DNA of 64,000 nt, from assembly GCF_019797745.1 (NCBI RefSeq), contig NZ_VOSI01000003.1, positions 124,001 to 188,000 on the forward strand, written 5' to 3'. This document shows positions 1-64,000 of the stretch, piece by piece. A program made the position numbers and the translations under genes. Position 1 is the first letter of the stretch. Each line of letters opens with the position of its first letter. The notes under the pieces were generated by a model. The model saw nothing but the letters and a program-made list of their open reading frames with translations, had not been told where the DNA came from and ran no database searches. The stretch is from Edaphocola aurantiacus. Its GTDB lineage: Bacteria > Bacteroidota > Bacteroidia > Chitinophagales > Chitinophagaceae.

Positions 1-285
1 GAATCCGAAGTCTCCGAAACCGGCATTATTCACCAGGTAATCGATCTGAATGTTCTGGGTATGCAGCTCTTGGTATACTTCCTGTGCAGCATCGGGCAGG
101 GAGAGGTCTTTGGTCAGTACCTCTATTTTTAATGAAGGATACTGTTGCAGCAATTCGCCTTCCAGGGCTTTTAATTTGCCGGTACTACGGGCAACCAGTA
201 CCAGGTTTATACCCGCATGGGCAAAGATGCGTGCCAGTTCCAGTCCTATGCCATTGGAGGCGCCGGTAATGAGTGCAGTAGCCAT
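1..285 (-). CDS. Short-chain dehydrogenase/reductase (SDR), N-terminal part
   Basis: The gene runs off the left edge, so only the first 95 codons are present. The translation opens with MATALITGASNGIG, the glycine-rich TGxxxGIG dinucleotide-binding loop of classical SDR enzymes, and later shows NNAGFGDFG, the NNAG motif that ends the fourth beta strand. These fix the fold as an NAD(P)-dependent oxidoreductase. The catalytic S-Y-K residues lie outside the window, so the substrate cannot be inferred. The ATG at 285 directly precedes the Rossmann strand, as is usual for the family. A terminator hairpin (320-353) separates it from the upstream acyl-CoA synthetase gene, so it is probably transcribed separately. 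Confidence 0.9.
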   Translation of the reverse strand, partial: MATALITGASNGIGLELARIFAHAGINLVLVARSTGKLKALEGELLQQYPSLKIEVLTKDLSLPDAAQEVYQELHTQNIQIDYLVNNAGFGDFGF

Positions 286-319
286 AAAATCAGTTTTTAA
301 AGCAGCTATACTGCTGCGG

Positions 320-353
320 TTATATAAAAGAAGTGTTGCCCAGGCAACACTTC
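320..353 (-). terminator. Rho-independent terminator after the acyl-CoA synthetase gene
   Basis: An 11-bp perfect stem (330-340 with 343-353; GAAGTGTTGCC and its complement) has a 2-nt apex and is followed on the minus strand by TTTTATATAA. It lies just past the stop of the acyl-CoA synthetase gene and before the SDR start. Confidence 0.8.
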
Positions 354-360
354 CGTATGT

Positions 361-2154
361 TTATCTTCTGTAAATATCGTCGATCTGCTCTTTGTACTTC
401 TCTACGATAACCTTGCGTTTCAGGCTCAGTTTCGGCGTCATCGTGCCTTCTTCTACCGTCCATTCTTTTTCCAGCAGTGAAAACTTTTTCACCTGTTCAA
501 TGGCACTGAATTCCTTATTGAACTTCTCCAGGATTGCCTTGTAATGTTTCAGTACCGCCTCTTCTTTGACTGCTGCAGCATTGGTCGTAAAGTTCATGCC
601 ATTCAGCAACATCCATTTCTGCAGGTGTTCAAAATTAGGAACGATTAATGCACCGACATATTTCTCATTGGCACCTACGGCCATTACCTGTTCAATAAAA
701 CGGCTTTCTTTCAGTTTATTTTCGATAGGTTGCGGGGCAATATACTTGCCACCACTATTCTTAAACAGTTCTTTTTTACGATCGGTGATCTTCAGGAAAC
801 GACCTTCGATCATGGTGCCTATATCGCCGGTATGGAGCCATCCGTCTACAATCACATTGGCGGTCTCTTCCGGGTTTTTATAATAGCCATGCATTACATT
901 GTCCCCTTTACACAGGATCTCTCCGTCTTCTGCAATACGGATTTCTATATCGGTAATGGCCGGACCTACAGTGCGGAACATGCGATTTTCTTCTTCATAG
1001 CGGTTTACCGCAATGACCGGTGAACTCTCTGTAAGGCCATAACCTTCCATAATCGGAATCTGTGCGGCAGAAAATAAACGAGCCAGTTTCGGCGGGCAGG
1101 CGGCCCCTCCGACTACAATTGCTTTTACTTTGCCTCCCAGTGCCGCACGCCATTTATCAAAGATCAGTTTGTTGGCGATGGATAACTGAAAGTTGTACCA
1201 TGCAGAGCGGTTGCGGGTATCGTATTGATCACCCAGCTCTACAGCCCAGAAGAATAACTTGCGTTTGACACCCGTAAGGGCACTACCGGTATTCATGATC
1301 TTTTCATACACCTTTTCCAGCAGGCGGGGAACGGTCACAAACAGTGCCGGCTGTACCTCTTTGAGGTTTTCGGCAATGGTCTCCATGCTCTCGGCATAGT
1401 ATACCGAATAGCGGTTGAACAGGTAAATATAGGTAACGGTCTTTTCAAAAATATGGTTCAGTGGCAGGAAGCTCAGGCTTTTTTTATCCTCAATGCCTAT
1501 ACCATTAATCGCCTCTTCGGTGTTTTTTACATTACTGACAATATTTTTATGTGTCAGCATAACACCTTTTGGCTTGCCTGTGGTACCCGATGTGTAAATG
1601 ATGGTGGTCACCTCTTCTTCCTCAATTGCATCGCTTCTGCGTTGAATTTCGGCCAGCTCCGCGGCATCGGGTGTCTGATGCAGTACGCTCCAGTGCGGGG
1701 CATCTTCTATCTCTGCATAAGTGTAAATATATTGCAGACCAGGTATCTGCTCTCTAACACTAAGCAGCTTTTTGTACATGTTTTTATCATGCACAAAACA
1801 GTACTTTACCTCGGCCTCATTAAATATATATATGATCTCGTCCAGGTTAGTATTGGGATACAGGGGTACCAGTATGCCCCCGATTTTCTGAACGGCAAGA
1901 TCGGTAATGATCCATTCCGGGCGGCTGTTGCTGATAATACCCACCTTTTCGCGGGCTTCTGTACCCTCTAACTGCTGCAATCCTAAACGGATCAGGCCAT
2001 TGGCCAGTGCATGCACCGAGTCAATCACCTGCAGCCCTGACAGGGGTTGGTATTGTTTATTCTTTTTTCCGGCCAGTAAAACTTCTTTATCACCTATGCG
2101 GTCCGGTGCAATACAATCAAAAAGACGGGTATAGTTATGATTCATATGGTGCAT
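361..2154 (-). CDS. Long-chain fatty-acid--CoA ligase (AMP-forming)
   Basis: This 597-aa enzyme activates fatty acids to acyl-CoA through an acyl-adenylate intermediate, feeding beta-oxidation or lipid synthesis. All ANL-superfamily landmarks are visible: P-loop YTSGTTGKPKG (about residues 187-197), GYGLTESSPV (371-380), HTGDIG (441-446) and the hinge ITDRKKELFKNSGGK (456-470). The last motif, with PQPIEN after it, is typical of the long-chain/very-long-chain (FadD15, FAA1) branch. Length is normal for that branch. Start choice lies between ATG at 2154 and ATG at 2145; the protein has no signal peptide and should be cytoplasmic or peripheral membrane. It stands alone, with the ABC-F gene upstream on the same strand behind a weak terminator. 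Confidence 0.95.
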   Translation of the reverse strand: MHHMNHNYTRLFDCIAPDRIGDKEVLLAGKKNKQYQPLSGLQVIDSVHALANGLIRLGLQQLEGTEAREKVGIISNSRPEWIITDLAVQKIGGILVPLYPNTNLDEIIYIFNEAEVKYCFVHDKNMYKKLLSVREQIPGLQYIYTYAEIEDAPHWSVLHQTPDAAELAEIQRRSDAIEEEEVTTIIYTSGTTGKPKGVMLTHKNIVSNVKNTEEAINGIGIEDKKSLSFLPLNHIFEKTVTYIYLFNRYSVYYAESMETIAENLKEVQPALFVTVPRLLEKVYEKIMNTGSALTGVKRKLFFWAVELGDQYDTRNRSAWYNFQLSIANKLIFDKWRAALGGKVKAIVVGGAACPPKLARLFSAAQIPIMEGYGLTESSPVIAVNRYEEENRMFRTVGPAITDIEIRIAEDGEILCKGDNVMHGYYKNPEETANVIVDGWLHTGDIGTMIEGRFLKITDRKKELFKNSGGKYIAPQPIENKLKESRFIEQVMAVGANEKYVGALIVPNFEHLQKWMLLNGMNFTTNAAAVKEEAVLKHYKAILEKFNKEFSAIEQVKKFSLLEKEWTVEEGTMTPKLSLKRKVIVEKYKEQIDDIYRR

Positions 2155-2198
2155 GTTTTCTTGTATAAAAATATACTTTTTTCATGTCTTATGTTTAA

Positions 2199-2215
2199 GC
2201 AGGCGGTTTGCCTGC
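2199..2215 (-). terminator. Possible terminator after the ABC-F gene
   Basis: GCAGGC (2199-2204) and GCCTGC (2210-2215) form a 6-bp stem with a 5-nt loop just after the ABC-F stop codon. The trailing minus-strand sequence is only moderately T-rich, so this is a weak call. Confidence 0.45.
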
Positions 2216-2223
2216 ACTCAAAT

Positions 2224-4122
2224 TTAACGTTCGCTCAATTCCAGCCAGCGCATTTCTTTTTCATCCAGTTCCTGTATGATGGCCGAAATACGGTCGCCCA
2301 TTTTCTGCAAATCCAGGAAGTCAATGCCCGTATGGCTCATCGCTTCTTCGAGTTTTGCTTTTTCTGCCTCCAGTGCGGGGATGACTTTATTCAATTCTTC
2401 CAGTTCTCTTTTTTCTTTAAACGAAAGCTTTGCCGGTGCAGCAGGCTTGGCCTGAGTTACGGTTTCCGTAACTTCTTCTACGATTACCGGTGGCTGTTCT
2501 GTCATAGATTGTGCTTTCTGCTCTTCACGGGCGATCTCGCGGTATTGCGAATAGTTACCCGGGAAGTCGCGGATCTCGCCATTACCTTCAAATACAAACA
2601 GGTGATCGACCAGCTTATCCATAAAGTAACGGTCATGCGATACGATAATGATACAGCCCGGATATTCTGCCAGGAAATCTTCAAGAATGTCCAGCGTAGG
2701 AAGATCAAGGTCATTGGTCGGTTCATCCAATACCAGGAAGTTCGGATTGCGGAAGAGGATGGACAGCAGCTGTAATCGCTTTTTCTCACCACCGCTCAGT
2801 TTGGAAATGAAGGTAAACTGTTTCTGCGGGGTGAAGAGGAAGCGCTCCAGAAACTGGGCTGCGCTTACTTTTGTGCCATCTGCCAGCGGGAAATACTCTG
2901 CAATATTTTTTACAAATTCAATGACCCGCACATCTTCTTTGATCACCAGCCCTTCCTGTGAGAAATCACCGAATACAATGGTATCACCGATGTTGATCTT
3001 ACCACTGTCAGCCGGTTCTTTGCCCAACAGCATATTGATAAAGGTAGATTTACCGGCACCGTTCACACCCACAACCCCTACACGTTCTCCTTTTTTGAAA
3101 GTATAATCAAAGCCTTTCAGGATTACTTTCTCTCCGAAAGATTTATACAGTTTTTTTATCTCCAGTATCTTTCCGCCGAGACGCGTCATTTTGACCTGCA
3201 GTTCCAGCTGTGCTTCCTGTATTTTCTTCTGTGCACGGGCTTTCCAGTCATAGAAAGCATCTTCACGTGCTTTAGACTTGGTCGTACGTGCCTTAGGTTG
3301 CTTGCGCATCCATTCCAGTTCTTTGCGGTAACGGTTGCGTGCCTTGTCTATGCTGGCTTGCTCTATTTCGGAACGCAGTGCCTTTTGCTCCAGGAAGCGT
3401 TCGTAATTGCCTTTGGTATGGAATATTTTGGTCTGGTCTATTTCTAATATATCGGTACAGATATTGTCCAGGAAGTAACGATCGTGGGTTACCAGCAGCA
3501 GGGTCAGTTTATCCTGGCTCAGGTAGTGTTCCAGCCATTCAATCATGCCTACATCCAGGTGGTTGGTCGGTTCATCCATGATCAGCAGGGTATGCCTGTG
3601 CTCAAAATCCATATCGATCAGTACTTTGGCCAGGGCGATACGTTTTTTCTGACCGCCGGACAGTTTACTTACCTGTTGGTCCAGGTGATGGATGTTCAAC
3701 TTACCTAAAATCTGCTTTACCGTACTGTCGTAGTGCCATGCATTGAGGTTGTCCATCTCCTGTATCGCGGCAGCGAGTTCTGCCTCATCGGGTGTGGTAT
3801 CGCTTTCGGTCAGTTGCTCATAACGCTTCAGCGCATTCACTATAGGGTGGTCATAGCTGAATATATTTTCCAGGATGGTGCGTGCATCATTCAGATAAGG
3901 ATCCTGATCCAGCAACACCACTTTTACATCTTTATGTACCCATACTGTTCCTTCATCCGGAATTTCCTGTCCGCAGAGGATCTTGAGCAGGGTTGATTTG
4001 CCTGCACCATTGAGGGCTACCAGGGCTATTTTGTCACCCTCATTGATATGAAAACTGATGTTTTCAAATAAGGGTTTGTCTGCATATGTTTTGCTTAAAT
4101 TGTCTACTGATACGTAATGCAT
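2224..4122 (-). CDS. ABC-F family ATPase (Uup-like)
   Basis: This 632-aa protein has two ATP-binding cassettes in one chain and no membrane segment, the ABC-F layout. Members act on the ribosome or on nucleic acid rather than in transport. Cassette 1 has Walker A ALNGAGKST (36-44), signature LSGGQ (154-158) and Walker B MDEPTNHLD (182-190). Cassette 2 has GVNGAGKST (about 352-360) and LSGGE (442-446). Both carry the VTHDRYF/VSHDRYF switch-histidine block. The charged linker of about residues 240-310 is the ABC-F signature region, and a Lys/Glu-rich coiled coil fills about residues 560-632, as in Uup. The ATG at 4122 is only 4 nt from a TATCTTTG promoter box, so the mRNA may be leaderless. A role in antibiotic resistance cannot be told from sequence alone. 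Confidence 0.93.
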   Translation of the reverse strand: MHYVSVDNLSKTYADKPLFENISFHINEGDKIALVALNGAGKSTLLKILCGQEIPDEGTVWVHKDVKVVLLDQDPYLNDARTILENIFSYDHPIVNALKRYEQLTESDTTPDEAELAAAIQEMDNLNAWHYDSTVKQILGKLNIHHLDQQVSKLSGGQKKRIALAKVLIDMDFEHRHTLLIMDEPTNHLDVGMIEWLEHYLSQDKLTLLLVTHDRYFLDNICTDILEIDQTKIFHTKGNYERFLEQKALRSEIEQASIDKARNRYRKELEWMRKQPKARTTKSKAREDAFYDWKARAQKKIQEAQLELQVKMTRLGGKILEIKKLYKSFGEKVILKGFDYTFKKGERVGVVGVNGAGKSTFINMLLGKEPADSGKINIGDTIVFGDFSQEGLVIKEDVRVIEFVKNIAEYFPLADGTKVSAAQFLERFLFTPQKQFTFISKLSGGEKKRLQLLSILFRNPNFLVLDEPTNDLDLPTLDILEDFLAEYPGCIIIVSHDRYFMDKLVDHLFVFEGNGEIRDFPGNYSQYREIAREEQKAQSMTEQPPVIVEEVTETVTQAKPAAPAKLSFKEKRELEELNKVIPALEAEKAKLEEAMSHTGIDFLDLQKMGDRISAIIQELDEKEMRWLELSER

Positions 4123-4126
4123 GGCG

Positions 4127-4134
4127 CAAAGATA
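4127..4134 (-). promoter_or_regulatory. -7 promoter box for the ABC-F gene
   Basis: TATCTTTG on the minus strand matches the Bacteroidota -7 consensus TAnnTTTG exactly. Only 4 nt separate it from the ATG, placing the transcription start at or next to the start codon. Confidence 0.65.
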
Positions 4135-4286
4135 TTACTCGCAACGCGTATTGCCTTGTATACACGGAATAATTTATAGATGCTGAAGATTATATCTGTT
4201 TAAAAAATGGTAATTCCTTTGTACTGATAAGGCTTTTGTGCTAATTAAATGCGATATTTGAGCATTGGTAAAAGCCTAGAAAATCA

Positions 4287-5354
4287 ATGAAGCTCAATTT
4301 CAATGCGGGTCCTGCCGCACTACCCGGGGAGGTGCTCGAAACCGCTTCCCGTTCTGTACTGGAATATAAAGATTCCGGTATGTCCATCCTCAGCTTACCG
4401 CACCGGGGGCCTCACTTTAAAGCTATACTGGAAGATGCCCGTAAGCATGTATTGCAATTGCTGGGGCTGAGCGAGGAGGAGTATGCTGTTATGTGGTTTC
4501 AGGGTGGTGGCAGATTACAGTTTGAAATGATTCCGATGAATTTTCTCCCGGATGGTGCTACTGCTGCGTATATCGATTCCGGCCGATGGGCTGCAGATGC
4601 GATGAGCAATGCAGAGCGCTACGGGAAAGTGCATATAGCAGCCAGTTCCCGTGAGGATGATTACAAACAGGTGCCTACGACATGGAATATCCCGGACGAT
4701 GCGGCTTACCTGCATCTTACGGCCAATAATACCATCTATGGTACACAATCATTCACCTTTCCCGATACTGATGTGCCGGTCATTGCGGACTTCAGTTCCG
4801 AACTGTTCAGCCGTAAACTGGATTACAGCCGCTTTGCTATGATCTATGCTGTGGCACAGAAAAATATAGGACCATCCGGTACTACACTGGTGATCGCCCG
4901 TAAAGATTTTATACAACAGACCGTAAAGGAATTGCCGGAGATCCTGAGCTATAAGGCTATGGCCGAAAAGAATTCGCTGGTCAACACAGCACCGGTATTC
5001 TCTATTTATGTTTCCTCGCTATACCTGGGCTGGATGGCCGCAAAAGGTATGGATGCTATAGAGCAGGAAAGTATTGCTAAATCGCAACTGTTGTACAATT
5101 ACATTGACCAGAGCAGTCTGTACTACACTGTAGCAGCACCGGACAGCCGCAGTCGCATGAATGTATGCTGTCGCCTGCGCAGGGAGGAACTGACGGATGC
5201 ATTGGTCGCCTTTGCCGCAGAGCGGGGTATACTGGGCATTGGCGGACACCGCAACATTGGCGGTTTGCGTATTTCGATCTATAATGCGATCAGCCTGCAG
5301 GATACAGAACAACTGCTGGCAGTACTAAAAGAATTTGAACAAATGCATGCTTAG
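4287..5354 (+). CDS. serC: Phosphoserine aminotransferase
   Basis: SerC converts 3-phosphohydroxypyruvate and glutamate to phosphoserine (serine synthesis) and can also serve pyridoxal-phosphate synthesis. The 355-aa length is normal for this fold-type I, PLP-dependent enzyme. Diagnostic stretches are NFNAGPAALP at the N-terminus, the FQGGGRLQFEM block, ANNTIYGTQ, and AVAQKNIGPSG, whose lysine (K192) should form the PLP Schiff base. The C-terminal GHRNIGGLRISIYNA block is also conserved. The stop codon is followed with no gap by the ATG of the transglutaminase gene, so the two are almost certainly co-transcribed. The serA partner often found next door is not in this window. Confidence 0.96.
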   Translation: MKLNFNAGPAALPGEVLETASRSVLEYKDSGMSILSLPHRGPHFKAILEDARKHVLQLLGLSEEEYAVMWFQGGGRLQFEMIPMNFLPDGATAAYIDSGRWAADAMSNAERYGKVHIAASSREDDYKQVPTTWNIPDDAAYLHLTANNTIYGTQSFTFPDTDVPVIADFSSELFSRKLDYSRFAMIYAVAQKNIGPSGTTLVIARKDFIQQTVKELPEILSYKAMAEKNSLVNTAPVFSIYVSSLYLGWMAAKGMDAIEQESIAKSQLLYNYIDQSSLYYTVAAPDSRSRMNVCCRLRREELTDALVAFAAERGILGIGGHRNIGGLRISIYNAISLQDTEQLLAVLKEFEQMHA

Positions 5355-7970
5355 ATGAGCGTAACGGACAAGAGGCATATAAAAGACACGCTGGCGAAAA
5401 CATTGTTTCTCGTATTACCGACTATGCTGGTCTGCTATTTCATTTTATGGAATGCAGCGCAGTTCTATGCGGTACTGATGGAGCAGCAATATCTGCAACA
5501 TACCCTTTTTCTGGAAATGGGTATCCTGGTTGCGGTACTGTTTTATAGTTTTCGTTTCCGGTTTGTATCTACTTTTATCGTGTTGCTCCTGTTCCTGTAT
5601 TTTATTTATATAGCCATGGATCATACCGTATTCGGCAGCGTAGATATGTTCTTCGTTACGGTACAGTTTATGATCTTCGCTCTCCTGTTTTCCTTTGGCT
5701 GGTTATTGGGCTGGGGGTTTTCCAGGAAACGATATTTCCCACTGATTGCAGCAGGTATTTTCTTCCTGGTGAGTGTATTGATGATCGTACGACAGGCCGA
5801 TCTGAGTGTGCGCAGCCTTTTGCTGGCCTTTGTGCCGGTACTGCTCTATACAATTTATATTATTTATGCAGTACAGGTGATATACAATCATAAAGATCTG
5901 TCACAACCGTATTGGGGCCACTTATTACGCAGGTTGGGCTTGTTTCTTGTGCTGAGCTCATTATTGCTGACGGGTATTATCTGGTATTTTGAAGATGATC
6001 TGCGCAAAGCGGTAGAGGAGGTGAGTGCGGGCGGTAAGGCTGGTGCCAATTCTATGTTGCAGCGTAATAAGGATGGCAGTGTTAGTATGAAAGACCGCAA
6101 TCAGTTGTCCGGCAATCAGAGCCGGGGCAAGCAATTGCTGTTTGTGGCACATATCAAAAACTTCTTCCCGGGTACGGATGATGTGCCCAATCCGCTATAC
6201 CTTACAGCATTTTATTATTCCCGTTTCGATAATGAAACGGAGACCTTTGAACGGGATAAAAAGATTCCGAGAAATGACCTGTTCCTGCCCAATCCGGGCA
6301 GTATTCCCCTGTATTTTACCAAAACCGACTCTACCGTACTGGAAGATGCACTGCAGGAAAAGCAGAAGAAGGTGGTGGAGATAGAGGTGTATAAAACACA
6401 ATTGTCCCCTTCTGAATTTGTAGCACCCAGTGTTTCCTTTTTTGTGCAGCCTATAGGGATTGATCCCGATAACCAGCAGGAGTATCATTCTGCTTACCGG
6501 GCCAAGAGTTATGTGTCTGAACTGAATTCAGCCTACTTTGTCTATAATGCACCGGATAATCTGCAGTTACAACAGTTTCAGAATATGCGCTTCGATCTGC
6601 TGCGCCAGGTGACGGATTACAGTGCTGTGCCCTTGCCGGTGATGCAGTATTATACGCAGTTTCCGACCAATACTAAATATGAACCAATAGCGGCGCTGGC
6701 CCGTAAAATCACGGCAGGTAAAACAACGGCGATTGATAAAATTATTGCTATCCGTGATTATTTCCTGTCGAAGGATGAGAATGGGAAGCCCTTATTTCAA
6801 TACTCCGACAACCCGGGCATACCCGATATCCCGAGTGCGAGCAAACTGAATTATTTCCTGTTTGAAAACAGGAAAGGCTACTGTGCTTACTATGCCGGAG
6901 CCACGCTGTTTATGCTGCGTGCCCTGGGTATTCCCTCCCGTATTACGGTTGGCTTTATGACGGTAGACCGCAGTGGTAATAACAATAAGGGCTGGTACTG
7001 GTATTATTCCGATCAGGCGCATGCCTGGGTGCAGGTATACTTCCCCGGTTATGGCTGGCTTGATTTTGATACAACGATTGGTAATGATGATGCCCGCGAT
7101 AGTCCGCAACCAGATGGTACCCCGCCAACCCCGCAGGGCAATGCTTTGCTGGCGGCAGATGGGATGATTACGCAGGTAGATCCAAATAAGAAAACCGTGC
7201 AACTGAAGACGAGGAATGTTGTCTTTAAAGATAAACCTTACCAGCAGCAGAATCCTGTTGTGCTGACCATAGATATTAGTCATGCCAAGATCCGTAAGGA
7301 TAGTGCAACGGTGGATATTACGTCGGTTAAGGTTAATGACAGTGCTACGGCTATTTCCTATGCAGAAGCATTAAAGCCGGTTACCGTTTCGGGAGATATG
7401 GCACAATTGGTAGCTGCGCTGCCAGTGCAGATTCCGGCAGATGAATTACGCCTGAAAACCAAACAGGATGATCATACGGTACAGACAACTAGCGGAGATG
7501 CCGCAGATAATTCCTGGACCCGTCAGCAGATCCTGTTGCTGATTGCGGGCATAATACTCTTACTGGGACTGGCATTTATATTCCTTCCATTATGGTACAC
7601 TTTGTACCTGAACCTGCGCCGGAAATGGAGTAAAACCGTACCGGAAAGGGCTTACTGGGATGATCGCTATATGCAGTTCTACTGGTATCAGCATAAACAA
7701 TTTCAGGGAGATCGTACCCTCTGGCAGTTTGCGCAGGATATTGATCAGCGCTATCAGGTAGGCTATGCTTCATTTGTACAGTTATACCTGAAATTGAAAT
7801 ACGGTTCGGGTGTACTGAATGAAACGGAACAGCAGCAATTACGCGCATACAGACCTTCATTCAAAAGAAGGATTACCAAAGCGATGCCGCAGACCTTTAT
7901 GCAGCGGGTAAAAGTCTGGCTGAATCCATTAAGGACAATTGGTTTCTGGCAGCACAGGCGCAGCGTATAG
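5355..7970 (+). CDS. Membrane-anchored transglutaminase-like protein (TgpA type)
   Basis: The 871-aa protein starts with about seven or eight hydrophobic helices (residues 15-215), continues as a large extracytoplasmic region, and ends with one more membrane helix (about 710-735) and a basic cytoplasmic tail. The outer part holds a papain-like transglutaminase core: Cys510 in KGYCAYYAGATL, His556 in QAHAWVQV and Asp570 in GWLDFD, a complete Cys-His-Asp triad. This is the TgpA/DUF3488 layout; members may crosslink or cleave envelope proteins, but the substrate here is unknown. The ATG immediately follows the serC stop codon, implying translational coupling with a metabolic gene of no obvious relation. 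Confidence 0.88.
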   Translation: MSVTDKRHIKDTLAKTLFLVLPTMLVCYFILWNAAQFYAVLMEQQYLQHTLFLEMGILVAVLFYSFRFRFVSTFIVLLLFLYFIYIAMDHTVFGSVDMFFVTVQFMIFALLFSFGWLLGWGFSRKRYFPLIAAGIFFLVSVLMIVRQADLSVRSLLLAFVPVLLYTIYIIYAVQVIYNHKDLSQPYWGHLLRRLGLFLVLSSLLLTGIIWYFEDDLRKAVEEVSAGGKAGANSMLQRNKDGSVSMKDRNQLSGNQSRGKQLLFVAHIKNFFPGTDDVPNPLYLTAFYYSRFDNETETFERDKKIPRNDLFLPNPGSIPLYFTKTDSTVLEDALQEKQKKVVEIEVYKTQLSPSEFVAPSVSFFVQPIGIDPDNQQEYHSAYRAKSYVSELNSAYFVYNAPDNLQLQQFQNMRFDLLRQVTDYSAVPLPVMQYYTQFPTNTKYEPIAALARKITAGKTTAIDKIIAIRDYFLSKDENGKPLFQYSDNPGIPDIPSASKLNYFLFENRKGYCAYYAGATLFMLRALGIPSRITVGFMTVDRSGNNNKGWYWYYSDQAHAWVQVYFPGYGWLDFDTTIGNDDARDSPQPDGTPPTPQGNALLAADGMITQVDPNKKTVQLKTRNVVFKDKPYQQQNPVVLTIDISHAKIRKDSATVDITSVKVNDSATAISYAEALKPVTVSGDMAQLVAALPVQIPADELRLKTKQDDHTVQTTSGDAADNSWTRQQILLLIAGIILLLGLAFIFLPLWYTLYLNLRRKWSKTVPERAYWDDRYMQFYWYQHKQFQGDRTLWQFAQDIDQRYQVGYASFVQLYLKLKYGSGVLNETEQQQLRAYRPSFKRRITKAMPQTFMQRVKVWLNPLRTIGFWQHRRSV

Positions 7971-8072
7971 TATTAATACGGATTTTTACAAATCTTTGCC
8001 AAGACATTTCACTTTTTAGAGATAATCATCTACATTAGCGCTCATTTTAACATTTTTTTAGAAGAGCGAAAT

Positions 8073-9719
8073 ATGAAGAAAATAACTTTACTGTTAGCTG
8101 CATTTCTGTGCATACAGGCGCCGAAAGCAATGGCACAAATGAATGTAGTGGCCGAGTCGGAAACCTTTCAGGAGTATGAATCCGGTCACCTGAAGATCGT
8201 AAGCCTTAAGAATAAGGAAACCGCTTTACTGCATTTCAATAATCATCGTTCCATTGACTGGAAGATGTATGATGCCGCGCATAAGCTGAAATTTGAAAAA
8301 TCTATTAAGCCTGCTACTCCGTACAAAATGAAGGGTGGTGAGGTGCTGGGTGTTTTTGAAACAACAGAGGGCATTACTGCCATTTATTCTTCCTATTATC
8401 ATCGTGTACCTACATTGAACAGAATTGTGCTTGACCCGGCTACGGGTGAGGTTAAACAGGACCAGGTTATTGCGAAGCTGAAGCGCCTGCGTTTTTTTGA
8501 TGGGTATGCTATGGCCTTCGGTGGTGTGCCTTTGCCGGAATTCTTTCTGAATCTGGATGAGGAGACTGGCTGCTATGCGGTTGCGCAATACAACACATTT
8601 GAGTCTGACCGTAACAGGCGTATACAGGTTGTACACTATAATAACAGTAATAAGGAAATCGCGAGGGCCTATTATCAATCGCCTAAAAACAAGTATAAGT
8701 ACCTGGAGTTTCTTGATCTGGCTACCATCGGCTCTAAAGAGGTGGTGGTTTCTGTACTGGGCAGAAATACGGTGGCTTCTGGTGGAGACAGAGCAGGTAT
8801 ATTGCTTATGGGCTCTCTTAAGGAAGGTGCAAAAGCATTTGATATGCAAAAGGTAAATTACAATTCGGGCAGACCAAGTAAAATTAAGTCTGCGCTCACC
8901 CGTTACAATCCGCATACAGGAGATATTTATATGCTTACCCTGGAGACTACGGGCAAAAAGAAGAATATGACGCAGTTCCGCTCTCAGTTAAGTATTATGG
9001 ATGCAGACCGGAAAGTTAATTCACGTGTTGTTACGACAAAGAAGATACAGGAACTCACAAAGAAGCACTACAAAAAGGATAATGTGTTCCTGGCTGTACC
9101 GCAGAACCTGTATATCAATAAAGATGGTGGCTTTTCTATCTTATTTGAAGAAGAAAGGCTGGTAACGACAACCAGTACTTCGGGTACAGGTTCCAGTATG
9201 ATGACCAAAGTGCGTACCACCTGTACGATGGGAGATATAGGGGTGCAGCATTATGATAAAGAAGGTAATGAGCAAGATGTATATTATATTCCTAAGAGCC
9301 ATTACTACGGTACGCTTATTCCCGATTACATGTATAATGCCAAGGTGCAGCAGTGTGGGGTAAGACTGAGCTGGGGATACCAGTTTAAATCCTTTGCATA
9401 TGTACCGGTTGGAGAAAGAGGTTATGTATTGTTCAACGATATAGAACGCAATGCTAAAAAGGTGGAGAAGAAGCGTGAGGTCTCTACTGTATCGGCTGCC
9501 GGAGATTTAGAAGCTTTTGTGTTTGACCTGAATGAACAAGAGGCTATTCCGGTGCGTAAGCAGATTTTTGAAGAAGAAGGAAAAAATGATCGGAGCCTGG
9601 GCCTGTTCAATGGTTCTGATTATAACGCGGCACAGAAACTGATGACCGTTGTAGTAACCCAGCCAAGAAAGAAAGATGCCCGTACCAATACCAAGGTGGT
9701 ATGGTTAAGTGTACAATAA
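8073..9719 (+). CDS. Secreted protein of unknown function
   Basis: I do not recognise this 548-aa protein. It begins with a clear signal peptide (MKKITLLLAAFLCIQAPKAMA, cut before Q), has no further membrane segment and no lipobox, so it should be periplasmic or secreted. The body is rich in alternating beta-type segments and short kinship is possible with beta-propeller-like proteins, but no catalytic motif or sorting domain stands out. The last residues (TNTKVVWLSVQ) do not resemble a T9SS domain. It is a single-gene unit: about 100 nt separate it from the transglutaminase gene and a 46-bp palindromic terminator follows. Confidence 0.85.
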   Translation: MKKITLLLAAFLCIQAPKAMAQMNVVAESETFQEYESGHLKIVSLKNKETALLHFNNHRSIDWKMYDAAHKLKFEKSIKPATPYKMKGGEVLGVFETTEGITAIYSSYYHRVPTLNRIVLDPATGEVKQDQVIAKLKRLRFFDGYAMAFGGVPLPEFFLNLDEETGCYAVAQYNTFESDRNRRIQVVHYNNSNKEIARAYYQSPKNKYKYLEFLDLATIGSKEVVVSVLGRNTVASGGDRAGILLMGSLKEGAKAFDMQKVNYNSGRPSKIKSALTRYNPHTGDIYMLTLETTGKKKNMTQFRSQLSIMDADRKVNSRVVTTKKIQELTKKHYKKDNVFLAVPQNLYINKDGGFSILFEEERLVTTTSTSGTGSSMMTKVRTTCTMGDIGVQHYDKEGNEQDVYYIPKSHYYGTLIPDYMYNAKVQQCGVRLSWGYQFKSFAYVPVGERGYVLFNDIERNAKKVEKKREVSTVSAAGDLEAFVFDLNEQEAIPVRKQIFEEEGKNDRSLGLFNGSDYNAAQKLMTVVVTQPRKKDARTNTKVVWLSVQ

Positions 9720-9841
9720 AACAATACAGCCTGTACTTTGAGCCTGTGTATACTTGAGGGAAATGTCTCTCGTTATGGCTGATATGAGGAATGAGAGCAG
9801 TGTGTACCGGTACAAGATTTTCAGATTGAATTGTATACTTG

Positions 9842-9887
9842 TAGATACATAAAAAGGGAGCCGATCGGCTCCCTTTTTATGTATCTA
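9842..9887. terminator. 46-bp perfect palindrome, bidirectional terminator
   Basis: Bases 9842-9864 are the exact reverse complement of 9865-9887 (23-bp arms, no spacer). The GC core GGGAGCCGATCGGCTCCC is flanked by AAAAA on the left and TTTTT on the right, so it can terminate both the plus-strand gene ending at 9719 and the minus-strand gene ending at 9899. Confidence 0.88.
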
Positions 9888-9898
9888 TTGACTATGGA

Positions 9899-12838
9899 TT
9901 AGTATCCGAAGATTTCTTCCAGGGTCAGTTTTTTGAATGTTCCGTATTTAGACAGTTCTTCCTGGTTCAGGTTCTTTTCATTACCTACAACACAGTATAC
10001 ATATGGCTTCTGGCTCATTTCAGTGCTGTGGAATTTCTTCATATCAGCAAAGGTCAGCTTAGGTGCCTGCTCGTAAACATTCTTACGGATATCTGTGCTA
10101 TTACCCAGTTTTTTAGCAGCCAGGTAGCTGAACAGGATACCGTCCTGTGTGATGCGCTCGCTTGCTAAAGATTTAGACAGGCTCAGTTTTGCATTTTCCA
10201 GTGCGTTTTGAGATTCCGGTAATACGTTCAGCAGTTCGTTCATACCAGCAACCGCTTCTTTGGTTTTATCTGCCTGTGTACCTACATAAGCACCAACAAT
10301 GCTTCTGTTCTCCTTTTTAGAAGGCAGACCAAAGTATGCATAAGTAGAGTAAGCCAGTGCTTTAGACTCACGGATGGTTTGGAATACCACACTACCCATA
10401 CCACCACCGAAGTAGTTGTTGAACAGGGATACTGTAGGTACTTTAGATACATTATATGGCTCTGAGTTTCTGAACCAGAAGATCTCAGCCTGTTTCATAT
10501 CATAGTTCGCAAACAACACCTGGTTAGCTGTAGTGCTTACCGCTTTGAAGGTAGCTGCTGCCGGCATTGTAGTGAAAGTAGCAGGAACAGTATGTAATGG
10601 CTTCAGGCTGGTTTGCAGCTGTGCTACGGTTTTTGGTCCGTAATACATTACACGGTGTTTGTAATTAACCATCTGGTGCAGGATATCCACCAGTTCTTTA
10701 GCGGTTAATTTATCCAGCTCTGTATCAGACAATACATTGTTGAACGGATTCTGTGCACCGTATTGTGCATAAGAGCGTAAGCCCGCCATAATCGCAGCTT
10801 TGTTCTCTTTAGCGTTTGTTCTTGATTTTTTCAGCTTGGCTTTATAAGCAGTCAGCGCTTCTTCATCAACTGTACAGTTTTTCAGTAAGTCTTCCAGTAA
10901 AGCTACAGATGCTTCGAAGTTTTCATTCAGACCTTCTAAAGTAATATAGGTTTCTTCATTACCCGCAGATACGTTGAAAGAAGATGCCAGTTTGTAGAAC
11001 TGTTTGCTGAACTCTTCGCTGTTTTTATCTTTGGTACCCAGGTATTCCAGGTAGCCTGCAGCGATCGGTAACAGTTTATTGTTCCATTTACCCATATCGT
11101 AGTGGTAATACATACGGAACAGGCTGTTGTCTTTGTTCTGTACGGTCAGTACCTCTGCAGAACCCAGGGTTCCTTTGCTGATGTCGGTACTGTAATTAAC
11201 CCATAAAGGTTTGATTGGCGTTTCCGGCAGTGCATTTACCGATTTTACAAACGGAGATACATCTTTGTTCAGGGTTACCGGAGTGATCGGTGGTTTGTCC
11301 ACTTTCACCACGTCTTTATCTTCGCCTTTTTTCTTGTAGATCACAACATAGTTGTTCTCATTCAGGTATTTCTTCGCGAAATCCATGATATCCTGTTTAG
11401 TGATCTTGCTGATCATATCAGGATAGCTTATAGTAGTGCTCCAGTCCAGTTCGGACGTAAAGTTATCCATCAGGTTATTGGCACGGGAACTGTAGTCCTC
11501 GTTTTGCTGGATATCGTTTTTCTTTTCGTTATTTACGATAGACTGGATCAGGTCTTCAGAGAAGTCACCGTCTCTCAGTTTAGCCAGTTCTTTCAGTAAT
11601 AATGTTCTTACCTCATCCAGAGATTGGCCTTGTGTAGGATTACCCTGCAGGATCAGCATAGAGTAATCTTTCAGGATATAAGGGAATGCATAAGCACTCA
11701 GTAATTTCTGAGATTTAACCAGGTCCAGATCGATCAGACCGGCAGAACCATTGGTCAGGATATTACCTACCAGTTCCAGCATTTGCGCATCCTTGGTAGC
11801 AGCACCAGGGAAACGGAAACCGATCATGATATTCTCCGGTTTAGGTCCCAGTACATCTTTTACGATAGGGGCAGTGATCTCCTGCTCTTTACCGTATACA
11901 TAAGGAGGTACATCTTTCGCTTTCATGTAACCGAAAGCCTTGTCGATCTTCTGGATCGCTGCACTCGGATCAAAATCACCAGACATGATGATACCCATGT
12001 TGTTGGGTACATAATATGTCGTGAAATACTCTCTGATCGCGCTCAGGGAAGGATTTTTCAGGTGCTCAATAGTACCGATGGTCGTTTGCTTACCATAGTT
12101 ATTGTTCGGGAACAATGCTGAGAACATGGCTTCAAATGCCTTACGGCTATCCTCATCCAGGCCACGGTTTTTCTCTTCGTATACTGCTTCAAGTTCAGTA
12201 TGGAACAGGCGCAGGATAGGATTGCGGAAACGCTCTGCCTGAACAGCCAGGTATTTGTCGATCGCATTGCTTGGAATATCTTCTACATAAACGGTTTGCT
12301 CAAAAGAGGTGAAGGCATTGGTACCTTCAGCACCCATTGCACCCATCATTTTGTCATACTCGTTAGGAATTGCATATTTAGATGCTTCACCAGATACGCG
12401 GTCAATCTCTTTGTAGATTTCTTTGCGTTTTGCCTCATCTGCAGTGCTGTTATATTGCGCATACAGTTTGTCGATCTGATCCAGTAAAGGTTTTTCTTTA
12501 GCCCAGTCCAGTGAACCAAATTTATCAGTACCCTTAAACAGCATATGCTCCAGGTAGTGCGCCAGTCCGGTATGATCTGATGGATCCGTTTTACTACCGG
12601 CTTTGGTAGCAATGTACGTCTGGATACGCGGCTTTTTATTGTTAGGGCTTAAGATAACGGTCAGGCCGTTTTTTAAGGTGTAAAACCGTGCACCGGAAGG
12701 ATCATTGGTTACATACTTGTAGGTATAACCGCCTTCATTGGCTTCTTTCCACTGGTACTTTGCGTCCTGTGCAAAAGAGAACTGAAAACTTCCTACGACG
12801 ATTAATGCAGCCGTAGAAACTTGCTTAAAGAAGTTCAT
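9899..12838 (-). CDS. M16 family zinc peptidase (two-domain)
   Basis: This periplasmic protease of about 979 aa has the M16 inverted zinc motif HYLEH (His94, Glu97, His98), followed by the downstream metal-ligand glutamate region EAVYEEKNRGLDED near residue 220. The second half repeats the fold without the zinc motif and should form the other wall of the substrate chamber, as is normal for pitrilysin-like proteins. The chosen ATG at 12838 gives a good signal peptide (MNFFKQVSTAALIVVG... cut after FAQ). A TTG further upstream, at 12868, lies inside the -7 box and cannot be translated. It probably degrades peptides in the envelope. It is a monocistronic gene ended by the palindrome at 9842. Confidence 0.93.
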   Translation of the reverse strand: MNFFKQVSTAALIVVGSFQFSFAQDAKYQWKEANEGGYTYKYVTNDPSGARFYTLKNGLTVILSPNNKKPRIQTYIATKAGSKTDPSDHTGLAHYLEHMLFKGTDKFGSLDWAKEKPLLDQIDKLYAQYNSTADEAKRKEIYKEIDRVSGEASKYAIPNEYDKMMGAMGAEGTNAFTSFEQTVYVEDIPSNAIDKYLAVQAERFRNPILRLFHTELEAVYEEKNRGLDEDSRKAFEAMFSALFPNNNYGKQTTIGTIEHLKNPSLSAIREYFTTYYVPNNMGIIMSGDFDPSAAIQKIDKAFGYMKAKDVPPYVYGKEQEITAPIVKDVLGPKPENIMIGFRFPGAATKDAQMLELVGNILTNGSAGLIDLDLVKSQKLLSAYAFPYILKDYSMLILQGNPTQGQSLDEVRTLLLKELAKLRDGDFSEDLIQSIVNNEKKNDIQQNEDYSSRANNLMDNFTSELDWSTTISYPDMISKITKQDIMDFAKKYLNENNYVVIYKKKGEDKDVVKVDKPPITPVTLNKDVSPFVKSVNALPETPIKPLWVNYSTDISKGTLGSAEVLTVQNKDNSLFRMYYHYDMGKWNNKLLPIAAGYLEYLGTKDKNSEEFSKQFYKLASSFNVSAGNEETYITLEGLNENFEASVALLEDLLKNCTVDEEALTAYKAKLKKSRTNAKENKAAIMAGLRSYAQYGAQNPFNNVLSDTELDKLTAKELVDILHQMVNYKHRVMYYGPKTVAQLQTSLKPLHTVPATFTTMPAAATFKAVSTTANQVLFANYDMKQAEIFWFRNSEPYNVSKVPTVSLFNNYFGGGMGSVVFQTIRESKALAYSTYAYFGLPSKKENRSIVGAYVGTQADKTKEAVAGMNELLNVLPESQNALENAKLSLSKSLASERITQDGILFSYLAAKKLGNSTDIRKNVYEQAPKLTFADMKKFHSTEMSQKPYVYCVVGNEKNLNQEELSKYGTFKKLTLEEIFGY

Positions 12839-12865
12839 GCTAATGTGTTGAATTTTTGATTGTTC

Positions 12866-12873
12866 CAAAGATA
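12866..12873 (-). promoter_or_regulatory. -7 promoter box for the M16 peptidase gene
   Basis: TATCTTTG (minus strand) is an exact TAnnTTTG match, 27 nt before the ATG at 12838. It supports that start over the upstream in-frame TTG, which overlaps the box. Confidence 0.65.
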
Positions 12874-12903
12874 GGGATTAATTATATAATCCTTAAATTA
12901 TAG

Positions 12904-13248
12904 TTATTTTTTGAATGCAAAGTACACCGCACCCAGAATGAAGAGGAAACTGTATACATAGTTCCAGCTGAAGTCCTGTTTCAGGTAAGTGATGGCGAAA
13001 ACGGTAAATACCAGCAGGGTAATCACCTCCTGTATGATTTTGAGCTGAAACGGTTTGATGTTCCAGGCCGCTCCGAAATGATTGGCCGGTACTGCGAAGG
13101 CATACTCAAACAAGGCGATGCTCCAGCTGATCAGGATCAGTTTCCAGACCGGAAAATGAGTGTTCCCGGATTTGAGGTGCCAGTACCAGGCGAAAGTCAT
13201 GATGATATTAGAAACGATCAGCAGGCCGATAACGATCAGAAGTCTCAT
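12904..13248 (-). CDS. DMT-superfamily small membrane protein (DUF486)
   Basis: This 114-aa protein is almost entirely membrane, with four hydrophobic segments (about 3-18, 37-52, 71-88, 93-110). The N-terminal pattern with TFAWYWHLK and the later FEYAFAVPANHFG block are characteristic of the DUF486 family, small relatives of drug/metabolite transporters. No substrate is known for the family. It starts 23 nt after the cyclase gene on the same strand, so it is likely the second gene of that operon. Confidence 0.85.
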   Translation of the reverse strand: MRLLIVIGLLIVSNIIMTFAWYWHLKSGNTHFPVWKLILISWSIALFEYAFAVPANHFGAAWNIKPFQLKIIQEVITLLVFTVFAITYLKQDFSWNYVYSFLFILGAVYFAFKK

Positions 13249-13271
13249 AGCGTAGCAATTATAAAATTAGA

Positions 13272-14045
13272 TTATACAGTTTTTTCGCGCATCATAGCCA
13301 CAACCCTTGCCGGAGCCGCAGACGCACCGACAATCTTCAGCGGGAATACCGCAATGTCAAAGCCGGAATAGGGTAGCGCATCAAGATTAACCAATTGCTC
13401 CATATGGCAGTATTCCAGATCACGGCCCACCAGGTGTGCTTCCCAGAATAGTTCTGCATTGCCGGTCTCTTTTGCTTTTTGTATCAGATAGGGCAGTGGT
13501 AAGTCCCAGCCCCACTGATCTATGCCCATTACTTTAATGCCTTTTTCAATCAGCCAGCGGGTAGCCTCCGCACTCATTCCCGTTCCTTTTTTATGAAAAT
13601 CCTTCGTGCCGTTAAACTGGTCTCTGCCGGTTTTGATCAGCACGATCATTCCCGGTTGCACAGACAATTGTTCCCGGTTCAGGAATGATTCAATATCTGC
13701 AATGGTAATCGGATCAAAGTCTGCTTTATGCTTCATGTCAATAACCAGTCCCGGTCCGTAACACCAGTCCAGCGGCACCTGGTCAATGGTCTTGGCAGGC
13801 TGGCCCGCACAGGTTGGAGCATAGTGCCAGGGCGCATCGATATGTGTAGTGGCGTGTACGCCCATCTTCTGTATCGTATCATCGGCCCAGCCAGAGAACT
13901 GCTTAGGGAATAATTTTAAAGGTAAACCCAATAAGCGGATCAGCAGGCGGGATTTATGATGTGGTTTACGCTTGATCTTTACCTTCATAAACCAGGGGTC
14001 ACTGGCATTATATTGTATAGGTTTGGACAGATCGATGATCTTCAT
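13272..14045 (-). CDS. Cyclase family metal-dependent hydrolase (kynurenine formamidase-like)
   Basis: The 257-aa protein belongs to the cyclase/KynB family (PF04199). The metal-binding motif HxxTHxDxPxH is present as HATTHIDAPWH (His64, His68, Asp70, His74), and a later GIDQWGWDLP block is also typical. Members hydrolyse amides or lactones such as N-formylkynurenine; the substrate here cannot be fixed, because no tryptophan-catabolism gene is near. It has no signal peptide and should be cytoplasmic. It heads a probable two-gene operon with the DUF486 gene. Confidence 0.86.
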   Translation of the reverse strand: MKIIDLSKPIQYNASDPWFMKVKIKRKPHHKSRLLIRLLGLPLKLFPKQFSGWADDTIQKMGVHATTHIDAPWHYAPTCAGQPAKTIDQVPLDWCYGPGLVIDMKHKADFDPITIADIESFLNREQLSVQPGMIVLIKTGRDQFNGTKDFHKKGTGMSAEATRWLIEKGIKVMGIDQWGWDLPLPYLIQKAKETGNAELFWEAHLVGRDLEYCHMEQLVNLDALPYSGFDIAVFPLKIVGASAAPARVVAMMREKTV

Positions 14046-14111
14046 AACAGTGAATATGTATTGAGATGAAATGTAGGGGCAAAATACATCATTCCAATGG
14101 AAAATTGCTTA

Positions 14112-14155
14112 ATCATAAGAGAAGGGCGGCATATTAGCCGCCCTTCTCTTATGAT
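14112..14155. terminator. Terminator with 19-bp perfect stem
   Basis: Bases 14112-14130 pair perfectly with 14137-14155 around the loop ATATTA. The GC-rich core (AAGGGCGGC) is flanked by A/T-rich arms. It sits after the aldehyde dehydrogenase gene, which reads leftward, and before the cyclase gene. Confidence 0.85.
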
Positions 14156-14168
14156 ATATTCGATACGA

Positions 14169-15533
14169 TTACTTTACATAAATCGTTTTGATATTGACAA
14201 ACTCCCTCATGCCGTAATGACTCAGCTCGCGGCCGTAACCGCTTTGCTTAATGCCCCCGAAAGGCAGGCGGGCATCGGAACGGACAAAATCATTCACAAA
14301 TACAGATCCTGATTTAATCGCTTCTGTCGCCAGTTTGGTTGCTTTTTTGATGTTTTTGGAGAAGATCGCGCCGCCCAATCCATAAATAGTATCATTGGCA
14401 ATGTTTATGGCATCGGCCTCATCTTCCGCAACAATAATCGTTGCTACGGGTCCGAACAATTCCTCTTCATAAGCGGGCATCCCTTTTTTGACCCCCGACA
14501 ATACTGTTGGCGGATAGAAGGCGGCCTTACCGCTCGGTATATATCCTCCGCAAAGAATCACCGCACCCTGCGCCACACTGCGGCTTACCTGGTCATGCAG
14601 CTCATCACGAAGATCGGCTCTGGCCATTGTACCAACGGTAGTTTCGGGAAGAGAAGGATCTCCGTATGGCCTGGCTTCCAGTGCCAGCACCAGTTTGGAG
14701 GTGAATGCTGCGGCTACTTTTTTATCTACGATCATACGTTTGGCTGCAATACAGCTCTGGCCGGTATTGTTCAGTCTTGAAGTGGCACATGCTTTTACGG
14801 CCAGGTCTATATCAGCATCTTTCAATATTACATAAGCATCACTGCCCCCCAGTTCCAGTACCTGTTTTTTCAGGTTCAGTGCGGCGGCTGCGGCTACTTT
14901 TTTACCTGCAGCAGTACTGCCGGTAAAAGTCACTGCATGTATGCCGGGGTCTGCAATCACGGCTTCTGTATTGGCTCCGGTAATCTGGAGGATGTCAAAT
15001 ACGCCTTCCGGAAAACCGCAGGCATCTACCGCTTCTTTGATTGCAGTAGCGCAGCCCATCACATTCGACGCATGTTTCAGTAACATGGTATTGCCGCTGA
15101 TCAGGATCGGCCCCATGGCGCGGTATACCTGCCAGTAAGGGAAGTTCCAGGGCATAATCGCCAGTACGGTGCCTAAGGCCTCAAAATGCACAAAGCTTTC
15201 ACTGGCTTCTGTTTGCACCATTTCCGGTTGTAAAAATGCGGCTCCTTTATCTGCATAAAACTGCAGGGTTAAGGCACATTTCTCCAGCTCTGCAATACTC
15301 TGGCTTATGGGTTTGCCCATTTCTTCTGTAGCCATTTGCCCCATGGCCTGTTTGTGTTTGCTGATGTACTGGCCCAGTTTCTGTAGATAAGCTGCGCGCT
15401 TACTGACGCCGAGCTGCTCCCAGGAGGTTTGCGCGTTTTTGGCTTTGGCCAGTTTTTGTGTTACTGTTTTTGCAGTATCTTCTTTGTATTTTCGGATGAC
15501 TTTGCCCGTGTAAGGGTTAACGGATGTGATCAT
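14169..15533 (-). CDS. NAD(P)-dependent aldehyde dehydrogenase, succinate-semialdehyde type
   Basis: At 454 aa this is the short form of the aldehyde dehydrogenase superfamily, closest in layout to the YneI/Sad and GabD-like succinate-semialdehyde dehydrogenases. The catalytic cysteine is Cys261 in NNTGQSCIAAKR and the general-base glutamate is Glu227 in VLELGGSDAYV. The cofactor loop TFTGSTAAGKKV (about 203-214) and the MPWNFPYWQ block near residue 127 are intact. It oxidises an aldehyde, probably succinate semialdehyde, to the acid; substrate choice is inferred from family resemblance. No GABA transaminase gene is present nearby. It appears monocistronic. Confidence 0.9.
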   Translation of the reverse strand: MITSVNPYTGKVIRKYKEDTAKTVTQKLAKAKNAQTSWEQLGVSKRAAYLQKLGQYISKHKQAMGQMATEEMGKPISQSIAELEKCALTLQFYADKGAAFLQPEMVQTEASESFVHFEALGTVLAIMPWNFPYWQVYRAMGPILISGNTMLLKHASNVMGCATAIKEAVDACGFPEGVFDILQITGANTEAVIADPGIHAVTFTGSTAAGKKVAAAAALNLKKQVLELGGSDAYVILKDADIDLAVKACATSRLNNTGQSCIAAKRMIVDKKVAAAFTSKLVLALEARPYGDPSLPETTVGTMARADLRDELHDQVSRSVAQGAVILCGGYIPSGKAAFYPPTVLSGVKKGMPAYEEELFGPVATIIVAEDEADAINIANDTIYGLGGAIFSKNIKKATKLATEAIKSGSVFVNDFVRSDARLPFGGIKQSGYGRELSHYGMREFVNIKTIYVK

Positions 15534-15627
15534 GACCAGAACGGTTTTTTAGAATTGAGATATAAAGGTATAAACTTATGTTGTCGGGCTTTTCTTTTCT
15601 TTCACAATTAACTAATATTTATTTCAG

Positions 15628-15635
15628 TAATTTTG
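15628..15635 (+). promoter_or_regulatory. -7 promoter box for the rhodanese-thioredoxin gene
   Basis: TAATTTTG matches TAnnTTTG and ends 21 nt before the ATG at 15657. An in-frame TTG at 15633 falls within the box and is therefore not the start. Confidence 0.6.
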
Positions 15636-15656
15636 ATCCTTAAAAATCTGATACGC

Positions 15657-16406
15657 ATGAATTGGTTACAATACAGTGTTCTGGCCGGTGCATTCTCCCT
15701 GATGTCTCTTACAGCCTGCCAGGGCGGAGGTAATGCATCTGTCGAAAAATTAAAGGCAACAGCATTTGAAACTAAGATTAAAGAAGAAGGTACAGCGCAG
15801 TTATTAGACGTACGCTCTCCGGAAGAATATGCCGGCGGGCACATTGCCGGTGCGATCAACAATAATGTTGATGGTCCTGACTTTGAAAAGAACCTGGCTG
15901 GCCTGGATAAGGAAAAGCCGGTAATGGTATATTGCAAAGGCGGTGGGCGCAGTGCCGATGCTGCTGCAAAACTGAAAGCTCTGGGTTATAAAGTATACGA
16001 CCTTGAGGGTGGTATGATGGCCTGGAATAATCAGAACCTGCCGGTATCTAACGAGCCGACCGTTGCAGTGGCTAAAAAAGCAGTCGCTTCCAGTGCTGCC
16101 GGTGATGCGGTTACCGTAGCACAGTTTGAACAAATGATTAAAGATAACCCGGTGCTGGTTATTGACTTCAGCGCTACCTGGTGCGGACCATGTAAACGTT
16201 TATCACCGATCCTGGAGAAAATGGAGCATGAGTTTGCCGGTAAAGTGAAAGTACAGAAAGTTGATGTAGACCTGTCTGAAGAGTTATCGCGGTTTATGAA
16301 TATACAGGGTATACCATATGTAGTAAAATACGTAAACGGTAAAAAAGTGAATGAAATGGTGGGGCTTGAAACGGAAGATAATGTTCGTAAGTTTTTTGCC
16401 AAATAA
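15657..16406 (+). CDS. Rhodanese-thioredoxin fusion lipoprotein
   Basis: The 249-aa protein joins two sulfur-handling domains. It begins with a lipoprotein signal ending LTAC (Cys21). Residues about 30-130 form a rhodanese domain with active-site loop CKGGGRS (Cys93). Residues about 150-249 form a thioredoxin domain with WCGPC (175-179) and the cis-proline segment GIPYVVKY. It should sit in the periplasm, anchored to a membrane. A thioredoxin domain able to reduce a persulfide made by the rhodanese domain in the same chain is a plausible role, but this is inference. The start at 15657 is chosen because it gives the lipoprotein signal. Confidence 0.9.
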   Translation: MNWLQYSVLAGAFSLMSLTACQGGGNASVEKLKATAFETKIKEEGTAQLLDVRSPEEYAGGHIAGAINNNVDGPDFEKNLAGLDKEKPVMVYCKGGGRSADAAAKLKALGYKVYDLEGGMMAWNNQNLPVSNEPTVAVAKKAVASSAAGDAVTVAQFEQMIKDNPVLVIDFSATWCGPCKRLSPILEKMEHEFAGKVKVQKVDVDLSEELSRFMNIQGIPYVVKYVNGKKVNEMVGLETEDNVRKFFAK

Positions 16407-16523
16407 ATAGAAAAATATTGAGGATCTGTACGGAAATCGTACAGAAACACAGGCCGGTTTTTGTGTAAAAGCACAGAAACCGGTTTTTTGCACCGTATTC
16501 TTGCATATAAACAAATAATTGGA

Positions 16524-16531
16524 TATATTTG
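16524..16531 (+). promoter_or_regulatory. -7 promoter box for the TonB-plug-like gene
   Basis: TATATTTG is an exact TAnnTTTG match 34 nt before the ATG at 16566. A TTG at 16501 lies about 20 nt upstream, the expected distance for the -33 element. Confidence 0.6.
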
Positions 16532-16565
16532 TTACATCGCTTTTATAAACATAAACAATACCATC

Positions 16566-17066
16566 ATGAACATAACTACTAAATTCATTGCTCTTTGTGC
16601 TATTGCAGTTGCAGGCGTAAACGGAGTGTCCGCACAGCAAACCGCTAAGGTAAAGCCGGCAACATCGGTAAGTGCTCAGGAATTGTCTGAGCTGAAAAAT
16701 CCTTTAGTACTGATCAATGATCTGAAAACAGATTACGAAACCTTTAACCGTTATAAAGATATCCTGCAGGGTGTACGCATCGTAAAAGGTGCAGAAGCAG
16801 TGAAATTATATGGCCAGGAAGCCGCAGGTGGTGTGATACTGGTACAACCGGCACCGGGCAATCGCTTTATGAATTTTGAAACGCTGGAAGCCGGAAACGA
16901 TGCGATCCGTACTACGGTGCGTGATGGTGTAACCGTTGATGGTCAGGCAAAAGATACCAAGAGAATTGTACTGCGTCAGAGCGATATTAAAGGTATCGGT
17001 ACCGTATCGGTAATAGACCCCGTAACCGGCAAAGAACTGAGATACCTGAATATTACAACCAAGTAA
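16566..17066 (+). CDS. Secreted TonB-plug-like single-domain protein
   Basis: The 166-aa product starts with a signal peptide (MNITTKFIALCAIAVAGVNG, cut near SAQ). The mature part contains VRIVKGAEAVKLYGQEAAGGVILVQ, which reads like the conserved core of the TonB-dependent receptor plug domain (usual form: IEVLKGxxAxxxYGxxGAxGVIxI). There is no beta-barrel afterwards and no TonB box, so it is not a transporter. It could be a free-standing plug-fold protein, or a regulatory or scaffold domain. The ATG at 16566 is preferred because it gives the signal peptide and follows the promoter box. Confidence 0.75.
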   Translation: MNITTKFIALCAIAVAGVNGVSAQQTAKVKPATSVSAQELSELKNPLVLINDLKTDYETFNRYKDILQGVRIVKGAEAVKLYGQEAAGGVILVQPAPGNRFMNFETLEAGNDAIRTTVRDGVTVDGQAKDTKRIVLRQSDIKGIGTVSVIDPVTGKELRYLNITTK

Positions 17067-17101
17067 AATAAAATTAAGTCTCTCTTGAGTAATGGAGCGA
17101 T

Positions 17102-17156
17102 TTTTATAAATGCAAACACCCCGGAAATCATTTCCGGGGTGTTTGCATTTATAAAA
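17102..17156. terminator. Bidirectional terminator with 26-bp perfect stem
   Basis: Bases 17102-17127 are the exact complement of 17131-17156 around the triloop TCA. The GC core ACACCCCGGAAA is flanked by T/A-rich ends. It lies between the convergent genes ending at 17066 (plus) and 17168 (minus). Confidence 0.88.
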
Positions 17157-17167
17157 TGATCTTTAGC

Positions 17168-17998
17168 TTATTTGCTGATCTCTTTGTAGTTATTGGCATA
17201 CTCTGCTTCGTAAGGAGAACCTTTAGCACCGTCTGCTGCTTTTTTAGCTTCAGCGATAGCTTCTTTCTTTCTGCCTTGTTTGCTCAGGATCTGCGCTTTC
17301 ATCCAGTGGATGTAGAATCCTTTTGGATTAGCCTGTAATGCTTTATCAGCATAAACCAGTGCCTCGTCCAGGTTTCTGCCTTGCTCCAGGTAGTATCTTG
17401 CAGCTACCATGTAAGGAGGGTTTTCACCTTTTAAAGATGTTTTTACATAATCTTCGATACGGCCTTCGTTATCTGCTTTTACAGGAATAGTAACACGGGT
17501 GTTTTCCCAGTTCAATACGATATCGCAGCTGTTTTTAGTAATGTTCTCTACAGAGATAGAGAATGTTTCTGTCGCTTCATTGGTTTGCAGTGAACCTACT
17601 TTTACAGACAGTACATTTTTGCTTTTGTCATAACCGGATAAGCCCCAGTTTTCGGTGCTGTTGTTGAAGATTACTTCCCAGTTCTCTCTTCCCGGAATAG
17701 TGTACAGGGAGTAAGTACCTGCTTTTAATGGCTGGCCGGCAATGAATACTTCTTCACCGAAAGTGATTTTGGTAGCACCATTAGCACCGGTTCTCCATTC
17801 TTGTCCGAAAGGAACGATATCACCGAAGATCTTTCTGCCTTTCATAGAAGGGCGGCTGTAAGAAATGTCGATTTTGGAAGTAGAAAAATCCTGAGAAATG
17901 GTGGTGCTCGGGCTTGGAGCCGGCATTTTAAATTCTTGTGCAAAAGAAGATGTAGCAACCAGCAAACCCATTGCTATAGCAAAAGAGATCTTTTTCAT
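17168..17998 (-). CDS. DUF2911 domain protein with C-terminal TPR-like helices
   Basis: This 276-aa secreted protein has a signal peptide (MKKISFAIAMGLLVATSSFAQ). Residues about 25-170 match the DUF2911 pattern common in Bacteroidota: PSTTISQDFSTSKIDISYSRPS, then GRKIFGDIVPFGQEWRTGANG and AGTYSLYTIPG. Residues about 195-270 look like two tetratricopeptide helix pairs (LDEALVYADKALQANPKG, KKEAIAEAKKAADGA). The function of DUF2911 is not known. The upstream region holds TAATATTG, one base off the -7 consensus. It appears monocistronic. Confidence 0.88.
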   Translation of the reverse strand: MKKISFAIAMGLLVATSSFAQEFKMPAPSPSTTISQDFSTSKIDISYSRPSMKGRKIFGDIVPFGQEWRTGANGATKITFGEEVFIAGQPLKAGTYSLYTIPGRENWEVIFNNSTENWGLSGYDKSKNVLSVKVGSLQTNEATETFSISVENITKNSCDIVLNWENTRVTIPVKADNEGRIEDYVKTSLKGENPPYMVAARYYLEQGRNLDEALVYADKALQANPKGFYIHWMKAQILSKQGRKKEAIAEAKKAADGAKGSPYEAEYANNYKEISK

Positions 17999-18109
17999 TA
18001 TTTAGATAATTGTGAATTGAATTTAGAAGGACACAATATTACAATTTATTTTGCTGAATAATATGTTAAATAATAAGCACTGATAGTTTCACAGACCCTC
18101 CATTTCGTA

Positions 18110-18117
18110 TACATTTG
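18110..18117 (+). promoter_or_regulatory. -7 promoter box for the metallophosphoesterase gene
   Basis: TACATTTG matches TAnnTTTG exactly and ends 4 nt before the ATG at 18122. A leaderless mRNA is predicted. Confidence 0.65.
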
Positions 18118-18121
18118 CAGC

Positions 18122-19375
18122 ATGTTTCAGTCAAAATGGAGCCTGGCGTTTTTCGGGCTGATCTTACTGGCGATGGAGTACTATAGTTATACCGCAATAA
18201 GTATGGCTACACGTGCATTACAGCCGAAATGGAGAGTAAGTATCCTTGTTATATATATTATCATTGCAATATTCGGATGGATCGGCTTCCTGCTGATCCG
18301 GAATATCAGTGGTCTGTACCCGCAGAATATTAAAGCGCTGATTATAGCCAGTGTAATGGGTATTTTTATTGCCAAAGTAGTCATTGCCTCACTGATGCTC
18401 CTGGGCGATGTGTTCCGGTTATTCAGCTGGCTGACCAGCCTGGTCGGGGCTTCAAAAACGGTAGCATCATCCTCTTCGGAAAATACCATATCGCGATCGG
18501 TATTCCTGTCCCGAACGGCATTGCTGCTGGGCGGATTAATGCTGGGCGGATTTGTATGGGGTACGACCAATCGTTATCGTTATAATATTAAAAAACTAAG
18601 ACTGGCCATCAAGGGTCTTCCCGATGCGTTGAAGGGCCTGAAGATCGTTCAGATTTCGGATATACATTCCGGTAGCTTTGACAATAAAGAGGCTGTGGCG
18701 CACGGGGTGGCGCAGATCATGGAACAGCAACCTGACCTGATCTTATTTACCGGCGATATTGTAAATGACCGTGCTTCGGAACTGGAACCTTATATGGATG
18801 TATTCAGCCGTTTGAAAGCACCGCTTGGTGTATTCTCTACATTAGGCAATCACGATTACGGAGATTATGTACAATGGGAAAATCCTGCGGCCAAAATACA
18901 AAACCTGGAAACCCTGAAGGGCTATCATAAACAGATGGGCTGGCAACTGCTGATGAATGAGCATGTGATCCTGGAAAAGGGTGGGGCATCATTTGCCTTG
19001 CTGGGCGTAGAAAACTGGAGTGCCAAAGCCCGCTTCCCTAAACACGGGCAGCTGCAGAAGGCATATGAAGGTCTGGGCGAAAAAGCGCTTCCGCTGAAGA
19101 TACTGATGAGTCATGACCCCTCTCACTGGGATGCACAGATCAGGGATACCTATCCGGATATCGATCTTACCCTGAGCGGACACACCCATGGTATGCAGTT
19201 CGGAATAGAATTGCCCTGGATGAAATGGAGTCCGGTACAATATATGTATAAGCAGTGGGCTGGATTGTACAGCGACGGCCAGCAGCACCTGTATGTAAAT
19301 CGCGGTTTTGGCTTCTTGGGCTACCAGGGCAGGCTGGGTATCCTTCCGGAAATTACGGTGATCGAACTGGCATAA
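18122..19375 (+). CDS. Membrane metallophosphoesterase (YkuE/YaeI-like)
   Basis: The 417-aa protein has four N-terminal membrane helices (about 7-25, 39-60, 71-95, 131-147) and a C-terminal calcineurin-type phosphoesterase domain. The metal-binding blocks are all present: QISDIHSG (Asp180, His182), GDIVND (211-216), GNHDYGDY (242-249), MSHDPSHWD, and SGHTHGMQFG near residue 355. Relatives such as E. coli YaeI hydrolyse phosphodiesters or envelope lipid phosphates such as UDP-diacylglucosamine; the substrate here is not determined. It is a single-gene unit with a promoter box directly before its ATG. Confidence 0.9.
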   Translation: MFQSKWSLAFFGLILLAMEYYSYTAISMATRALQPKWRVSILVIYIIIAIFGWIGFLLIRNISGLYPQNIKALIIASVMGIFIAKVVIASLMLLGDVFRLFSWLTSLVGASKTVASSSSENTISRSVFLSRTALLLGGLMLGGFVWGTTNRYRYNIKKLRLAIKGLPDALKGLKIVQISDIHSGSFDNKEAVAHGVAQIMEQQPDLILFTGDIVNDRASELEPYMDVFSRLKAPLGVFSTLGNHDYGDYVQWENPAAKIQNLETLKGYHKQMGWQLLMNEHVILEKGGASFALLGVENWSAKARFPKHGQLQKAYEGLGEKALPLKILMSHDPSHWDAQIRDTYPDIDLTLSGHTHGMQFGIELPWMKWSPVQYMYKQWAGLYSDGQQHLYVNRGFGFLGYQGRLGILPEITVIELA

Positions 19376-19427
19376 GTAAACGAGCTGCAATATTTTAAGA
19401 AAATATTATAGTATTTCAAAATATTGT

Positions 19428-19435
19428 TACATTTG
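19428..19435 (+). promoter_or_regulatory. -7 promoter box for the first lipoprotein gene
   Basis: TACATTTG matches TAnnTTTG and lies 10 nt before the ATG at 19446, predicting a very short leader. Confidence 0.62.
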
Positions 19436-19445
19436 CCAAATTATT

Positions 19446-20006
19446 ATGAAAAAGATCATACCGGTTACTTTAAGTATTGCGTTGGTATTGGTGGCCTGTG
19501 GCAAAAAGAAAAATGCTGTGGAAGGGAAGTGGTTAATGACCCTGCCGCCGAAAAAAATTGCATTGATCGAGCGCATATACCAGGAGAATGTGGCAGAAGT
19601 GAAAAAACTGACTTCCGCTCCGGATTTTTTAGTGAATAAATATGGTGTCTCTGACCTTGATTCTATCAAGGAGCTGGAGATTAAGGAATTTAAGACTGAA
19701 TTTGATCTGGCCATGCAACCGGCTAAGTCTTATGTCTGGGAATTTACCCGCGACGGATACATGTTATCGACTAACCTGAAGCAGCAAAAAACGGATACTG
19801 TGTACAAGTATCAGGTGGAAGATAATAATTTAAGTCTTATTTTAGTGCCCCGAATGAAGCATTTTGCAGATATCGGCTTTAGTGACAGCACAAATTTGTA
19901 TATTGTGCCCACTTCAAAAGACAGCCTGCTGCTGACCCGTACACAGGGAAGGATAGTAGACTCGATTTATTATGTGAGATATAAAAAACAAAATCTAAAT
20001 CTTTAA
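19446..20006 (+). CDS. Lipoprotein of unknown function (first of a related pair)
   Basis: This 186-aa protein begins MKKIIPVTLSIALVLVACGKKK, a lipoprotein signal with lipobox LVAC (Cys18). After the anchor comes EGKWLMT, then a helix-rich segment with SDLDSIKELEIKEFKTE, then beta-type segments (YVWEFTRDGYMLSTNL, TVYKYQVEDNNLSLIL, DSLLLTRTQGRIVDSIYYVRY). The order signal-anchor-KW-helices-beta sheet resembles lipocalin-like Bacteroidota lipoproteins. The next gene has the same order and may be a diverged duplicate. No function can be assigned. Confidence 0.82.
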   Translation: MKKIIPVTLSIALVLVACGKKKNAVEGKWLMTLPPKKIALIERIYQENVAEVKKLTSAPDFLVNKYGVSDLDSIKELEIKEFKTEFDLAMQPAKSYVWEFTRDGYMLSTNLKQQKTDTVYKYQVEDNNLSLILVPRMKHFADIGFSDSTNLYIVPTSKDSLLLTRTQGRIVDSIYYVRYKKQNLNL

Positions 20007-20039
20007 ATAAACACAATTATTCTAATAAAACACAATCAA

Positions 20040-20684
20040 ATGCGTAAATCAATTTTAGTATTAAGTGCTTTAGGTATGCTTACAATGGCTGCTTGTAAAA
20101 ATGGCGGTTCAGGACAACTGGCTCAGAAATGGCAAATCGTTCCTGATTATCAGGCACAAGATTCAATGTATCAAGCTCAGCTGAAAAACATTGATACGCT
20201 GACAGCATTTCCTCCTGAATTTGAGATGATGAAAGAGCAAATGGCTAAAATGAAGCCGGAAGAATTACAACAGATTCCTGCTGAAACCATCGATATATTA
20301 AAAACCAACAGCCTGGATAGCTTTAAAGTAAAAGCGCGTGCTTCTATCATGGAAAGCAAGAAAAAACAGGATGAACTGGAAAAAACACGTGCTATCGTTT
20401 ATGATTTCCAAAAGAACGGTATCGTGAAAATGTATGCAACTGATAACCTGGCACAAGTAGATACTTCTACAGGCTGGAAAGAAGATGCTAAAAACAAACA
20501 AATCTTATTATACATGAATCCTAACATGGCTAACGGTGCTAACCTGCCTAAGGATACCATGAAATTCAAAGTATTGCACATGAGCGGTGATAGCCTGAGC
20601 ATTAAAGCTGAAGGTAAAGACATGATGCCGAACATGAAGCCAATGAACTTCAAAAAATTCACTGAGCCTAAAAAATCTAAATAA
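20040..20684 (+). CDS. Lipoprotein of unknown function (second of the pair)
   Basis: The 214-aa product has a lipoprotein signal (MRKSILVLSALGMLTMAACKNG, Cys19). It shares with its upstream neighbour a QKWQIVPD segment after the anchor, a Met/Glu/Lys-rich helical middle (MKEQMAKMKPEELQQIPAE), an NSLDSFKVKARASI stretch parallel to SDLDSIKELEIKEF, and C-terminal beta segments (IVYDFQKNGIVKMYATD, MKFKVLHMSGDSLSIKAEG). It starts 33 nt after the neighbour, so they are probably co-transcribed. The unusually high methionine content of the mature part is notable. Function unknown. Confidence 0.82.
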   Translation: MRKSILVLSALGMLTMAACKNGGSGQLAQKWQIVPDYQAQDSMYQAQLKNIDTLTAFPPEFEMMKEQMAKMKPEELQQIPAETIDILKTNSLDSFKVKARASIMESKKKQDELEKTRAIVYDFQKNGIVKMYATDNLAQVDTSTGWKEDAKNKQILLYMNPNMANGANLPKDTMKFKVLHMSGDSLSIKAEGKDMMPNMKPMNFKKFTEPKKSK

Positions 20685-20695
20685 TTTACGCTCTT

Positions 20696-20747
20696 TATCA
20701 TATAAACGAAGCCCGGATCAATTGATCCGGGCTTCGTTTATATGATA
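20696..20747. terminator. 52-bp perfect palindrome, terminator
   Basis: Bases 20696-20721 are the exact reverse complement of 20722-20747. The core GAAGCCCGGATC is followed by A/T arms. It lies after the second lipoprotein gene and before a gene on the same strand. Confidence 0.85.
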
Positions 20748-20894
20748 TATTTAGAAAGAGTTTAAGAGAAGATTTACCCCTTTATGATACACCCTCCCGG
20801 GATCGGAGAATATAATTGCATGAAAAGGCAATGTTATTTGTAAAAACAGTCTTTTTTCTTGCATTTGGGTGTTCTTATATTCATATCAATACTT

Positions 20895-20902
20895 TATATT
20901 TG
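20895..20902 (+). promoter_or_regulatory. -7 promoter box for the DUF2723 gene
   Basis: TATATTTG matches TAnnTTTG and lies 23 nt before the ATG at 20926. An earlier in-frame start at 20869 would precede the promoter and is rejected. Confidence 0.62.
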
Positions 20903-20925
20903 CGCACACATACAATGTTTTTAGC

Positions 20926-23900
20926 ATGAGTTTTAAGAAAATCAATAACATTACAGGCTGGTCGGTTTTTGCCATAGCGCTGATCGTTTATCTGATAACG
21001 ATGGAGCCTACCGTGAGCTTCTGGGATTGCGGCGAGTTTATTTCATGTGCCTATAAGCTGCAGGTTGGTCACTCTCCGGGTGCACCGCTGTTCATGCTGC
21101 TGGGTAGAATCTTTGCCATATTTGCACCCGCACCTCAGCAGGTTGCTATGTTTGTAAATGCCCTTAGTGCATTTGCCAGTGCCTTTACCATTCTGTTTTT
21201 GTTCTGGTCTATTACTCACTTCGCTAAACGCGTATTCTTCAAAAATGATGAAGAGCTGGCTCAGGGCAACTTGCTGGCCGTAATGGGTGCCGGTGTTGTT
21301 GGTGCCCTGGCATACACTTTCTCCGATACATTCTGGTTCTCCGCTGTAGAAGGTGAGGTATATGCAACATCATCTTTCTTTACAGCGCTCGTATTCTGGG
21401 CTATTTTGAAATGGGAAGAAAGCAATGACGTATATGCCGATCGCTGGCTGATCCTGATCTCATACCTGATTGGTCTGTCGATAGGGGTGCATCTGTTGAG
21501 CTTACTGGCTATTCCTACCATTGCCCTGATCTATTATTTCAAACGCTACAAAGCTACTTTGGTAGGCGGTCTGGTTGCTTATTTTATCGGTGGTGTCGTA
21601 TTACTGCTGGTACAATATGGTGTCATTCAATACCTGCCGATCTTTGCATCCAAGTTTGAGTTACTGTTTGTAAACTCCTTACATATGCCGTTCAATTCAG
21701 GAGCTATCTTCTTCCTGGTATTGTTTGGTCTGATCATGGCTGCAATAATCTGGTTTGCCCGTAAAAACAATAAATACCTGTTGCACTTGTCTGCATTATC
21801 ACTGGTATTTATGACCATCGGGTATACCTGTTATGTGCCTACGATCATCCGCGCCAATGCTGGTGTGTCAATCAATATGACTAATCCGGATAATGTAATG
21901 TCCCTGATCCCGTACCTGCAACGTACACAATATGGTACGCAACCATTCCTGACAGGACAGTACTATAGCGATAAAATAACTGATATTAAAGCAACTGATG
22001 ATATTTACCTGCCGGTTCAGGAAGATGGTAAAGATCATTATGCGGTAGTGGGAGAGAACGTTGATTATGTTTATGAAAACAAGCACTTCTTCCCGCGTAT
22101 CTGGAGTTCAAACCAGGAAAGCCACGTTCGTTTCTATCAGAACTGGTTAGGGCTGTCTGACGGAGAAGAGCCTACCAGCGGAGATAACTTCCGCTTCTTC
22201 ATGGGTTACCAGGTCAATCACATGTTCTGGAGATACTTTATGTGGAACTATACCGGTCGTCAGAATGATTATCAGGGTGAGGGTAACGAACCTCAGAATG
22301 GTAACTGGATCTCTGGTATCAATGGTATCGACAAAGCAATGGGCAGAGGCGATTTCAGCAAAATGCCTGATGCGTATAAAAATAATAAGGCACACAATAC
22401 CATGTATTTCCTGCCGTTTATCGTAGGTATTATTGGTATGGTATACCAGTTCAGAAAGAACAAACTGGATGCTTATGTAGTATTGTCCCTGTTCTTCTTT
22501 ACCGGTATTGCCGTACAGTTATACATCAACAATACACCGCTTCAGCCACGTGAGCGTGACTACCAGTACATTGCAGCTTATGCATTTGCCATCTGGATTG
22601 GTTTCGGTGTACTGATGCTGAGAGAGTGGTTAGGTAAAGCCGTGAAAAATCAAAGCGCATCTGCCGTACTGGCTACGGTGATCGGCTTACTGTGTGTACC
22701 TGTATTAATGGCTGCACAAGAGTGGGACGATCATGACCGCAGCAACAAAACACTGGCCTTAGACCATGCACGTAATATGCTGGCTACCTGTGATAAAAAT
22801 GCGATCCTTATCACTAATGGTGATAATGAAACCTATCCTTTGTGGTATATCCAGGAGGTAGAAGGTTTTCGTACCGATGTACGTATCTTCAACTACAACC
22901 TGTTGGGTACAGACTGGCAGAACCTGCAAATGTTTAATAAAGTGAATGATGCAGCTGCAATACCTGTAATCTGGAATAAAGATTATGTAGCAGGATTAGG
23001 TAATGAAAATGTATACTCCATCCTGGAAGATCCGCGTATTACCGGCAGAACAATTAACTTCAATGAAGTAATGCAGTTCATGATGGATCCGAACAGCGCC
23101 AAAATGAACAGCAGCGGTAAGTGCTTCTTACCGGTACGGAGTATCTACATCCCGGTAAATAAAAGTGCGGTATTATCCAGTGGTCTGGTTTCTGCCAAAG
23201 ACAGTAATGTCAACATCCCGGATTCTATTGTCATGAATGTGAAAGGCAATATGCTGGTACGTTCTGACCTGTCTATGATAAACATTATTGCTGGTATTGC
23301 GAAAGAAGGCTGGAAACGTTCCCTGTATGTATGTAATGGTGTGATCGGTACCGGTTCTGTGACTGGTCTGGAGAAATACCTGCGTAAAGAAGGTGTACTG
23401 ATGAAATTTGTGCCAAGCAATGTTGTATCTACAGTGAATGGTTTTGTACCGGTAGATAACCTGGACAGAAGCTTAGATATCTTCACCAAGCAATATAGCT
23501 TCGGTAAGGCTAATACCAATAAAGTGTACTACGATGAGCCGAACAGACGCACATTCTGGGGTTACCGAAACGATGCTGCTTCTTTAGCGATTCAATTGGC
23601 TATTTCCGGAAGAAAAGCAGATGCGGTAAAAGTACTGGATAAATCTCTGGAGCAGATTTCAGAAGCATCTTTCCCTACAGAGATCAATTACTTTGAGCAG
23701 ACAGCTATGATGTTTACACAAGCTTATTTTGCAGCAGATGCTCCTCAGAAAGCAGAAGCAGTGGCTAACAAACTGATTAAATTTGCTACAGATTTCAGTA
23801 ACTATTACCTGGATCTGCCGGAATCTAAACAAGTAGTTGTTACCGGTAATGCATTCAGAAATATTGAAGTAGTACATAACCTGATCGGTATGGCGCAACA

Positions 23901-24051
23901 GGCTAAACAAGATGGTATGGCTAAAAAATGGAACAGTCAGGTAGAAGCCCTGACCAAAAGACTGCAGGAATCTGAACCATTCAGACAACAAATGCAGCAG
24001 ATGATGCAGCAGCAAATGATGCAACAGCAGCAAGGTGCTCCGCAACAATAA
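20926..24051 (+). CDS. DUF2723 polytopic membrane protein, candidate protein O-glycosyltransferase
   Basis: The 1041-aa protein has an N-terminal hydrophobic half with about twelve helices and a large soluble C-terminal half. The first extracytoplasmic loop carries EPTVSFWDCGEF (acidic residues Asp34 and Glu37), then GHSPGAPLFMLLGR, the hallmark of DUF2723 (PF11028). This domain has a GT-C layout. It is shared with human TMEM260, reported to be a protein O-mannosyltransferase, so a protein glycosylation role is a reasonable inference for Bacteroidota members. The C-terminus from about residue 880 is helical, and the last 20 or so residues are nearly all Gln and Met. The gene stands alone between two terminators. 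Confidence 0.88.
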   Translation: MSFKKINNITGWSVFAIALIVYLITMEPTVSFWDCGEFISCAYKLQVGHSPGAPLFMLLGRIFAIFAPAPQQVAMFVNALSAFASAFTILFLFWSITHFAKRVFFKNDEELAQGNLLAVMGAGVVGALAYTFSDTFWFSAVEGEVYATSSFFTALVFWAILKWEESNDVYADRWLILISYLIGLSIGVHLLSLLAIPTIALIYYFKRYKATLVGGLVAYFIGGVVLLLVQYGVIQYLPIFASKFELLFVNSLHMPFNSGAIFFLVLFGLIMAAIIWFARKNNKYLLHLSALSLVFMTIGYTCYVPTIIRANAGVSINMTNPDNVMSLIPYLQRTQYGTQPFLTGQYYSDKITDIKATDDIYLPVQEDGKDHYAVVGENVDYVYENKHFFPRIWSSNQESHVRFYQNWLGLSDGEEPTSGDNFRFFMGYQVNHMFWRYFMWNYTGRQNDYQGEGNEPQNGNWISGINGIDKAMGRGDFSKMPDAYKNNKAHNTMYFLPFIVGIIGMVYQFRKNKLDAYVVLSLFFFTGIAVQLYINNTPLQPRERDYQYIAAYAFAIWIGFGVLMLREWLGKAVKNQSASAVLATVIGLLCVPVLMAAQEWDDHDRSNKTLALDHARNMLATCDKNAILITNGDNETYPLWYIQEVEGFRTDVRIFNYNLLGTDWQNLQMFNKVNDAAAIPVIWNKDYVAGLGNENVYSILEDPRITGRTINFNEVMQFMMDPNSAKMNSSGKCFLPVRSIYIPVNKSAVLSSGLVSAKDSNVNIPDSIVMNVKGNMLVRSDLSMINIIAGIAKEGWKRSLYVCNGVIGTGSVTGLEKYLRKEGVLMKFVPSNVVSTVNGFVPVDNLDRSLDIFTKQYSFGKANTNKVYYDEPNRRTFWGYRNDAASLAIQLAISGRKADAVKVLDKSLEQISEASFPTEINYFEQTAMMFTQAYFAADAPQKAEAVANKLIKFATDFSNYYLDLPESKQVVVTGNAFRNIEVVHNLIGMAQQAKQDGMAKKWNSQVEALTKRLQESEPFRQQMQQMMQQQMMQQQQGAPQQ

Positions 24052-24074
24052 TATAAACTAATATTTTCAGTGTC

Positions 24075-24100
24075 TAAAGCCCGGTATTAACCGGGCTTTA
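24075..24100 (+). terminator. Terminator after the DUF2723 gene
   Basis: An 11-bp perfect stem (TAAAGCCCGGT, 24075-24085, with 24090-24100) has a 4-nt loop and is followed by AATATTTGTT. Confidence 0.8.
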
Positions 24101-24159
24101 ATATTTGTTAGAATATTGCAATACTTTATCCTAAAGATGTAGATACAAAGAATATACCT

Positions 24160-24167
24160 TAATTTTG
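24160..24167 (+). promoter_or_regulatory. -7 promoter box for ribBA
   Basis: TAATTTTG matches TAnnTTTG, 28 nt before the ATG at 24196. The leader is too short for an FMN riboswitch and none is seen. Confidence 0.6.
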
Positions 24168-24195
24168 CAGGATTCAATTCCAAACATTTTATTTT

Positions 24196-25395
24196 ATGCT
24201 ACATACCATAGAAGAAGCATTAGAAGATATAAGAAAAGGTAAGCTCATAATTGTTGTTGACGACGAAGACAGAGAGAATGAAGGTGATTTTGTAACGGCT
24301 GCGGCTAATGTTACCCCTGAAATCATCAATTTTATGTCCAAATACGGCCGTGGTCTTATTTGTGCACCGATTACAGAAGAGCGTGCAAATGCACTGAACC
24401 TGAACCTGATGGTAGAAGATAATACCGTACTGCATCAGACCCCGTTTACCGTATCGGTAGACCTGATTGGTCAGGGATGTACTACCGGTATTTCTGCCCA
24501 TGACCGTGCAAAAACAGTACAGGCGTTGATCGACCCTAATACCAAACCTCAGGATCTGGGCAGACCGGGACATATTTTCCCTTTAAGAGCCAAACCGGGT
24601 GGTGTACTGCGCCGTACCGGCCATACCGAGGCAACCGTAGACCTGGCCAGACTGGCAGGAATGGAGCCGGCTGGTGTGCTGGTAGAGATCATGAATGATG
24701 ATGGTACCATGGCCCGTTTACCGGAACTGCTGGAGATCGCCAAACAATTTGATTTGAAAATTATCTCTATTAAAGACCTGATCTCTTACCGACTGGAAAA
24801 AGAAAGCCTGATCGAGGAAGAAGTACGGGTAGATATGCCTACTAAATACGGCGATTTCAAACTGGTGGCTTTCCGCCAGAAAAATACAGGTGAGCAGCAT
24901 CTGGCACTGATCAAAGGTGAGTGGAACGACGGTGAAGCGATACTGACCCGCGTACATAGTTCTTGTTTTACCGGCGATATCCTGCATTCTTTGCGCTGCG
25001 ATTGCGGAGAGCAATTACAGAAAGCCATGGAAATGGTAGAGCAGGAAGGCAGAGGTTGTGTACTGTACATGAACCAGGAAGGAAGAGGTATAGGCCTGAT
25101 CAATAAACTGAAAGCATACAAATTACAGGAAGAAGGTAAAGATACTGTAGAAGCTAACCTGGCTCTGGGTTTCAAAATGGACGAAAGAGATTATGGAGTA
25201 GGGGCACAGATCCTGCGCCATCTGAATATCTCTAAACTGCGCCTGATGAGCAATAATCCCAGAAAACGTGCCGGCCTGCTGGGTTACGGTATCGAGATCG
25301 TGGATGTAGTGCCTCTGGAGATTGTGCCTAACCCTCATAACGAGCGTTACCTGCAAACCAAAAGAGACAAACTGGGACATGATATCCTGAAATAA
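24196..25395 (+). CDS. ribBA: Bifunctional 3,4-dihydroxy-2-butanone-4-phosphate synthase / GTP cyclohydrolase II
   Basis: This 399-aa enzyme makes both precursors of riboflavin: the four-carbon unit from ribulose 5-phosphate and the pyrimidine from GTP. Residues 1-200 are the RibB domain, with [13 protein letters not shown] (21-33) and [11 protein letters not shown]. Residues about 205-399 are the RibA domain, with the zinc-binding cysteines Cys257, Cys268 and Cys270 in [19 protein letters not shown], plus [11 protein letters not shown]. All catalytic blocks look intact, so both activities are likely. It is monocistronic, with a promoter box and a strong terminator. No other rib gene is in the window. 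Confidence 0.97.
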
Positions 25396-25406
25396 TAACT
25401 AGATTA

Positions 25407-25462
25407 TATCAATAATAAAATAAGGCGCGGTATGTATACCGCGCCTTATTTTATTATTGATA
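25407..25462. terminator. Bidirectional terminator with 26-bp stem
   Basis: Bases 25407-25432 pair with 25437-25462 around TGTA. The core AAGGCGCGGTA is flanked by long A/T arms. It serves convergent ribBA and fbp. Confidence 0.88.
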
Positions 25463-25471
25463 CTTTATGAC

Positions 25472-26482
25472 TTAAGCCTGCTCTTCGATAAAAGAGATTG
25501 CTTTTTTAACCATGTTTTTAGAACCGATATAGATCGGCACACGCTGATGCAGTTCTATAGGTTGTACTTCCAGTACACGTTGCGTACCGGTAGAAGACAT
25601 ACCACCTGCAGCTTCCACGATGAAGGACATCGGGTTACATTCGTACTGCAGTCTCAGTTTACCGCTTTTGTTCTTCTTATCCGCAGGGTAAAGGAAGATA
25701 CCACCTTTGATCAGTGTACGGTGCAGATCTGCTACCATAGAACCGATATAACGGTGAGAGTAAGGACGTTTTTCTTCTTTATGCTCCTCCATACAATACT
25801 GCAGGAATTGACAGGTAGCTTCTTCGAATTTGATGGTATTGCCCTGGTTCAGGGAATAAATATTACCATCTTCTTTCATCTGCATATCCGGATGAGATAA
25901 ACAGAACTCACCGATAGAAGGCTCCAGGGTGAATCCGTTAACTCCCAGACGGGTAGCATATACCAGCATCGTGCTGCTTCCGTAGATCACATAACCGGCA
26001 GCCATAAGCTTAGTGCCATCCTGTAAGAAATCGTCAGCAGTAACCGGCTGGCCTAATTCACTTACTCTTTTATAGATAGAAAAGATAGTACCAATTGGAG
26101 CGTTTACATCAATATTGGAAGAACCATCCAGCGGATCAAATAATACTACATATTTTGAATTAACAGAGAACTCATCTTCAAAAGCAACGAAATCGTCATT
26201 CTCTTCAGAAGCGATACCGGCACAGTGTTCACTGCGTTTTAATACATTGATCAGGGCTTCGTCGGCATATACATCCAGCTTCATTTGCTCTTCACCCTGT
26301 ATATTGGTAGCACCGAACTGACCGATAATATCTACCAGGCCAGCCTTGTTTACTTGTTTATTAATGATTTTACAAGCCAGGGAGATGTCTCTTAAGATAG
26401 AAGAGAGCTGTCCGGTAGCTTTAGGGAACTGACGCGTCTGATTAATAGTAAAATCATCCAGCGTAACGAGTTTATTAGTCAT
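25472..26482 (-). CDS. fbp: Class 1 fructose-1,6-bisphosphatase
   Basis: Fbp hydrolyses fructose 1,6-bisphosphate to fructose 6-phosphate, the irreversible step of gluconeogenesis. The 336-aa length is normal for class 1. The metal and substrate motif DPLDGSSNIDVN starts at residue 116 and the preceding ASEEND acidic block is present. RYIGSMVADLHRTLIKGGIFLYP and KLRLQYECNPMSFIVEAAGG, the FBPase signature regions, are complete. It begins 28 nt after the pyrD stop codon on the same strand and may be co-transcribed, though TATCTTTT, one base off the -7 consensus, lies in the gap. Confidence 0.97.
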   Translation of the reverse strand: MTNKLVTLDDFTINQTRQFPKATGQLSSILRDISLACKIINKQVNKAGLVDIIGQFGATNIQGEEQMKLDVYADEALINVLKRSEHCAGIASEENDDFVAFEDEFSVNSKYVVLFDPLDGSSNIDVNAPIGTIFSIYKRVSELGQPVTADDFLQDGTKLMAAGYVIYGSSTMLVYATRLGVNGFTLEPSIGEFCLSHPDMQMKEDGNIYSLNQGNTIKFEEATCQFLQYCMEEHKEEKRPYSHRYIGSMVADLHRTLIKGGIFLYPADKKNKSGKLRLQYECNPMSFIVEAAGGMSSTGTQRVLEVQPIELHQRVPIYIGSKNMVKKAISFIEEQA

Positions 26483-26510
26483 ATGGGTAATGATTGAAAA
26501 GATAATAGTA

Positions 26511-27530
26511 TTAGTTGAGTCCGGCGCAGATTTTTTTAACGATCAGCGGACCTTCATAGATAAATCCGGTATAGACCTGTACCAGGCTGGCGCCGGCATC
26601 CAGTTTCTCCTGGGCATCGGCAGCAGTAGCAATACCACCTACCGCCATGATAGGAATAGTGCCTTTGCTCTTCTGGTGAATGTAACGAATCACATCGGTC
26701 GATTTATCTTTAACCGGTTTGCCGCTCAGGCCTCCGGCGCCGATCGCCTCAATTTCCTCTTTGGAAGAAATCAGGCCGCTGCGTTCAATCGTAGTATTGG
26801 TCGCCACGATACCATGAATTTTAGTGGTTTCGACGATGTCTACGATATCATCTAATTGCTCTAAAGTCAGGTCCGGTGCTATTTTTAATAAGATTGGCTT
26901 CTCTTTGCCCAGCTGAGAATTAATGATCTGCAGGCGGGTCAGCAATTTCTGCAGCGGTTCCTTTTCCTGCAATTCGCGCAGGTTAGGCGTGTTAGGACTG
27001 CTCACATTTACGGTGAAATAGTCAACCACATCGTACAGGGCACGGAAACATTTCTCATAGTCATCATCGGCCTGCTCGTTAGGGGTCACCTTATTTTTAC
27101 CGATATTACCACCGATAACGATATCCGATTTGCGCTTGCGCAGACGCTCTGCAGCAGCTACGACACCGTCATTGTTGAAACCCATGCGGTTAATCAGGGC
27201 CTCATCAGCCGGCAGGCGAAACAGTCTTGGCTTATCATTACCCGGTTGTGGTAATGGCGTTACTGTACCTACTTCAATAAAGCCGAAGCCCAGGATAGAC
27301 AGGTCGTCGATGAATTTGGCATCTTTGTCAAAACCTGCGGCAAGACCTACAGGGTTTTTAAACTTAATACCCCACAACTCCCTTTCCAGGCGCGGATCAG
27401 TAGTGCATTCTTTCTTAAAGAAACCGCGTACAAAAGGCATATTGGATGCCCTGTGCAGCATGCGCATGGCCCAATAGTGAATGTATTCAGGATCTTTCTT
27501 GAATAAAAAATATTTGAGTAAACCGTACAT
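26511..27530 (-). CDS. pyrD: Quinone-dependent dihydroorotate dehydrogenase (class 2)
   Basis: PyrD oxidises dihydroorotate to orotate in pyrimidine synthesis and passes electrons to the quinone pool; menaquinone is expected here. From the ATG at 27530 the protein is 339 aa. The N-terminal amphipathic stretch [20 protein letters not shown] is the membrane-contacting extension that marks class 2. [12 protein letters not shown] (about 175-186) carries the catalytic serine of class 2, and [10 protein letters not shown] binds FMN. A TTG 12 nt upstream overlaps the TATCTTTG promoter box, so the ATG is preferred. Fbp follows after a 28-nt gap. Confidence 0.95.
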
Positions 27531-27539
27531 AATTGGCTG

Positions 27540-27547
27540 CAAAGATA
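27540..27547 (-). promoter_or_regulatory. -7 promoter box for pyrD
   Basis: TATCTTTG (minus strand) is an exact TAnnTTTG match, 9 nt before the ATG at 27530. The leader would be only a few bases. Confidence 0.62.
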
Positions 27548-27565
27548 CAGCGCAAACGGGATAAC

Positions 27566-28546
27566 TTAAGGTGTAGCGGCCATATTTTTAGGCATAAAAC
27601 CATTCGTTTTCAGATAATGGCCCAGTTTTTGTGAAAAGAGGCGTGATCCTCTTGCATTTAAGTGAGACGCATTATAGAAATTACTTCGGTCATAGCAGAG
27701 TGGATCGTCAGAATAGTCCAGGAATAATAGGCTATGCTTTTGCGCAATATGACGAAACAGGTCAACCAATTGCTGCTTATTACGGAGGAAGTCACGGATC
27801 GCAATATTTTCGGGGCTGTAGACCATAACTACCTGAATGTTTTCACGGGCACAATCAGTAAGAAAACGATCCATCAGCTGCACAACAGGACTATCTATAA
27901 CAATGCTGTATTTTTCCATCAGTTTCGCCGCGTTCTTAAAATCTTCATTCCATTCACTGGCATGGGCATGATAACCTTTATGCCGCATAGGTAAGGATTG
28001 TTTTCCCTGCATGGCATCGCTGATCAGGCTTATACATTCTGATTTGCGGCCATAATAACGCAATAAAGGCACGTAGTAATCGAAGCGGGTAAACCCTTGC
28101 AGCGGCCGCATATAAGACCGCATGTTTTCGCTGTGGCTCATATATGGGATAAACTGTGTGGCATTATATAATCCTTTGGGCATTTCAAAAGTAAAAAGAT
28201 CCAGATTCAGGATTATATATTTCGGATGCTTATTGTATCTGAAGTATTCCAGATGACGCATATGCTGCATATAGAAGCCATAACCATCCATCCCCAAATT
28301 ATAGGTCTCTGCCTTCAGGCTGTCTTTCAGTATTTCCGGATCATAATGACACCAGGCGCGGGAAGAGCCGTATACCGCCACTTCATTCTGCATTTTGGCA
28401 GAATAGATATCCTCCCATACTGAGAACTCTCCCTGTGCCATCTCCAGGGAGTGCTTCAGCCGGCTACTCAGCCAGCGGTCTGCAGGCCAGGCTAGCAGGG
28501 CCAGCGGAAGGAGTAACCATAATATGTTCCGGAGAAACTTCTTCAT
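27566..28546 (-). CDS. SGNH-like envelope protein, partner of the MBOAT acyltransferase
   Basis: The 326-aa protein has one N-terminal membrane anchor (about 7-20) and an extracytoplasmic SGNH-hydrolase-type domain. The nucleophile block is visible as AVYGSSRAW (G60-S61-S62-R63). The C-terminal block that normally reads DxxHLN is NASHLN here (Asn292, His295), so the usual catalytic aspartate is replaced. It lies 3 nt after the MBOAT gene, and this pairing recalls AlgI with AlgJ/AlgX, or DltB with DltD, in which the second protein moves or receives an acetyl group outside the membrane. The target polymer is unknown. Confidence 0.8.
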
Positions 28547-28549
28547 GTC

Positions 28550-29995
28550 TTAGAATTGAAAATAGATAAACTGTTGAGGAGTGCCGGCCCAGAGGAATAT
28601 CGCCAGGATGAAAAGGATATATACAGCATATTGGAATGCATAAGACCGCTGTCTGATATTACGGAGCGGGAAGGGATCTCTGCGGCCCTGCCATTCAATC
28701 AGGAGCATAATCGCAATCAGTCCCAGAGCGATACAGGCCCTGCCCATACCATCAATGTCCGGTTTCTGAAATACCGATGAGGAGAACATACCTTTCAGGT
28801 ACTTAAATGCGCTGCCGATGCTTTCGGCCCGGAAGAAAACCCAGGCAATCATGGTAAGGATAAAGGTAATACCTATAGACCATAGTTCTCTCAGGCTGGG
28901 CAGCGCCTTGTCTGCCGCTACAATATCTATATTACTGCGATTACGTTTCGTCAGCAGCAAAGGGAGAAAATAGATAGCGTTTATGGCTCCCCAGGCAATA
29001 AAGGTCCATTGGGCACCATGCCAGAAACCACTGAGCAGGAAAATGATGAATGTATTGCGGATACGTTTCCATGCCGGTACCTTGCTGCCCCCCAGAGGGA
29101 TGTACACATAGTCGCGGAACCAGGAGGAAAGAGAAATATGCCATCTGCGCCAGAATTCTGCTATATCGCGAGAGAAATACGGATAGGCAAAATTACGCAG
29201 CAGGTCTATACCAAACAGCTTGGCCGTACCTAAAGCAATGTCCGAATAGCCGGAAAAGTCACCGTAGATCTGGAAGGTGAAAAACAAAGCACCCAACCAC
29301 AAGGCCGAGCCATTATGTGCTCCCGGGTAGTTGAACATTTCATTGGCCAGTTCGGCACAGTTATCGGCAATCACTACTTTTTTGAACAAACCCCATAAAA
29401 TCTGACGGCAACCGTCCACCGCAGTAGCGTAATCAAAGCTGCGCTTACGTTTGATCTGGGGTAGCAGGTGCGTGGCACGCTCAATCGGGCCCGCTACTAG
29501 CAAGGGGAAAAAGCTTACAAAAACACTGTAGTCTACAAAACTTTTTTCTGCATCAATGCGGCGCTGGTATATATCAATGATGTATGACAGGCCATGGAAG
29601 GTGTAAAATGAGATACCAACCGGGAGAATTACCTGTATCAGTGCCGGATGGCTGTTCAACCCGAACTGGCTCAAAAGGGCTGACATGTTCTCCGCAAAGA
29701 AATTGTAGTATTTAAAAATACCCAGGAAGCCCAGGTTAATGCCGATGCTCAGCCATAACCAGAATTTTCGGGTAGCTGGTCTTGCGGCCTTTTCGATCTT
29801 CAGGCCGGAAAAATAATCCAGCGCGGTAGAGAACAGGAGCAAGAAAAGGAAGCGCCAGTCCCAGCAGGCATAGAAAAAATAACTGGCAACCAACAACAGG
29901 ATATTCTGCGTCCTTAGTTTCTTATTGAACACAAACCAGTATAGTATAAAGACTATAGGCAGGAAGATAGCAAAGGCAAAGGAGTTAAACAGCAT
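28550..29995 (-). CDS. MBOAT family O-acyltransferase (AlgI-like)
   Basis: This 481-aa polytopic protein has the AlgI-type layout: hydrophobic N-terminus with FFYACWDWRFL, VILPVGISFYTFHGLSYIID (about 122-141), then WRRWHISLSSWFRDYVYIPLGG (282-303) and SGFWHGAQW with the invariant histidine (His326). It should pass acetyl groups across the cytoplasmic membrane onto an exported glycan. Length fits AlgI and PatA. It is the first gene of a two-gene operon with the SGNH protein. No polysaccharide-synthesis cluster surrounds it, so the acceptor could be peptidoglycan, a capsule or a lipid-linked glycan. Confidence 0.92.
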   Translation of the reverse strand: MLFNSFAFAIFLPIVFILYWFVFNKKLRTQNILLLVASYFFYACWDWRFLFLLLFSTALDYFSGLKIEKAARPATRKFWLWLSIGINLGFLGIFKYYNFFAENMSALLSQFGLNSHPALIQVILPVGISFYTFHGLSYIIDIYQRRIDAEKSFVDYSVFVSFFPLLVAGPIERATHLLPQIKRKRSFDYATAVDGCRQILWGLFKKVVIADNCAELANEMFNYPGAHNGSALWLGALFFTFQIYGDFSGYSDIALGTAKLFGIDLLRNFAYPYFSRDIAEFWRRWHISLSSWFRDYVYIPLGGSKVPAWKRIRNTFIIFLLSGFWHGAQWTFIAWGAINAIYFLPLLLTKRNRSNIDIVAADKALPSLRELWSIGITFILTMIAWVFFRAESIGSAFKYLKGMFSSSVFQKPDIDGMGRACIALGLIAIMLLIEWQGRRDPFPLRNIRQRSYAFQYAVYILFILAIFLWAGTPQQFIYFQF

Positions 29996-30023
29996 TAATA
30001 AGAGACTATTAATTTTTGACGGG

Positions 30024-30031
30024 CAAATATA
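30024..30031 (-). promoter_or_regulatory. -7 promoter box for the MBOAT-SGNH operon
   Basis: TATATTTG (minus strand) matches TAnnTTTG, 28 nt before the ATG at 29995. Confidence 0.6.
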
Positions 30032-30089
30032 GGAATATTTAAAATGAGTTACAAGCCTTTAGGCAGTAGTAACATTGCGAGAAATCAAT

Positions 30090-30097
30090 TACCTTTG
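30090..30097 (+). promoter_or_regulatory. -7 promoter box for purM
   Basis: TACCTTTG matches TAnnTTTG, 21 nt before the ATG at 30119. Confidence 0.6.
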
Positions 30098-30118
30098 CAC
30101 ATTATTCGATAGTCAAAT

Positions 30119-31288
30119 ATGAATCCACAAGATCGTTATGCCCTGCGCGGCGTTTCTGCCCAGAAAGAAGAGGTGCACAAAGCCGTAGCTGACCTGGACA
30201 AAGGTTTATTCCCGAAAGCATTCTGTAAAATTTACCCTGATTTCTGGGGTAATGATCCTGATTTTTGCAATATCATGCATGCAGATGGAGCCGGTACCAA
30301 ATCTATCCTGGCTTATATGTACTGGAAAGAAACCGGAGACCTGAGTGTATGGAAGGGAATCGCGATCGATTCTATCGTGATGAATACGGATGATATGCTG
30401 TGTGTAGGTGCTGTAGGTCCTTATACTTACTCTTCTACGATTGGCAGAAATAAGCACCTGGTACCGGGTGAGGTAATCGCTGAAGTAATTAACGGAAGCC
30501 AGTCTTTCTTTAATACCCTGGGTGAATACGGTATCGACGTACACTTTATGGGTGGTGAAACCGCTGATGTGGGAGATGTAGTGCGTACAATCATCGTAGA
30601 TGGTACTATGGCTTGCCGTATGCCTCGCCGTAAAATCATTACTACCGATAACATCGTACCGGGTAATGTGATCGTATCTTTTGCATCTTTCGGACAGGCG
30701 ATCTATGAAACAGAATATAACAGTGGTATCGGTTCTAACGGACTGACCAGTGCCCGTCATGAATTATTACACCATGACTATGCAACCAAATACCCGGAAA
30801 GTGTAGACCCTAACCTGCCTAAAGAGGTGGTGTATAACGGGATCTACCACCTGACCGATAAAACAGAAACGCCTCTGGATGCGGGTAAGATGATCTTATC
30901 TCCAACCAGGACATATGCTCCTTTACTGCTGAAGATACTGGATAAACACTTTGATAAAATCAATGGTATCATCCACTGCAGTGGTGGCGGACAAACTAAA
31001 TGTATGCACTACATGCCACAGGGCCTGCGCGTAGTGAAGAACAACCTGATCTCCGCACCGCCGATCTTCCGTATGATTCAGAAAGCAGCCGGTACAGACT
31101 GGAGAGAGATGTACCAGGTATTCAATATGGGTCAGCGCCTGGAGATCTTTACAGATGAGGCTACTGCCAACGAACTGATCCAGATTGCACAGGATTTTAA
31201 AATTGATGCACAGATCAGCGGTAGAGTAGAAGCCGCTCCTAAAAATGAACTGATCATCGAAGGAGAATTCGGTACTTATACTTACTAA
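30119..31288 (+). CDS. purM: Phosphoribosylformylglycinamidine cyclo-ligase (AIR synthetase)
   Basis: PurM closes the imidazole ring in purine synthesis using ATP. The 389-aa protein is the longer form usual in Bacteroidota. Recognisable blocks are MHADGAGTKSILAY (binding loop), IAIDSIVMNTDDMLCVGA, HFMGGETADVGDVVRT, and IHCSGGGQTKCMHY in the C-terminal half. The fold is the PurM/PurL type with an N-terminal dimer sheet and a C-terminal domain. It is monocistronic between a promoter box and a strong terminator. No other pur gene is nearby. Confidence 0.94.
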   Translation: MNPQDRYALRGVSAQKEEVHKAVADLDKGLFPKAFCKIYPDFWGNDPDFCNIMHADGAGTKSILAYMYWKETGDLSVWKGIAIDSIVMNTDDMLCVGAVGPYTYSSTIGRNKHLVPGEVIAEVINGSQSFFNTLGEYGIDVHFMGGETADVGDVVRTIIVDGTMACRMPRRKIITTDNIVPGNVIVSFASFGQAIYETEYNSGIGSNGLTSARHELLHHDYATKYPESVDPNLPKEVVYNGIYHLTDKTETPLDAGKMILSPTRTYAPLLLKILDKHFDKINGIIHCSGGGQTKCMHYMPQGLRVVKNNLISAPPIFRMIQKAAGTDWREMYQVFNMGQRLEIFTDEATANELIQIAQDFKIDAQISGRVEAAPKNELIIEGEFGTYTY

Positions 31289-31302
31289 GTAAACCTTACA
31301 AT

Positions 31303-31349
31303 ATAATACATAAAGGGCCTGGTCTATGACCAGGCCCTTTATGTATTAT
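31303..31349. terminator. Bidirectional terminator with 22-bp stem
   Basis: Bases 31303-31324 pair with 31328-31349 around TAT. The GC core AGGGCCTGGTC is flanked by A/T arms. It lies beyond purM and faces the deacetylase operon ending at 31500. The remaining bases 31350-31499 hold nothing I can recognise. Confidence 0.86.
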
Positions 31350-31499
31350 GAAGCTTGATGAATATGGTTTTGATTACAGCGATCGTATCATTTTCGTCAT
31401 TTCGGGTACAAACAAATGGCAAGGTACACTTGTGATGAAGTTTGCGGGCGAAGCGCTGAACTGTAACCGGGAAATCTCATAATGCTACACCTGAATGAC

Positions 31500-32285
31500 C
31501 TAAATTGTTGAAGCAGGCTCCATACGCACCGGAAAGGTAAAGGTATAACCCCGTTCCTTCAGGCTGCGGATCAGTTCCGGCAATATCTGTACAGTAATCG
31601 GACAACGATCATGCAATAATACAGTACTGTTGCTCTTGACCTGTTTCAGTATTTTTTGCAATAGTACATCAGCATCTTTCGCTACAGTATCCATGCTGCG
31701 TACATTCCAGCCCACACTCACCAGGTTCAGGTCCTGTATAGCACGTGCCAGATTAGGGTTGGTTACACCATATGGCGGACGGAAAATAGCAGGTGCTGTT
31801 CCCGTTACAGCGGTTATAGCATCGCTACACTGCTGTATATCGGCCTTCATCTGCCGGGCAGATTGCCAGTCAAAATGCACACTATGGCTGAAGGAATGGT
31901 TACCCAACAGGTGGCCTTCCGCAGCAATACGCTGCAATAGGGCTTCTTTGCCTGCAATATTTTTCCCGATCACGAAGAAGGTAGCCGGTACCTGCTCCTG
32001 CTTCAGGATATCCAGTATTGCTTCGGTACACTCATGCGGACCATCATCAAAAGTGAGGGCTACAGGTTTGATACCCGAGCTGAACTGCTGTATGGTCAGG
32101 GGCACACGGTTTACAGAAGTGATGAAAAAGTTCCACTGTATTTTAATACAGGCCAGTACCGTAATACCCAGGAATACCAATAGTGCCAGTGCAATCCACC
32201 AGGCAGAGTAATGATTGAAATAAATACCGGCAACCAGGTGCCCGATCACTACAATCGTAAAGACAATAAAATATTTAAAGCGCAT
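31500..32285 (-). CDS. Polysaccharide deacetylase (NodB-type, membrane-anchored)
   Basis: The 261-aa protein has two N-terminal membrane helices (about 5-22 and 28-46) and a NodB domain facing outward. The metal site is intact: TFDDGPH (Asp80, Asp81), HSFSH (His130, His134), FRPPYG (168-173) and a terminal LLHDR. Such enzymes remove N-acetyl groups from chitin, peptidoglycan or exopolysaccharide. It is the last gene of a three-gene operon, beginning 6 nt after the large TPR-like protein. The substrate is not evident; the operon context suggests an envelope polymer. Confidence 0.92.
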   Translation of the reverse strand: MRFKYFIVFTIVVIGHLVAGIYFNHYSAWWIALALLVFLGITVLACIKIQWNFFITSVNRVPLTIQQFSSGIKPVALTFDDGPHECTEAILDILKQEQVPATFFVIGKNIAGKEALLQRIAAEGHLLGNHSFSHSVHFDWQSARQMKADIQQCSDAITAVTGTAPAIFRPPYGVTNPNLARAIQDLNLVSVGWNVRSMDTVAKDADVLLQKILKQVKSNSTVLLHDRCPITVQILPELIRSLKERGYTFTFPVRMEPASTI

Positions 32286-32291
32286 GTCTGT

Positions 32292-34718
32292 TTATCTGTT
32301 TCTGCGGATGTATGATCCGTAATAATCACAGGTATTATATACGGTTTGCATGTATTTGGTTTGGTTATAGCCGCTTTGCAGTTTCTGGAAATGCGGATTC
32401 TTCAGTGCATTCTGGAAGTAACCATTGTCCTCGCCATAGCGGTTCTCTGGCACTACCGGGCATCTTTTCTGCCAGCATTTAGCCGCACCCCAAATCGCTT
32501 TGGCCTTTACTTCAGGATCGGTAGCCACGGCTGCAGCTTTATTGAAATACTGCTCTGCGGTATAGACCCCGTAATACTCCTGGAATGGCCGGCTGAGCTT
32601 TTTCCAGTCGTCCGTGATGTAATAAGCCATTTCATTGGTATAGTCGCGGGTATAATCCACCATATTAGAGGCCTTACCGTAATAAGAAATATTATACAAG
32701 GCTACTGCATAACCATATAGAGCACCTGCATCATTCGGATTTTTGGCAATAATCTCCTGCAGTTCGGCCATACGCTTGCTAAAGCTCAGCTTATTATATC
32801 CCTTATTGATCTCCGTTTCATCTGCCTCGACAATATCATTGATCTGCGGCATGAACGGACTCGGGAATTTTTTACTCGGGTTGATCTGCGCAAATATTGT
32901 AGCCGCCTCTTTGAATTTATATTCGCGGATGTACTTGGTGCCCTCCAGTTCTTTAAGGTTTTCCGGAGTGTAATAAGTCCCTTTGACCAGCCACTGATCA
33001 AAGGCCGATTTTTGTGTATTGGCCGCGAAAGCCTGTACATTGTTCAGCTGCGGTATAGACATTGCATCCAGCACGCTGCCCTGTATATCCTTAAAGCTCT
33101 CATCGGTATAGAAGGTATTGCGTGCACTGTCATAACTGCTGGCATGTGCCATTGCATACACTGCTTTGATCGTGTCTTTTTGTTGCAGGTACTGACCTGC
33201 AACCAGGTGCTGCATCATATTGCGGAATGTTTTATCCGCATCATGATCTTTGATCGCCAGCGTATTCAGTGCCTGCAGCTTGGGCAATAATTGCGCTTCA
33301 ACGGTAGGTGTCAGGCTCTGTGCATTTTTGAGCACAGCCAGGATCTCAATCACATTATATAATCCTTGCTCGCGGGGCTGCATACCAGAGGCTTTAGCCG
33401 CCGCCAGGGCTGCATTCATCTTCACTTTATCCTGCATCATATAAGAGATATAGGCCGATGATAGTTGCCAGAATGCCGGCGTGCCATTCTTTCTGTCAGC
33501 CACCATCTTTTCCGCAAAGCGGTTCAGGGAAGACAGGTAGCTGGTATAGGTACGGGTAACCGAGTCTTTTTGTGCCTGGCTTTGCTCTCCGTAATTGTAA
33601 TCATAATTGCGGATATCGTAATACCAGTAAGAAGTATTCGGCAGTTTGTTCTGACTATATACAATAGAAGAGAAGTAGTTTTCTTCCACTTTATTGATCT
33701 CGCGGTTCAGCAACACATCCAGTCCTGCCACTGTAGGGTCAAGCTGGTAGGCCTTTTCGATGTCCGGCAGTGCATCACCCACATTGCGCAGGGCATTCAT
33801 AACCGTAACAACAGCCCGCTCTTTATCATTCTGGCATAACTTGTATATCGCATCGGTGAAGTCTTCGGTTCTTTCCCCTTTGTCCGGATCATAAGTACTG
33901 CGGCTCCACTCATAAGAGACCATAGCTTCGCTCTTATAAGCGTCACTGCTGGCAAACATTTTACTGTAATAATATCCGGCTTTGGCTTTTTCCTTTTTCT
34001 TATAGTAAGCACCGGCTTTAAAACCAATACAACGCGCATAGGCTACACTTTGGTCAGCACTGCTGCCCAGGAGCTCTTCGTATAAAGACAATACTTTATC
34101 ATATTGCTGATCATAAAAAGCCATGCGCAGGATCTGGAAGTTGTATTTCATCTTCAGGAAGTCGTCTTTCGTCTTTTTCCTCAGACCGATTCCTTCTTCC
34201 ATCAGCATTATATTACTGGCCACAGGCTTCGCTCTTGTAGTATCCCAGTCCGAGATGATCGCCGTTGCATTTATCTCGCAGGTTTTGGCATAATTCAGGT
34301 ATTGCAGTGCCGGTTTGTTCTTCGCCTTGCTGAGCCATTGAGCAAAAGTATTGGCCGCAAGCGAATCGGGAACTTTGCGGTCCAGTGCCTGTATCGCATC
34401 AATACTGGTATTGTACAGGATGGTTTCAATATCCTTTACAGAGCTTTCTTTTCGGGTATACTCCTGCCATTCCTGCAACATCAGCATCTTGTTGACCTGC
34501 TCCGGGCCGGCATCATTTTCATCATTATAATCGCTGTAGTACAAATCATCAGAGACATAAAAGAAAGGCGTGTACGCCGGTGTCTGTGTTCCCTTATTTC
34601 CAAAAAAGGAAGGGTAGGTATCATAACTGTCGAAGTCTGCACAGGCATGAATGATCTGCTCTGAAGCCACCAGTACGGCAATGCTGCTAAAAGCGAGTAA
34701 ATATTTTTTCCAGTTCAT
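32292..34718 (-). CDS. Large secreted TPR-like protein of unknown function
   Basis: This protein of about 808 aa starts with a signal peptide (MNWKKYLLAFSSIAVLVAS), and the mature end HACADFDSYDTYPSFF is rich in Asp and Tyr. The body is almost all helix, with several tetratricopeptide-like pairs such as FDQQYDKVLSLYEELLG, AYYKKKEKAKAGYYYSKMF and PNDAGALYGYAVALYNISYYGKASNM. I do not recognise a named family. The ATG at 34718 overlaps the end of the upstream gene by 32 nt; a TTG at 34751 is rejected because it would place 11 residues before the signal peptide. TPR repeats suggest a scaffold for an envelope complex, perhaps with its two operon partners, but that is inference. Confidence 0.8.
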   Translation of the reverse strand: MNWKKYLLAFSSIAVLVASEQIIHACADFDSYDTYPSFFGNKGTQTPAYTPFFYVSDDLYYSDYNDENDAGPEQVNKMLMLQEWQEYTRKESSVKDIETILYNTSIDAIQALDRKVPDSLAANTFAQWLSKAKNKPALQYLNYAKTCEINATAIISDWDTTRAKPVASNIMLMEEGIGLRKKTKDDFLKMKYNFQILRMAFYDQQYDKVLSLYEELLGSSADQSVAYARCIGFKAGAYYKKKEKAKAGYYYSKMFASSDAYKSEAMVSYEWSRSTYDPDKGERTEDFTDAIYKLCQNDKERAVVTVMNALRNVGDALPDIEKAYQLDPTVAGLDVLLNREINKVEENYFSSIVYSQNKLPNTSYWYYDIRNYDYNYGEQSQAQKDSVTRTYTSYLSSLNRFAEKMVADRKNGTPAFWQLSSAYISYMMQDKVKMNAALAAAKASGMQPREQGLYNVIEILAVLKNAQSLTPTVEAQLLPKLQALNTLAIKDHDADKTFRNMMQHLVAGQYLQQKDTIKAVYAMAHASSYDSARNTFYTDESFKDIQGSVLDAMSIPQLNNVQAFAANTQKSAFDQWLVKGTYYTPENLKELEGTKYIREYKFKEAATIFAQINPSKKFPSPFMPQINDIVEADETEINKGYNKLSFSKRMAELQEIIAKNPNDAGALYGYAVALYNISYYGKASNMVDYTRDYTNEMAYYITDDWKKLSRPFQEYYGVYTAEQYFNKAAAVATDPEVKAKAIWGAAKCWQKRCPVVPENRYGEDNGYFQNALKNPHFQKLQSGYNQTKYMQTVYNTCDYYGSYIRRNR

Positions 34719-35733
34719 CAGGAGTATAATTTTTGAGGTTTTGCTGATCAAGGTGGTATAGTAATACCTTTAAAGAATCATTAGGTATATGCTCGGCTAC
34801 AAAAGTAGCAAGTTTTTGCACGTCTTCTGCCGGACTGTTTTCATATCTGATCCATTGTCCTTTTTTTAGTTCAAACCCGTTCCAGAAAGTATCTTTCACC
34901 ACAGTAAAGGTATGAGCTGTCTGTGGCTGAAACAGGCTCTTGTCCTGCAGGCGGTCAATGTCAATGTCCCGGAGTATGCCTTTGTACTGTTCCTTTTCAA
35001 ATAATACACTCCAGTGAAAAACAGGCAGGGCCACATCAAGCGGCAGCGGGTAGTGCTCCAGGTTATCGAGGTATTGTTGCGCCGCTGCAACATTCAGGAT
35101 CGAGTTTTCTTCTTTTATATTCCGGAGTCTGCCCATGTTATAGCACATCAGCAAGCCCTTGTCAGCCGGTGGTATGCCGCTTTTGACAATATACTTGACC
35201 TGGTGCAGTCTGATGGTTACACTTAATTTCTTTCCTGTAAAAAAGGCCTCCTGTTTCAGGTGATGCAGTAAATTGAAGTATGTCTCTCTGGTGGTAACCG
35301 TCCAGTCACAGTCGATCTGTATCTCTTTGGGAACGATACCTGCTTCTGTACATTTTCGTTGCAGTAAACCGGTAATGTTTTGTGCCAGTACCGCAATATC
35401 CTTTGGGTCCAGCTGCGCAATGGCCGAAGGGGTAATAAAAACAACCGGTACAATGTTCAGTGCAGTGTCTGTAATGTCGATCCGGGCAGGGGCAACCGGT
35501 ACAATACGCCCGGTATTCGGGTCCAGATCGACATCAAAAAAACGCACATACAATTCCTGGCAATGGTATTGCTTCAGGAAAGCTTGCTCCTCCCGAGATA
35601 AGGTCACATTGGTCTTCCAGTAATACATTCCCCGGCGCACCTGCCGCTCGTGTCGGGTACAGGCTAGGGCAAATAAGCCGTAGAGCAGCAGTAATAAACA
35701 AGTCTGAAAAAGGGCTTTATGCCGGAGCAACAT
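34687..35733 (-). CDS. Lipoprotein, TIM-barrel-like, possibly glycoside-hydrolase-related
   Basis: The 348-aa protein has a lipoprotein-type signal ending FALAC (Cys25). The mature part has strand-helix alternation with MYYWKTNVTLSREEQAFLK, LYVRFFDVDLDPN, VVPVVFIT, and EIQIDCDWTVTTRETYF near residue 155. The alternating acidic residues of IQIDCDWT recall the DxDxE-type strand of GH18-related barrels, but the catalytic glutamate is not clear. Function is therefore open. It is the first gene of the operon that continues with the TPR-like protein and the polysaccharide deacetylase. Its promoter lies back to back with that of the divergent M1 peptidase. Confidence 0.72.
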   Translation of the reverse strand: MLLRHKALFQTCLLLLLYGLFALACTRHERQVRRGMYYWKTNVTLSREEQAFLKQYHCQELYVRFFDVDLDPNTGRIVPVAPARIDITDTALNIVPVVFITPSAIAQLDPKDIAVLAQNITGLLQRKCTEAGIVPKEIQIDCDWTVTTRETYFNLLHHLKQEAFFTGKKLSVTIRLHQVKYIVKSGIPPADKGLLMCYNMGRLRNIKEENSILNVAAAQQYLDNLEHYPLPLDVALPVFHWSVLFEKEQYKGILRDIDIDRLQDKSLFQPQTAHTFTVVKDTFWNGFELKKGQWIRYENSPAEDVQKLATFVAEHIPNDSLKVLLYHLDQQNLKNYTPDELEKIFTRF

Positions 35734-35753
35734 TTTGTATTGGTTTTAGCATA

Positions 35754-35761
35754 CAAAAGTA
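35754..35761 (-). promoter_or_regulatory. -7 promoter box for the 31500-35733 operon
   Basis: TACTTTTG (minus strand) matches TAnnTTTG, 20 nt before the ATG at 35733. It directly abuts the plus-strand box at 35762-35769. Confidence 0.6.
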
Positions 35762-35769
35762 TATTTTTG
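35762..35769 (+). promoter_or_regulatory. -7 promoter box for the M1 peptidase gene
   Basis: TATTTTTG matches TAnnTTTG, 12 nt before the ATG at 35782. It touches the opposite-strand box, so the two polymerase footprints overlap. Confidence 0.58.
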
Positions 35770-35781
35770 TTTGTTTCTAAA

Positions 35782-38316
35782 ATGTTTTCATTGGCAAATT
35801 ATACATTATTAAAGCCCTTTATTTGTCTATCGGGTATCCTTATATGTTCCGCTTCCTGCGCGGTATCTAAAAACAAAACCGCGACAGCCGCAGAACCGCA
35901 GAAAACGACTAAAGCGGCGACACCGCCGCCGTATCAGCCCAGCCGTACCAAAGAATGGGAGCTGAAGCATACCAAACTGGACCTGACCTTTGACTTTGCC
36001 CAACGTACGGCCAGCGGACATGCACTATTGCAGATGCATCCTTATTTCTATAATTCCGACTCTATTGTCCTGGATGCAGTAGGTATGCAGATCGATGCGG
36101 TAGAAACCATGCCGGTTTCCTTACTCGATTCCTATCATTACGATAATGAACGCCTGCATATTAAGCTGAAGCAAGCGGTAAAAAAAGAAGACTTACTGAA
36201 TATTCATATTAAATATACGGCCCGTCCTTATAGTGTAAAAGAGGGTGGTACCGATGCGATCCGCAGCGATAAAGGACTATTCTTCATCAATACCCGACTG
36301 GAAGAACCGCAAAAACCAATGCAGATCTGGACCCAGGGCGAGACCCAGGCCAACAGCAAATGGTTCCCGACCTTCGATAGTCCGAACTTTAAAACCACTT
36401 TGGACCTGACCATGCATGTGCCCGATACACTGGTCACCTTGAGTAATGGTCTGTTGAAAACATCCATCAAAGAGGCTAATGGCATGCGTGCCGATCGCTG
36501 GGTGCAGGATATACCTTTTGCGCCATACCTGGCTATGATGGCGGTAGGCGATTTTGCGGTACAGAAAGATACCTGGAAAGGTAAAGAGGTGGCCTATTAT
36601 GTGCCTAAGGCCTATGGCCCTTATGCCCGCAATATATTTAACCATACCCCGGAAATGATGCAATTCTTTTCGGACAGGCTGGGTGTACCTTATCCCTGGG
36701 ATAAGTACAGCCAGGTGGTGGGATACAACTATGTATCCGGTGCGATGGAGAATGTAACCGCCAGTTTATTCGGTTCCTTTAACCTGAAGAATGACAGTGA
36801 GCTGGCCGATGCACCAAACGATTTCATCGTAGCGCATGAGCTGTTTCACCAATGGTTTGGAGATTATGTGACCTGCGAGTCCTGGGGACAGCTGACCGTA
36901 AATGAATCTTTTGCCGACTACAGTGAATACCTGTGGACGGAATATAAATACGGACCTAACCGTGCCGAAGAAATATGGCAGAACGCCATGAATCGCTATC
37001 TGTCACAGGCTGCCAAAAATGATCCTTCCCTGGTGCGGTATCATTACCAGTCTGCCGGAGAAATGTTTGATCGCGTATCGTACAACAAAGGCGGCCGTAC
37101 CCTGCATTACCTGCGCAACCTGCTGGGCGATGAGGCTTTCTTTGCCGGGCTGAAAGAGTACCTGACACAACATAAATTAAGTACTGCTGAGGCTACCGAT
37201 CTGCGACTGGCTTTTGAAAAAGTAAGCGGTAAGGACTGGAAGTGGTTTTTTGATGAATGGTATTTCCGTGCAGGGCATCCTAAACTGGAGCTCCAGTACC
37301 AGTATGATAATGCGGCACAGCAGATGACGGTTGTGGTAAAACAGCAACAGAACGATAGCATAGGACTGTACCATATGCCTTTGAAGGCACAGCTGATCAG
37401 CGACAAGGGCACCGAAACCATCGACTGGACGGTAAATCAAAAAGAACAGGTATTTACCTATCCGTATGTAAATGGTAAAGCACCGGTATTTGTGCCGGAT
37501 GCTATGCACTGGTTACCGGGCGAGATCAAAGTCATCAAACCAGCAGCTCCTGATGTGCGGGCAATCCTGCAAAAATCATCCAGCTATATCAGCAAACGCA
37601 ATGCCCTGGCCGATTTTTTGAACAATAATCCGGATGCAACCCAAAGAAATACGATCTTAAAAGATGCTTTAGCAGATACCATATCCCAGGTGCGTTTATA
37701 TGCATTACAGGGCATAGACCTCAGTACTAAAGCAGATGCTGCTGCTTTTACCGCAATGGTAGCCGCACTTGCAGAGAATGATCCTTCTAATAAAGTAAGG
37801 GCAGCGGCTTTTTATCTGCTGACCAAGGTATATGATACAAAGTATACAGCTATGTACGAACAGGCCATCAGTAGTCCTTCTTACATTGTTGCAGGCAGCG
37901 CCCTGATGGCACTCTATGCCCAGAATCATAAGCTGGCCTATGATCATGCGGTAAGCCTGAAAGCAAGTGATCCGAGAGATCAGTTACTCTATGTTTCCTA
38001 TATGGTGCTGGCGAAAGAAGGTAGATCGGAAGATTATCCTTACCTGCAGGAACAGATCGTACACAATTATGACGGGGTGCGCAGTACGCTCATCACCCAT
38101 TTTGGTACCTATCTGTTACAGAGCAGAGATCTGGAGACCTATACCCGCGGACTGGCATTTCTCCGTAAGATTCAAAACCTGAACGAAGGTGCGAATAAAG
38201 AGGGCATCAATCAATTATTAAAAGACCTGGACAAAAACCTGGATAATTATATAAAACTGAATACAAGCAGTGATGGTACTGAGCTGGCCCGTAAGAAAAA
38301 GGCTTTGCTGAAATAG
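35782..38316 (+). CDS. M1 family aminopeptidase (gluzincin), probable lipoprotein
   Basis: The 844-aa zinc aminopeptidase removes N-terminal residues from peptides outside the cytoplasm. GAMEN (320-324) binds the free amino end. HELFH (His352, Glu353, His356) and Glu375 in TVNESFADY supply the zinc site with the usual 18-residue spacing. An N-terminal beta-sandwich precedes the catalytic domain, and residues about 600-830 form HEAT-like helices. The signal ends SASC (Cys26), a weak lipobox. The ATG at 35782 is chosen because it follows the promoter box and starts the signal peptide. The PIG-L deacetylase gene follows after 21 nt. Confidence 0.93.
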   Translation: MFSLANYTLLKPFICLSGILICSASCAVSKNKTATAAEPQKTTKAATPPPYQPSRTKEWELKHTKLDLTFDFAQRTASGHALLQMHPYFYNSDSIVLDAVGMQIDAVETMPVSLLDSYHYDNERLHIKLKQAVKKEDLLNIHIKYTARPYSVKEGGTDAIRSDKGLFFINTRLEEPQKPMQIWTQGETQANSKWFPTFDSPNFKTTLDLTMHVPDTLVTLSNGLLKTSIKEANGMRADRWVQDIPFAPYLAMMAVGDFAVQKDTWKGKEVAYYVPKAYGPYARNIFNHTPEMMQFFSDRLGVPYPWDKYSQVVGYNYVSGAMENVTASLFGSFNLKNDSELADAPNDFIVAHELFHQWFGDYVTCESWGQLTVNESFADYSEYLWTEYKYGPNRAEEIWQNAMNRYLSQAAKNDPSLVRYHYQSAGEMFDRVSYNKGGRTLHYLRNLLGDEAFFAGLKEYLTQHKLSTAEATDLRLAFEKVSGKDWKWFFDEWYFRAGHPKLELQYQYDNAAQQMTVVVKQQQNDSIGLYHMPLKAQLISDKGTETIDWTVNQKEQVFTYPYVNGKAPVFVPDAMHWLPGEIKVIKPAAPDVRAILQKSSSYISKRNALADFLNNNPDATQRNTILKDALADTISQVRLYALQGIDLSTKADAAAFTAMVAALAENDPSNKVRAAAFYLLTKVYDTKYTAMYEQAISSPSYIVAGSALMALYAQNHKLAYDHAVSLKASDPRDQLLYVSYMVLAKEGRSEDYPYLQEQIVHNYDGVRSTLITHFGTYLLQSRDLETYTRGLAFLRKIQNLNEGANKEGINQLLKDLDKNLDNYIKLNTSSDGTELARKKKALLK

Positions 38317-38337
38317 CATCTGCATTGTTTACTAGAC

Positions 38338-40779
38338 ATGAAACGTTTATTTCTACTACTTTCGATATTATGCAGCCGGTATGCTACCGCGCAGCAGTTT
38401 CGCCCGCAGCCCTCATCGGCTATCTTCCAGGAGCTGCAACAGTTACAGCGACTGGGTACCGTAATGTACATCGCTGCACATCCTGACGATGAGAATACCC
38501 GGCTGATCACCTACCTGGTACACCACGATCATATCAATACCATTTATCTGTCACTTACCCGTGGAGACGGGGGGCAGAATATACTGGGCAATGAACAGGG
38601 CGCTGCACTGGGACTGATCCGTACCAATGAAATGATGCGGGCCCGCCAACTGGACGGAGCCGGCCAGCTCTTTACCCAGTTTGTCGACTTCGGTTTCAGC
38701 AAGTCGCCGGATGAGACCTTCTCTTTCTGGAACAGGGAAGAAGTGGTGAATTCTGTGAAACAAGCAATACAACAGTATCGTCCCGATGTGCTGATCTGTC
38801 GCTTTCCTACAACAGGCGAGGGCGGGCACGGACAACATACTGCTTCTGCAATAGCGGCTAAACTGGCTTTTGAAGAACTGCAGGCCAGCACTGATCCCAA
38901 TATCTGGAAGCCCAAACGATTATTGTTTAATGCATTCAAGTTCGGGACCAGCAATACCATTCGCGAAGGACAGTTCCTGCTGCCGATCAACCAGTATGAT
39001 CCTTTACTGGGTGAGAGTTACGGAGAACTGGCCGGGCGCAGCCGCTCAGAGCATAAGAGCCAGGGAGCGGGTACTCCGCAGACCTATGGCATTGCCAATG
39101 AAAATTTTGAATTGCTGGGTGGTGCACCCATGAGCAAATCGCTTTACGATGGGGTAGACACTTCCTGGAACAGGGTAGGTGCTCCGCAAATCGGGAAGCA
39201 GATTGCTGCGGTTATCAATCGTTTTGATTTTACCCATCCCGAAAAAAGTGTGGAGGCCTTGGTGAAGATCCGCAAGCAGATTGCCGCTTTGAATATTAAA
39301 AACGCCTTCTGGAGCAAAACTAAACTGGAAGAACTGGACCAAATTATCCTGCACTGTGCGGGTATACAAGCCGAGGCCCTGGCCGCCAAACAAGTTGTAA
39401 GCAGCGGGGATAGCCTGCCGGTTACGGTGAACATTACTTCCCGTATGAATGGTGTACAACTTGCTGCTGTATACTACAGAGATCGGAACAATTGCATACC
39501 GGCTGCTACAGCTATCGGTAATGACAGTGTACGTACCTTATTATTTGCCTTCCCGGTTACCGCACAGGTGCCGCTTACAGAGCCTTTCTGGATGCAGCAG
39601 GAACCGAAAGAACATAAATACATCTACCCGGCGCCGTATAAAAATGAGGCCTTGAATATACCGGACTTTGTATTGTCCTTACAGATCAATATAGGTACAG
39701 AGGCATTTACGCTTCCGGTGCCGATTTCATACAAACAGCTGAACCCGACCCGTGGCGATGTAATAGAGCCGGTACGGGTAATGCCTGTGGCGGACATTGA
39801 ACCGCTGCAACCTATGCTGGTGGCCGAGCCGCAAAAAGATCTGCAGACCTCGGTACGCATTACCCTGCGTCAGTCAATAGATCAGGCCACATTACTGGTG
39901 TACCAGGGGCAAGAGATTGTGGCACGCAAAGCATTGTCTGCTTTGGCTAAAGACAGCCGCTCTGTAATCGATATTACCATTCCGGCAGCAGCACTGAAGC
40001 AAGGCCCCGTGCTGAGATATGTACTGGAGACCGGTAATCAGCAATATGACAAAACGCTGCACCTGATACAGTATGAACACATTCCTGCGTTACAGTATTT
40101 TGAACCGGCACAATCGGTGCTGGTGCAGAAAAACTGGGCTTCTCCGAAAGTGCAGAAGATCGGTTATATAGCCGGTGCCGGAGATAAGGTTGCTGAAGCC
40201 CTCTCCCTGAGCGGGTTTGAAGTGAGTATGCTGAGCGATGCCGATCTGAGTCATCCTGCCGGTCTGGCTAAGTATGATGTGATCGTTTGTGGGGTAAGGG
40301 TCGCGAATGTGCGTAAAGACCTGGCGCGCTACATGCCTGGTCTCTGGCAGTATGTAGCCCAGGGCGGTAGGGTAGTAATGCAGTACAATACCAGTATGGG
40401 ACTGGAATTGCCCGAATTCAGTCCGTTGCCGCTGAGCCTGTCCCGTGACCGTATTACGGATGAGCAAGCGACGGTTACCTTTATTAACCCGGCCGATCCG
40501 CTACTGCAATATCCCAATGTAATCACCAGCAAAGATTTCGATAACTGGGTGCAGGAGCGCGGTATCTATTATCCATCTAAATGGGATAAGGCTTATGTGC
40601 CTGTATTGTCTATGCAAGACCCTGGCGAGCAGCCGCTGAACAGTGCGATCCTGTATGCACCCTATGGCAAAGGATGGTTCGTATATACCGGTCTGGCCTT
40701 TTTTCGCCAATTACCAGCGGGAAATGTTGGCGCAATGAGATTATTTGTTAACTTGCTGCACGTAGGTATGAAGCCCTAA
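38338..40779 (+). CDS. Secreted PIG-L family deacetylase with large C-terminal region
   Basis: The 813-aa protein has a signal peptide (MKRLFLLLSILCSRYATA) and an N-terminal LmbE/PIG-L domain. The zinc motif AAHPDDE appears near residue 46, and HGQHTASA supplies the third ligand near residue 164. PIG-L enzymes remove acetyl groups from N-acetylglucosaminyl compounds. Residues about 300-813 are far beyond the core fold; they hold beta-sandwich-like stretches and a C-terminal Rossmann-like part (VQKIGYIAGAGDKVAEAL, YDVIVCGVRVANVRKDL, QGGRVVMQYNT), perhaps a glutamine-amidotransferase-like fold without catalytic function. It is probably co-transcribed with the M1 aminopeptidase. Confidence 0.9.
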   Translation: MKRLFLLLSILCSRYATAQQFRPQPSSAIFQELQQLQRLGTVMYIAAHPDDENTRLITYLVHHDHINTIYLSLTRGDGGQNILGNEQGAALGLIRTNEMMRARQLDGAGQLFTQFVDFGFSKSPDETFSFWNREEVVNSVKQAIQQYRPDVLICRFPTTGEGGHGQHTASAIAAKLAFEELQASTDPNIWKPKRLLFNAFKFGTSNTIREGQFLLPINQYDPLLGESYGELAGRSRSEHKSQGAGTPQTYGIANENFELLGGAPMSKSLYDGVDTSWNRVGAPQIGKQIAAVINRFDFTHPEKSVEALVKIRKQIAALNIKNAFWSKTKLEELDQIILHCAGIQAEALAAKQVVSSGDSLPVTVNITSRMNGVQLAAVYYRDRNNCIPAATAIGNDSVRTLLFAFPVTAQVPLTEPFWMQQEPKEHKYIYPAPYKNEALNIPDFVLSLQINIGTEAFTLPVPISYKQLNPTRGDVIEPVRVMPVADIEPLQPMLVAEPQKDLQTSVRITLRQSIDQATLLVYQGQEIVARKALSALAKDSRSVIDITIPAAALKQGPVLRYVLETGNQQYDKTLHLIQYEHIPALQYFEPAQSVLVQKNWASPKVQKIGYIAGAGDKVAEALSLSGFEVSMLSDADLSHPAGLAKYDVIVCGVRVANVRKDLARYMPGLWQYVAQGGRVVMQYNTSMGLELPEFSPLPLSLSRDRITDEQATVTFINPADPLLQYPNVITSKDFDNWVQERGIYYPSKWDKAYVPVLSMQDPGEQPLNSAILYAPYGKGWFVYTGLAFFRQLPAGNVGAMRLFVNLLHVGMKP

Positions 40780-40874
40780 AGGGATTGTTAAAGTTTTTAT
40801 GTTATTTTGCGAAGAACCTTTTCGTTAGATAGTTTCGTACCCGAAAACTGTGAATTATTGTTCGACCAAGCGTA

Positions 40875-41612
40875 ATGGAAGTATTTAAACCTGAAGAAAT
40901 TTTAAAATCTACTGCACATCGTCCTTTCCCAATGCCTAATCAGGACTGGATTGTACTGAGTGAATGGAGTGATGTGCTGATGCTGCATTGGAAAGTTGAT
41001 GCCAGTACAGTAAAGCGTATTTTGCCTAAAGAGCTGTCTATCGATACTTTTGAGGGTGGTGCCTGGGTTACTATTTGTGTGGCCAGTGTAGAAAACTTCA
41101 TGAACCGCTTCTTTACCATCATCAAACAAGGCTTTAGTTTCGACCAGGTGATCATGCAGACTTATGTGATCCATAACGGAAAGCCTGGCCTGTACATCTT
41201 TAACCAGGAGCTTGAAAAATCATTTACCAAAAACCTGTACAAAAGACTGTTCAAACTGAAACCGGGCGAGACAGAGATCCTGAGAGAACGCAATGAAGAA
41301 GAGCATAAATTCTTCGCTAAAAATGATCTGACCGGATTCAAACTCGGATTGAAATATAAGCTGGGTGCAGAAATCAAAGAATCTGCCCTGGAGTCCTGGT
41401 TGTCTAACCGCTTCAGATACTTCTATGAAAAACAGAATAACCTGTACGAATATAGTGTGCATCACAGGGAATGGAATTTTCAGGATATAAAACTGGAAAA
41501 ATTCCGTTCGCATTTTGTGTATGGCGGCCTGGAGCTGATGCATACCCCCGATTTTATACATTACTCCCCAGGCATTCAAAAACTGTTCTGGCCTAAATTT
41601 TTAATAAAGTAA
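40875..41612 (+). CDS. DUF2071 (YqjF-like) protein
   Basis: This 245-aa cytoplasmic protein matches the YqjF/DUF2071 pattern: an N-terminal LSEWSDVLMLHWKVDASTVK, then ILPKELSIDTFEGGAWVTIC, and a C-terminal part with SVHHREWNFQDIKLEKF. Biochemical function is unknown for the family; its fold is related to acetoacetate decarboxylase-like proteins. It begins 95 nt after the PIG-L gene and ends 4 nt before dapB, so it is probably co-transcribed with lysine-biosynthetic dapB. A near-consensus box TTATTTTG lies at 40802-40809. Confidence 0.82.
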   Translation: MEVFKPEEILKSTAHRPFPMPNQDWIVLSEWSDVLMLHWKVDASTVKRILPKELSIDTFEGGAWVTICVASVENFMNRFFTIIKQGFSFDQVIMQTYVIHNGKPGLYIFNQELEKSFTKNLYKRLFKLKPGETEILRERNEEEHKFFAKNDLTGFKLGLKYKLGAEIKESALESWLSNRFRYFYEKQNNLYEYSVHHREWNFQDIKLEKFRSHFVYGGLELMHTPDFIHYSPGIQKLFWPKFLIK

Positions 41613-41616
41613 CCAT

Positions 41617-42342
41617 ATGAAAATTGCATTGATTGGATACGGTAAAATGGGAAAAACCATTGAAAGGATTGCCCTGAGCCGTGGCCATGAAATTGTCCTG
41701 AAAATAGGAAGAGGAAATAGTGAAACCTTTACTGCAGAAGCGATCAAACAAGCTGATGTAGCCATTGAATTTACCCAGCCGGAGGCTGCGCTGGAGAATG
41801 TATCCAAATGCCTGAAAGCAGGTGTACCGGTTGTTTGCGGTACTACCGGATGGAACGAAGATGTACCACAGGCAGAAGCCCTGTGTGCAGCATATAATAC
41901 CGCCATGATCCAGTCATCGAACTTTAGCCTGGGGGTAAATATTTTCTTTGCAGTAAATAAATACCTGGCACAACTGATGGACAAGCAGGATGCCTATAAT
42001 GTACTGGTAGAAGAAACCCACCATCTGCAAAAGCTGGATGCACCAAGCGGTACAGCCATTACTATTGCAGAGCAGATCATACAGCAACTGTCCCGTAAAG
42101 ATACATGGGCTAAAGAAAGAGAAAACAATCCTGCAGAACTGGCGATCAAAGCTTATCGTGAGCCGGAAGTGCCGGGTACCCATGTCGTGACTTACCACTC
42201 CGAAATTGACGATATCGAGATCAAGCATACGGCGCATACCCGCGATGGATTTGCCCTGGGCTCTGTACTGGCTGCAGAATTTCTGAAAGGCCGTCAGGGT
42301 GTATTCACCATGCAGGACGTATTATTTCCCGACAAAGCATAA
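41617..42342 (+). CDS. dapB: 4-hydroxy-tetrahydrodipicolinate reductase
   Basis: DapB performs the NAD(P)H-dependent reduction in the diaminopimelate branch, supplying lysine and peptidoglycan. The 241-aa length is usual for Bacteroidota. The nucleotide loop GYGKMGK (7-13) and the substrate/catalytic motif ETHHLQKLDAPSGTA (133-147; His135, His136, Lys139) are complete. CGTTGW near residue 74 is also conserved. It starts 4 nt after the DUF2071 gene and is followed 35 nt later by the phosphohexomutase gene. Confidence 0.97.
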   Translation: MKIALIGYGKMGKTIERIALSRGHEIVLKIGRGNSETFTAEAIKQADVAIEFTQPEAALENVSKCLKAGVPVVCGTTGWNEDVPQAEALCAAYNTAMIQSSNFSLGVNIFFAVNKYLAQLMDKQDAYNVLVEETHHLQKLDAPSGTAITIAEQIIQQLSRKDTWAKERENNPAELAIKAYREPEVPGTHVVTYHSEIDDIEIKHTAHTRDGFALGSVLAAEFLKGRQGVFTMQDVLFPDKA

Positions 42343-42377
42343 CCTATTATTATACTCCAAAAATATTATACTCCATA

Positions 42378-43778
42378 ATGGAAAAAATTAAATTCGGTAC
42401 CGATGGATGGCGTGCCATTATCGCAAAAGATTTTACAGTACAGAATGTTGCCAGAGTCTCTAAAGGCCTGGCTGACTGGTTATATACCAAAACCCAAAAG
42501 CCATCTGTTGTTATCGGACACGATTGCCGTTTCGGGGGAGAATTGTTTGTAGAGACCGTTACCCGCGTACTCTGCGACAATGGTATTAAGGTATATGCTG
42601 CCAAAGGGTTTGTGAGTACACCTATGGTTTCCTATGGTGTATTGGCCAAGAAAGCAGACCAGGGTGTTGTGATCACCGCATCGCATAACCCGCCTGCCTA
42701 TAATGGATATAAATTAAAAGGTGCTCATGGCGGACCGACCAATCCTGGCGACATCGCCGAGGTAGAAGCCCTGATCCCGGATCAGTACACTGTTCCGGAA
42801 GAGAGCATGGAGCACTATGAGCAGAAAGGCTTGCTGGAGTTCATAGACCTGGAGCAAATGTACCTGGATTACCTGCAAACCAAATTTGATTTTGCACAGC
42901 TGAACAACTCGGCTTTCAAACTGGCTTATGATGCGATGTATGGTGCGGGACAGAATGTAGTCAGAAAACTGATGCCGTCTGCCGTATTACTGCACTGCGA
43001 GCATAATCCTACATTTAACGGAACTGCTCCGGAGCCATTATATAAAAATACCAAAGAGCTGGCGGCAATGATGAAAAACACATCGGAGCTGAAGCTGGGC
43101 CTGGTTACGGATGGTGATGCAGATCGTATTGGTCTGTATGACGAAGACGGAAACTTTGTAGATGCACACCATATCCTGTTGTTACTGGTACACTACCTGG
43201 CTAAATACAAGCAGATGACCGGTAAGGTAATTATTGCCTTCTCTGTGACTGACCGTGTTAAGCGTATGTGCGAGCAGTATGGCCTGGAAGTAGAGGTGAC
43301 CCCGATCGGCTTTAAATACATCAGTGAAAAAATTGTAACAGAAGATGTACTGGTAGGTGGAGAAGAGAGTGGTGGTATTGCAGTAAAAGGCCATATCCCC
43401 GAAAGAGATGGTATCTACGACGGACTGGTATTGCTGGAGTTTATGGTGGCTACGGGTAAATCGCTGAAAGAGCTGATACAGGAAGTGTATGATGTAGTAG
43501 GACCATTTGTATACCAGAGAGATGATCTGACCCTGCCTAATGAACTGAAAGAAACCATCATCAACAATGCTGGTAATGATGTGTATAATAGTGGTTTTGG
43601 CAAGTATGCCGCTACTCATGTAGAGAAGATCGACGGCGTGAAATATCACCTGGAGAATGGTGGTTGGGTAATGCTGCGTGCATCCGGTACAGAGCCATTG
43701 CTGCGTATCTATGCAGAAGGCAGCAGTGAGGAAGAAACACTGGATATCCTGAAAGCAGTAAAAGAAACAATCCTGTAA
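42378..43778 (+). CDS. Phosphoglucomutase/phosphomannomutase family enzyme
   Basis: The 466-aa alpha-D-phosphohexomutase interconverts sugar 1- and 6-phosphates. Its four domains show their standard loops: TASHNPPAYNGYKLKG with the phosphoserine (Ser102), the magnesium loop DGDADRIG (245-252), the sugar loop GGEESGG, and the phosphate loop RASGTEPLLRIY near the C-terminus. Whether glucose or mannose phosphate is preferred cannot be read. It is the last gene before a terminator and follows dapB at 35 nt. Confidence 0.94.
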   Translation: MEKIKFGTDGWRAIIAKDFTVQNVARVSKGLADWLYTKTQKPSVVIGHDCRFGGELFVETVTRVLCDNGIKVYAAKGFVSTPMVSYGVLAKKADQGVVITASHNPPAYNGYKLKGAHGGPTNPGDIAEVEALIPDQYTVPEESMEHYEQKGLLEFIDLEQMYLDYLQTKFDFAQLNNSAFKLAYDAMYGAGQNVVRKLMPSAVLLHCEHNPTFNGTAPEPLYKNTKELAAMMKNTSELKLGLVTDGDADRIGLYDEDGNFVDAHHILLLLVHYLAKYKQMTGKVIIAFSVTDRVKRMCEQYGLEVEVTPIGFKYISEKIVTEDVLVGGEESGGIAVKGHIPERDGIYDGLVLLEFMVATGKSLKELIQEVYDVVGPFVYQRDDLTLPNELKETIINNAGNDVYNSGFGKYAATHVEKIDGVKYHLENGGWVMLRASGTEPLLRIYAEGSSEEETLDILKAVKETIL

Positions 43779-43797
43779 TTAATAAGGTATTGATATA

Positions 43798-43830
43798 AAA
43801 TAAACCCGGCGTATGGCGCCGGGTTTATTT
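43798..43830. terminator. Bidirectional terminator with 14-bp stem
   Basis: Bases 43798-43811 pair with 43817-43830 (AATAAACCCGGCG and its complement), flanked by A and T runs, between the convergent genes ending at 43778 and 43849. Confidence 0.85.
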
Positions 43831-43848
43831 GTTTTAGGAAAGTTGTGA

Positions 43849-44337
43849 TTACAGACTGTCCAGCAATGCTTCCAGCTGGTTCAGGCCCATGCTGTAGCCT
43901 TGTTCGAAGCCCATATCCACCAGCGTTTGCAGGTCTTTTACTTCCTGGAATTGCAGCGTATTGGTCACTCTTGTACCTTCAGCAGTTTCTGTAAATACAT
44001 TGGTCCAGTCCGTGAGCGGCATTTCCGGATTCATTGTTCCGTTTTCGTCACAGAAACCATCTTTGCCCTTGAAGCTTTTCATCGGATCTATGGTCACGAA
44101 ATCGGCACGGGACCAGTGTTTTTCTCCATTAGATCCTACCATGGCATACAGCCAGTAGCCCCCTTCAGTGAAGTCCATATGTTTGGTCTCGGCTTTCCAG
44201 GGTTGCGGTCCCCACCATTGGTCCAGCAGTTCCTTTTCGGTAAATGCACGCCATACTTTGTTCAGTGGCGCATTGAAGTCTCTCGTGATCTGGATAGTTT
44301 TTGCGGCCAGATCTTTTTTGATTTGAATGTTTTGCAT
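43849..44337 (-). CDS. SRPBCC/AHSA1 domain protein
   Basis: The 162-aa protein fits the activator-of-Hsp90-ATPase-1-like START fold: the N-terminal ITRDFNAPLNKVWRAFTEKELLDQWWGP is the family hallmark, followed by MDFTEGGYWLYAMVG and VTNTLQFQ. The fold makes a cavity for hydrophobic ligands. Such genes are commonly paired with ArsR-type regulators, as here: it starts 6 nt after the regulator gene. The ligand is unknown. It has no signal peptide and should be cytoplasmic. Confidence 0.9.
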   Translation of the reverse strand: MQNIQIKKDLAAKTIQITRDFNAPLNKVWRAFTEKELLDQWWGPQPWKAETKHMDFTEGGYWLYAMVGSNGEKHWSRADFVTIDPMKSFKGKDGFCDENGTMNPEMPLTDWTNVFTETAEGTRVTNTLQFQEVKDLQTLVDMGFEQGYSMGLNQLEALLDSL

Positions 44338-44343
44338 AGTACT

Positions 44344-44652
44344 TTAGGTTAATTGGTTTAATAATTGGTCTAACTGATCGAAGCGGCTTTCCCACATCTT
44401 GCGGTACGGCTCAACAAAGTCTGCTACTTCTTTCATTTTATGAGGATTAAAGTGATAGTAAATCTCTCTTCCGGATTGCTGCTGCGTGAGCAGTTCACAT
44501 TCCGTCAGTATTTTAATGTGTTTGGAGACGGCTTGCCTCGAAGTATGAAAATGTTCTGCAATCGCATTGGGGGTCATTGCCTGTAAAGCAATCAATGCTA
44601 TAATGGCTCTTCGGGTCGGATCGGCAATTGCCTGAAATACATCTCTTCTCAT
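44344..44652 (-). CDS. ArsR-family winged-helix transcriptional regulator
   Basis: This 102-aa repressor-type protein has the ArsR fold: [15 protein letters not shown] at the N-terminus, then recognition helices [21 protein letters not shown] (about 29-49) and the wing [10 protein letters not shown]-type segment ([13 protein letters not shown]). It lacks the metal-binding CxC motif, so it belongs to the non-metal branch typically paired with SRPBCC genes. It heads the two-gene operon. A 42-bp inverted repeat (44675-44716) covers its promoter, which suggests autoregulation. Confidence 0.92.
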
Positions 44653-44674
44653 ATCTTGTCCTGGCGCTTTATAT

Positions 44675-44716
44675 GCAACCGTTCATTTGCAAATATAAGT
44701 GCAATTGTTTGGTTGC
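44675..44716. promoter_or_regulatory. Candidate ArsR operator dyad
   Basis: Left arm GCAACCGTTCATTTGCA (44675-44691) and the reverse complement of the right arm (44700-44716) agree at 13 of 17 positions: GCAACC and TTGCA are exact. The 8-nt spacer AATATAAG overlaps the -7 box. Position and symmetry suit a dimeric repressor. Confidence 0.55.
44690..44697 (-). promoter_or_regulatory. -7 promoter box for the arsR-SRPBCC operon
   Basis: TATATTTG (minus strand) matches TAnnTTTG, 37 nt before the ATG at 44652, inside the dyad. Confidence 0.62.
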
Positions 44717-44835
44717 GCAAAATATTTTTATAATTTTTAAGAATAGGGTATGGGTATAGCAATTAAATAATCCGGTCTGATTCGTTAATTAAAAACATAA
44801 TATATAATTTTAGCTTACCTAAATACAAATCTGAT

Positions 44836-45309
44836 ATGAGAACTCTTACACTTTCTGTATTACTGTTGCTGAACAGTGTGCTGGCCAAGGCCCAATCCCT
44901 CACTGTCAACGACATAAAAGGAGAATGGACCATGGTGGCCTTTGAGATGAGTGATATCTATTATGAATGGGGGATTGACTCGCTCGCCCTGGGACCCAAT
45001 CTGAAAAGTCAGGTGACTCCGGAGAACGAAAAACTGGTCGTGGATGATATTAAGAAAAACCTGCAGCCATTTATTGATGGCCACTTGATTATTAAAGGCG
45101 ACGGATATTATATGCAGAAATTAATGGGAGAAGAGGCCGATGGTAATTATACCTTAATCAAAAAAGGTGGGGCGCAGTACCTGCGCGTCATCAATAATAA
45201 TAAAAACAAAGATGTAGATGAGCTGAAGGTGGAGAAAAAGAAGGGCTGGTTATACATATCCATGAATACAGAAGAGGGGGAGACGATCCTGATCTTTGAA
45301 AAAGATTAA
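44836..45309 (+). CDS. Small secreted protein of unknown function
   Basis: The 157-aa product starts with a signal peptide (MRTLTLSVLLLLNSVLAKAQ). The mature part begins LTVNDIKGEWTMVAFEMS, a lipocalin-like opening (GxW), and continues in short beta-type segments (GHLIIKGDGYYMQKL, NYTLIKKGGAQYLRVI, KGWLYISMNTEEGETILIFE). A small beta-barrel is likely, but no function can be assigned. It is a separate unit; TAATTTTA, one base off the -7 consensus, lies about 30 nt before the ATG. Confidence 0.8.
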   Translation: MRTLTLSVLLLLNSVLAKAQSLTVNDIKGEWTMVAFEMSDIYYEWGIDSLALGPNLKSQVTPENEKLVVDDIKKNLQPFIDGHLIIKGDGYYMQKLMGEEADGNYTLIKKGGAQYLRVINNNKNKDVDELKVEKKKGWLYISMNTEEGETILIFEKD

Positions 45310-45421
45310 GCTCTGTATACGTACATACTATGTATTTGTAAAGTTATGTTATAAAACAGGGGCAGATTTAAGGTTCTGCCGATATTGTAATACTTTTAAA
45401 GAAGGATTAAATTAAGTATCC

Positions 45422-45997
45422 ATGAAAAAGTCTGTTTTAGGCTGGGCTGCATTTTGCAGCATTTTTATCGCAGCCTCCTGTAATAGTGTAAATGACTCTG
45501 AAAACCCTCAAAAGGGGCCTGCGGAATCTGAGGCACCGGCAAAGCCTTTGCCCGCTGCAGAAAATCCTGAGGTTACCGTAATCAAATATGAACAATTACA
45601 AAGTCGGCTGCAGCAGGAGAATGATACGGTATATGTAGTCAATTTCTGGGCTACCTGGTGCGGTCCTTGCGTTAAGGAACTGCCGCATTTTAAATCGTTC
45701 AGCGATCGTATGGCTAAAGAGCATAAACCTTTCCGCCTGATTATGGTATCGCTGGATCAGTCCGATATACTACAGGATAAAGTAGTGCCCTTCCTGAAAG
45801 AAAGAAATATCAATGCACAGCATTACCTGCTGGATGATAATACCCGAATGAACGAATGGATTCCTAAATTTGATGCTACCTGGTCCGGGGCTATACCGGC
45901 AACCATAGTATATGAGAAAGGAGAGAAAAGAGCATTTCATGAAGGATCTCTGGATGAAAAAGGACTGACACAATTGCTGCAATCTTATGTACATTAA
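45422..45997 (+). CDS. TlpA/ResA-like thioredoxin lipoprotein
   Basis: The 191-aa protein has a lipoprotein signal ending AASC (Cys20), a Pro/Glu-rich linker, and a thioredoxin fold with NFWATWCGPCVKELP (Cys80, Cys83) and the cis-proline GAIPATIVY. It resembles TlpA/ResA thiol reductases acting outside the cytoplasmic membrane, for example in cytochrome c maturation or disulfide reduction. It is followed after 19 nt by a second redoxin-type lipoprotein gene, so the pair probably works in one pathway. Confidence 0.93.
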   Translation: MKKSVLGWAAFCSIFIAASCNSVNDSENPQKGPAESEAPAKPLPAAENPEVTVIKYEQLQSRLQQENDTVYVVNFWATWCGPCVKELPHFKSFSDRMAKEHKPFRLIMVSLDQSDILQDKVVPFLKERNINAQHYLLDDNTRMNEWIPKFDATWSGAIPATIVYEKGEKRAFHEGSLDEKGLTQLLQSYVH

Positions 45998-46016
45998 CCC
46001 CTCAAAACATAAATAC

Positions 46017-46706
46017 ATGAATAAACTTATGCTCCTTTGCGGTGCTGCCGTCTTATCTATGGCTTCCTGTGCCGGTAATTCTGATGCTACAACGGCAGAA
46101 GCCGCCACTGTGGCAAAGGATACCACTCCTTCGACACCTGCAGCCCCTGCGGCAAAAGGTTATGCTATAGGTGATGCCGCGGCTGACTTCTCTCTGAAGA
46201 ATGTTGACGGTAAGCAGGTGGCCCTGGCTGATTACAAAGATGCCAAAGGTTTCATTGTAATCTTTACCTGTAATCACTGTCCTTATGCAAAGGCCTACGA
46301 GCAACGCATTATAGACCTGAACAAGCGCTATGCAGATAAAGGCTACCCGGTTATTGCCATCAGCCCTAACGATCCGGCAATTGAACCTAAAGACAGCTAT
46401 GAAGAAATGCAGAAGCTGGCCAAGGCTAAAGGATATACTTTCCCGTACCTGATTGATGAAGGACAGACCGTATACCCTGCATTCGGAGCCAATAAAACAC
46501 CGCATGTATTTATCCTGCAGAAAGAAAATAACCAGAACATCGTAAAATATATCGGTGCCATTGATGACAACTACGAGCATGCCGAGCAGGTGAAACACCG
46601 CTATGCAGAAGCTGCTGTCGATGCACTGCTGGCCGGTAAGCCGGTAGAAACGACCAAGACGGTAGCCATCGGCTGTGGCATTAAAGATAAAAAAACAGAA
46701 TCTTAA
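46017..46706 (+). CDS. AhpC/TSA-type thioredoxin-fold lipoprotein with CNHC motif
   Basis: The 229-aa protein begins MNKLMLLCGAAVLSMASCAGN, with lipobox MASC (Cys18), followed by an Ala/Thr-rich linker. The redoxin domain carries IFTCNHCPYAKAYEQRI (Cys85, Cys88) and later TPHVFIL with the cis-proline. The CxxC is at the place of the peroxiredoxin peroxidatic cysteine, so it is likely a thiol oxidoreductase or peroxidase in the periplasm. The ATG at 46017 is chosen over one at 45987 because it gives the signal and avoids overlap with the upstream gene. Confidence 0.9.
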   Translation: MNKLMLLCGAAVLSMASCAGNSDATTAEAATVAKDTTPSTPAAPAAKGYAIGDAAADFSLKNVDGKQVALADYKDAKGFIVIFTCNHCPYAKAYEQRIIDLNKRYADKGYPVIAISPNDPAIEPKDSYEEMQKLAKAKGYTFPYLIDEGQTVYPAFGANKTPHVFILQKENNQNIVKYIGAIDDNYEHAEQVKHRYAEAAVDALLAGKPVETTKTVAIGCGIKDKKTES

Positions 46707-46839
46707 TTCCTTTCAATACAACAACGAGACATTGCGGCCTTTAGGGGTCGCATTGTTCTTTATATAGACCAGGCTGATACCACACCCGGTAAAATCATAT
46801 AAAAGTGACTACATATTTTTAATATTAGCAGCATAATGA

Positions 46840-46847
46840 TAACTTTG
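46840..46847 (+). promoter_or_regulatory. -7 promoter box for gpmI
   Basis: TAACTTTG matches TAnnTTTG and ends 6 nt before the ATG at 46854. It overlaps codons 2-4 of a longer open frame starting at 46836, which is therefore not used. Confidence 0.65.
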
Positions 46848-46853
46848 CATTCT

Positions 46854-48383
46854 ATGAGTAAAAAAGCCATGCTGATCATTATGGATGGATGGGGAAAAGG
46901 ACTGGTGCCGGCTTCCGATGCCATCCGTGCTGCCCACACACCTTACACAGATAATTTATATCATCAATATCCCAATAGTGAAATCATTACCTGCGGCGAA
47001 GTGGTAGGCTTGCCTAATGGACAGATGGGAAACTCTGAGGTCGGACACCTGAACCTGGGTGCCGGGCGCATCGTGTACCAGGAGTTGCAGCGGGTTAATG
47101 TGGCCATTAAAGATGGTAGCCTGCGTCAGAACCCGGTACTGGTTGCTGCCTTTGACCTGGCTAAGGTAAAAGGAACGAAAGTGCATTTTGTCGGACTGGT
47201 GAGTAACGGAGGGGTGCATTCCCATATCGATCACCTGAAGGCATTGTGCAGCTATGCAGAAGATGCTGGAGTACCTCAGTATTACGTACATGCATTTACT
47301 GATGGCCGTGATACCGATCCTAAAAGCGGAGCCGGATTTATTCAGGAACTGGACAATGCCCTGACCGGAACCCGTGGTCGTATTGCTACCGTAATCGGCC
47401 GTTATTATGCCATGGACAGAGATAAACGTTGGGAAAGAGTATCAAAGGCTTATGACTTGCTGACTAAAGGAGCCGGTACACCGACCAATGATTTTGTACG
47501 CAGTATAACATCTGCCTATGAAGAGCAGGTTACCGACGAGTTTATGATGCCGCTGGTACAGTGGGATGAGCAGGAGCAACCGATCGGAATGATACAGGAT
47601 GAGGATATCGTGATCTGTTTCAATTTCCGTACCGACCGCTGTCGCGAGATTGTAGACGTGCTGACTCAGCAGGCATACCAGGAGTATAACATGCACCCGC
47701 TTAATCTGCACCTGGTTACCGCTACGGAGTATGATGCTACGTTTAGAAATGTATCGGTGATCTTTTATAAAGATGATCTCAAAAATACATTAGGTGAAGT
47801 ATTGCAAAATGCTGGTAAAAAGCAAATTAGAATAGCTGAGACTGAAAAATATCCGCATGTAACCTTCTTCTTCTCCGGAGGGCGTGAGGTGCCGTTTGAC
47901 GGAGAGTCGCGCATTATGAAGGCTTCTCCTAAAGATGTACCGACTTATGATCTGAAGCCGGAAATGAGCGCTTATGAGTTGAAAGACGCCATTATTCCGG
48001 AAATTGAGGTACAAAGTGCTGATTTCATTTGCCTTAACTTTGCCAATGCCGATATGGTTGGCCATACCGGAGTATGGGAAGCCGCTATTAAGGCAGCAGA
48101 AACCGTAGATCAGTGTGTGTCGGAAATCGTGCCTAAAGCCCTGGAAAATGGCTATGCAGTCTTCCTGACGGCAGATCATGGTAATTCTGATTACCTGGTG
48201 AACGAAGACGGTTCGCCGAATACAGCCCATACCTTAAACCCGGTACCGCTGTTCCTTATTTCAAATGACTACAAGGGTAGCCTGCAGAACGGTAAACTGG
48301 GCGATATCGCTCCGACAATACTGCAATACATGGGTATTTCTATTCCGGAAGAGATGACCGGACATATTTTAATTGAAGCATAA
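46854..48383 (+). CDS. gpmI: 2,3-bisphosphoglycerate-independent phosphoglycerate mutase
   Basis: GpmI interconverts 3- and 2-phosphoglycerate in glycolysis and gluconeogenesis, using two manganese ions. From the ATG at 46854 it is 509 aa, the usual length. The alkaline-phosphatase-like core shows MDGWG (first metal aspartate, Asp11), QMGNSEVGHLNLGAGR with the phosphoserine (Ser61), HAFTDGRDTDPKSG, and the C-terminal TADHGNSDYL and GVWEAAIKAAE blocks. The start fits the promoter box. The map gene starts 13 nt after the stop codon. Confidence 0.97.
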   Translation: MSKKAMLIIMDGWGKGLVPASDAIRAAHTPYTDNLYHQYPNSEIITCGEVVGLPNGQMGNSEVGHLNLGAGRIVYQELQRVNVAIKDGSLRQNPVLVAAFDLAKVKGTKVHFVGLVSNGGVHSHIDHLKALCSYAEDAGVPQYYVHAFTDGRDTDPKSGAGFIQELDNALTGTRGRIATVIGRYYAMDRDKRWERVSKAYDLLTKGAGTPTNDFVRSITSAYEEQVTDEFMMPLVQWDEQEQPIGMIQDEDIVICFNFRTDRCREIVDVLTQQAYQEYNMHPLNLHLVTATEYDATFRNVSVIFYKDDLKNTLGEVLQNAGKKQIRIAETEKYPHVTFFFSGGREVPFDGESRIMKASPKDVPTYDLKPEMSAYELKDAIIPEIEVQSADFICLNFANADMVGHTGVWEAAIKAAETVDQCVSEIVPKALENGYAVFLTADHGNSDYLVNEDGSPNTAHTLNPVPLFLISNDYKGSLQNGKLGDIAPTILQYMGISIPEEMTGHILIEA

Positions 48384-48396
48384 AAAAGAACTATAA

Positions 48397-49200
48397 ATGA
48401 GTTTATATAAAACTAACGAAGAGGTTGAAATTCAAAGAGAAAGCTGTCTTATGGTGAGCAATACGCTTACTGAGGTAGCGAAGATATTGAAGCCTGGTAT
48501 GACCACATTATCTATCGACGAATTTGCTTTTGAATTTATTAAAGATAATGGCGGCAAGCCATCTTTTAAAGGGTATCATGGTTATCCTTACTCCCTGTGT
48601 ATTTCTGTAAATGAGCAGGTAGTACATGGTTTTCCGGGCAAATATGAACTGAGAGAAGGTGATATCGTTTCTATCGACTGTGGTTTCTATAAGAACGGTT
48701 TTCATGGAGACCATGCCTATACCTTCATTATGGGCGAAGTGCCTCAGGATGTACTGGATCTGGTACGTATTACCAAAGAATCCCTGTTCCTGGGTATCAA
48801 CCAGGCAGTAGTAAACAACAGAACCGGTGATATCGCTTTTGCTATTGAAAATCATACACATGGCAAACATGGTTACGGAGTGGTAAGAGAGCTGGTAGGA
48901 CACGGTGTGGGTCGTCAGATGCACGAAGATCCTCAGGTACCGAACTATGGCCGCAGAGGTAGCGGTAAGCGCCTGGTCGAGAATATGGTACTGGCTATTG
49001 AGCCGATGATTAACTTGGGTACCCGCCACGTAGAAACGCTGGAAGATGGCTGGACGATCGTAACCCGTGATAACAAGCCTTCCGTACACTTTGAACACAA
49101 TGTATGTGTGAAGCCAGGTAAGCCGATTATCCTGTCTGATTATGCTCGTATCGAAGCGGCTGAGAAGCAAAATGTAAACCTGAATTCTTCTTACTATTAA
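48397..49200 (+). CDS. map: Type I methionine aminopeptidase
   Basis: Map removes the initiator methionine from new proteins. The 267-aa length suits the type I enzyme of this phylum. The dinuclear metal ligands are all visible: Asp94 (SIDCGFYKNG), Asp105 (FHGDHAYT), His169 (ELVGHGVG), Glu202 (AIEPMINLG) and Glu233 (VHFEHNVCV). The substrate-gating GYHGYPYSLCISVNEQVVHG block is complete. It sits 13 nt downstream of gpmI and 10 nt upstream of the cysteine-cluster gene, forming a likely three-gene operon. Confidence 0.96.
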   Translation: MSLYKTNEEVEIQRESCLMVSNTLTEVAKILKPGMTTLSIDEFAFEFIKDNGGKPSFKGYHGYPYSLCISVNEQVVHGFPGKYELREGDIVSIDCGFYKNGFHGDHAYTFIMGEVPQDVLDLVRITKESLFLGINQAVVNNRTGDIAFAIENHTHGKHGYGVVRELVGHGVGRQMHEDPQVPNYGRRGSGKRLVENMVLAIEPMINLGTRHVETLEDGWTIVTRDNKPSVHFEHNVCVKPGKPIILSDYARIEAAEKQNVNLNSSYY

Positions 49201-49210
49201 TTGATCCTCA

Positions 49211-49711
49211 ATGGATGTAGCGAAAATACTTAAAGCTGCGGAGAAAGACCGTAAGAAGCTTACAGCCTTCCTGCAGAAGTTTGACGAAATTGTTCCTCCC
49301 GATCTCAGCGAGATCGTGGAGGAAGAAGATCGTAAGATGTGGGCACATACAGACTGTATGGCCTGTGCCAATTGCTGCAAGACCATGACCCCGATCTTTA
49401 CAGAAGAGGACACTGCCCGCATTGCTGCACATCTGGGTATGACACCCGAGGCCTTTTTCGAGCAATACCTGGAGGTAGAAGAAGAAACCGGCAGTACCAT
49501 CAATAAAGTATTTCCCTGCGTCTTCCTGGTAGATAACAAGTGCAGTATATATGCAGTGCGCCCGATTGACTGTGCAGAGTTTCCGCATCATGACAAGCGC
49601 CCGTTTGATGATTATAACGAGACATTTATACAGAATGTACACCGTTGCCCCGCTACATACGACCTGGTTTCCCGCCTTAAGGAACGTATCGAATCGGAAT
49701 ATGATTTTTAA
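49211..49711 (+). CDS. YkgJ-family cysteine-cluster protein
   Basis: The 166-aa protein carries the YkgJ/CxxCxxCC pattern: DCMACANCCKTM near residue 54, then PCVFLVDNKCSIYAVRPIDCAEFP about 55 residues later. The cysteines should bind zinc or an iron-sulfur cluster. A middle segment (AAHLGMTPEAFFEQYL) is also typical. No biochemical role is established for the family. It starts 10 nt after map, so it is probably co-expressed with gpmI and map. Confidence 0.9.
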   Translation: MDVAKILKAAEKDRKKLTAFLQKFDEIVPPDLSEIVEEEDRKMWAHTDCMACANCCKTMTPIFTEEDTARIAAHLGMTPEAFFEQYLEVEEETGSTINKVFPCVFLVDNKCSIYAVRPIDCAEFPHHDKRPFDDYNETFIQNVHRCPATYDLVSRLKERIESEYDF

Positions 49712-49831
49712 ATAGAATGACTTTAAATAGAACTAAATAAGTTGCTGTACGTCAGTTTTTTAGTGTAGATCGATCTGGTGATGTAAGGGTAAGGCTGATA
49801 TGATTGTTTTACCCTCTAAATTACCCGGTCT

Positions 49832-50935
49832 ATGAACAGATCTCTTACCTTCCTGATGCTGATCCTGTGTACATGGTGTACACAAACCCTCAGCGCCCAA
49901 GCCCTGAAACCCGGTTTTGACCGTGAGGAGTACCGGCAGATGATGTACATCTCTGCGCGTACAGGTGCTTCAAACCCCGACTACTACAAAGATTTTCCCG
50001 ATCCGGATTATAAAATGGTATATCGCTCGGCCACCATGGGGCTGGATAACCTCTGGGATTTTTGGGTGAGTAATACCGGAGACCAGGCTGTGATCAGTCT
50101 GCGTGGTACCACCGAGAAATCCGAAAGCTGGTTGAATAACTTTTATGCTGCTATGGTTCCGGCTAAGGGCAGTCTGCAACTCGATAATTCCTTTACATTC
50201 GATTATGATCTTTCTGCCGATCCCAGAGCTGCTGTACATGTCGGCTGGCTGTTGAGTACAGGCTACCTGAGCCGGGATATTATGCCGAAACTCGATTCTG
50301 TATATAAAGCCGGTATCAAAAATGTGGTGATCATGGGGCATAGTCAGGGTGGTGGCATCGCCTATCTGATGAATGCATACCTGTACCGTCTGCAGGACAA
50401 TGGTAAATTACCTAAAGATATCCGTATCAAAACCTATTGCAGTGCAGGGCCTAAGCCAGGCAACCTGTATTTTGCTTATGATTATGAAGCACATACACAA
50501 ACGGGTTGGGCTTATAATGTGGTCAATGCAGCGGACTGGGTACCCGAAACTCCAATGTCTATACAGGCGCTGAATGACTTTAATACCATTAATCCTTTTA
50601 AGAATGCGCGCAAGATCATACGCAAGCAACCATTTGTACAGCGTACGGTGATGGGGTATATGTTCGGCAAGCTTAACCGCCCGACCCGCAGGGCACAAAG
50701 AATCTATGAGCGCTTCCTGGGGAAAAAAGCAGGAGGTATGGTTACCAAAATCATGAAAGAGTACAAGCAACCGGCATATTACCATAGTAATGACTATGTA
50801 CGTACGGGCAATTTTATCGTGTTGTATCCCGATGCGGCGTATTTCGAAAAGTTCCCCAATACCGATCAGAGCCAGATGTTTATACACCATCTCCACAAAC
50901 CTTATCTTTACCTGCTGGATAAGCTGAAGTTGTAA
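49832..50935 (+). CDS. Secreted class 3-type lipase/esterase
   Basis: The 367-aa protein has a signal peptide (MNRSLTFLMLILCTWCTQTLS, cut near AQA) and an alpha/beta-hydrolase fold. The nucleophile elbow is VVIMGHSQGG (Ser171), and AVISLRGT near residue 87 is the oxyanion-hole strand of the lipase 3 family. NVVNAADWVPETP near residue 231 probably includes the catalytic aspartate, and a histidine in YYHSNDY is a candidate third member. No lipobox or sorting domain is seen. Its substrate is likely a glyceride or similar ester. It is a single-gene unit. Confidence 0.87.
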   Translation: MNRSLTFLMLILCTWCTQTLSAQALKPGFDREEYRQMMYISARTGASNPDYYKDFPDPDYKMVYRSATMGLDNLWDFWVSNTGDQAVISLRGTTEKSESWLNNFYAAMVPAKGSLQLDNSFTFDYDLSADPRAAVHVGWLLSTGYLSRDIMPKLDSVYKAGIKNVVIMGHSQGGGIAYLMNAYLYRLQDNGKLPKDIRIKTYCSAGPKPGNLYFAYDYEAHTQTGWAYNVVNAADWVPETPMSIQALNDFNTINPFKNARKIIRKQPFVQRTVMGYMFGKLNRPTRRAQRIYERFLGKKAGGMVTKIMKEYKQPAYYHSNDYVRTGNFIVLYPDAAYFEKFPNTDQSQMFIHHLHKPYLYLLDKLKL

Positions 50936-50987
50936 TGAAAACAAGCAAGCAATCCATACTGTACAGATTGCTTAAAAAGTTAATATA

Positions 50988-51028
50988 AATCAATAAGGCC
51001 GGATACTATGTATCCGGCCTTATTGATT
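50988..51028. terminator. Bidirectional terminator with 18-bp stem
   Basis: Bases 50988-51005 pair with 51011-51028 around CTATG. The core AAGGCCGGATA is flanked by A/T arms, between the convergent genes ending at 50935 and 51055. Confidence 0.87.
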
Positions 51029-51054
51029 GTGAACTATTGTATATATGTAAATAA

Positions 51055-52227
51055 TTATGGTTTCACCAGGTTCAGCGATTGTGGGGCTACAGCATCACCA
51101 CTGATCAGCAGATGATAGATACCACTACTTTGTCCGCTCAGATCAAGAGACAGCTGTCCCGCAGCGTTCACTATTTTATTGCCCTGCAGCACACAACGAC
51201 CTGCAGCATCTACCAGCTGGTAGTGTACCGTACCCTGAGGCAGGCTGTATACCGTAGCCTGGTTCAGTACCGGGTTAGGCGCAATGCTGATCTGTGCACC
51301 GGTAGCAACCTGTAGAGAGATCACCTTAGAATATACCGTACTGTTGTCATCACCAATAGTCTCAAGACGATAGTAGATCTTACCATTAATGGCTTCATCT
51401 ATAAACTGGTGTGCGCCCGCTTTGCCAGCCGGCAAGCTGCCGATTGTGCTGAAGCGTTTGCCGTCTACAGAACGTTGTACATTGAATATTTTCATACCAG
51501 ACTCGTCGCTCGTAAGCCAGTCTAACTGTACCTGAGTACCTACCTGACGGCCAGAGAAAGAGGTCATAACCAGTGGAAGGGGCGCTGCGAAGTTGGTCGC
51601 ATTAATATTGTCTACACCTATGGCACCAATGGTTATACCCGTTGCTGCGACTCTGATTTTGTCAATTCCCTTGAACGCATTATTACTTGATACATTATAG
51701 GTTGTCAAAAGTTCCCCATCGCTGGCAGTGGATAACGAATAGGTCATGGTTGCACCGCTAACGGCAACATTATTACGATAGCCGGTAAGGGTAACGCTGG
51801 CTATACCCGCAAAAGGGATTCCATCTATAGATATATCAATAGTGTTCAGATCGAAAAGAGGTAATCCGTTCGATTTGATTTCTAATGCCGTAATGACAGT
51901 ACCGCCACTTTGTGTATAGCCATATACCATGGCGGACTGACCGGTAAATGGCTCAATACCTATACCAGCATCGGATGCTGTGTTATTAGAAAACACCGTA
52001 AAGTCATAACCGGCAACATTTAATGCCGATAAACCTGTGCTGCCTGCCGGATGAATACCCGTAAGGTCTACAAAGGTATTGGTGTATAAACTGTTGAAGT
52101 TAGTGATACCCGATACCGGGGTACCTGCATAAGTATGGAGGCTACCCAGAGTTAAGGCTGCAAAAGCTAAGGTCTTGAAGTAACGGGAGGAGTGTGACAT
52201 AAATGAACGAAGTACAGTTTTACGCAT
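51055..52227 (-). CDS. T9SS-exported surface protein with type A sorting domain
   Basis: The 390-aa protein has a signal peptide (SRYFKTLAFAALTLGSLHTYA) preceded by a short extension. Its C-terminus, from about residue 310, reads ISIAPNPVLNQATVY, then LVDAAGRCVLQGNKI and SGIYHLLISGD, the three conserved blocks of a type A T9SS sorting domain. The middle (about 230-300) fits a fibronectin-like linker (FSGRQVGTQVQLDWLTSDE). The N-terminal part is beta-rich and not recognised. It should be secreted or surface-attached. ATG at 52227 is chosen because it follows the promoter box; an in-frame TTG at 52257 is inside it. Confidence 0.87.
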   Translation of the reverse strand: MRKTVLRSFMSHSSRYFKTLAFAALTLGSLHTYAGTPVSGITNFNSLYTNTFVDLTGIHPAGSTGLSALNVAGYDFTVFSNNTASDAGIGIEPFTGQSAMVYGYTQSGGTVITALEIKSNGLPLFDLNTIDISIDGIPFAGIASVTLTGYRNNVAVSGATMTYSLSTASDGELLTTYNVSSNNAFKGIDKIRVAATGITIGAIGVDNINATNFAAPLPLVMTSFSGRQVGTQVQLDWLTSDESGMKIFNVQRSVDGKRFSTIGSLPAGKAGAHQFIDEAINGKIYYRLETIGDDNSTVYSKVISLQVATGAQISIAPNPVLNQATVYSLPQGTVHYQLVDAAGRCVLQGNKIVNAAGQLSLDLSGQSSGIYHLLISGDAVAPQSLNLVKP

Positions 52228-52254
52228 AAATAAAAGAGTGTTTTTAAGTGCGGA

Positions 52255-52262
52255 CAAATGTA
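52255..52262 (-). promoter_or_regulatory. -7 promoter box for the T9SS protein gene
   Basis: TACATTTG (minus strand) matches TAnnTTTG exactly, 27 nt before the ATG at 52227. Confidence 0.63.
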
Positions 52263-52411
52263 ATAGAATTTATTTGTTATAACTATCTATGTCTTAATGT
52301 TTTGTGAAAATATAATCAACGAATCCTGTATAAATAAATTCAATAGCAGAAGCCGGTTGTTTTATGGAAATTTGCGCTTCCCTCACCACTCCCTCAAGAA
52401 ACAACAGATCA

Positions 52412-53602
52412 ATGATAGATAAGCGAATATTGCCACTGGCCATCGGTGGTTTAGGCATCGGCACTACAGAATTTACCATTATGGGTTTACTGCCGGATAT
52501 GGCAAAATCATTACAGGTGAGCATTCCCGAAACAGGACACCTCATTTCGGCCTATGCTTTAGGCGTAGTGATCGGGGCACCCTTACTCATCGGCTATGCC
52601 GTAAAGTTCCCGCCCAAGAAGGTACTCATTGCCCTCATGATCCTCTTTACTATATTTAATGCATTATCTGCACTGATGCCAGGCTACTGGTCCATGCTTT
52701 TTGTGCGTTTCCTATCCGGTCTGCCGCATGGTGCCTTCTTCGGAGTAGGTACAGTTGTGGCCTCCAGGCTGGGAGGGGCAGGAAAGGAGGCTCGGTACAT
52801 TGCCCTCATGTTCACCGGGCTTACCGTTGCGAATCTCGCCATGGTACCCCTGGTTACCTATATAGGGCATACGTATCACTGGCGCTGGTACTTTGCCATT
52901 GTAGCCCTGATCGGTTTGCTGGCTCTATTGTCTCTGTACCTCTGGTTGCCGGTGATGGAGAACAAAGAAGGTGCCCACTTCCGTGACGAGCTTAAATTCC
53001 TGAAAAACAAACAGAGCTGGTATGTACTGCTGATTACCGCAATCGGTTTCGGAGGACTGTTCAGCTGGCTGAGTTATATTACCCCGCTCATGACCGATAT
53101 AGCCGGAGTGTCCAAAAATAATATGGCCTATATCATGACCCTGGCTGGCGGCGGCATGGTAGTCGGCAACCTGGCCGGTGGTTACCTGACCGACCGCATG
53201 GGTGCCGCAAAGGTGAGTATCGTTTTACTTTGCTCCATGATGATTGCACTGGTTGGGGTATTCTTCTTTTCTGCCAGTCAGCCCGTATCATTAGCATTGA
53301 CCTTTATCTGTGGTGGATTGTCGATGTCTATTGCCTCTCCGGTCAATATTATGATGATACGTGCAGCACCCAATGCTGAAATGATGGCCGCGGCCTTTAT
53401 GCAGGCTGCCTTTAATGTAGCCAATGCCCTGGGTGCTTTCCTGGGGGGCATTCCGCTGGAGTTTGGTCTGCCTTATAACTATCCGGCGCTGGTAGGTTTC
53501 GGGATGACCTTCATCGGATTGATGATTGCTATGGCTTATGCCCGAAAATATACAGGGGTGCAGGTAGCGCCGGTGACAGAGGAATCATTGATACAAAAAT
53601 AA
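52412..53602 (+). CDS. MFS transporter (DHA1 / AraJ-like efflux)
   Basis: The 396-aa integral membrane protein has twelve hydrophobic helices. The N-terminal GGLGIGTTEFTIMGLLPDMA and the LISAYALGVVIGAPLL segment are characteristic of the AraJ/YdhP (sugar or drug efflux) subgroup, and VGNLAGGYLTDRMGAAKV in the middle is the intracellular motif A-like loop of the second half. Substrates are probably small organic compounds or drugs; none can be named. The ATG at 52412 is preferred because upstream codons from 52364 add a polar N-terminal tail. It is divergent from the T9SS gene. Confidence 0.9.
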   Translation: MIDKRILPLAIGGLGIGTTEFTIMGLLPDMAKSLQVSIPETGHLISAYALGVVIGAPLLIGYAVKFPPKKVLIALMILFTIFNALSALMPGYWSMLFVRFLSGLPHGAFFGVGTVVASRLGGAGKEARYIALMFTGLTVANLAMVPLVTYIGHTYHWRWYFAIVALIGLLALLSLYLWLPVMENKEGAHFRDELKFLKNKQSWYVLLITAIGFGGLFSWLSYITPLMTDIAGVSKNNMAYIMTLAGGGMVVGNLAGGYLTDRMGAAKVSIVLLCSMMIALVGVFFFSASQPVSLALTFICGGLSMSIASPVNIMMIRAAPNAEMMAAAFMQAAFNVANALGAFLGGIPLEFGLPYNYPALVGFGMTFIGLMIAMAYARKYTGVQVAPVTEESLIQK

Positions 53603-53797
53603 AAAGACATTGCTGGCACGCGCGCACGCTAACCCTGGCCGAACGGTCCGATGCAATCGGACCAATTTTCCAGGTCTTAGTGATCCCTTCGGAACACTAA
53701 GACCTGGGTGCCAAAACCCGTTCGTTGAGGGCCTCGAAGCGAACAGATCGGTATTCGTGTAGATCTTCCAATAGATATTCATAGCGTGCATTATAAA
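53603..53797. repeat. Structured intergenic element with nested inverted repeats
   Basis: This gene-free stretch holds several exact dyads. Hairpin 1: GGTCCGAT (53645-53652) with 53656-53663. Hairpin 2: CCAGGTCTTAGTG (53670-53682) with 53695-53707, 13 bp, 12-nt loop. Hairpin 3: GTTCG (53720-53724) with 53740-53744, with inner pairs. TGGCAC (53614-53619) can pair with 53708-53713, and GCACGCTA (53624-53631) with TAGCGTGC (53782-53789). It is more GC-rich than usual intergenic DNA here. It may be a dispersed palindromic element or a structured RNA; sequence alone cannot decide. Confidence 0.6.
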
Positions 53798-53825
53798 AAA
53801 GGGCACCGGATGTCCGGTGCCCTTT
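53798..53825. terminator. Bidirectional terminator with 13-bp stem
   Basis: Bases 53798-53810 (AAAGGGCACCGGA) pair with 53813-53825. A-rich sequence lies on the left and TTT on the right. It closes the MFS gene and its downstream element, and the DUF3606-like gene on the other strand. Confidence 0.82.
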
Positions 53826-53878
53826 GGCAAACAAAATAGAAATATGAAAAGAAGATCTTTTAATGTCTGCTCGTATAA

Positions 53879-54079
53879 TTACTCATCATTCAATCCTAAA
53901 CGATCTCTCAGGTAGCGTTCTACCTTTTCCGGATGGTCACCGACTGCAGTGATAGCAGCCTGTATTTCAATCTGTTCTACACCCAGTAATTCCACCAGAA
54001 ATCCGGATTTCAGGGAATAGTCCTGTTGCATATGATTAACAGTAACGTTGTTTTCATGTTTATTGCGCTCATTCATCAT
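53879..54079 (-). CDS. Small DUF3606-like protein
   Basis: The 66-aa peptide reads MMNERNKHEN..., then DYSLKSGFLVELLGVEQIEIQAAITAVGDHPEKVERYLRDRLG. The second half has the spacing of DUF3606 (a short helical domain with LGV..EEL..AV..VG.....V...L). DUF3606 has no known function. The start could be either of two adjacent ATGs (54079 or 54076). It lies 32 nt after the antiporter gene's start side reading away from it, with no clear operon partner. A real gene is likely because of the family match. Confidence 0.62.
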   Translation of the reverse strand: MMNERNKHENNVTVNHMQQDYSLKSGFLVELLGVEQIEIQAAITAVGDHPEKVERYLRDRLGLNDE

Positions 54080-54111
54080 CGTTTTTAATTTTTAAGCGTT
54101 AACAAATATTA

Positions 54112-56379
54112 TTACGGCTTCATTACTAAAATAGACGGCAGGGAAGATAGCCACGTACTATGCGTCGTCACTGCACGTTTAAGGCTCTCGATAGAGATCA
54201 TCATCATATCATTATTGTTGCGCTGTGCTTCGGTAACCGTATGGCCCCCGTAGAGGGCAATATGATTCGGAGCCACCTGCTCTATCATCCGGATCGATTC
54301 TTTCAGCTCCGGATTCTGGGCTATAGTACCCAAAACATCCACAATCACCACAACAGATTTATTATTCTGGATCAGTTTCTGCGCATAGATGAGCAGGAAG
54401 CTATCGCTGATCGAAAAGAACGGAATCAGTATTCTTTCTGTACTCACCGTCTCCTCCCGGTTTATGAGGATACCCACCGGTATATTGCAACTGCGTACCA
54501 GGGTCTTCATACGCTCACCCAGTACCGCCTGTCCGAACAGCTTTTCTTTGCCGGTCAGGGTATTGTACAGGCGCTCAGGATTAATGATCTGAGAGGTAAG
54601 CCCCAGGATGCGCCCCAATAAGGTGCCGTCAAAAATAGAGGTACCCGTGCCCAGCAACAGCAGGTCATGGGTACCCGAATTGGCTGTTTTAATAATTTCT
54701 TCTTCAATATTCTGTACCGGTTTAAACACCGTTTTGACCTTCATGGCCAGTGAATCCGAAGCATCATATATAGGCATAAACACCTCATTTTCATACTCTG
54801 CCTGGTTGTAGGCATTAATGTCATTGCTGGGGGAGAGGTGCATACAGGTCACGACACTATTGCCCGAAGATTTGCGGGTAAAGGCATTGGCCAGTCGCAG
54901 TAAAGCTCTTCCTGTATCACTGTGGTTAAAGGAAACCAGTACTTTATATCTGCCGTTGTTGGAATGCTCCGTTTGTTCGCCCGGACTGCGGCGCCATATT
55001 TTATTGATCAGGTCCAGTGCCGGTCCGGTCATAAAGGTCGTAGCCAGTGCCATGAGGACCAGCATGGCAAAAATCTCTTTAGACAATACACCCAGGTCAT
55101 AGCCGATATTGAGTACGATCAGCTCCATGAGACCACGGGTATTCATGAGCGCCCCTATGGACAGACTGTCTTTCCAGGACTGGCCCACAAACTTAGCCGC
55201 CAGCGCACTGCCCACAAATTTGCCCACTACAGCCACCAGGATGATGAGGCCGCAGATACCCCATAAACGGGCATCGTTGAGCAATCCGATCTCTGTTCTG
55301 AGGCCGGTAAAGACAAAGAATAAGGGTAACAGGATCACCACCGATACATCCTCTACCTTTTCAATAAATACATTGCGGAAGCTGATGTTGGAAGGCATAA
55401 TCACCCCCGCCATAAAAGCACCGAACAATGCATGGATACCAATCACCTCTGTAGTGTAAGAAGAGATCAGCAGGGTAATGAAGAATATAGCGACTACCGG
55501 TCTGCTCAGGGCTTCTTTATGTGCATATTTCTTGCCGATACGGGCCAGCAAAGGCTGTACCACTTTCAGCATCAGTATAACATACAATAATGCCGCAAAA
55601 ATCGTGGCCAGGGCACTCATGGCCGATCCGGCTTTTACAATAGCAATTACGGCAGCAAGTATACACCAGGCTGTAATATCATCTGCCGCTGCACAGGTAA
55701 TAGCAATGTTACCTAACCGTGTTTTGGACAATCCCCGTTCCTGTACAATCCGTGCCAGTACGGGAAAGGCCGTAATACTCATGGAGATACCGGCAAATAA
55801 AGCAAAGGATACGAAGCCGATACCCTGCGGGGCAAATTCGTTATAGAGAAATAAGGCCAGCAGCATGCCGAGGAAAAAGGGAAATATAATGCTGGCATGA
55901 CTGATCACAATAGCATCTTTGGCCTTGGATTTAATTACATTCAGGTCCAGTTCCATACCGATTACGAACATAAACAGGATAAGTCCTATCTGGCTCAGAA
56001 ACTGCAGGTTACCCAATGAACTGGTCGGGAAGATCACTTCAAACATGCCGGGAAAGTAATGCCCCAGGAAGGATGGACCCAGCATAACACCGGCGATAAT
56101 CTCACCAATCACAGATGGCTGGTTCATCTTTTTGAACAGCATTCCGAAGAAACGGGCCGCCAGGATAATGGTAATAATCTGTAAGAGCAGTGTCGCTAAA
56201 GGATGGGTAAGATTATGCTTATAGGTATCCCATATCTGACCCAGGGTATCGGGACTGCCCGAGATTTTGGTCAGCTCTTTCTGCTCCAGTGCATGCCCCT
56301 GATTAATGATGAAATATATTAATACAGAAAATAGTACAATCGTAAGAGTATAGAAAAGTAGGTTGCGCAATTTAGGCAT
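54112..56379 (-). CDS. CPA2-type cation:proton antiporter with C-terminal soluble domain
   Basis: The 755-aa protein combines a Na+/H+-exchanger domain (about residues 60-440, some twelve helices after one N-terminal anchor) with a long cytoplasmic part (about 450-755). GEIIAGVMLGPSFLG and FPVLARIVQERGLSKTRLGNIAITCAAADDITAW are signatures of the KefB/NapA group; the DD pair should be the ion-binding site. The C-terminal part has universal-stress-like segments (KVLVSFNHSDTGRALLRLANAF, TLVRSCNIPVGILINRE) rather than a TrkA-N domain. ATG at 56379 is chosen; the earlier TTG at 56403 is within the -7 box. Confidence 0.92.
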   Translation of the reverse strand: MPKLRNLLFYTLTIVLFSVLIYFIINQGHALEQKELTKISGSPDTLGQIWDTYKHNLTHPLATLLLQIITIILAARFFGMLFKKMNQPSVIGEIIAGVMLGPSFLGHYFPGMFEVIFPTSSLGNLQFLSQIGLILFMFVIGMELDLNVIKSKAKDAIVISHASIIFPFFLGMLLALFLYNEFAPQGIGFVSFALFAGISMSITAFPVLARIVQERGLSKTRLGNIAITCAAADDITAWCILAAVIAIVKAGSAMSALATIFAALLYVILMLKVVQPLLARIGKKYAHKEALSRPVVAIFFITLLISSYTTEVIGIHALFGAFMAGVIMPSNISFRNVFIEKVEDVSVVILLPLFFVFTGLRTEIGLLNDARLWGICGLIILVAVVGKFVGSALAAKFVGQSWKDSLSIGALMNTRGLMELIVLNIGYDLGVLSKEIFAMLVLMALATTFMTGPALDLINKIWRRSPGEQTEHSNNGRYKVLVSFNHSDTGRALLRLANAFTRKSSGNSVVTCMHLSPSNDINAYNQAEYENEVFMPIYDASDSLAMKVKTVFKPVQNIEEEIIKTANSGTHDLLLLGTGTSIFDGTLLGRILGLTSQIINPERLYNTLTGKEKLFGQAVLGERMKTLVRSCNIPVGILINREETVSTERILIPFFSISDSFLLIYAQKLIQNNKSVVVIVDVLGTIAQNPELKESIRMIEQVAPNHIALYGGHTVTEAQRNNNDMMMISIESLKRAVTTHSTWLSSLPSILVMKP

Positions 56380-56400
56380 GTAAATAGCTTTTTTAGAATA

Positions 56401-56408
56401 CAAACTTA
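56401..56408 (-). promoter_or_regulatory. -7 promoter box for the antiporter gene
   Basis: TAAGTTTG (minus strand) matches TAnnTTTG, 21 nt before the ATG at 56379. Confidence 0.6.
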
Positions 56409-56463
56409 CTATTCACAATCCGATATGTGCACACTCTTGTAATGAATAAGGGGAATTTTGTAA

Positions 56464-57177
56464 TCAGAGGGCCTTCATAGCCATCATAAATTCCTCTTTG
56501 AATGTGGCACTCAATGGAATATGTATCATTTCCTTATTTATTTCCACCACCACTTCATTATTGGTAAAGGCCTGTACAGCCCGTATGGCTACCATTTGTT
56601 TTTTGTTGACCTGCAGAATGCTTGTTGAAGGCACTCGTTCGCGGAGTGTATTAAAGGTGTAATTTTTCAGCAGCTGTTCTTTTCCATTGTGGTATACCAG
56701 CTGTTTGTCCCGTGCATCAACCGCAGAAGTATTGATCATAGCGACCTGTGCGAAATCAATAACGGCTTTACCACGATCGGTATTAAGGATGCTGCTGCTG
56801 TTTGGTTCCGCCTGCATATGCTTCAGGTACAGCACAGCCTTATCTATCGATTGCCGGAAGCGTTCACTGTTGATCGGCTTGACGAGGTAGTCTATAGCAT
56901 CAATATCAAAAGCATCTGCGGCATATTCTTTATACGCCGTAGTAAAAATAACGGGCTTACCCATAGCTTTTGCCAGGTCTATACCGTTCATGCCCGGCAT
57001 CTCGATGTCTACAAAGCAGATCTGAAAGTCTTTCTGGTCCTTATCTTCTAGTGCCTTCAGCGGATCGTTATAGATACCGGCAATCTCCAGCATAGGTGTT
57101 TCCATACACAGCATCTGCAGGTAATGCAGTCCCGGTAATTCATCATCAACTATGATGCATTTTATTTTTGTATCCAT
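56464..57177 (-). CDS. LytTR-family response regulator
   Basis: The 237-aa regulator has an N-terminal receiver domain: acidic pair DDE (11-13), phospho-acceptor Asp57 in CFVDIEMPGMNG, and the conserved lysine in DYLVKPI near residue 104. Residues about 140-237 form a LytTR DNA-binding domain (RVPSTSILQVNKKQMVAIRAVQAFTNNEVVVEIN). It should bind a direct repeat upstream of its targets when phosphorylated. It overlaps the histidine kinase gene by 32 nt, so the two are translated together. The antiporter gene lies directly downstream but has its own promoter. Confidence 0.95.
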   Translation of the reverse strand: MDTKIKCIIVDDELPGLHYLQMLCMETPMLEIAGIYNDPLKALEDKDQKDFQICFVDIEMPGMNGIDLAKAMGKPVIFTTAYKEYAADAFDIDAIDYLVKPINSERFRQSIDKAVLYLKHMQAEPNSSSILNTDRGKAVIDFAQVAMINTSAVDARDKQLVYHNGKEQLLKNYTFNTLRERVPSTSILQVNKKQMVAIRAVQAFTNNEVVVEINKEMIHIPLSATFKEEFMMAMKAL

Positions 57178-57928
57178 GTAAGTCTATTTTCAGCAAGACC
57201 TGGTATACCTGGTCTTTGCGGTCCACGGTCAGGGTATGAAAATCGCCGTATATCAGTTCCAGTCGTTTCTCCAGGCTTTTGTTGCCCACACCCGATTTTT
57301 CTTTTTTCAATAGTGGTTTATCACTCACCTTATTGGCTACTTTGAGGCTGAGTACACCCGAGCGGTATTCCAGCCGGATATTGATAAAAGCATCTTCGCT
57401 TTGAAGATCGGCGTGTTTAAAGGCATTTTCAATAATAGGAGCACAGATCAGCGGGGCAATGAGGGCTTCATTTACCATCTCGTCCTGCTCATCAAGAATA
57501 ATATCGGCACGAAGGTCAAACAGGGGACTCATCTTGAGCCGGTTGATATCTACCAGGTTGCGCGCAAAAGAAAACTCCTGGCTTATAGATACAAAGGGCT
57601 GATCGCTTTCGTAGAGGATATAGTCCAGTACACCCGACAGCCGGTCCAGAGACTTATAAGTGCTGTAGGCATGGGATTGTATAGAGTTGAGGATGTTTTT
57701 GAACAGGTGCGGATTCAGTTTATGCTTGATCGTTTCCAGCTCAAGCACATGCTTCTGGTTATTCAGTTCTTCAAATTTAGCAGCTACCGATTGCTTCTCC
57801 TGTTTCAGGATACGTATTTTCCGGCTCAGCCAGTAGATCCAGAAGGAGAGCCCTAGGATGATCACTAAAAGCTGGTATACAAATGCCGGAGAGTAAAAGG
57901 TAAAGTCCGATGAGCCACTTTTGAACAT
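57146..57928 (-). CDS. LytS-like sensor histidine kinase, short
   Basis: The 260-aa kinase has a single membrane helix (about 16-34), a coiled coil, and a His_kinase domain (PF06580 type) with HKLNPHLFKNILNSIQSHAY (His73 in the PH motif), then the ATPase region with PIIENAFKHAD and SGVGNKSLEKRLELIYG. There is no recognisable sensing domain; the signal may come from a partner or the membrane. The ATG at 57928 is preferred; the in-frame TTG at 57934 lies in the promoter box 3 nt before it. Confidence 0.93.
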   Translation of the reverse strand: MFKSGSSDFTFYSPAFVYQLLVIILGLSFWIYWLSRKIRILKQEKQSVAAKFEELNNQKHVLELETIKHKLNPHLFKNILNSIQSHAYSTYKSLDRLSGVLDYILYESDQPFVSISQEFSFARNLVDINRLKMSPLFDLRADIILDEQDEMVNEALIAPLICAPIIENAFKHADLQSEDAFINIRLEYRSGVLSLKVANKVSDKPLLKKEKSGVGNKSLEKRLELIYGDFHTLTVDRKDQVYQVLLKIDLHGYKNKMHHS

Positions 57929-57931
57929 AGG

Positions 57932-57939
57932 CAAAGCTA
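57932..57939 (-). promoter_or_regulatory. -7 promoter box for the kinase-regulator operon
   Basis: TAGCTTTG (minus strand) matches TAnnTTTG and lies only 3 nt before the ATG at 57928, predicting a leaderless mRNA. Confidence 0.63.
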
Positions 57940-57973
57940 CTTAATATTATAAATTGCTGATTATAAACTGTTG

Positions 57974-59905
57974 TTAGCGAACAATTACAATATTCATCAG
58001 CTCCTTTTCCTGTTGTTTCAGGAGTATATTGGTGCGCACCAGTTTCTCTGCTTCGGCAGGATCGGCGCAGCTTTTCAGCTGATCTAGGTTCTCCTGTAGG
58101 TAACGCTTCAGCAGTTTCAGTTTGAAGTAGGCGAATGAACTGCGTACATCATTCTCATACAGATCCTCCATCCTGGGCAGTTCAATATTGTATTTTTTCT
58201 CCCAGTTTTCACTAGGCAGGTGTTCTACATGTACCAGGTCTACCACTTTTTCCTTGATCGACTTCATCGGATGATTGACAAAGAACTGCAGGGGAGGGTG
58301 CTCCTGCTTATCAGACCAGTACTGGTAATAAGCCATGGCAATATCATGTGCAAGTGCATTTTCAAAACTGGTAATATCTACATTCTCAAAGAAGTAATCG
58401 GCCACAGAAGGCGATTCTTCATAAGGACGGAATCCGTACTCGATCAGCATTTTGATCAGCTGCCATTCTTCTTTATAGTCCTTCTGAAACAGGTTAAGCG
58501 ATTCGCTTTCACTGCTGCTGAGTTCGTCCGGTTGTTCCTCATATTCACGCGGAGTAGGTTGTCGTGTAGCCTCTCCTTTCTGCTGCTGCTTTACCTTTTC
58601 GCGGATAAAGTTATTGACAATACCAACGAAGGCATCCTCCTCCAGTTTTAATCGCTGCGAGGCTTCTTTTATATAATGCAGTTGCAATGCCGGGTTTTTG
58701 GTCCGGTCTATTTTACTGATCGATTCTGCTATTTCATTAACCAGTGCCGACTTTTTAAACGGATCATTCTGGGCTTCTTTCAGGCCCAGCTCCATCATGA
58801 AGTCGATCACATCTTTTTTGTGCTCCTGTACATAACGTTCAAAAGCACTGCTGCCGTTTTGCTGTACATAGCTGTCCGGGTCTTCACCTTCCGGTAGCAG
58901 TACCAGTTTTACGATAAAGTTCTCTTCCAGTGCCATATCCAGTCCGCGCAGGGCTGCTTTGATACCGGCCGCATCACCGTCATATAATATCGTCAGGTTG
59001 CGGGTCAGGTGACCGATCAGCTTCAGCTGTCCGGTAGTCAGTGAGGTACCACTGGAGGCCACCACATTTTCGATACCGGCCTGGTGCAGGGAGATCACAT
59101 CGGTATAACCCTCTACCAGGTAACATTCCTGTTTGTCACTGATCGCTTTGCGCGACTGGTATAAACCATATAAGACCCGGTTCTTGACATACAGTTCATT
59201 CTCCGGACTATTGACATATTTAGGGGCCTTATCATTTTTCTTTAGAATACGGGCTCCAAAGCCCAGTACCTTACCGGTATTGGCGAAGATGGGGAAGATC
59301 ACACGACCACGATAATTATCAAAGGTCCGTTCCGGTTTTACTTTAATGAGACCGGCCTTCTCCATTAATTCCTGGCTGAATCCTTTGGCAGTAGCCGCTT
59401 TTATAAAAGCATCCCACTGATCCAGGCTATACCCCAGCTTGAATTTTTCTATAGTATCTTTTGTAAATCCGCGCTCGGCAAAGTAGCTGCCCCCGATATT
59501 CTGACCTTCTTCGTTTTCTAAAAGAATGTCATGGAAATAGGTAGCCGCAAAATCATTGATGATGCGCAGGCTTTCTTCTACCTGTTGCTGGGCTACGTAA
59601 GACTCACTGGGTGCCGTCTCGTCCAGTTCTATATGGTAGAACTCGGCCAGCCAGCGGATGGCTTCTACAAAAGAAAATTTCTCATGTTCTTCGATAAAAG
59701 CTACAGCATCACCTCCCTTTCCGCAACCAAAACATTTAAAAATGCCCTTGGCCGGGTTAATATTAAAGGAGGGGGTCTTCTCATTATGGAACGGGCAGTT
59801 GGCAATATAATTGGCACCTCTCTTCTTTATGCTGATGAAATGGCCGATTACGTCTACAATATCCGTGTGGTTGAGTACTTTCTGTATGCTTTCGTTCGAG
59901 ATCAT
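57974..59905 (-). CDS. dnaG: DNA primase
   Basis: DnaG synthesises RNA primers at the replication fork. The 643-aa protein has all expected parts: CHC2 zinc finger (Cys37, His40, Cys58, Cys61 in CPFHNEKTPSF...CFGCGKGG), the RNA-polymerase-like core with YRGRVIFPI, the TOPRIM site with EGYTDV (265-270) and LYDGDAAG (307-314), and a C-terminal helicase-binding region beyond about residue 430 with a polar Glu/Ser linker near 455-475. It begins 10 nt after the DUF2007 gene, so both are likely transcribed together. No sigma factor or rpsU gene sits beside it. Confidence 0.97.
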   Translation of the reverse strand: MISNESIQKVLNHTDIVDVIGHFISIKKRGANYIANCPFHNEKTPSFNINPAKGIFKCFGCGKGGDAVAFIEEHEKFSFVEAIRWLAEFYHIELDETAPSESYVAQQQVEESLRIINDFAATYFHDILLENEEGQNIGGSYFAERGFTKDTIEKFKLGYSLDQWDAFIKAATAKGFSQELMEKAGLIKVKPERTFDNYRGRVIFPIFANTGKVLGFGARILKKNDKAPKYVNSPENELYVKNRVLYGLYQSRKAISDKQECYLVEGYTDVISLHQAGIENVVASSGTSLTTGQLKLIGHLTRNLTILYDGDAAGIKAALRGLDMALEENFIVKLVLLPEGEDPDSYVQQNGSSAFERYVQEHKKDVIDFMMELGLKEAQNDPFKKSALVNEIAESISKIDRTKNPALQLHYIKEASQRLKLEEDAFVGIVNNFIREKVKQQQKGEATRQPTPREYEEQPDELSSSESESLNLFQKDYKEEWQLIKMLIEYGFRPYEESPSVADYFFENVDITSFENALAHDIAMAYYQYWSDKQEHPPLQFFVNHPMKSIKEKVVDLVHVEHLPSENWEKKYNIELPRMEDLYENDVRSSFAYFKLKLLKRYLQENLDQLKSCADPAEAEKLVRTNILLKQQEKELMNIVIVR

Positions 59906-59914
59906 GTGTTGTTG

Positions 59915-60340
59915 CTAAAAATCTTTACCGCAGTGGAAACAATGCCACTTTTCCTTATCAAACAATGCCGGTGCTATGCGGAAAACCTGCTGTCCCAGAA
60001 AGGTTTTGCGGCTCGCATCCACTATAGTCGTATTCTTGCTGCCGCAATAAATACATACACGGTTGTCCGGGTCCAGACCTTCGGCCTGTTCTTCCCAGTA
60101 AGCCGGAGTATCCTGCTCCGCATCCGCTTTATTTTCCAGCTGATCCAGCAGGGAGAGGGCGCGTGTTTCGTCCTCTTCTCTGACTTGTAATTTAATACCA
60201 CCTACAGCAAGGGGCATAAATACCGTGCCCATATTGTCATTCAGCAGAGTAGAAGGTATGCCATAGGCATCCAGGCTCTGCTGGGTTACATGGGCAGAAA
60301 AATAGTCGCCGAATGAACGGATGGTGACCAGTTTACTCAT
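59915..60340 (-). CDS. DUF2007 protein with C-terminal zinc ribbon
   Basis: The 141-aa protein opens with MSKLVTIRSFGDYFSAHVTQQSLDAYGIPSTLLNDN, typical of the DUF2007 (putative signal-transducing) fold. The second half has two CxxC pairs, VCIYCGSK near residue 97 and CFHCGKDF at the end, which should bind zinc. No function is established. It is the first gene of a two-gene unit with dnaG, the start of dnaG being 10 nt away. Confidence 0.85.
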   Translation of the reverse strand: MSKLVTIRSFGDYFSAHVTQQSLDAYGIPSTLLNDNMGTVFMPLAVGGIKLQVREEDETRALSLLDQLENKADAEQDTPAYWEEQAEGLDPDNRVCIYCGSKNTTIVDASRKTFLGQQVFRIAPALFDKEKWHCFHCGKDF

Positions 60341-60365
60341 AATAGGCTATTGATAGGGTGATGTG

Positions 60366-60373
60366 CAAAATTA
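60366..60373 (-). promoter_or_regulatory. -7 promoter box for the DUF2007-dnaG operon
   Basis: TAATTTTG (minus strand) matches TAnnTTTG, 25 nt before the ATG at 60340, and overlaps the stop codon of mqnB. Confidence 0.58.
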
Positions 60374-61051
60374 AGATATATTCTCCAGCAGGGAGATGAT
60401 AAAGCCATTTAGATTATCAATGGCATCTTTCATCTGCCAGCGGCTTTTGTCACGGGGTTCTATATAATTAGAGATGCTGCGTATCTGCAGATTAGGAATG
60501 TCCAGTTCATTACAGACATAGTGCATAGCGGCACCTTCCATACTTTCGATATGGCAGTCATAGGTCATTTGCTGTATATGCGCAGTGGCATCCGCCGGAT
60601 TGCCGCTGATCTGGTTTACAGACATGCCCAGTGCTTTGGGCAGCGGATCTATATTGAGCATAAACTCCTGTATGGGATTACTTTTTAGCAAGGCTGCGCT
60701 GCTATCCGAAAGACCCATGGCCAGCAGGTTCAGCAGGTTGCCCTCCTGGTCGCGCGCGCCCAGATCAGCGATAAGATCATCCTTTACCCATACGGTTGTG
60801 CCCAGGGGAATGTCTGGTTCCAGTACGCCTGCAATACCTAGTTGCAGAACAAAATCGGGACGCTCCTGCATCACCATTCGCGTCAGGTTATAAGTAGTCG
60901 CTACCAGTCCTATACCGGTACATACCATGCGTATCTTCCAATGACCGAGGCAGAACCAGCCCATTGGGTCGGCTGTGCCGCAGGTATCCAGGTAGGCCTG
61001 TACACCGGCTACTTCAAAAGGAGTGGCAGATATGATCAGGAGTTGCTTCAT
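60371..61051 (-). CDS. mqnB: Futalosine hydrolase
   Basis: MqnB splits futalosine into hypoxanthine and dehypoxanthinyl futalosine, the second step of the alternative (futalosine) menaquinone pathway. The 226-aa protein has the nucleoside-phosphorylase/hydrolase fold. LISATPFEVAGVQAYL, LQLGIAGVLEPDIPLGTTV, then ESMEGAAMHYV and ISNYIEPRDKSRWQMKDAI are conserved blocks of the family; the glutamate in SMEGAA positions the ribose. It indicates that this organism makes menaquinone by way of futalosine. It is separated from the next gene only by a promoter box at its own stop codon. Confidence 0.92.
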   Translation of the reverse strand: MKQLLIISATPFEVAGVQAYLDTCGTADPMGWFCLGHWKIRMVCTGIGLVATTYNLTRMVMQERPDFVLQLGIAGVLEPDIPLGTTVWVKDDLIADLGARDQEGNLLNLLAMGLSDSSAALLKSNPIQEFMLNIDPLPKALGMSVNQISGNPADATAHIQQMTYDCHIESMEGAAMHYVCNELDIPNLQIRSISNYIEPRDKSRWQMKDAIDNLNGFIISLLENIS

Positions 61052-61055
61052 TCAC

Positions 61056-61063
61056 CAAAGGTA
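61056..61063 (-). promoter_or_regulatory. -7 promoter box for mqnB
   Basis: TACCTTTG (minus strand) matches TAnnTTTG exactly, 4 nt before the ATG at 61051. A leaderless mRNA is predicted. Confidence 0.63.
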
Positions 61064-61161
61064 ATAAAATCTGAACGGCTGGTTAATGTAGAAAATGTTA
61101 ATCGTTTCTTGCTTTTGTCAACAAATAGTGATAAATTGGTGTTGTACTAAACCAATCTATC

Positions 61162-62139
61162 ATGAACAAATATGTTTTATTCCTTGTGCTCACTTTCTCA
61201 GCTTTACTGAGCCAATTCACCCGTGCTACTGCCCAGACCGATTTCGCTCCGATAGGGGCACAATGGCACTACAGTTCGGGTACGTATAATGTAGGCCCTT
61301 CTGCCCTGCATTTTCAAGGGTACGTATTTCAGGAGTCTGTATCCGATACGGTAATTAATGGTATTACAGCCCGGAAGCTGCAACGCACTTATTCTGCCCG
61401 CAATACACAGAATACAATTGTCAGTGGACCGATCAGCAGCATATACATATACGCTACAGCAGATACCATCTTTAGTTATAATGTTGACTCTAACCGGTTC
61501 ATGCCATTGTATATATTTAATGTAGCAGTAGGAGATACGCTTACCCATCATTCTATTGGAGCACCGGTGTATCCTTTGTTTGTAAATACCTGGCAAACGG
61601 TTGTGGATAGTATACGATACCCGGTATTTAATGGCAAACAGGTAAAAGCAGTGTATCATCATGAAGTGTCTCCGATTGCAGGCTGGAAAAGCCCGCCGTA
61701 TTACCAGTACTTCGGACAGTTGCAAGGAGAATGGGGTATATATTATCAGCAACCAGCCTTACCGGAAGATTATTATACCAGATACGATCTCCGTTGCTAC
61801 CAGGATGATAGCTTTGATGTACACTTTGCGAATGCATCAATGGCCTGTGATTCCGTACCGCCTGGACCTACCTCTATTGCTGATGTAGATTTCCTGTCCC
61901 GCAAACTGTCCGTTTATCCTAATCCGGCTACTGATCAGGTAACTATTGCGCTTGATGGCATTGCGATGCAATCAGTAGAAATACTGGATATGCTGGGTCG
62001 CAGGGTCTTTGTACAGGAGTATAAAGCGGGCACCAACAAAACAACGGTAGACCTGAACAATGTAAGCAAGGGTACTTATATATTGCGTATCAACACTAAA
62101 GATAAAGGGTCGGTACACCGTAAAATCGTATTGAAGTAA
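61162..62139 (+). CDS. T9SS-exported protein with C-terminal sorting domain
   Basis: The 325-aa protein has a signal peptide (MNKYVLFLVLTFSALLSQFTRATA) and a T9SS type A sorting domain in its last 75 residues: KLSVYPNPATDQVTI, VEILDMLGRRVFVQEY and KGTYILRINTKDKGSVHRKIVLK. The middle part starts FAPIGAQWHYSSG, a pattern common in secreted Bacteroidota proteins, but has no recognised catalytic motif. It should be exported to the cell surface or medium. It stands alone and is followed by a terminator-like dyad. Confidence 0.9.
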   Translation: MNKYVLFLVLTFSALLSQFTRATAQTDFAPIGAQWHYSSGTYNVGPSALHFQGYVFQESVSDTVINGITARKLQRTYSARNTQNTIVSGPISSIYIYATADTIFSYNVDSNRFMPLYIFNVAVGDTLTHHSIGAPVYPLFVNTWQTVVDSIRYPVFNGKQVKAVYHHEVSPIAGWKSPPYYQYFGQLQGEWGIYYQQPALPEDYYTRYDLRCYQDDSFDVHFANASMACDSVPPGPTSIADVDFLSRKLSVYPNPATDQVTIALDGIAMQSVEILDMLGRRVFVQEYKAGTNKTTVDLNNVSKGTYILRINTKDKGSVHRKIVLK

Positions 62140-62166
62140 GTTTTTATAGTTAAACAATCAATTGCT

Positions 62167-62202
62167 CAGCCGCAGGCCGTCCGTACAGGATACCTGCGGC
62201 TG
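62167..62202 (+). terminator. Terminator-like hairpin after the T9SS gene
   Basis: CAGCCGCAGG (62167-62176) pairs exactly with 62193-62202 around a 16-nt loop, followed by CTTATTTTGT. Confidence 0.65.
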
Positions 62203-62246
62203 CTTATTTTGTGAAGATTTAAGAAACGGAAACAAGAAAAACATTT

Positions 62247-62254
62247 TACCTTTG
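62247..62254 (+). promoter_or_regulatory. -7 promoter box for the PTPS-folE operon
   Basis: TACCTTTG matches TAnnTTTG, 22 nt before the ATG at 62277. Confidence 0.62.
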
Positions 62255-62276
62255 CCGTGATTATATTTATATATAC

Positions 62277-62687
62277 ATGATATATCTTACCCGAGTAGAG
62301 CATTTCAATGCCGCCCATAAACTGTATAATCCTGAATGGTCGGCGGAGAAAAATTTTGAAGTCTTCAGTAAATGTTCCAATCCTAACTGGCATGGCCACA
62401 ATTATGAATTGCATGTAACCGTAAAAGGGGAGCCTAATCCTCAGACCGGCTTTGTGTATAATGCGAAAGAATTGAGCCAGATCATTAAAGACGTAGTATT
62501 GGAGAAAATAGACCACCGTAACCTGAACCTTGATGTGGACTTTATGGAAGGCAAATTTACCAGCGCTGAAAACCTGGCTATTGGTATCTGGGATCAGCTG
62601 AAGCCGCACATCGAAAAAGATGGCGTACTGCTGCACTGCATTAAATTACTGGAAACAAGAAATATTTACGTAGAGTACTACGGTTAA
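62277..62687 (+). CDS. 6-pyruvoyltetrahydropterin synthase / QueD family enzyme
   Basis: The 136-aa protein acts on 7,8-dihydroneopterin triphosphate. The zinc ligands are in FNAAHKL (His14) and WHGHNYEL (His39, His41), with the likely catalytic Cys33 in SKCSNPNWHGHNY. That CxxxxxHGHNY spacing, the TGFVYNAKEL block and DHRNLNLDVDFM are those of animal-type PTPS (human form: CNNPNGHGHNY), whereas QueD usually has CxxxHGH. So it could make 6-pyruvoyltetrahydropterin for a biopterin-type cofactor, or still be the queuosine enzyme. It is 13 nt upstream of folE, which supplies its substrate. Confidence 0.85.
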   Translation: MIYLTRVEHFNAAHKLYNPEWSAEKNFEVFSKCSNPNWHGHNYELHVTVKGEPNPQTGFVYNAKELSQIIKDVVLEKIDHRNLNLDVDFMEGKFTSAENLAIGIWDQLKPHIEKDGVLLHCIKLLETRNIYVEYYG

Positions 62688-62700
62688 TCAATAAGAAAGA

Positions 62701-63297
62701 ATGGCTTATAAAAAAATTGAAACGTACGACGAACACACTACCGAAGAATTGTCTTCTTTATACAAATCGGTAATTGTTGCGCTGGGAGAGGATGCGGAGA
62801 GAGATGGATTACAGAAAACACCAGAGCGCATGGCGAAGGCGATGCAATACCTGACTCATGGTTACCAGCTGGATGCAAGGGAAATCCTGAATTCGGCAAA
62901 GTTCAAGGAAGATTATAATGAAATGGTTATTGTGAAGGACATAGAACTGTATTCTATGTGCGAGCATCACTTACTGCCATTCATCGGTAAGGCACATATT
63001 GCCTATATTCCGAATGGCTATATCACCGGGCTCAGCAAGCTGGCCAGGGTAGTGGATGTATATGCCCGCCGCCTGCAGGTACAGGAAAGACTGACCGACC
63101 AGATACTGGCAGCACTGCAGGACACCCTGCAACCATTGGGCGTGGCCGTCGTAATTGAAGCAAAACACATGTGCATGATGATGCGCGGGGTACAAAAGCA
63201 AAACAGTACCACAACCACTTCAGCATTCAGCGGGCAGTTCCTTAAAAATGAAACCCGTTCTGAATTTTTACGCTTGATTTCATCAGAATTATCTTAA
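62701..63297 (+). CDS. folE: GTP cyclohydrolase I
   Basis: FolE converts GTP to 7,8-dihydroneopterin triphosphate for folate and for other pterins. The 198-aa length is usual. The zinc site is Cys87, His90 ([10 protein letters not shown]) and Cys158 ([10 protein letters not shown]); the [27 protein letters not shown] block and the C-terminal NSTTTTSAF complete the family signature. It sits 13 nt after the PTPS-like gene in one operon, and the two proteins catalyse consecutive steps. Confidence 0.97.
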
Positions 63298-63343
63298 ATT
63301 GCGTGGACAAAAAACCATTAAAAGGGGAAAAAAGAAAAAGATC

Positions 63344-64000
63344 ATGAATAAAAAACAATTTGTAACATTGGGCTTAGTACTGGCTACTGCTACAGGTACC
63401 ACTTATGCCCAGAAAGCAAAGATCAAAGAAGCAAACAATGCTTATGATAAAGCAACCTTGGCGCTGATTGCGGACAATAAAGCCGAAGCTGAAGCGCAGT
63501 TAAACAAGGCGAAAGCTGCTGCTGATGAAGCTGTGGCTAATGCAGAAACATCTGGTAATGCTTCTGCATGGATGGCAAAAGCGGTTACGTATATCAGCAT
63601 GTCACAACTGCCTGCTTTCCAGGATCAGAAAGCATACAAAGCTGGTTTTGATGCGTTTGAAAAAGCAGTATCCCTGGATGCTAAAATTGAAAATAAAACA
63701 GATGGTATTGATGCTGTAGTTAAGAATGCAGGTATTTTCTCATTCAACGATGGTATCTCTGAATTCAATAAAAGTAATTATGATGCGGCTATCGCAGCAT
63801 TTGATGTAACCAAAAAAGCATTTGGGTACAAAAACGGTGCCTATATCAAAGATAACAAAGCCGTTTATGATACCGTATTGGCACAGGCCAATATGTACAG
63901 CGCTTATTCATCATACTACCAGAAAAAATATGATGAAGCAGTTCCAAAACTGGAAGCCGCAATGGCTAACCCTGTTACTACAGGAACAGTAGATCTGTAC
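63344..64000 (+). CDS. Secreted TPR-like protein, N-terminal part
   Basis: The gene runs off the right edge with 219 codons visible and no stop. The start MNKKQFVTLGLVLATATGTTYA is a signal peptide, cut before QKAK. The rest is Ala/Lys-rich helix with tetratricopeptide-like pairs: EANNAYDKATLALIADNKAEA, KAGFDAFEKAVSLD, FNDGISEFNKSNYDAAIAAFD and YYQKKYDEAVPKLEAA. It should be periplasmic, perhaps a scaffold. The ATG at 63344 follows a purine-rich stretch. Nothing further can be said without the C-terminus. Confidence 0.8.
   Translation, partial: MNKKQFVTLGLVLATATGTTYAQKAKIKEANNAYDKATLALIADNKAEAEAQLNKAKAAADEAVANAETSGNASAWMAKAVTYISMSQLPAFQDQKAYKAGFDAFEKAVSLDAKIENKTDGIDAVVKNAGIFSFNDGISEFNKSNYDAAIAAFDVTKKAFGYKNGAYIKDNKAVYDTVLAQANMYSAYSSYYQKKYDEAVPKLEAAMANPVTTGTVDLY

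Follow-up and report, generated by a model that had tools for sequence, protein, structure and literature searches.

The stretch at positions 53603-53825 of the window, by which we mean the whole 64,000-nt piece of Edaphocola aurantiacus DNA that was analysed, is very probably a truncated and partly decayed copy of a dispersed repeat, a REP/REPIN-like element resembling the atypical ones of Bacteroidota. We read it as most likely a very small DNA parasite, and not as a gene for a dedicated RNA. One of its hairpins, A, is dispersed in the genome, recurs in a set order with a second hairpin, B, lies beside a RAYT transposase gene in two species, and shares its fixed apex with hairpins whose stems covary. 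In what follows, the window's own genome is labelled G000 and its nearest relative G001, and 39 genomes were compared in all. We found no published description of these repeats in the open-licence literature (titles and abstract starts), where the phrase 'repetitive extragenic palindromic' never occurs together with Chitinophaga, nor Edaphocola together with 'repeat'.

Hairpins of the intergenic stretch and their copies

The stretch lies in a 276-bp gap between two convergent genes, which the initial annotation had called MFS and DUF3606-like. The first assignment is clear, whereas the second rests on a score below the curated cut-off of its family. The three hairpins described there, a 13-bp perfect one, an 8-bp one with a 3-nt loop (53645-53663) and a bulged one at 53720-53744, are all present. 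The features of the locus are as follows:

52364-53602, plus strand: MFS transporter gene, the convergent upstream neighbour (PF07690, MFS_1, E 6.7e-51)
53611-53644, unstranded: left flank, which recurs at the corresponding place in G001, with similarity extending into B', to about 53658
53645-53663, unstranded: hairpin B' (GGTCCGAT-GCA-ATCGGACC), the partner of A, with an 8-bp stem and a 3-nt loop
53668-53709, unstranded: hairpin A, a REP-like palindrome with a 13-bp stem (53670-53682 with 53695-53707), an internal mismatch and the minus-strand apex TGTTCCGAAGGG
53719-53744, unstranded: hairpin D (CGTTCGTTGAGGGCCTCGAAGCGAAC), bulged, another dispersed repeat (pattern GNTYRYTGAGGNNCTCGAA)
53798-53825, minus strand: terminator-like hairpin, a 12-bp stem with a T-run on the minus strand only, outside the repeat
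53879-54079, minus strand: DUF3606-like gene of 66 aa, the convergent downstream neighbour (PF12244, 22.7 bits against a curated cut-off of 24.3)

When the stretch was searched against G000, three further places matched it in part, and what they have in common is hairpin A. A gapped pattern of A occurs at six sites in G000, at two in G001 and at one in G003, there with an unrelated loop, and is absent from the other 36 of the 39 genomes. The reversed pattern, used as a control, gave one site each in G015 and G030 and none in the other 37 genomes, and the true pattern did not occur in 100 shuffles of the window. The initial annotation had proposed a search of the genome and its relatives, in which multiple copies with flanking duplications would support a mobile palindrome; further copies of A are found in both G000 and G001. 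Its suggestion of a dispersed palindromic repeat is thus borne out, with A at six genome sites, mostly accompanied by B, and D at five.

A covariance model, R1, was made from eight A copies. The window hairpin, itself one of these seeds, scores 58.2 bits on the plus strand and 37.5 bits on the minus strand. With at most 150 candidates scored per genome (150 of 211 in G000), which makes all counts lower bounds, R1 identifies at least seven strong sites in G000 at E <= 2.5e-10, six of them seeds and one new (C3:734011), and at least three weaker ones with E from 0.0016 to 0.018. There are at least four sites in G001 at E <= 4.5e-6, including two seeds, and at least one weak site; weak matches (E 3.4e-5 to 0.094) also occur in nine other genomes. 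A is a short, dispersed, imperfect palindrome like a canonical REP, present at six pattern sites and intergenic at the window copy, for which position was checked. Its copy number, at least seven strong and at least three weak sites in 3.69 Mb, is low for REPs, the canonical kind being high-copy. The internal mismatch is constant, in that no Watson-Crick pair stands just above GTG/CAC in any of the eight rows of alignment A2, as judged by eye.

The pattern of hairpin B, CCGATNNNATCGG, occurs at 22 sites in G000 against seven for the reversed pattern. Going by coordinates, 12 of these 22 are no more than 45 bp away from an A site, whether strong or weak. B stands beside six of the seven strong A sites found in G000, the exception being the RAYT-adjacent copy described below. 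It is not specific: G002, which has no RAYT match, carries 12 B sites against six for the control, and several other genera also exceed their controls. The D pattern GNTYRYTGAGGNNCTCGAA has five sites in G000, six in G001, one in G007 and none in the remaining 36 of the 39 genomes. A tighter pattern of A was also scanned against a sequence collection that may lack entries close to the genome of the window. It occurs there twice within a single Edaphocola flava contig and once in Leptolyngbya. The latter match, in Leptolyngbya sp. PCC 6406 (L113:2956-2999), is a perfect palindrome with a 20-bp stem that holds GGTCTTAGTGTTCC and matches the A stem, and it may reflect coincidence or transfer.

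The RAYT gene and the four-hairpin composite

G000 contains a single Y1_Tnp match, a 190-aa open frame at G000:C1:482848-483420. The protein passes the NCBIfam model REP_Tyr_transpos (NF047646) by one bit (81 bits against a cut-off of 80) and contains HIH and YLHQNP, which we take to be signatures of RAYT proteins. An A site recognised by R1 starts 40 bases past its stop codon. The arrangement 3' of the stop is an inverted hairpin of another type, C, immediately past the stop codon, followed by A and then by a second C, and a further C lies upstream of the gene; the C-A-C piece folds into one long hairpin with A inside. This RAYT-adjacent A, surrounded by C hairpins and unaccompanied by B, is thus not the composite described below. 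The RAYT of G001 is 97% identical to that of G000 and shows the same hairpin arrangement. The two genes differ by three synonymous and five non-synonymous changes (NG86 dN 0.011, dS 0.028), too few to say much about selection. G002 and G004, of the same genus, have neither a RAYT match nor A.

The C hairpins were modelled as R2 from 11 seeds picked by eye out of a CTRGCGY-type search, so that the conserved foot of the model is partly there by construction. Among 150 candidates scored in each of six genomes, R2 matches at E <= 1 number at least 18 in G000, at least 28 in G001 and at least two in G025, and there are none among the matches listed for G002, G003 and G024. The left flank of the window element (53610-53632) was considered as a degraded C-type REP; it looks similar by eye, but R2 gives no match there at E <= 10, and the assignment was rejected.

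The best copies of the element elsewhere read A'-B-B'-A, i.e. A', B, inverted B and A in this order, where A' is a CTRG-CGTGAGTG hairpin. They lie at G000:C2:3.1k, G000:C3:733.9k and G001:C10:257k, the second B of the last being one base off. The A' pattern has two sites in G000, two in G001 and none in the other 37 genomes. Two inverted REP-like hairpins in this order and orientation are seen in these three copies; the window copy, which has one A, keeps B'-A, lacks A' and B, and has other material in front.

A fixed apex with covarying stems

The RAYT of G003, a genome of the same genus, is only 35% identical to that of G000 and is also flanked by hairpins. They are of the GTTCGGGATGTTCCGNAGGGCATCCCGAAC type, two upstream, one of which has a masked arm, and one downstream (contig C8; L118:735-767, ~996-1024 and 1783-1826), and they combine the apex TGTTCCGNAGGG found in A with a different stem. 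The same locus also holds the short hairpins GACATGCGCTACGCTAACATGTCGAAC and GAGCATTGCAAATGCTC.

Searching for the apex as TGTTCCGNAGGG(N)CA gave 28 matches in nine of the 39 genomes, 20 of which are distinct, readable in both arms and stemmed (G000, G001, G003, G009, G013 and G017). Those dropped are the matches in G038, G008, at G001:C8:385032 and two in G006, which have no such stem, a G003 match in which one arm is masked, a G003 duplicate and one G013 match that was not retrieved. With five A copies added by hand (the window, L012, L014, L016 and L019), the set comprises 25 rows. Paired stem cells amount to 283 of 325 against a mean of 223 (maximum 240) in 500 column shuffles. Two-sided changes number 72 against a shuffle mean of 27 (maximum 41), again in 500 column shuffles. 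These results, the pairing percentage included, are inflated by the choice of rows as hairpins, by their relatedness and by the two of 13 pairs that the search pattern fixes. The complementary stems found under the apex TGTTCCGNAGGG include CTTAGTG, CGTGAGTG, GGGATG, GAGATG, GACATG and CAGATG, and it is difficult, despite the inflation, to see how else several distinct complementary stems would come to carry a single apex. For A alone, seven cells show two-sided changes, a value reached in none of 500 shuffles, and the paired cells and the covariation score likewise exceed all 500. The remaining two of five measures, the number of pairs with a two-sided change and the number of pair types, fail to separate A from the shuffles, being reached in 83 and 108 of 500.

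At the base of the hairpins, the foot reads YTR in 23 of the 25 rows, and as CTG in 15 of them; the window copy has CAG. The GT[AG]G foot is found in none of the 25 rows, so that the tag of canonical REPs is absent from this set. The apex hairpins of G009, G013 and G017 do not lie beside the RAYTs found there, and the RAYT locus of G013 (L138) has no apex match.

Ten RAYT loci of other genomes were also searched for hairpins with stems of at least 12, and five had any. The hairpin lies about 60 bp upstream of the RAYT in L024, about 110 bp downstream in L028, about 745 bp downstream in L022, and inside the gene in L030. In L026 (G028:C157, same order), an identical hairpin stands on both sides of the RAYT (349-882), at 51-81 (267 bp from the gene) and at 1157-1187 (274 bp from it). 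As relatives of A these hairpins were discarded, their sequences being unrelated to it by eye.

Most of what is established about REP/RAYT systems concerns the GTAG-footed repeats found in Proteobacteria. In Bacteroidetes, the structures on either side of TnpA_REP genes of subclass 2.6 are described as atypical, as lacking GT[AG]G and as having copies elsewhere in the genome, and the passages on this class speak only of 'atypical secondary structures' (PMC6006769). By analogy, the present case fits that description. As in subclass 2.6, or RAYT group 5 (PMC6006769), the host belongs to Bacteroidota, the RAYT is flanked by hairpins without GT[AG]G, and these have copies elsewhere; A flanks the RAYT and is copied in G000 and G001, and G003 has its own version. 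The protein itself is identified at the level of RAYT (NF047646). The A'-B-B'-A composite and the common TGTTCCGNAGGG apex do not appear in the passages that describe the subclass (PMC6006769).

The Pseudomonas REPINs, for which inverted REP pairs have been proposed as the mobile unit, are alike in having two inverted REP-like hairpins around a pairable spacer and a RAYT with adjacent repeats, as far as they are described in PMC3116915. The Edaphocola element differs from them in having far fewer copies, a spacer made of two hairpins (B and B'), A' and A stems that differ from each other, and no GTAG foot. In published systems, TnpA_REP is described as binding the folded single-stranded REP, needing a foot motif and cutting beside the REP, and the E. 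coli enzyme as requiring a stem mismatch (PMC8266576). The imperfect palindrome with a stem mismatch and the mosaics of several palindromes are shared with the E. coli REP/BIME system, whereas the GTAG foot is missing here and the stem and loop sequences, compared without alignment, are others (PMC8266576).

The A family thus has parts like those of the published systems: dispersed imperfect palindromes, a stem mismatch, a constant apex, an inverted A'-A pair and a RAYT beside one copy. We infer that the RAYT recognises and mobilises these repeats. The targets of the G000 enzyme are most likely the A (and C) hairpins in folded, single-stranded form, which it would have scattered through intergenic space in the manner proposed for TnpA_REP. 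More tentatively, Chitinophagaceae may possess a RAYT/REP system of their own, in which the transposase would read the fixed apex TGTTCCGNAGGG and the YTR foot while the stem is free to covary; the Edaphocola packing would then be a four-hairpin REPIN, A'-B-B'-A, and the window copy a relic of it. The fixed-apex, covarying-stem family offers concrete substrates for asking what such a RAYT reads.

The syntenic gap and alternative readings

In G001 the antiporter beside the syntenic gap is 98% identical, and all that can be recognised of the stretch is a shortened remnant, some 50 bases from its left part. The local alignment of 53611-53680 with G001 scores 52, above the maximum of 41 for mononucleotide-shuffled queries (n = 300). 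Exact words shared between the G001 gap and A, B, D or the DUF3606-like gene are at most 10 bases long. Next to the antiporter homologue, G007, G004 and G003 have, as judged by eye, other sequence.

That the hairpins end or protect the MFS mRNA and are kept for this role, whatever their origin, is unlikely. The gap is convergent, effects of REPs on the stability and termination of mRNA have been reported (PMC6006769; hypothesised in PMC3733652), and a terminator-like hairpin does stand at 53798-53825, where a separate terminator had been annotated. However, this hairpin fits the minus strand only and would therefore serve the DUF3606-like gene and not the MFS gene, hairpins A and B have no T-run, and neither of them is kept in the G001 gap. 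On the REP-like reading, any effect on the RNA of the convergent genes would be incidental.

A structured small RNA, or a 3' UTR regulator of the MFS gene, is a quite improbable reading, although the stretch follows directly on the MFS stop codon and folds strongly as a whole. Its folding z is -6.8 on the plus and -7.15 on the minus strand, with none of 200 shuffles folding as well, values that include the terminator-like hairpin and hairpin A. No Rfam family is found, the only match up to E 1 being GIR1, which reaches 15.5 bits where its gathering score is 100, and a single promoter-like site compares with a shuffle mean of 1.6. The same hairpins recur at unrelated loci, and the G001 gap keeps some 50 bases of the left part but no recognisable A, B or D. 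The small RNA suggested in the initial annotation thus finds no family and no conserved syntenic copy, and the covariation belongs to a repeat at unrelated sites. With the REP-like reading, no RNA gene need be invoked.

We consider it highly improbable that the stretch is a MITE of a DDE-type insertion sequence with the GCACGCTA inverted repeats as its ends. The long-range pairings in question exist and cross each other: TGGCAC (53614-53619) complements GTGCCA (53708-53713), and GCACGCTA (53624-53631) complements TAGCGTGC (53782-53789) over 8 perfect base pairs, 150 nt apart. As closing stems they are no better than chance, as judged by counting exact inverted matches separated by 30 nt or more in 1000 dinucleotide shuffles. 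Eight distant 6-bp matches are observed against a shuffle mean of 4.4, with at least one in 96% of shuffles and eight reached in 14%, and the one distant 8-bp match has its like in 18%. Moreover, neither GCACGCTA nor TAGCGTGC is present within 250 bp of any of the 11 other A copies checked, no checked copy is bounded by the same ends, and the A family sits at a RAYT; terminal inverted repeats are therefore not retained as a feature. A chance cluster of unrelated palindromes is barely credible: the long-range stems are indeed at chance level, but the A pattern is absent from the window shuffles, its reversed control is near zero against six true G000 sites, B accompanies A at six of seven strong sites found, and the repeated copies already refute it.

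Other small repeats appear to be gathered beside the window relic. The DUF3606-like gene (53879-54079) is missing at the same place in G001, where likeness resumes just before the start of the gene, and the G001 gap contains about 340 bp of another repeat. We found no clean pair of empty and filled sites for the A family. By eye, a syntenic comparison of L011:1501-1600 (G000) with L015 (G001:C8:525k) shows an extra C hairpin in G000, flanked by the repeated GGAACACTAAG half of A and absent in G001, possibly an insertion or a recombination scar. A dispersed, AAAAGCT-rich repeat, some 300-390 bp long and ending on one side in a C-type hairpin, takes up part of the syntenic gap in G001 and also lies at other places in G000 and G001, with 73-92% identity (L033:3966-4303 in G001:C9, L107:269-618 in G000:C1, and L079 and L070 in G001:C8). 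A further dispersed repeat (GGAGATATCTCC ... GTCGATATGACG / GTCATTTCGAGC ... CGAGAAATCTCC) adjoins several A and C copies, at L016:1272-1395, L016:1543-1580, L019:1396-1440 and L012:2339-2372.
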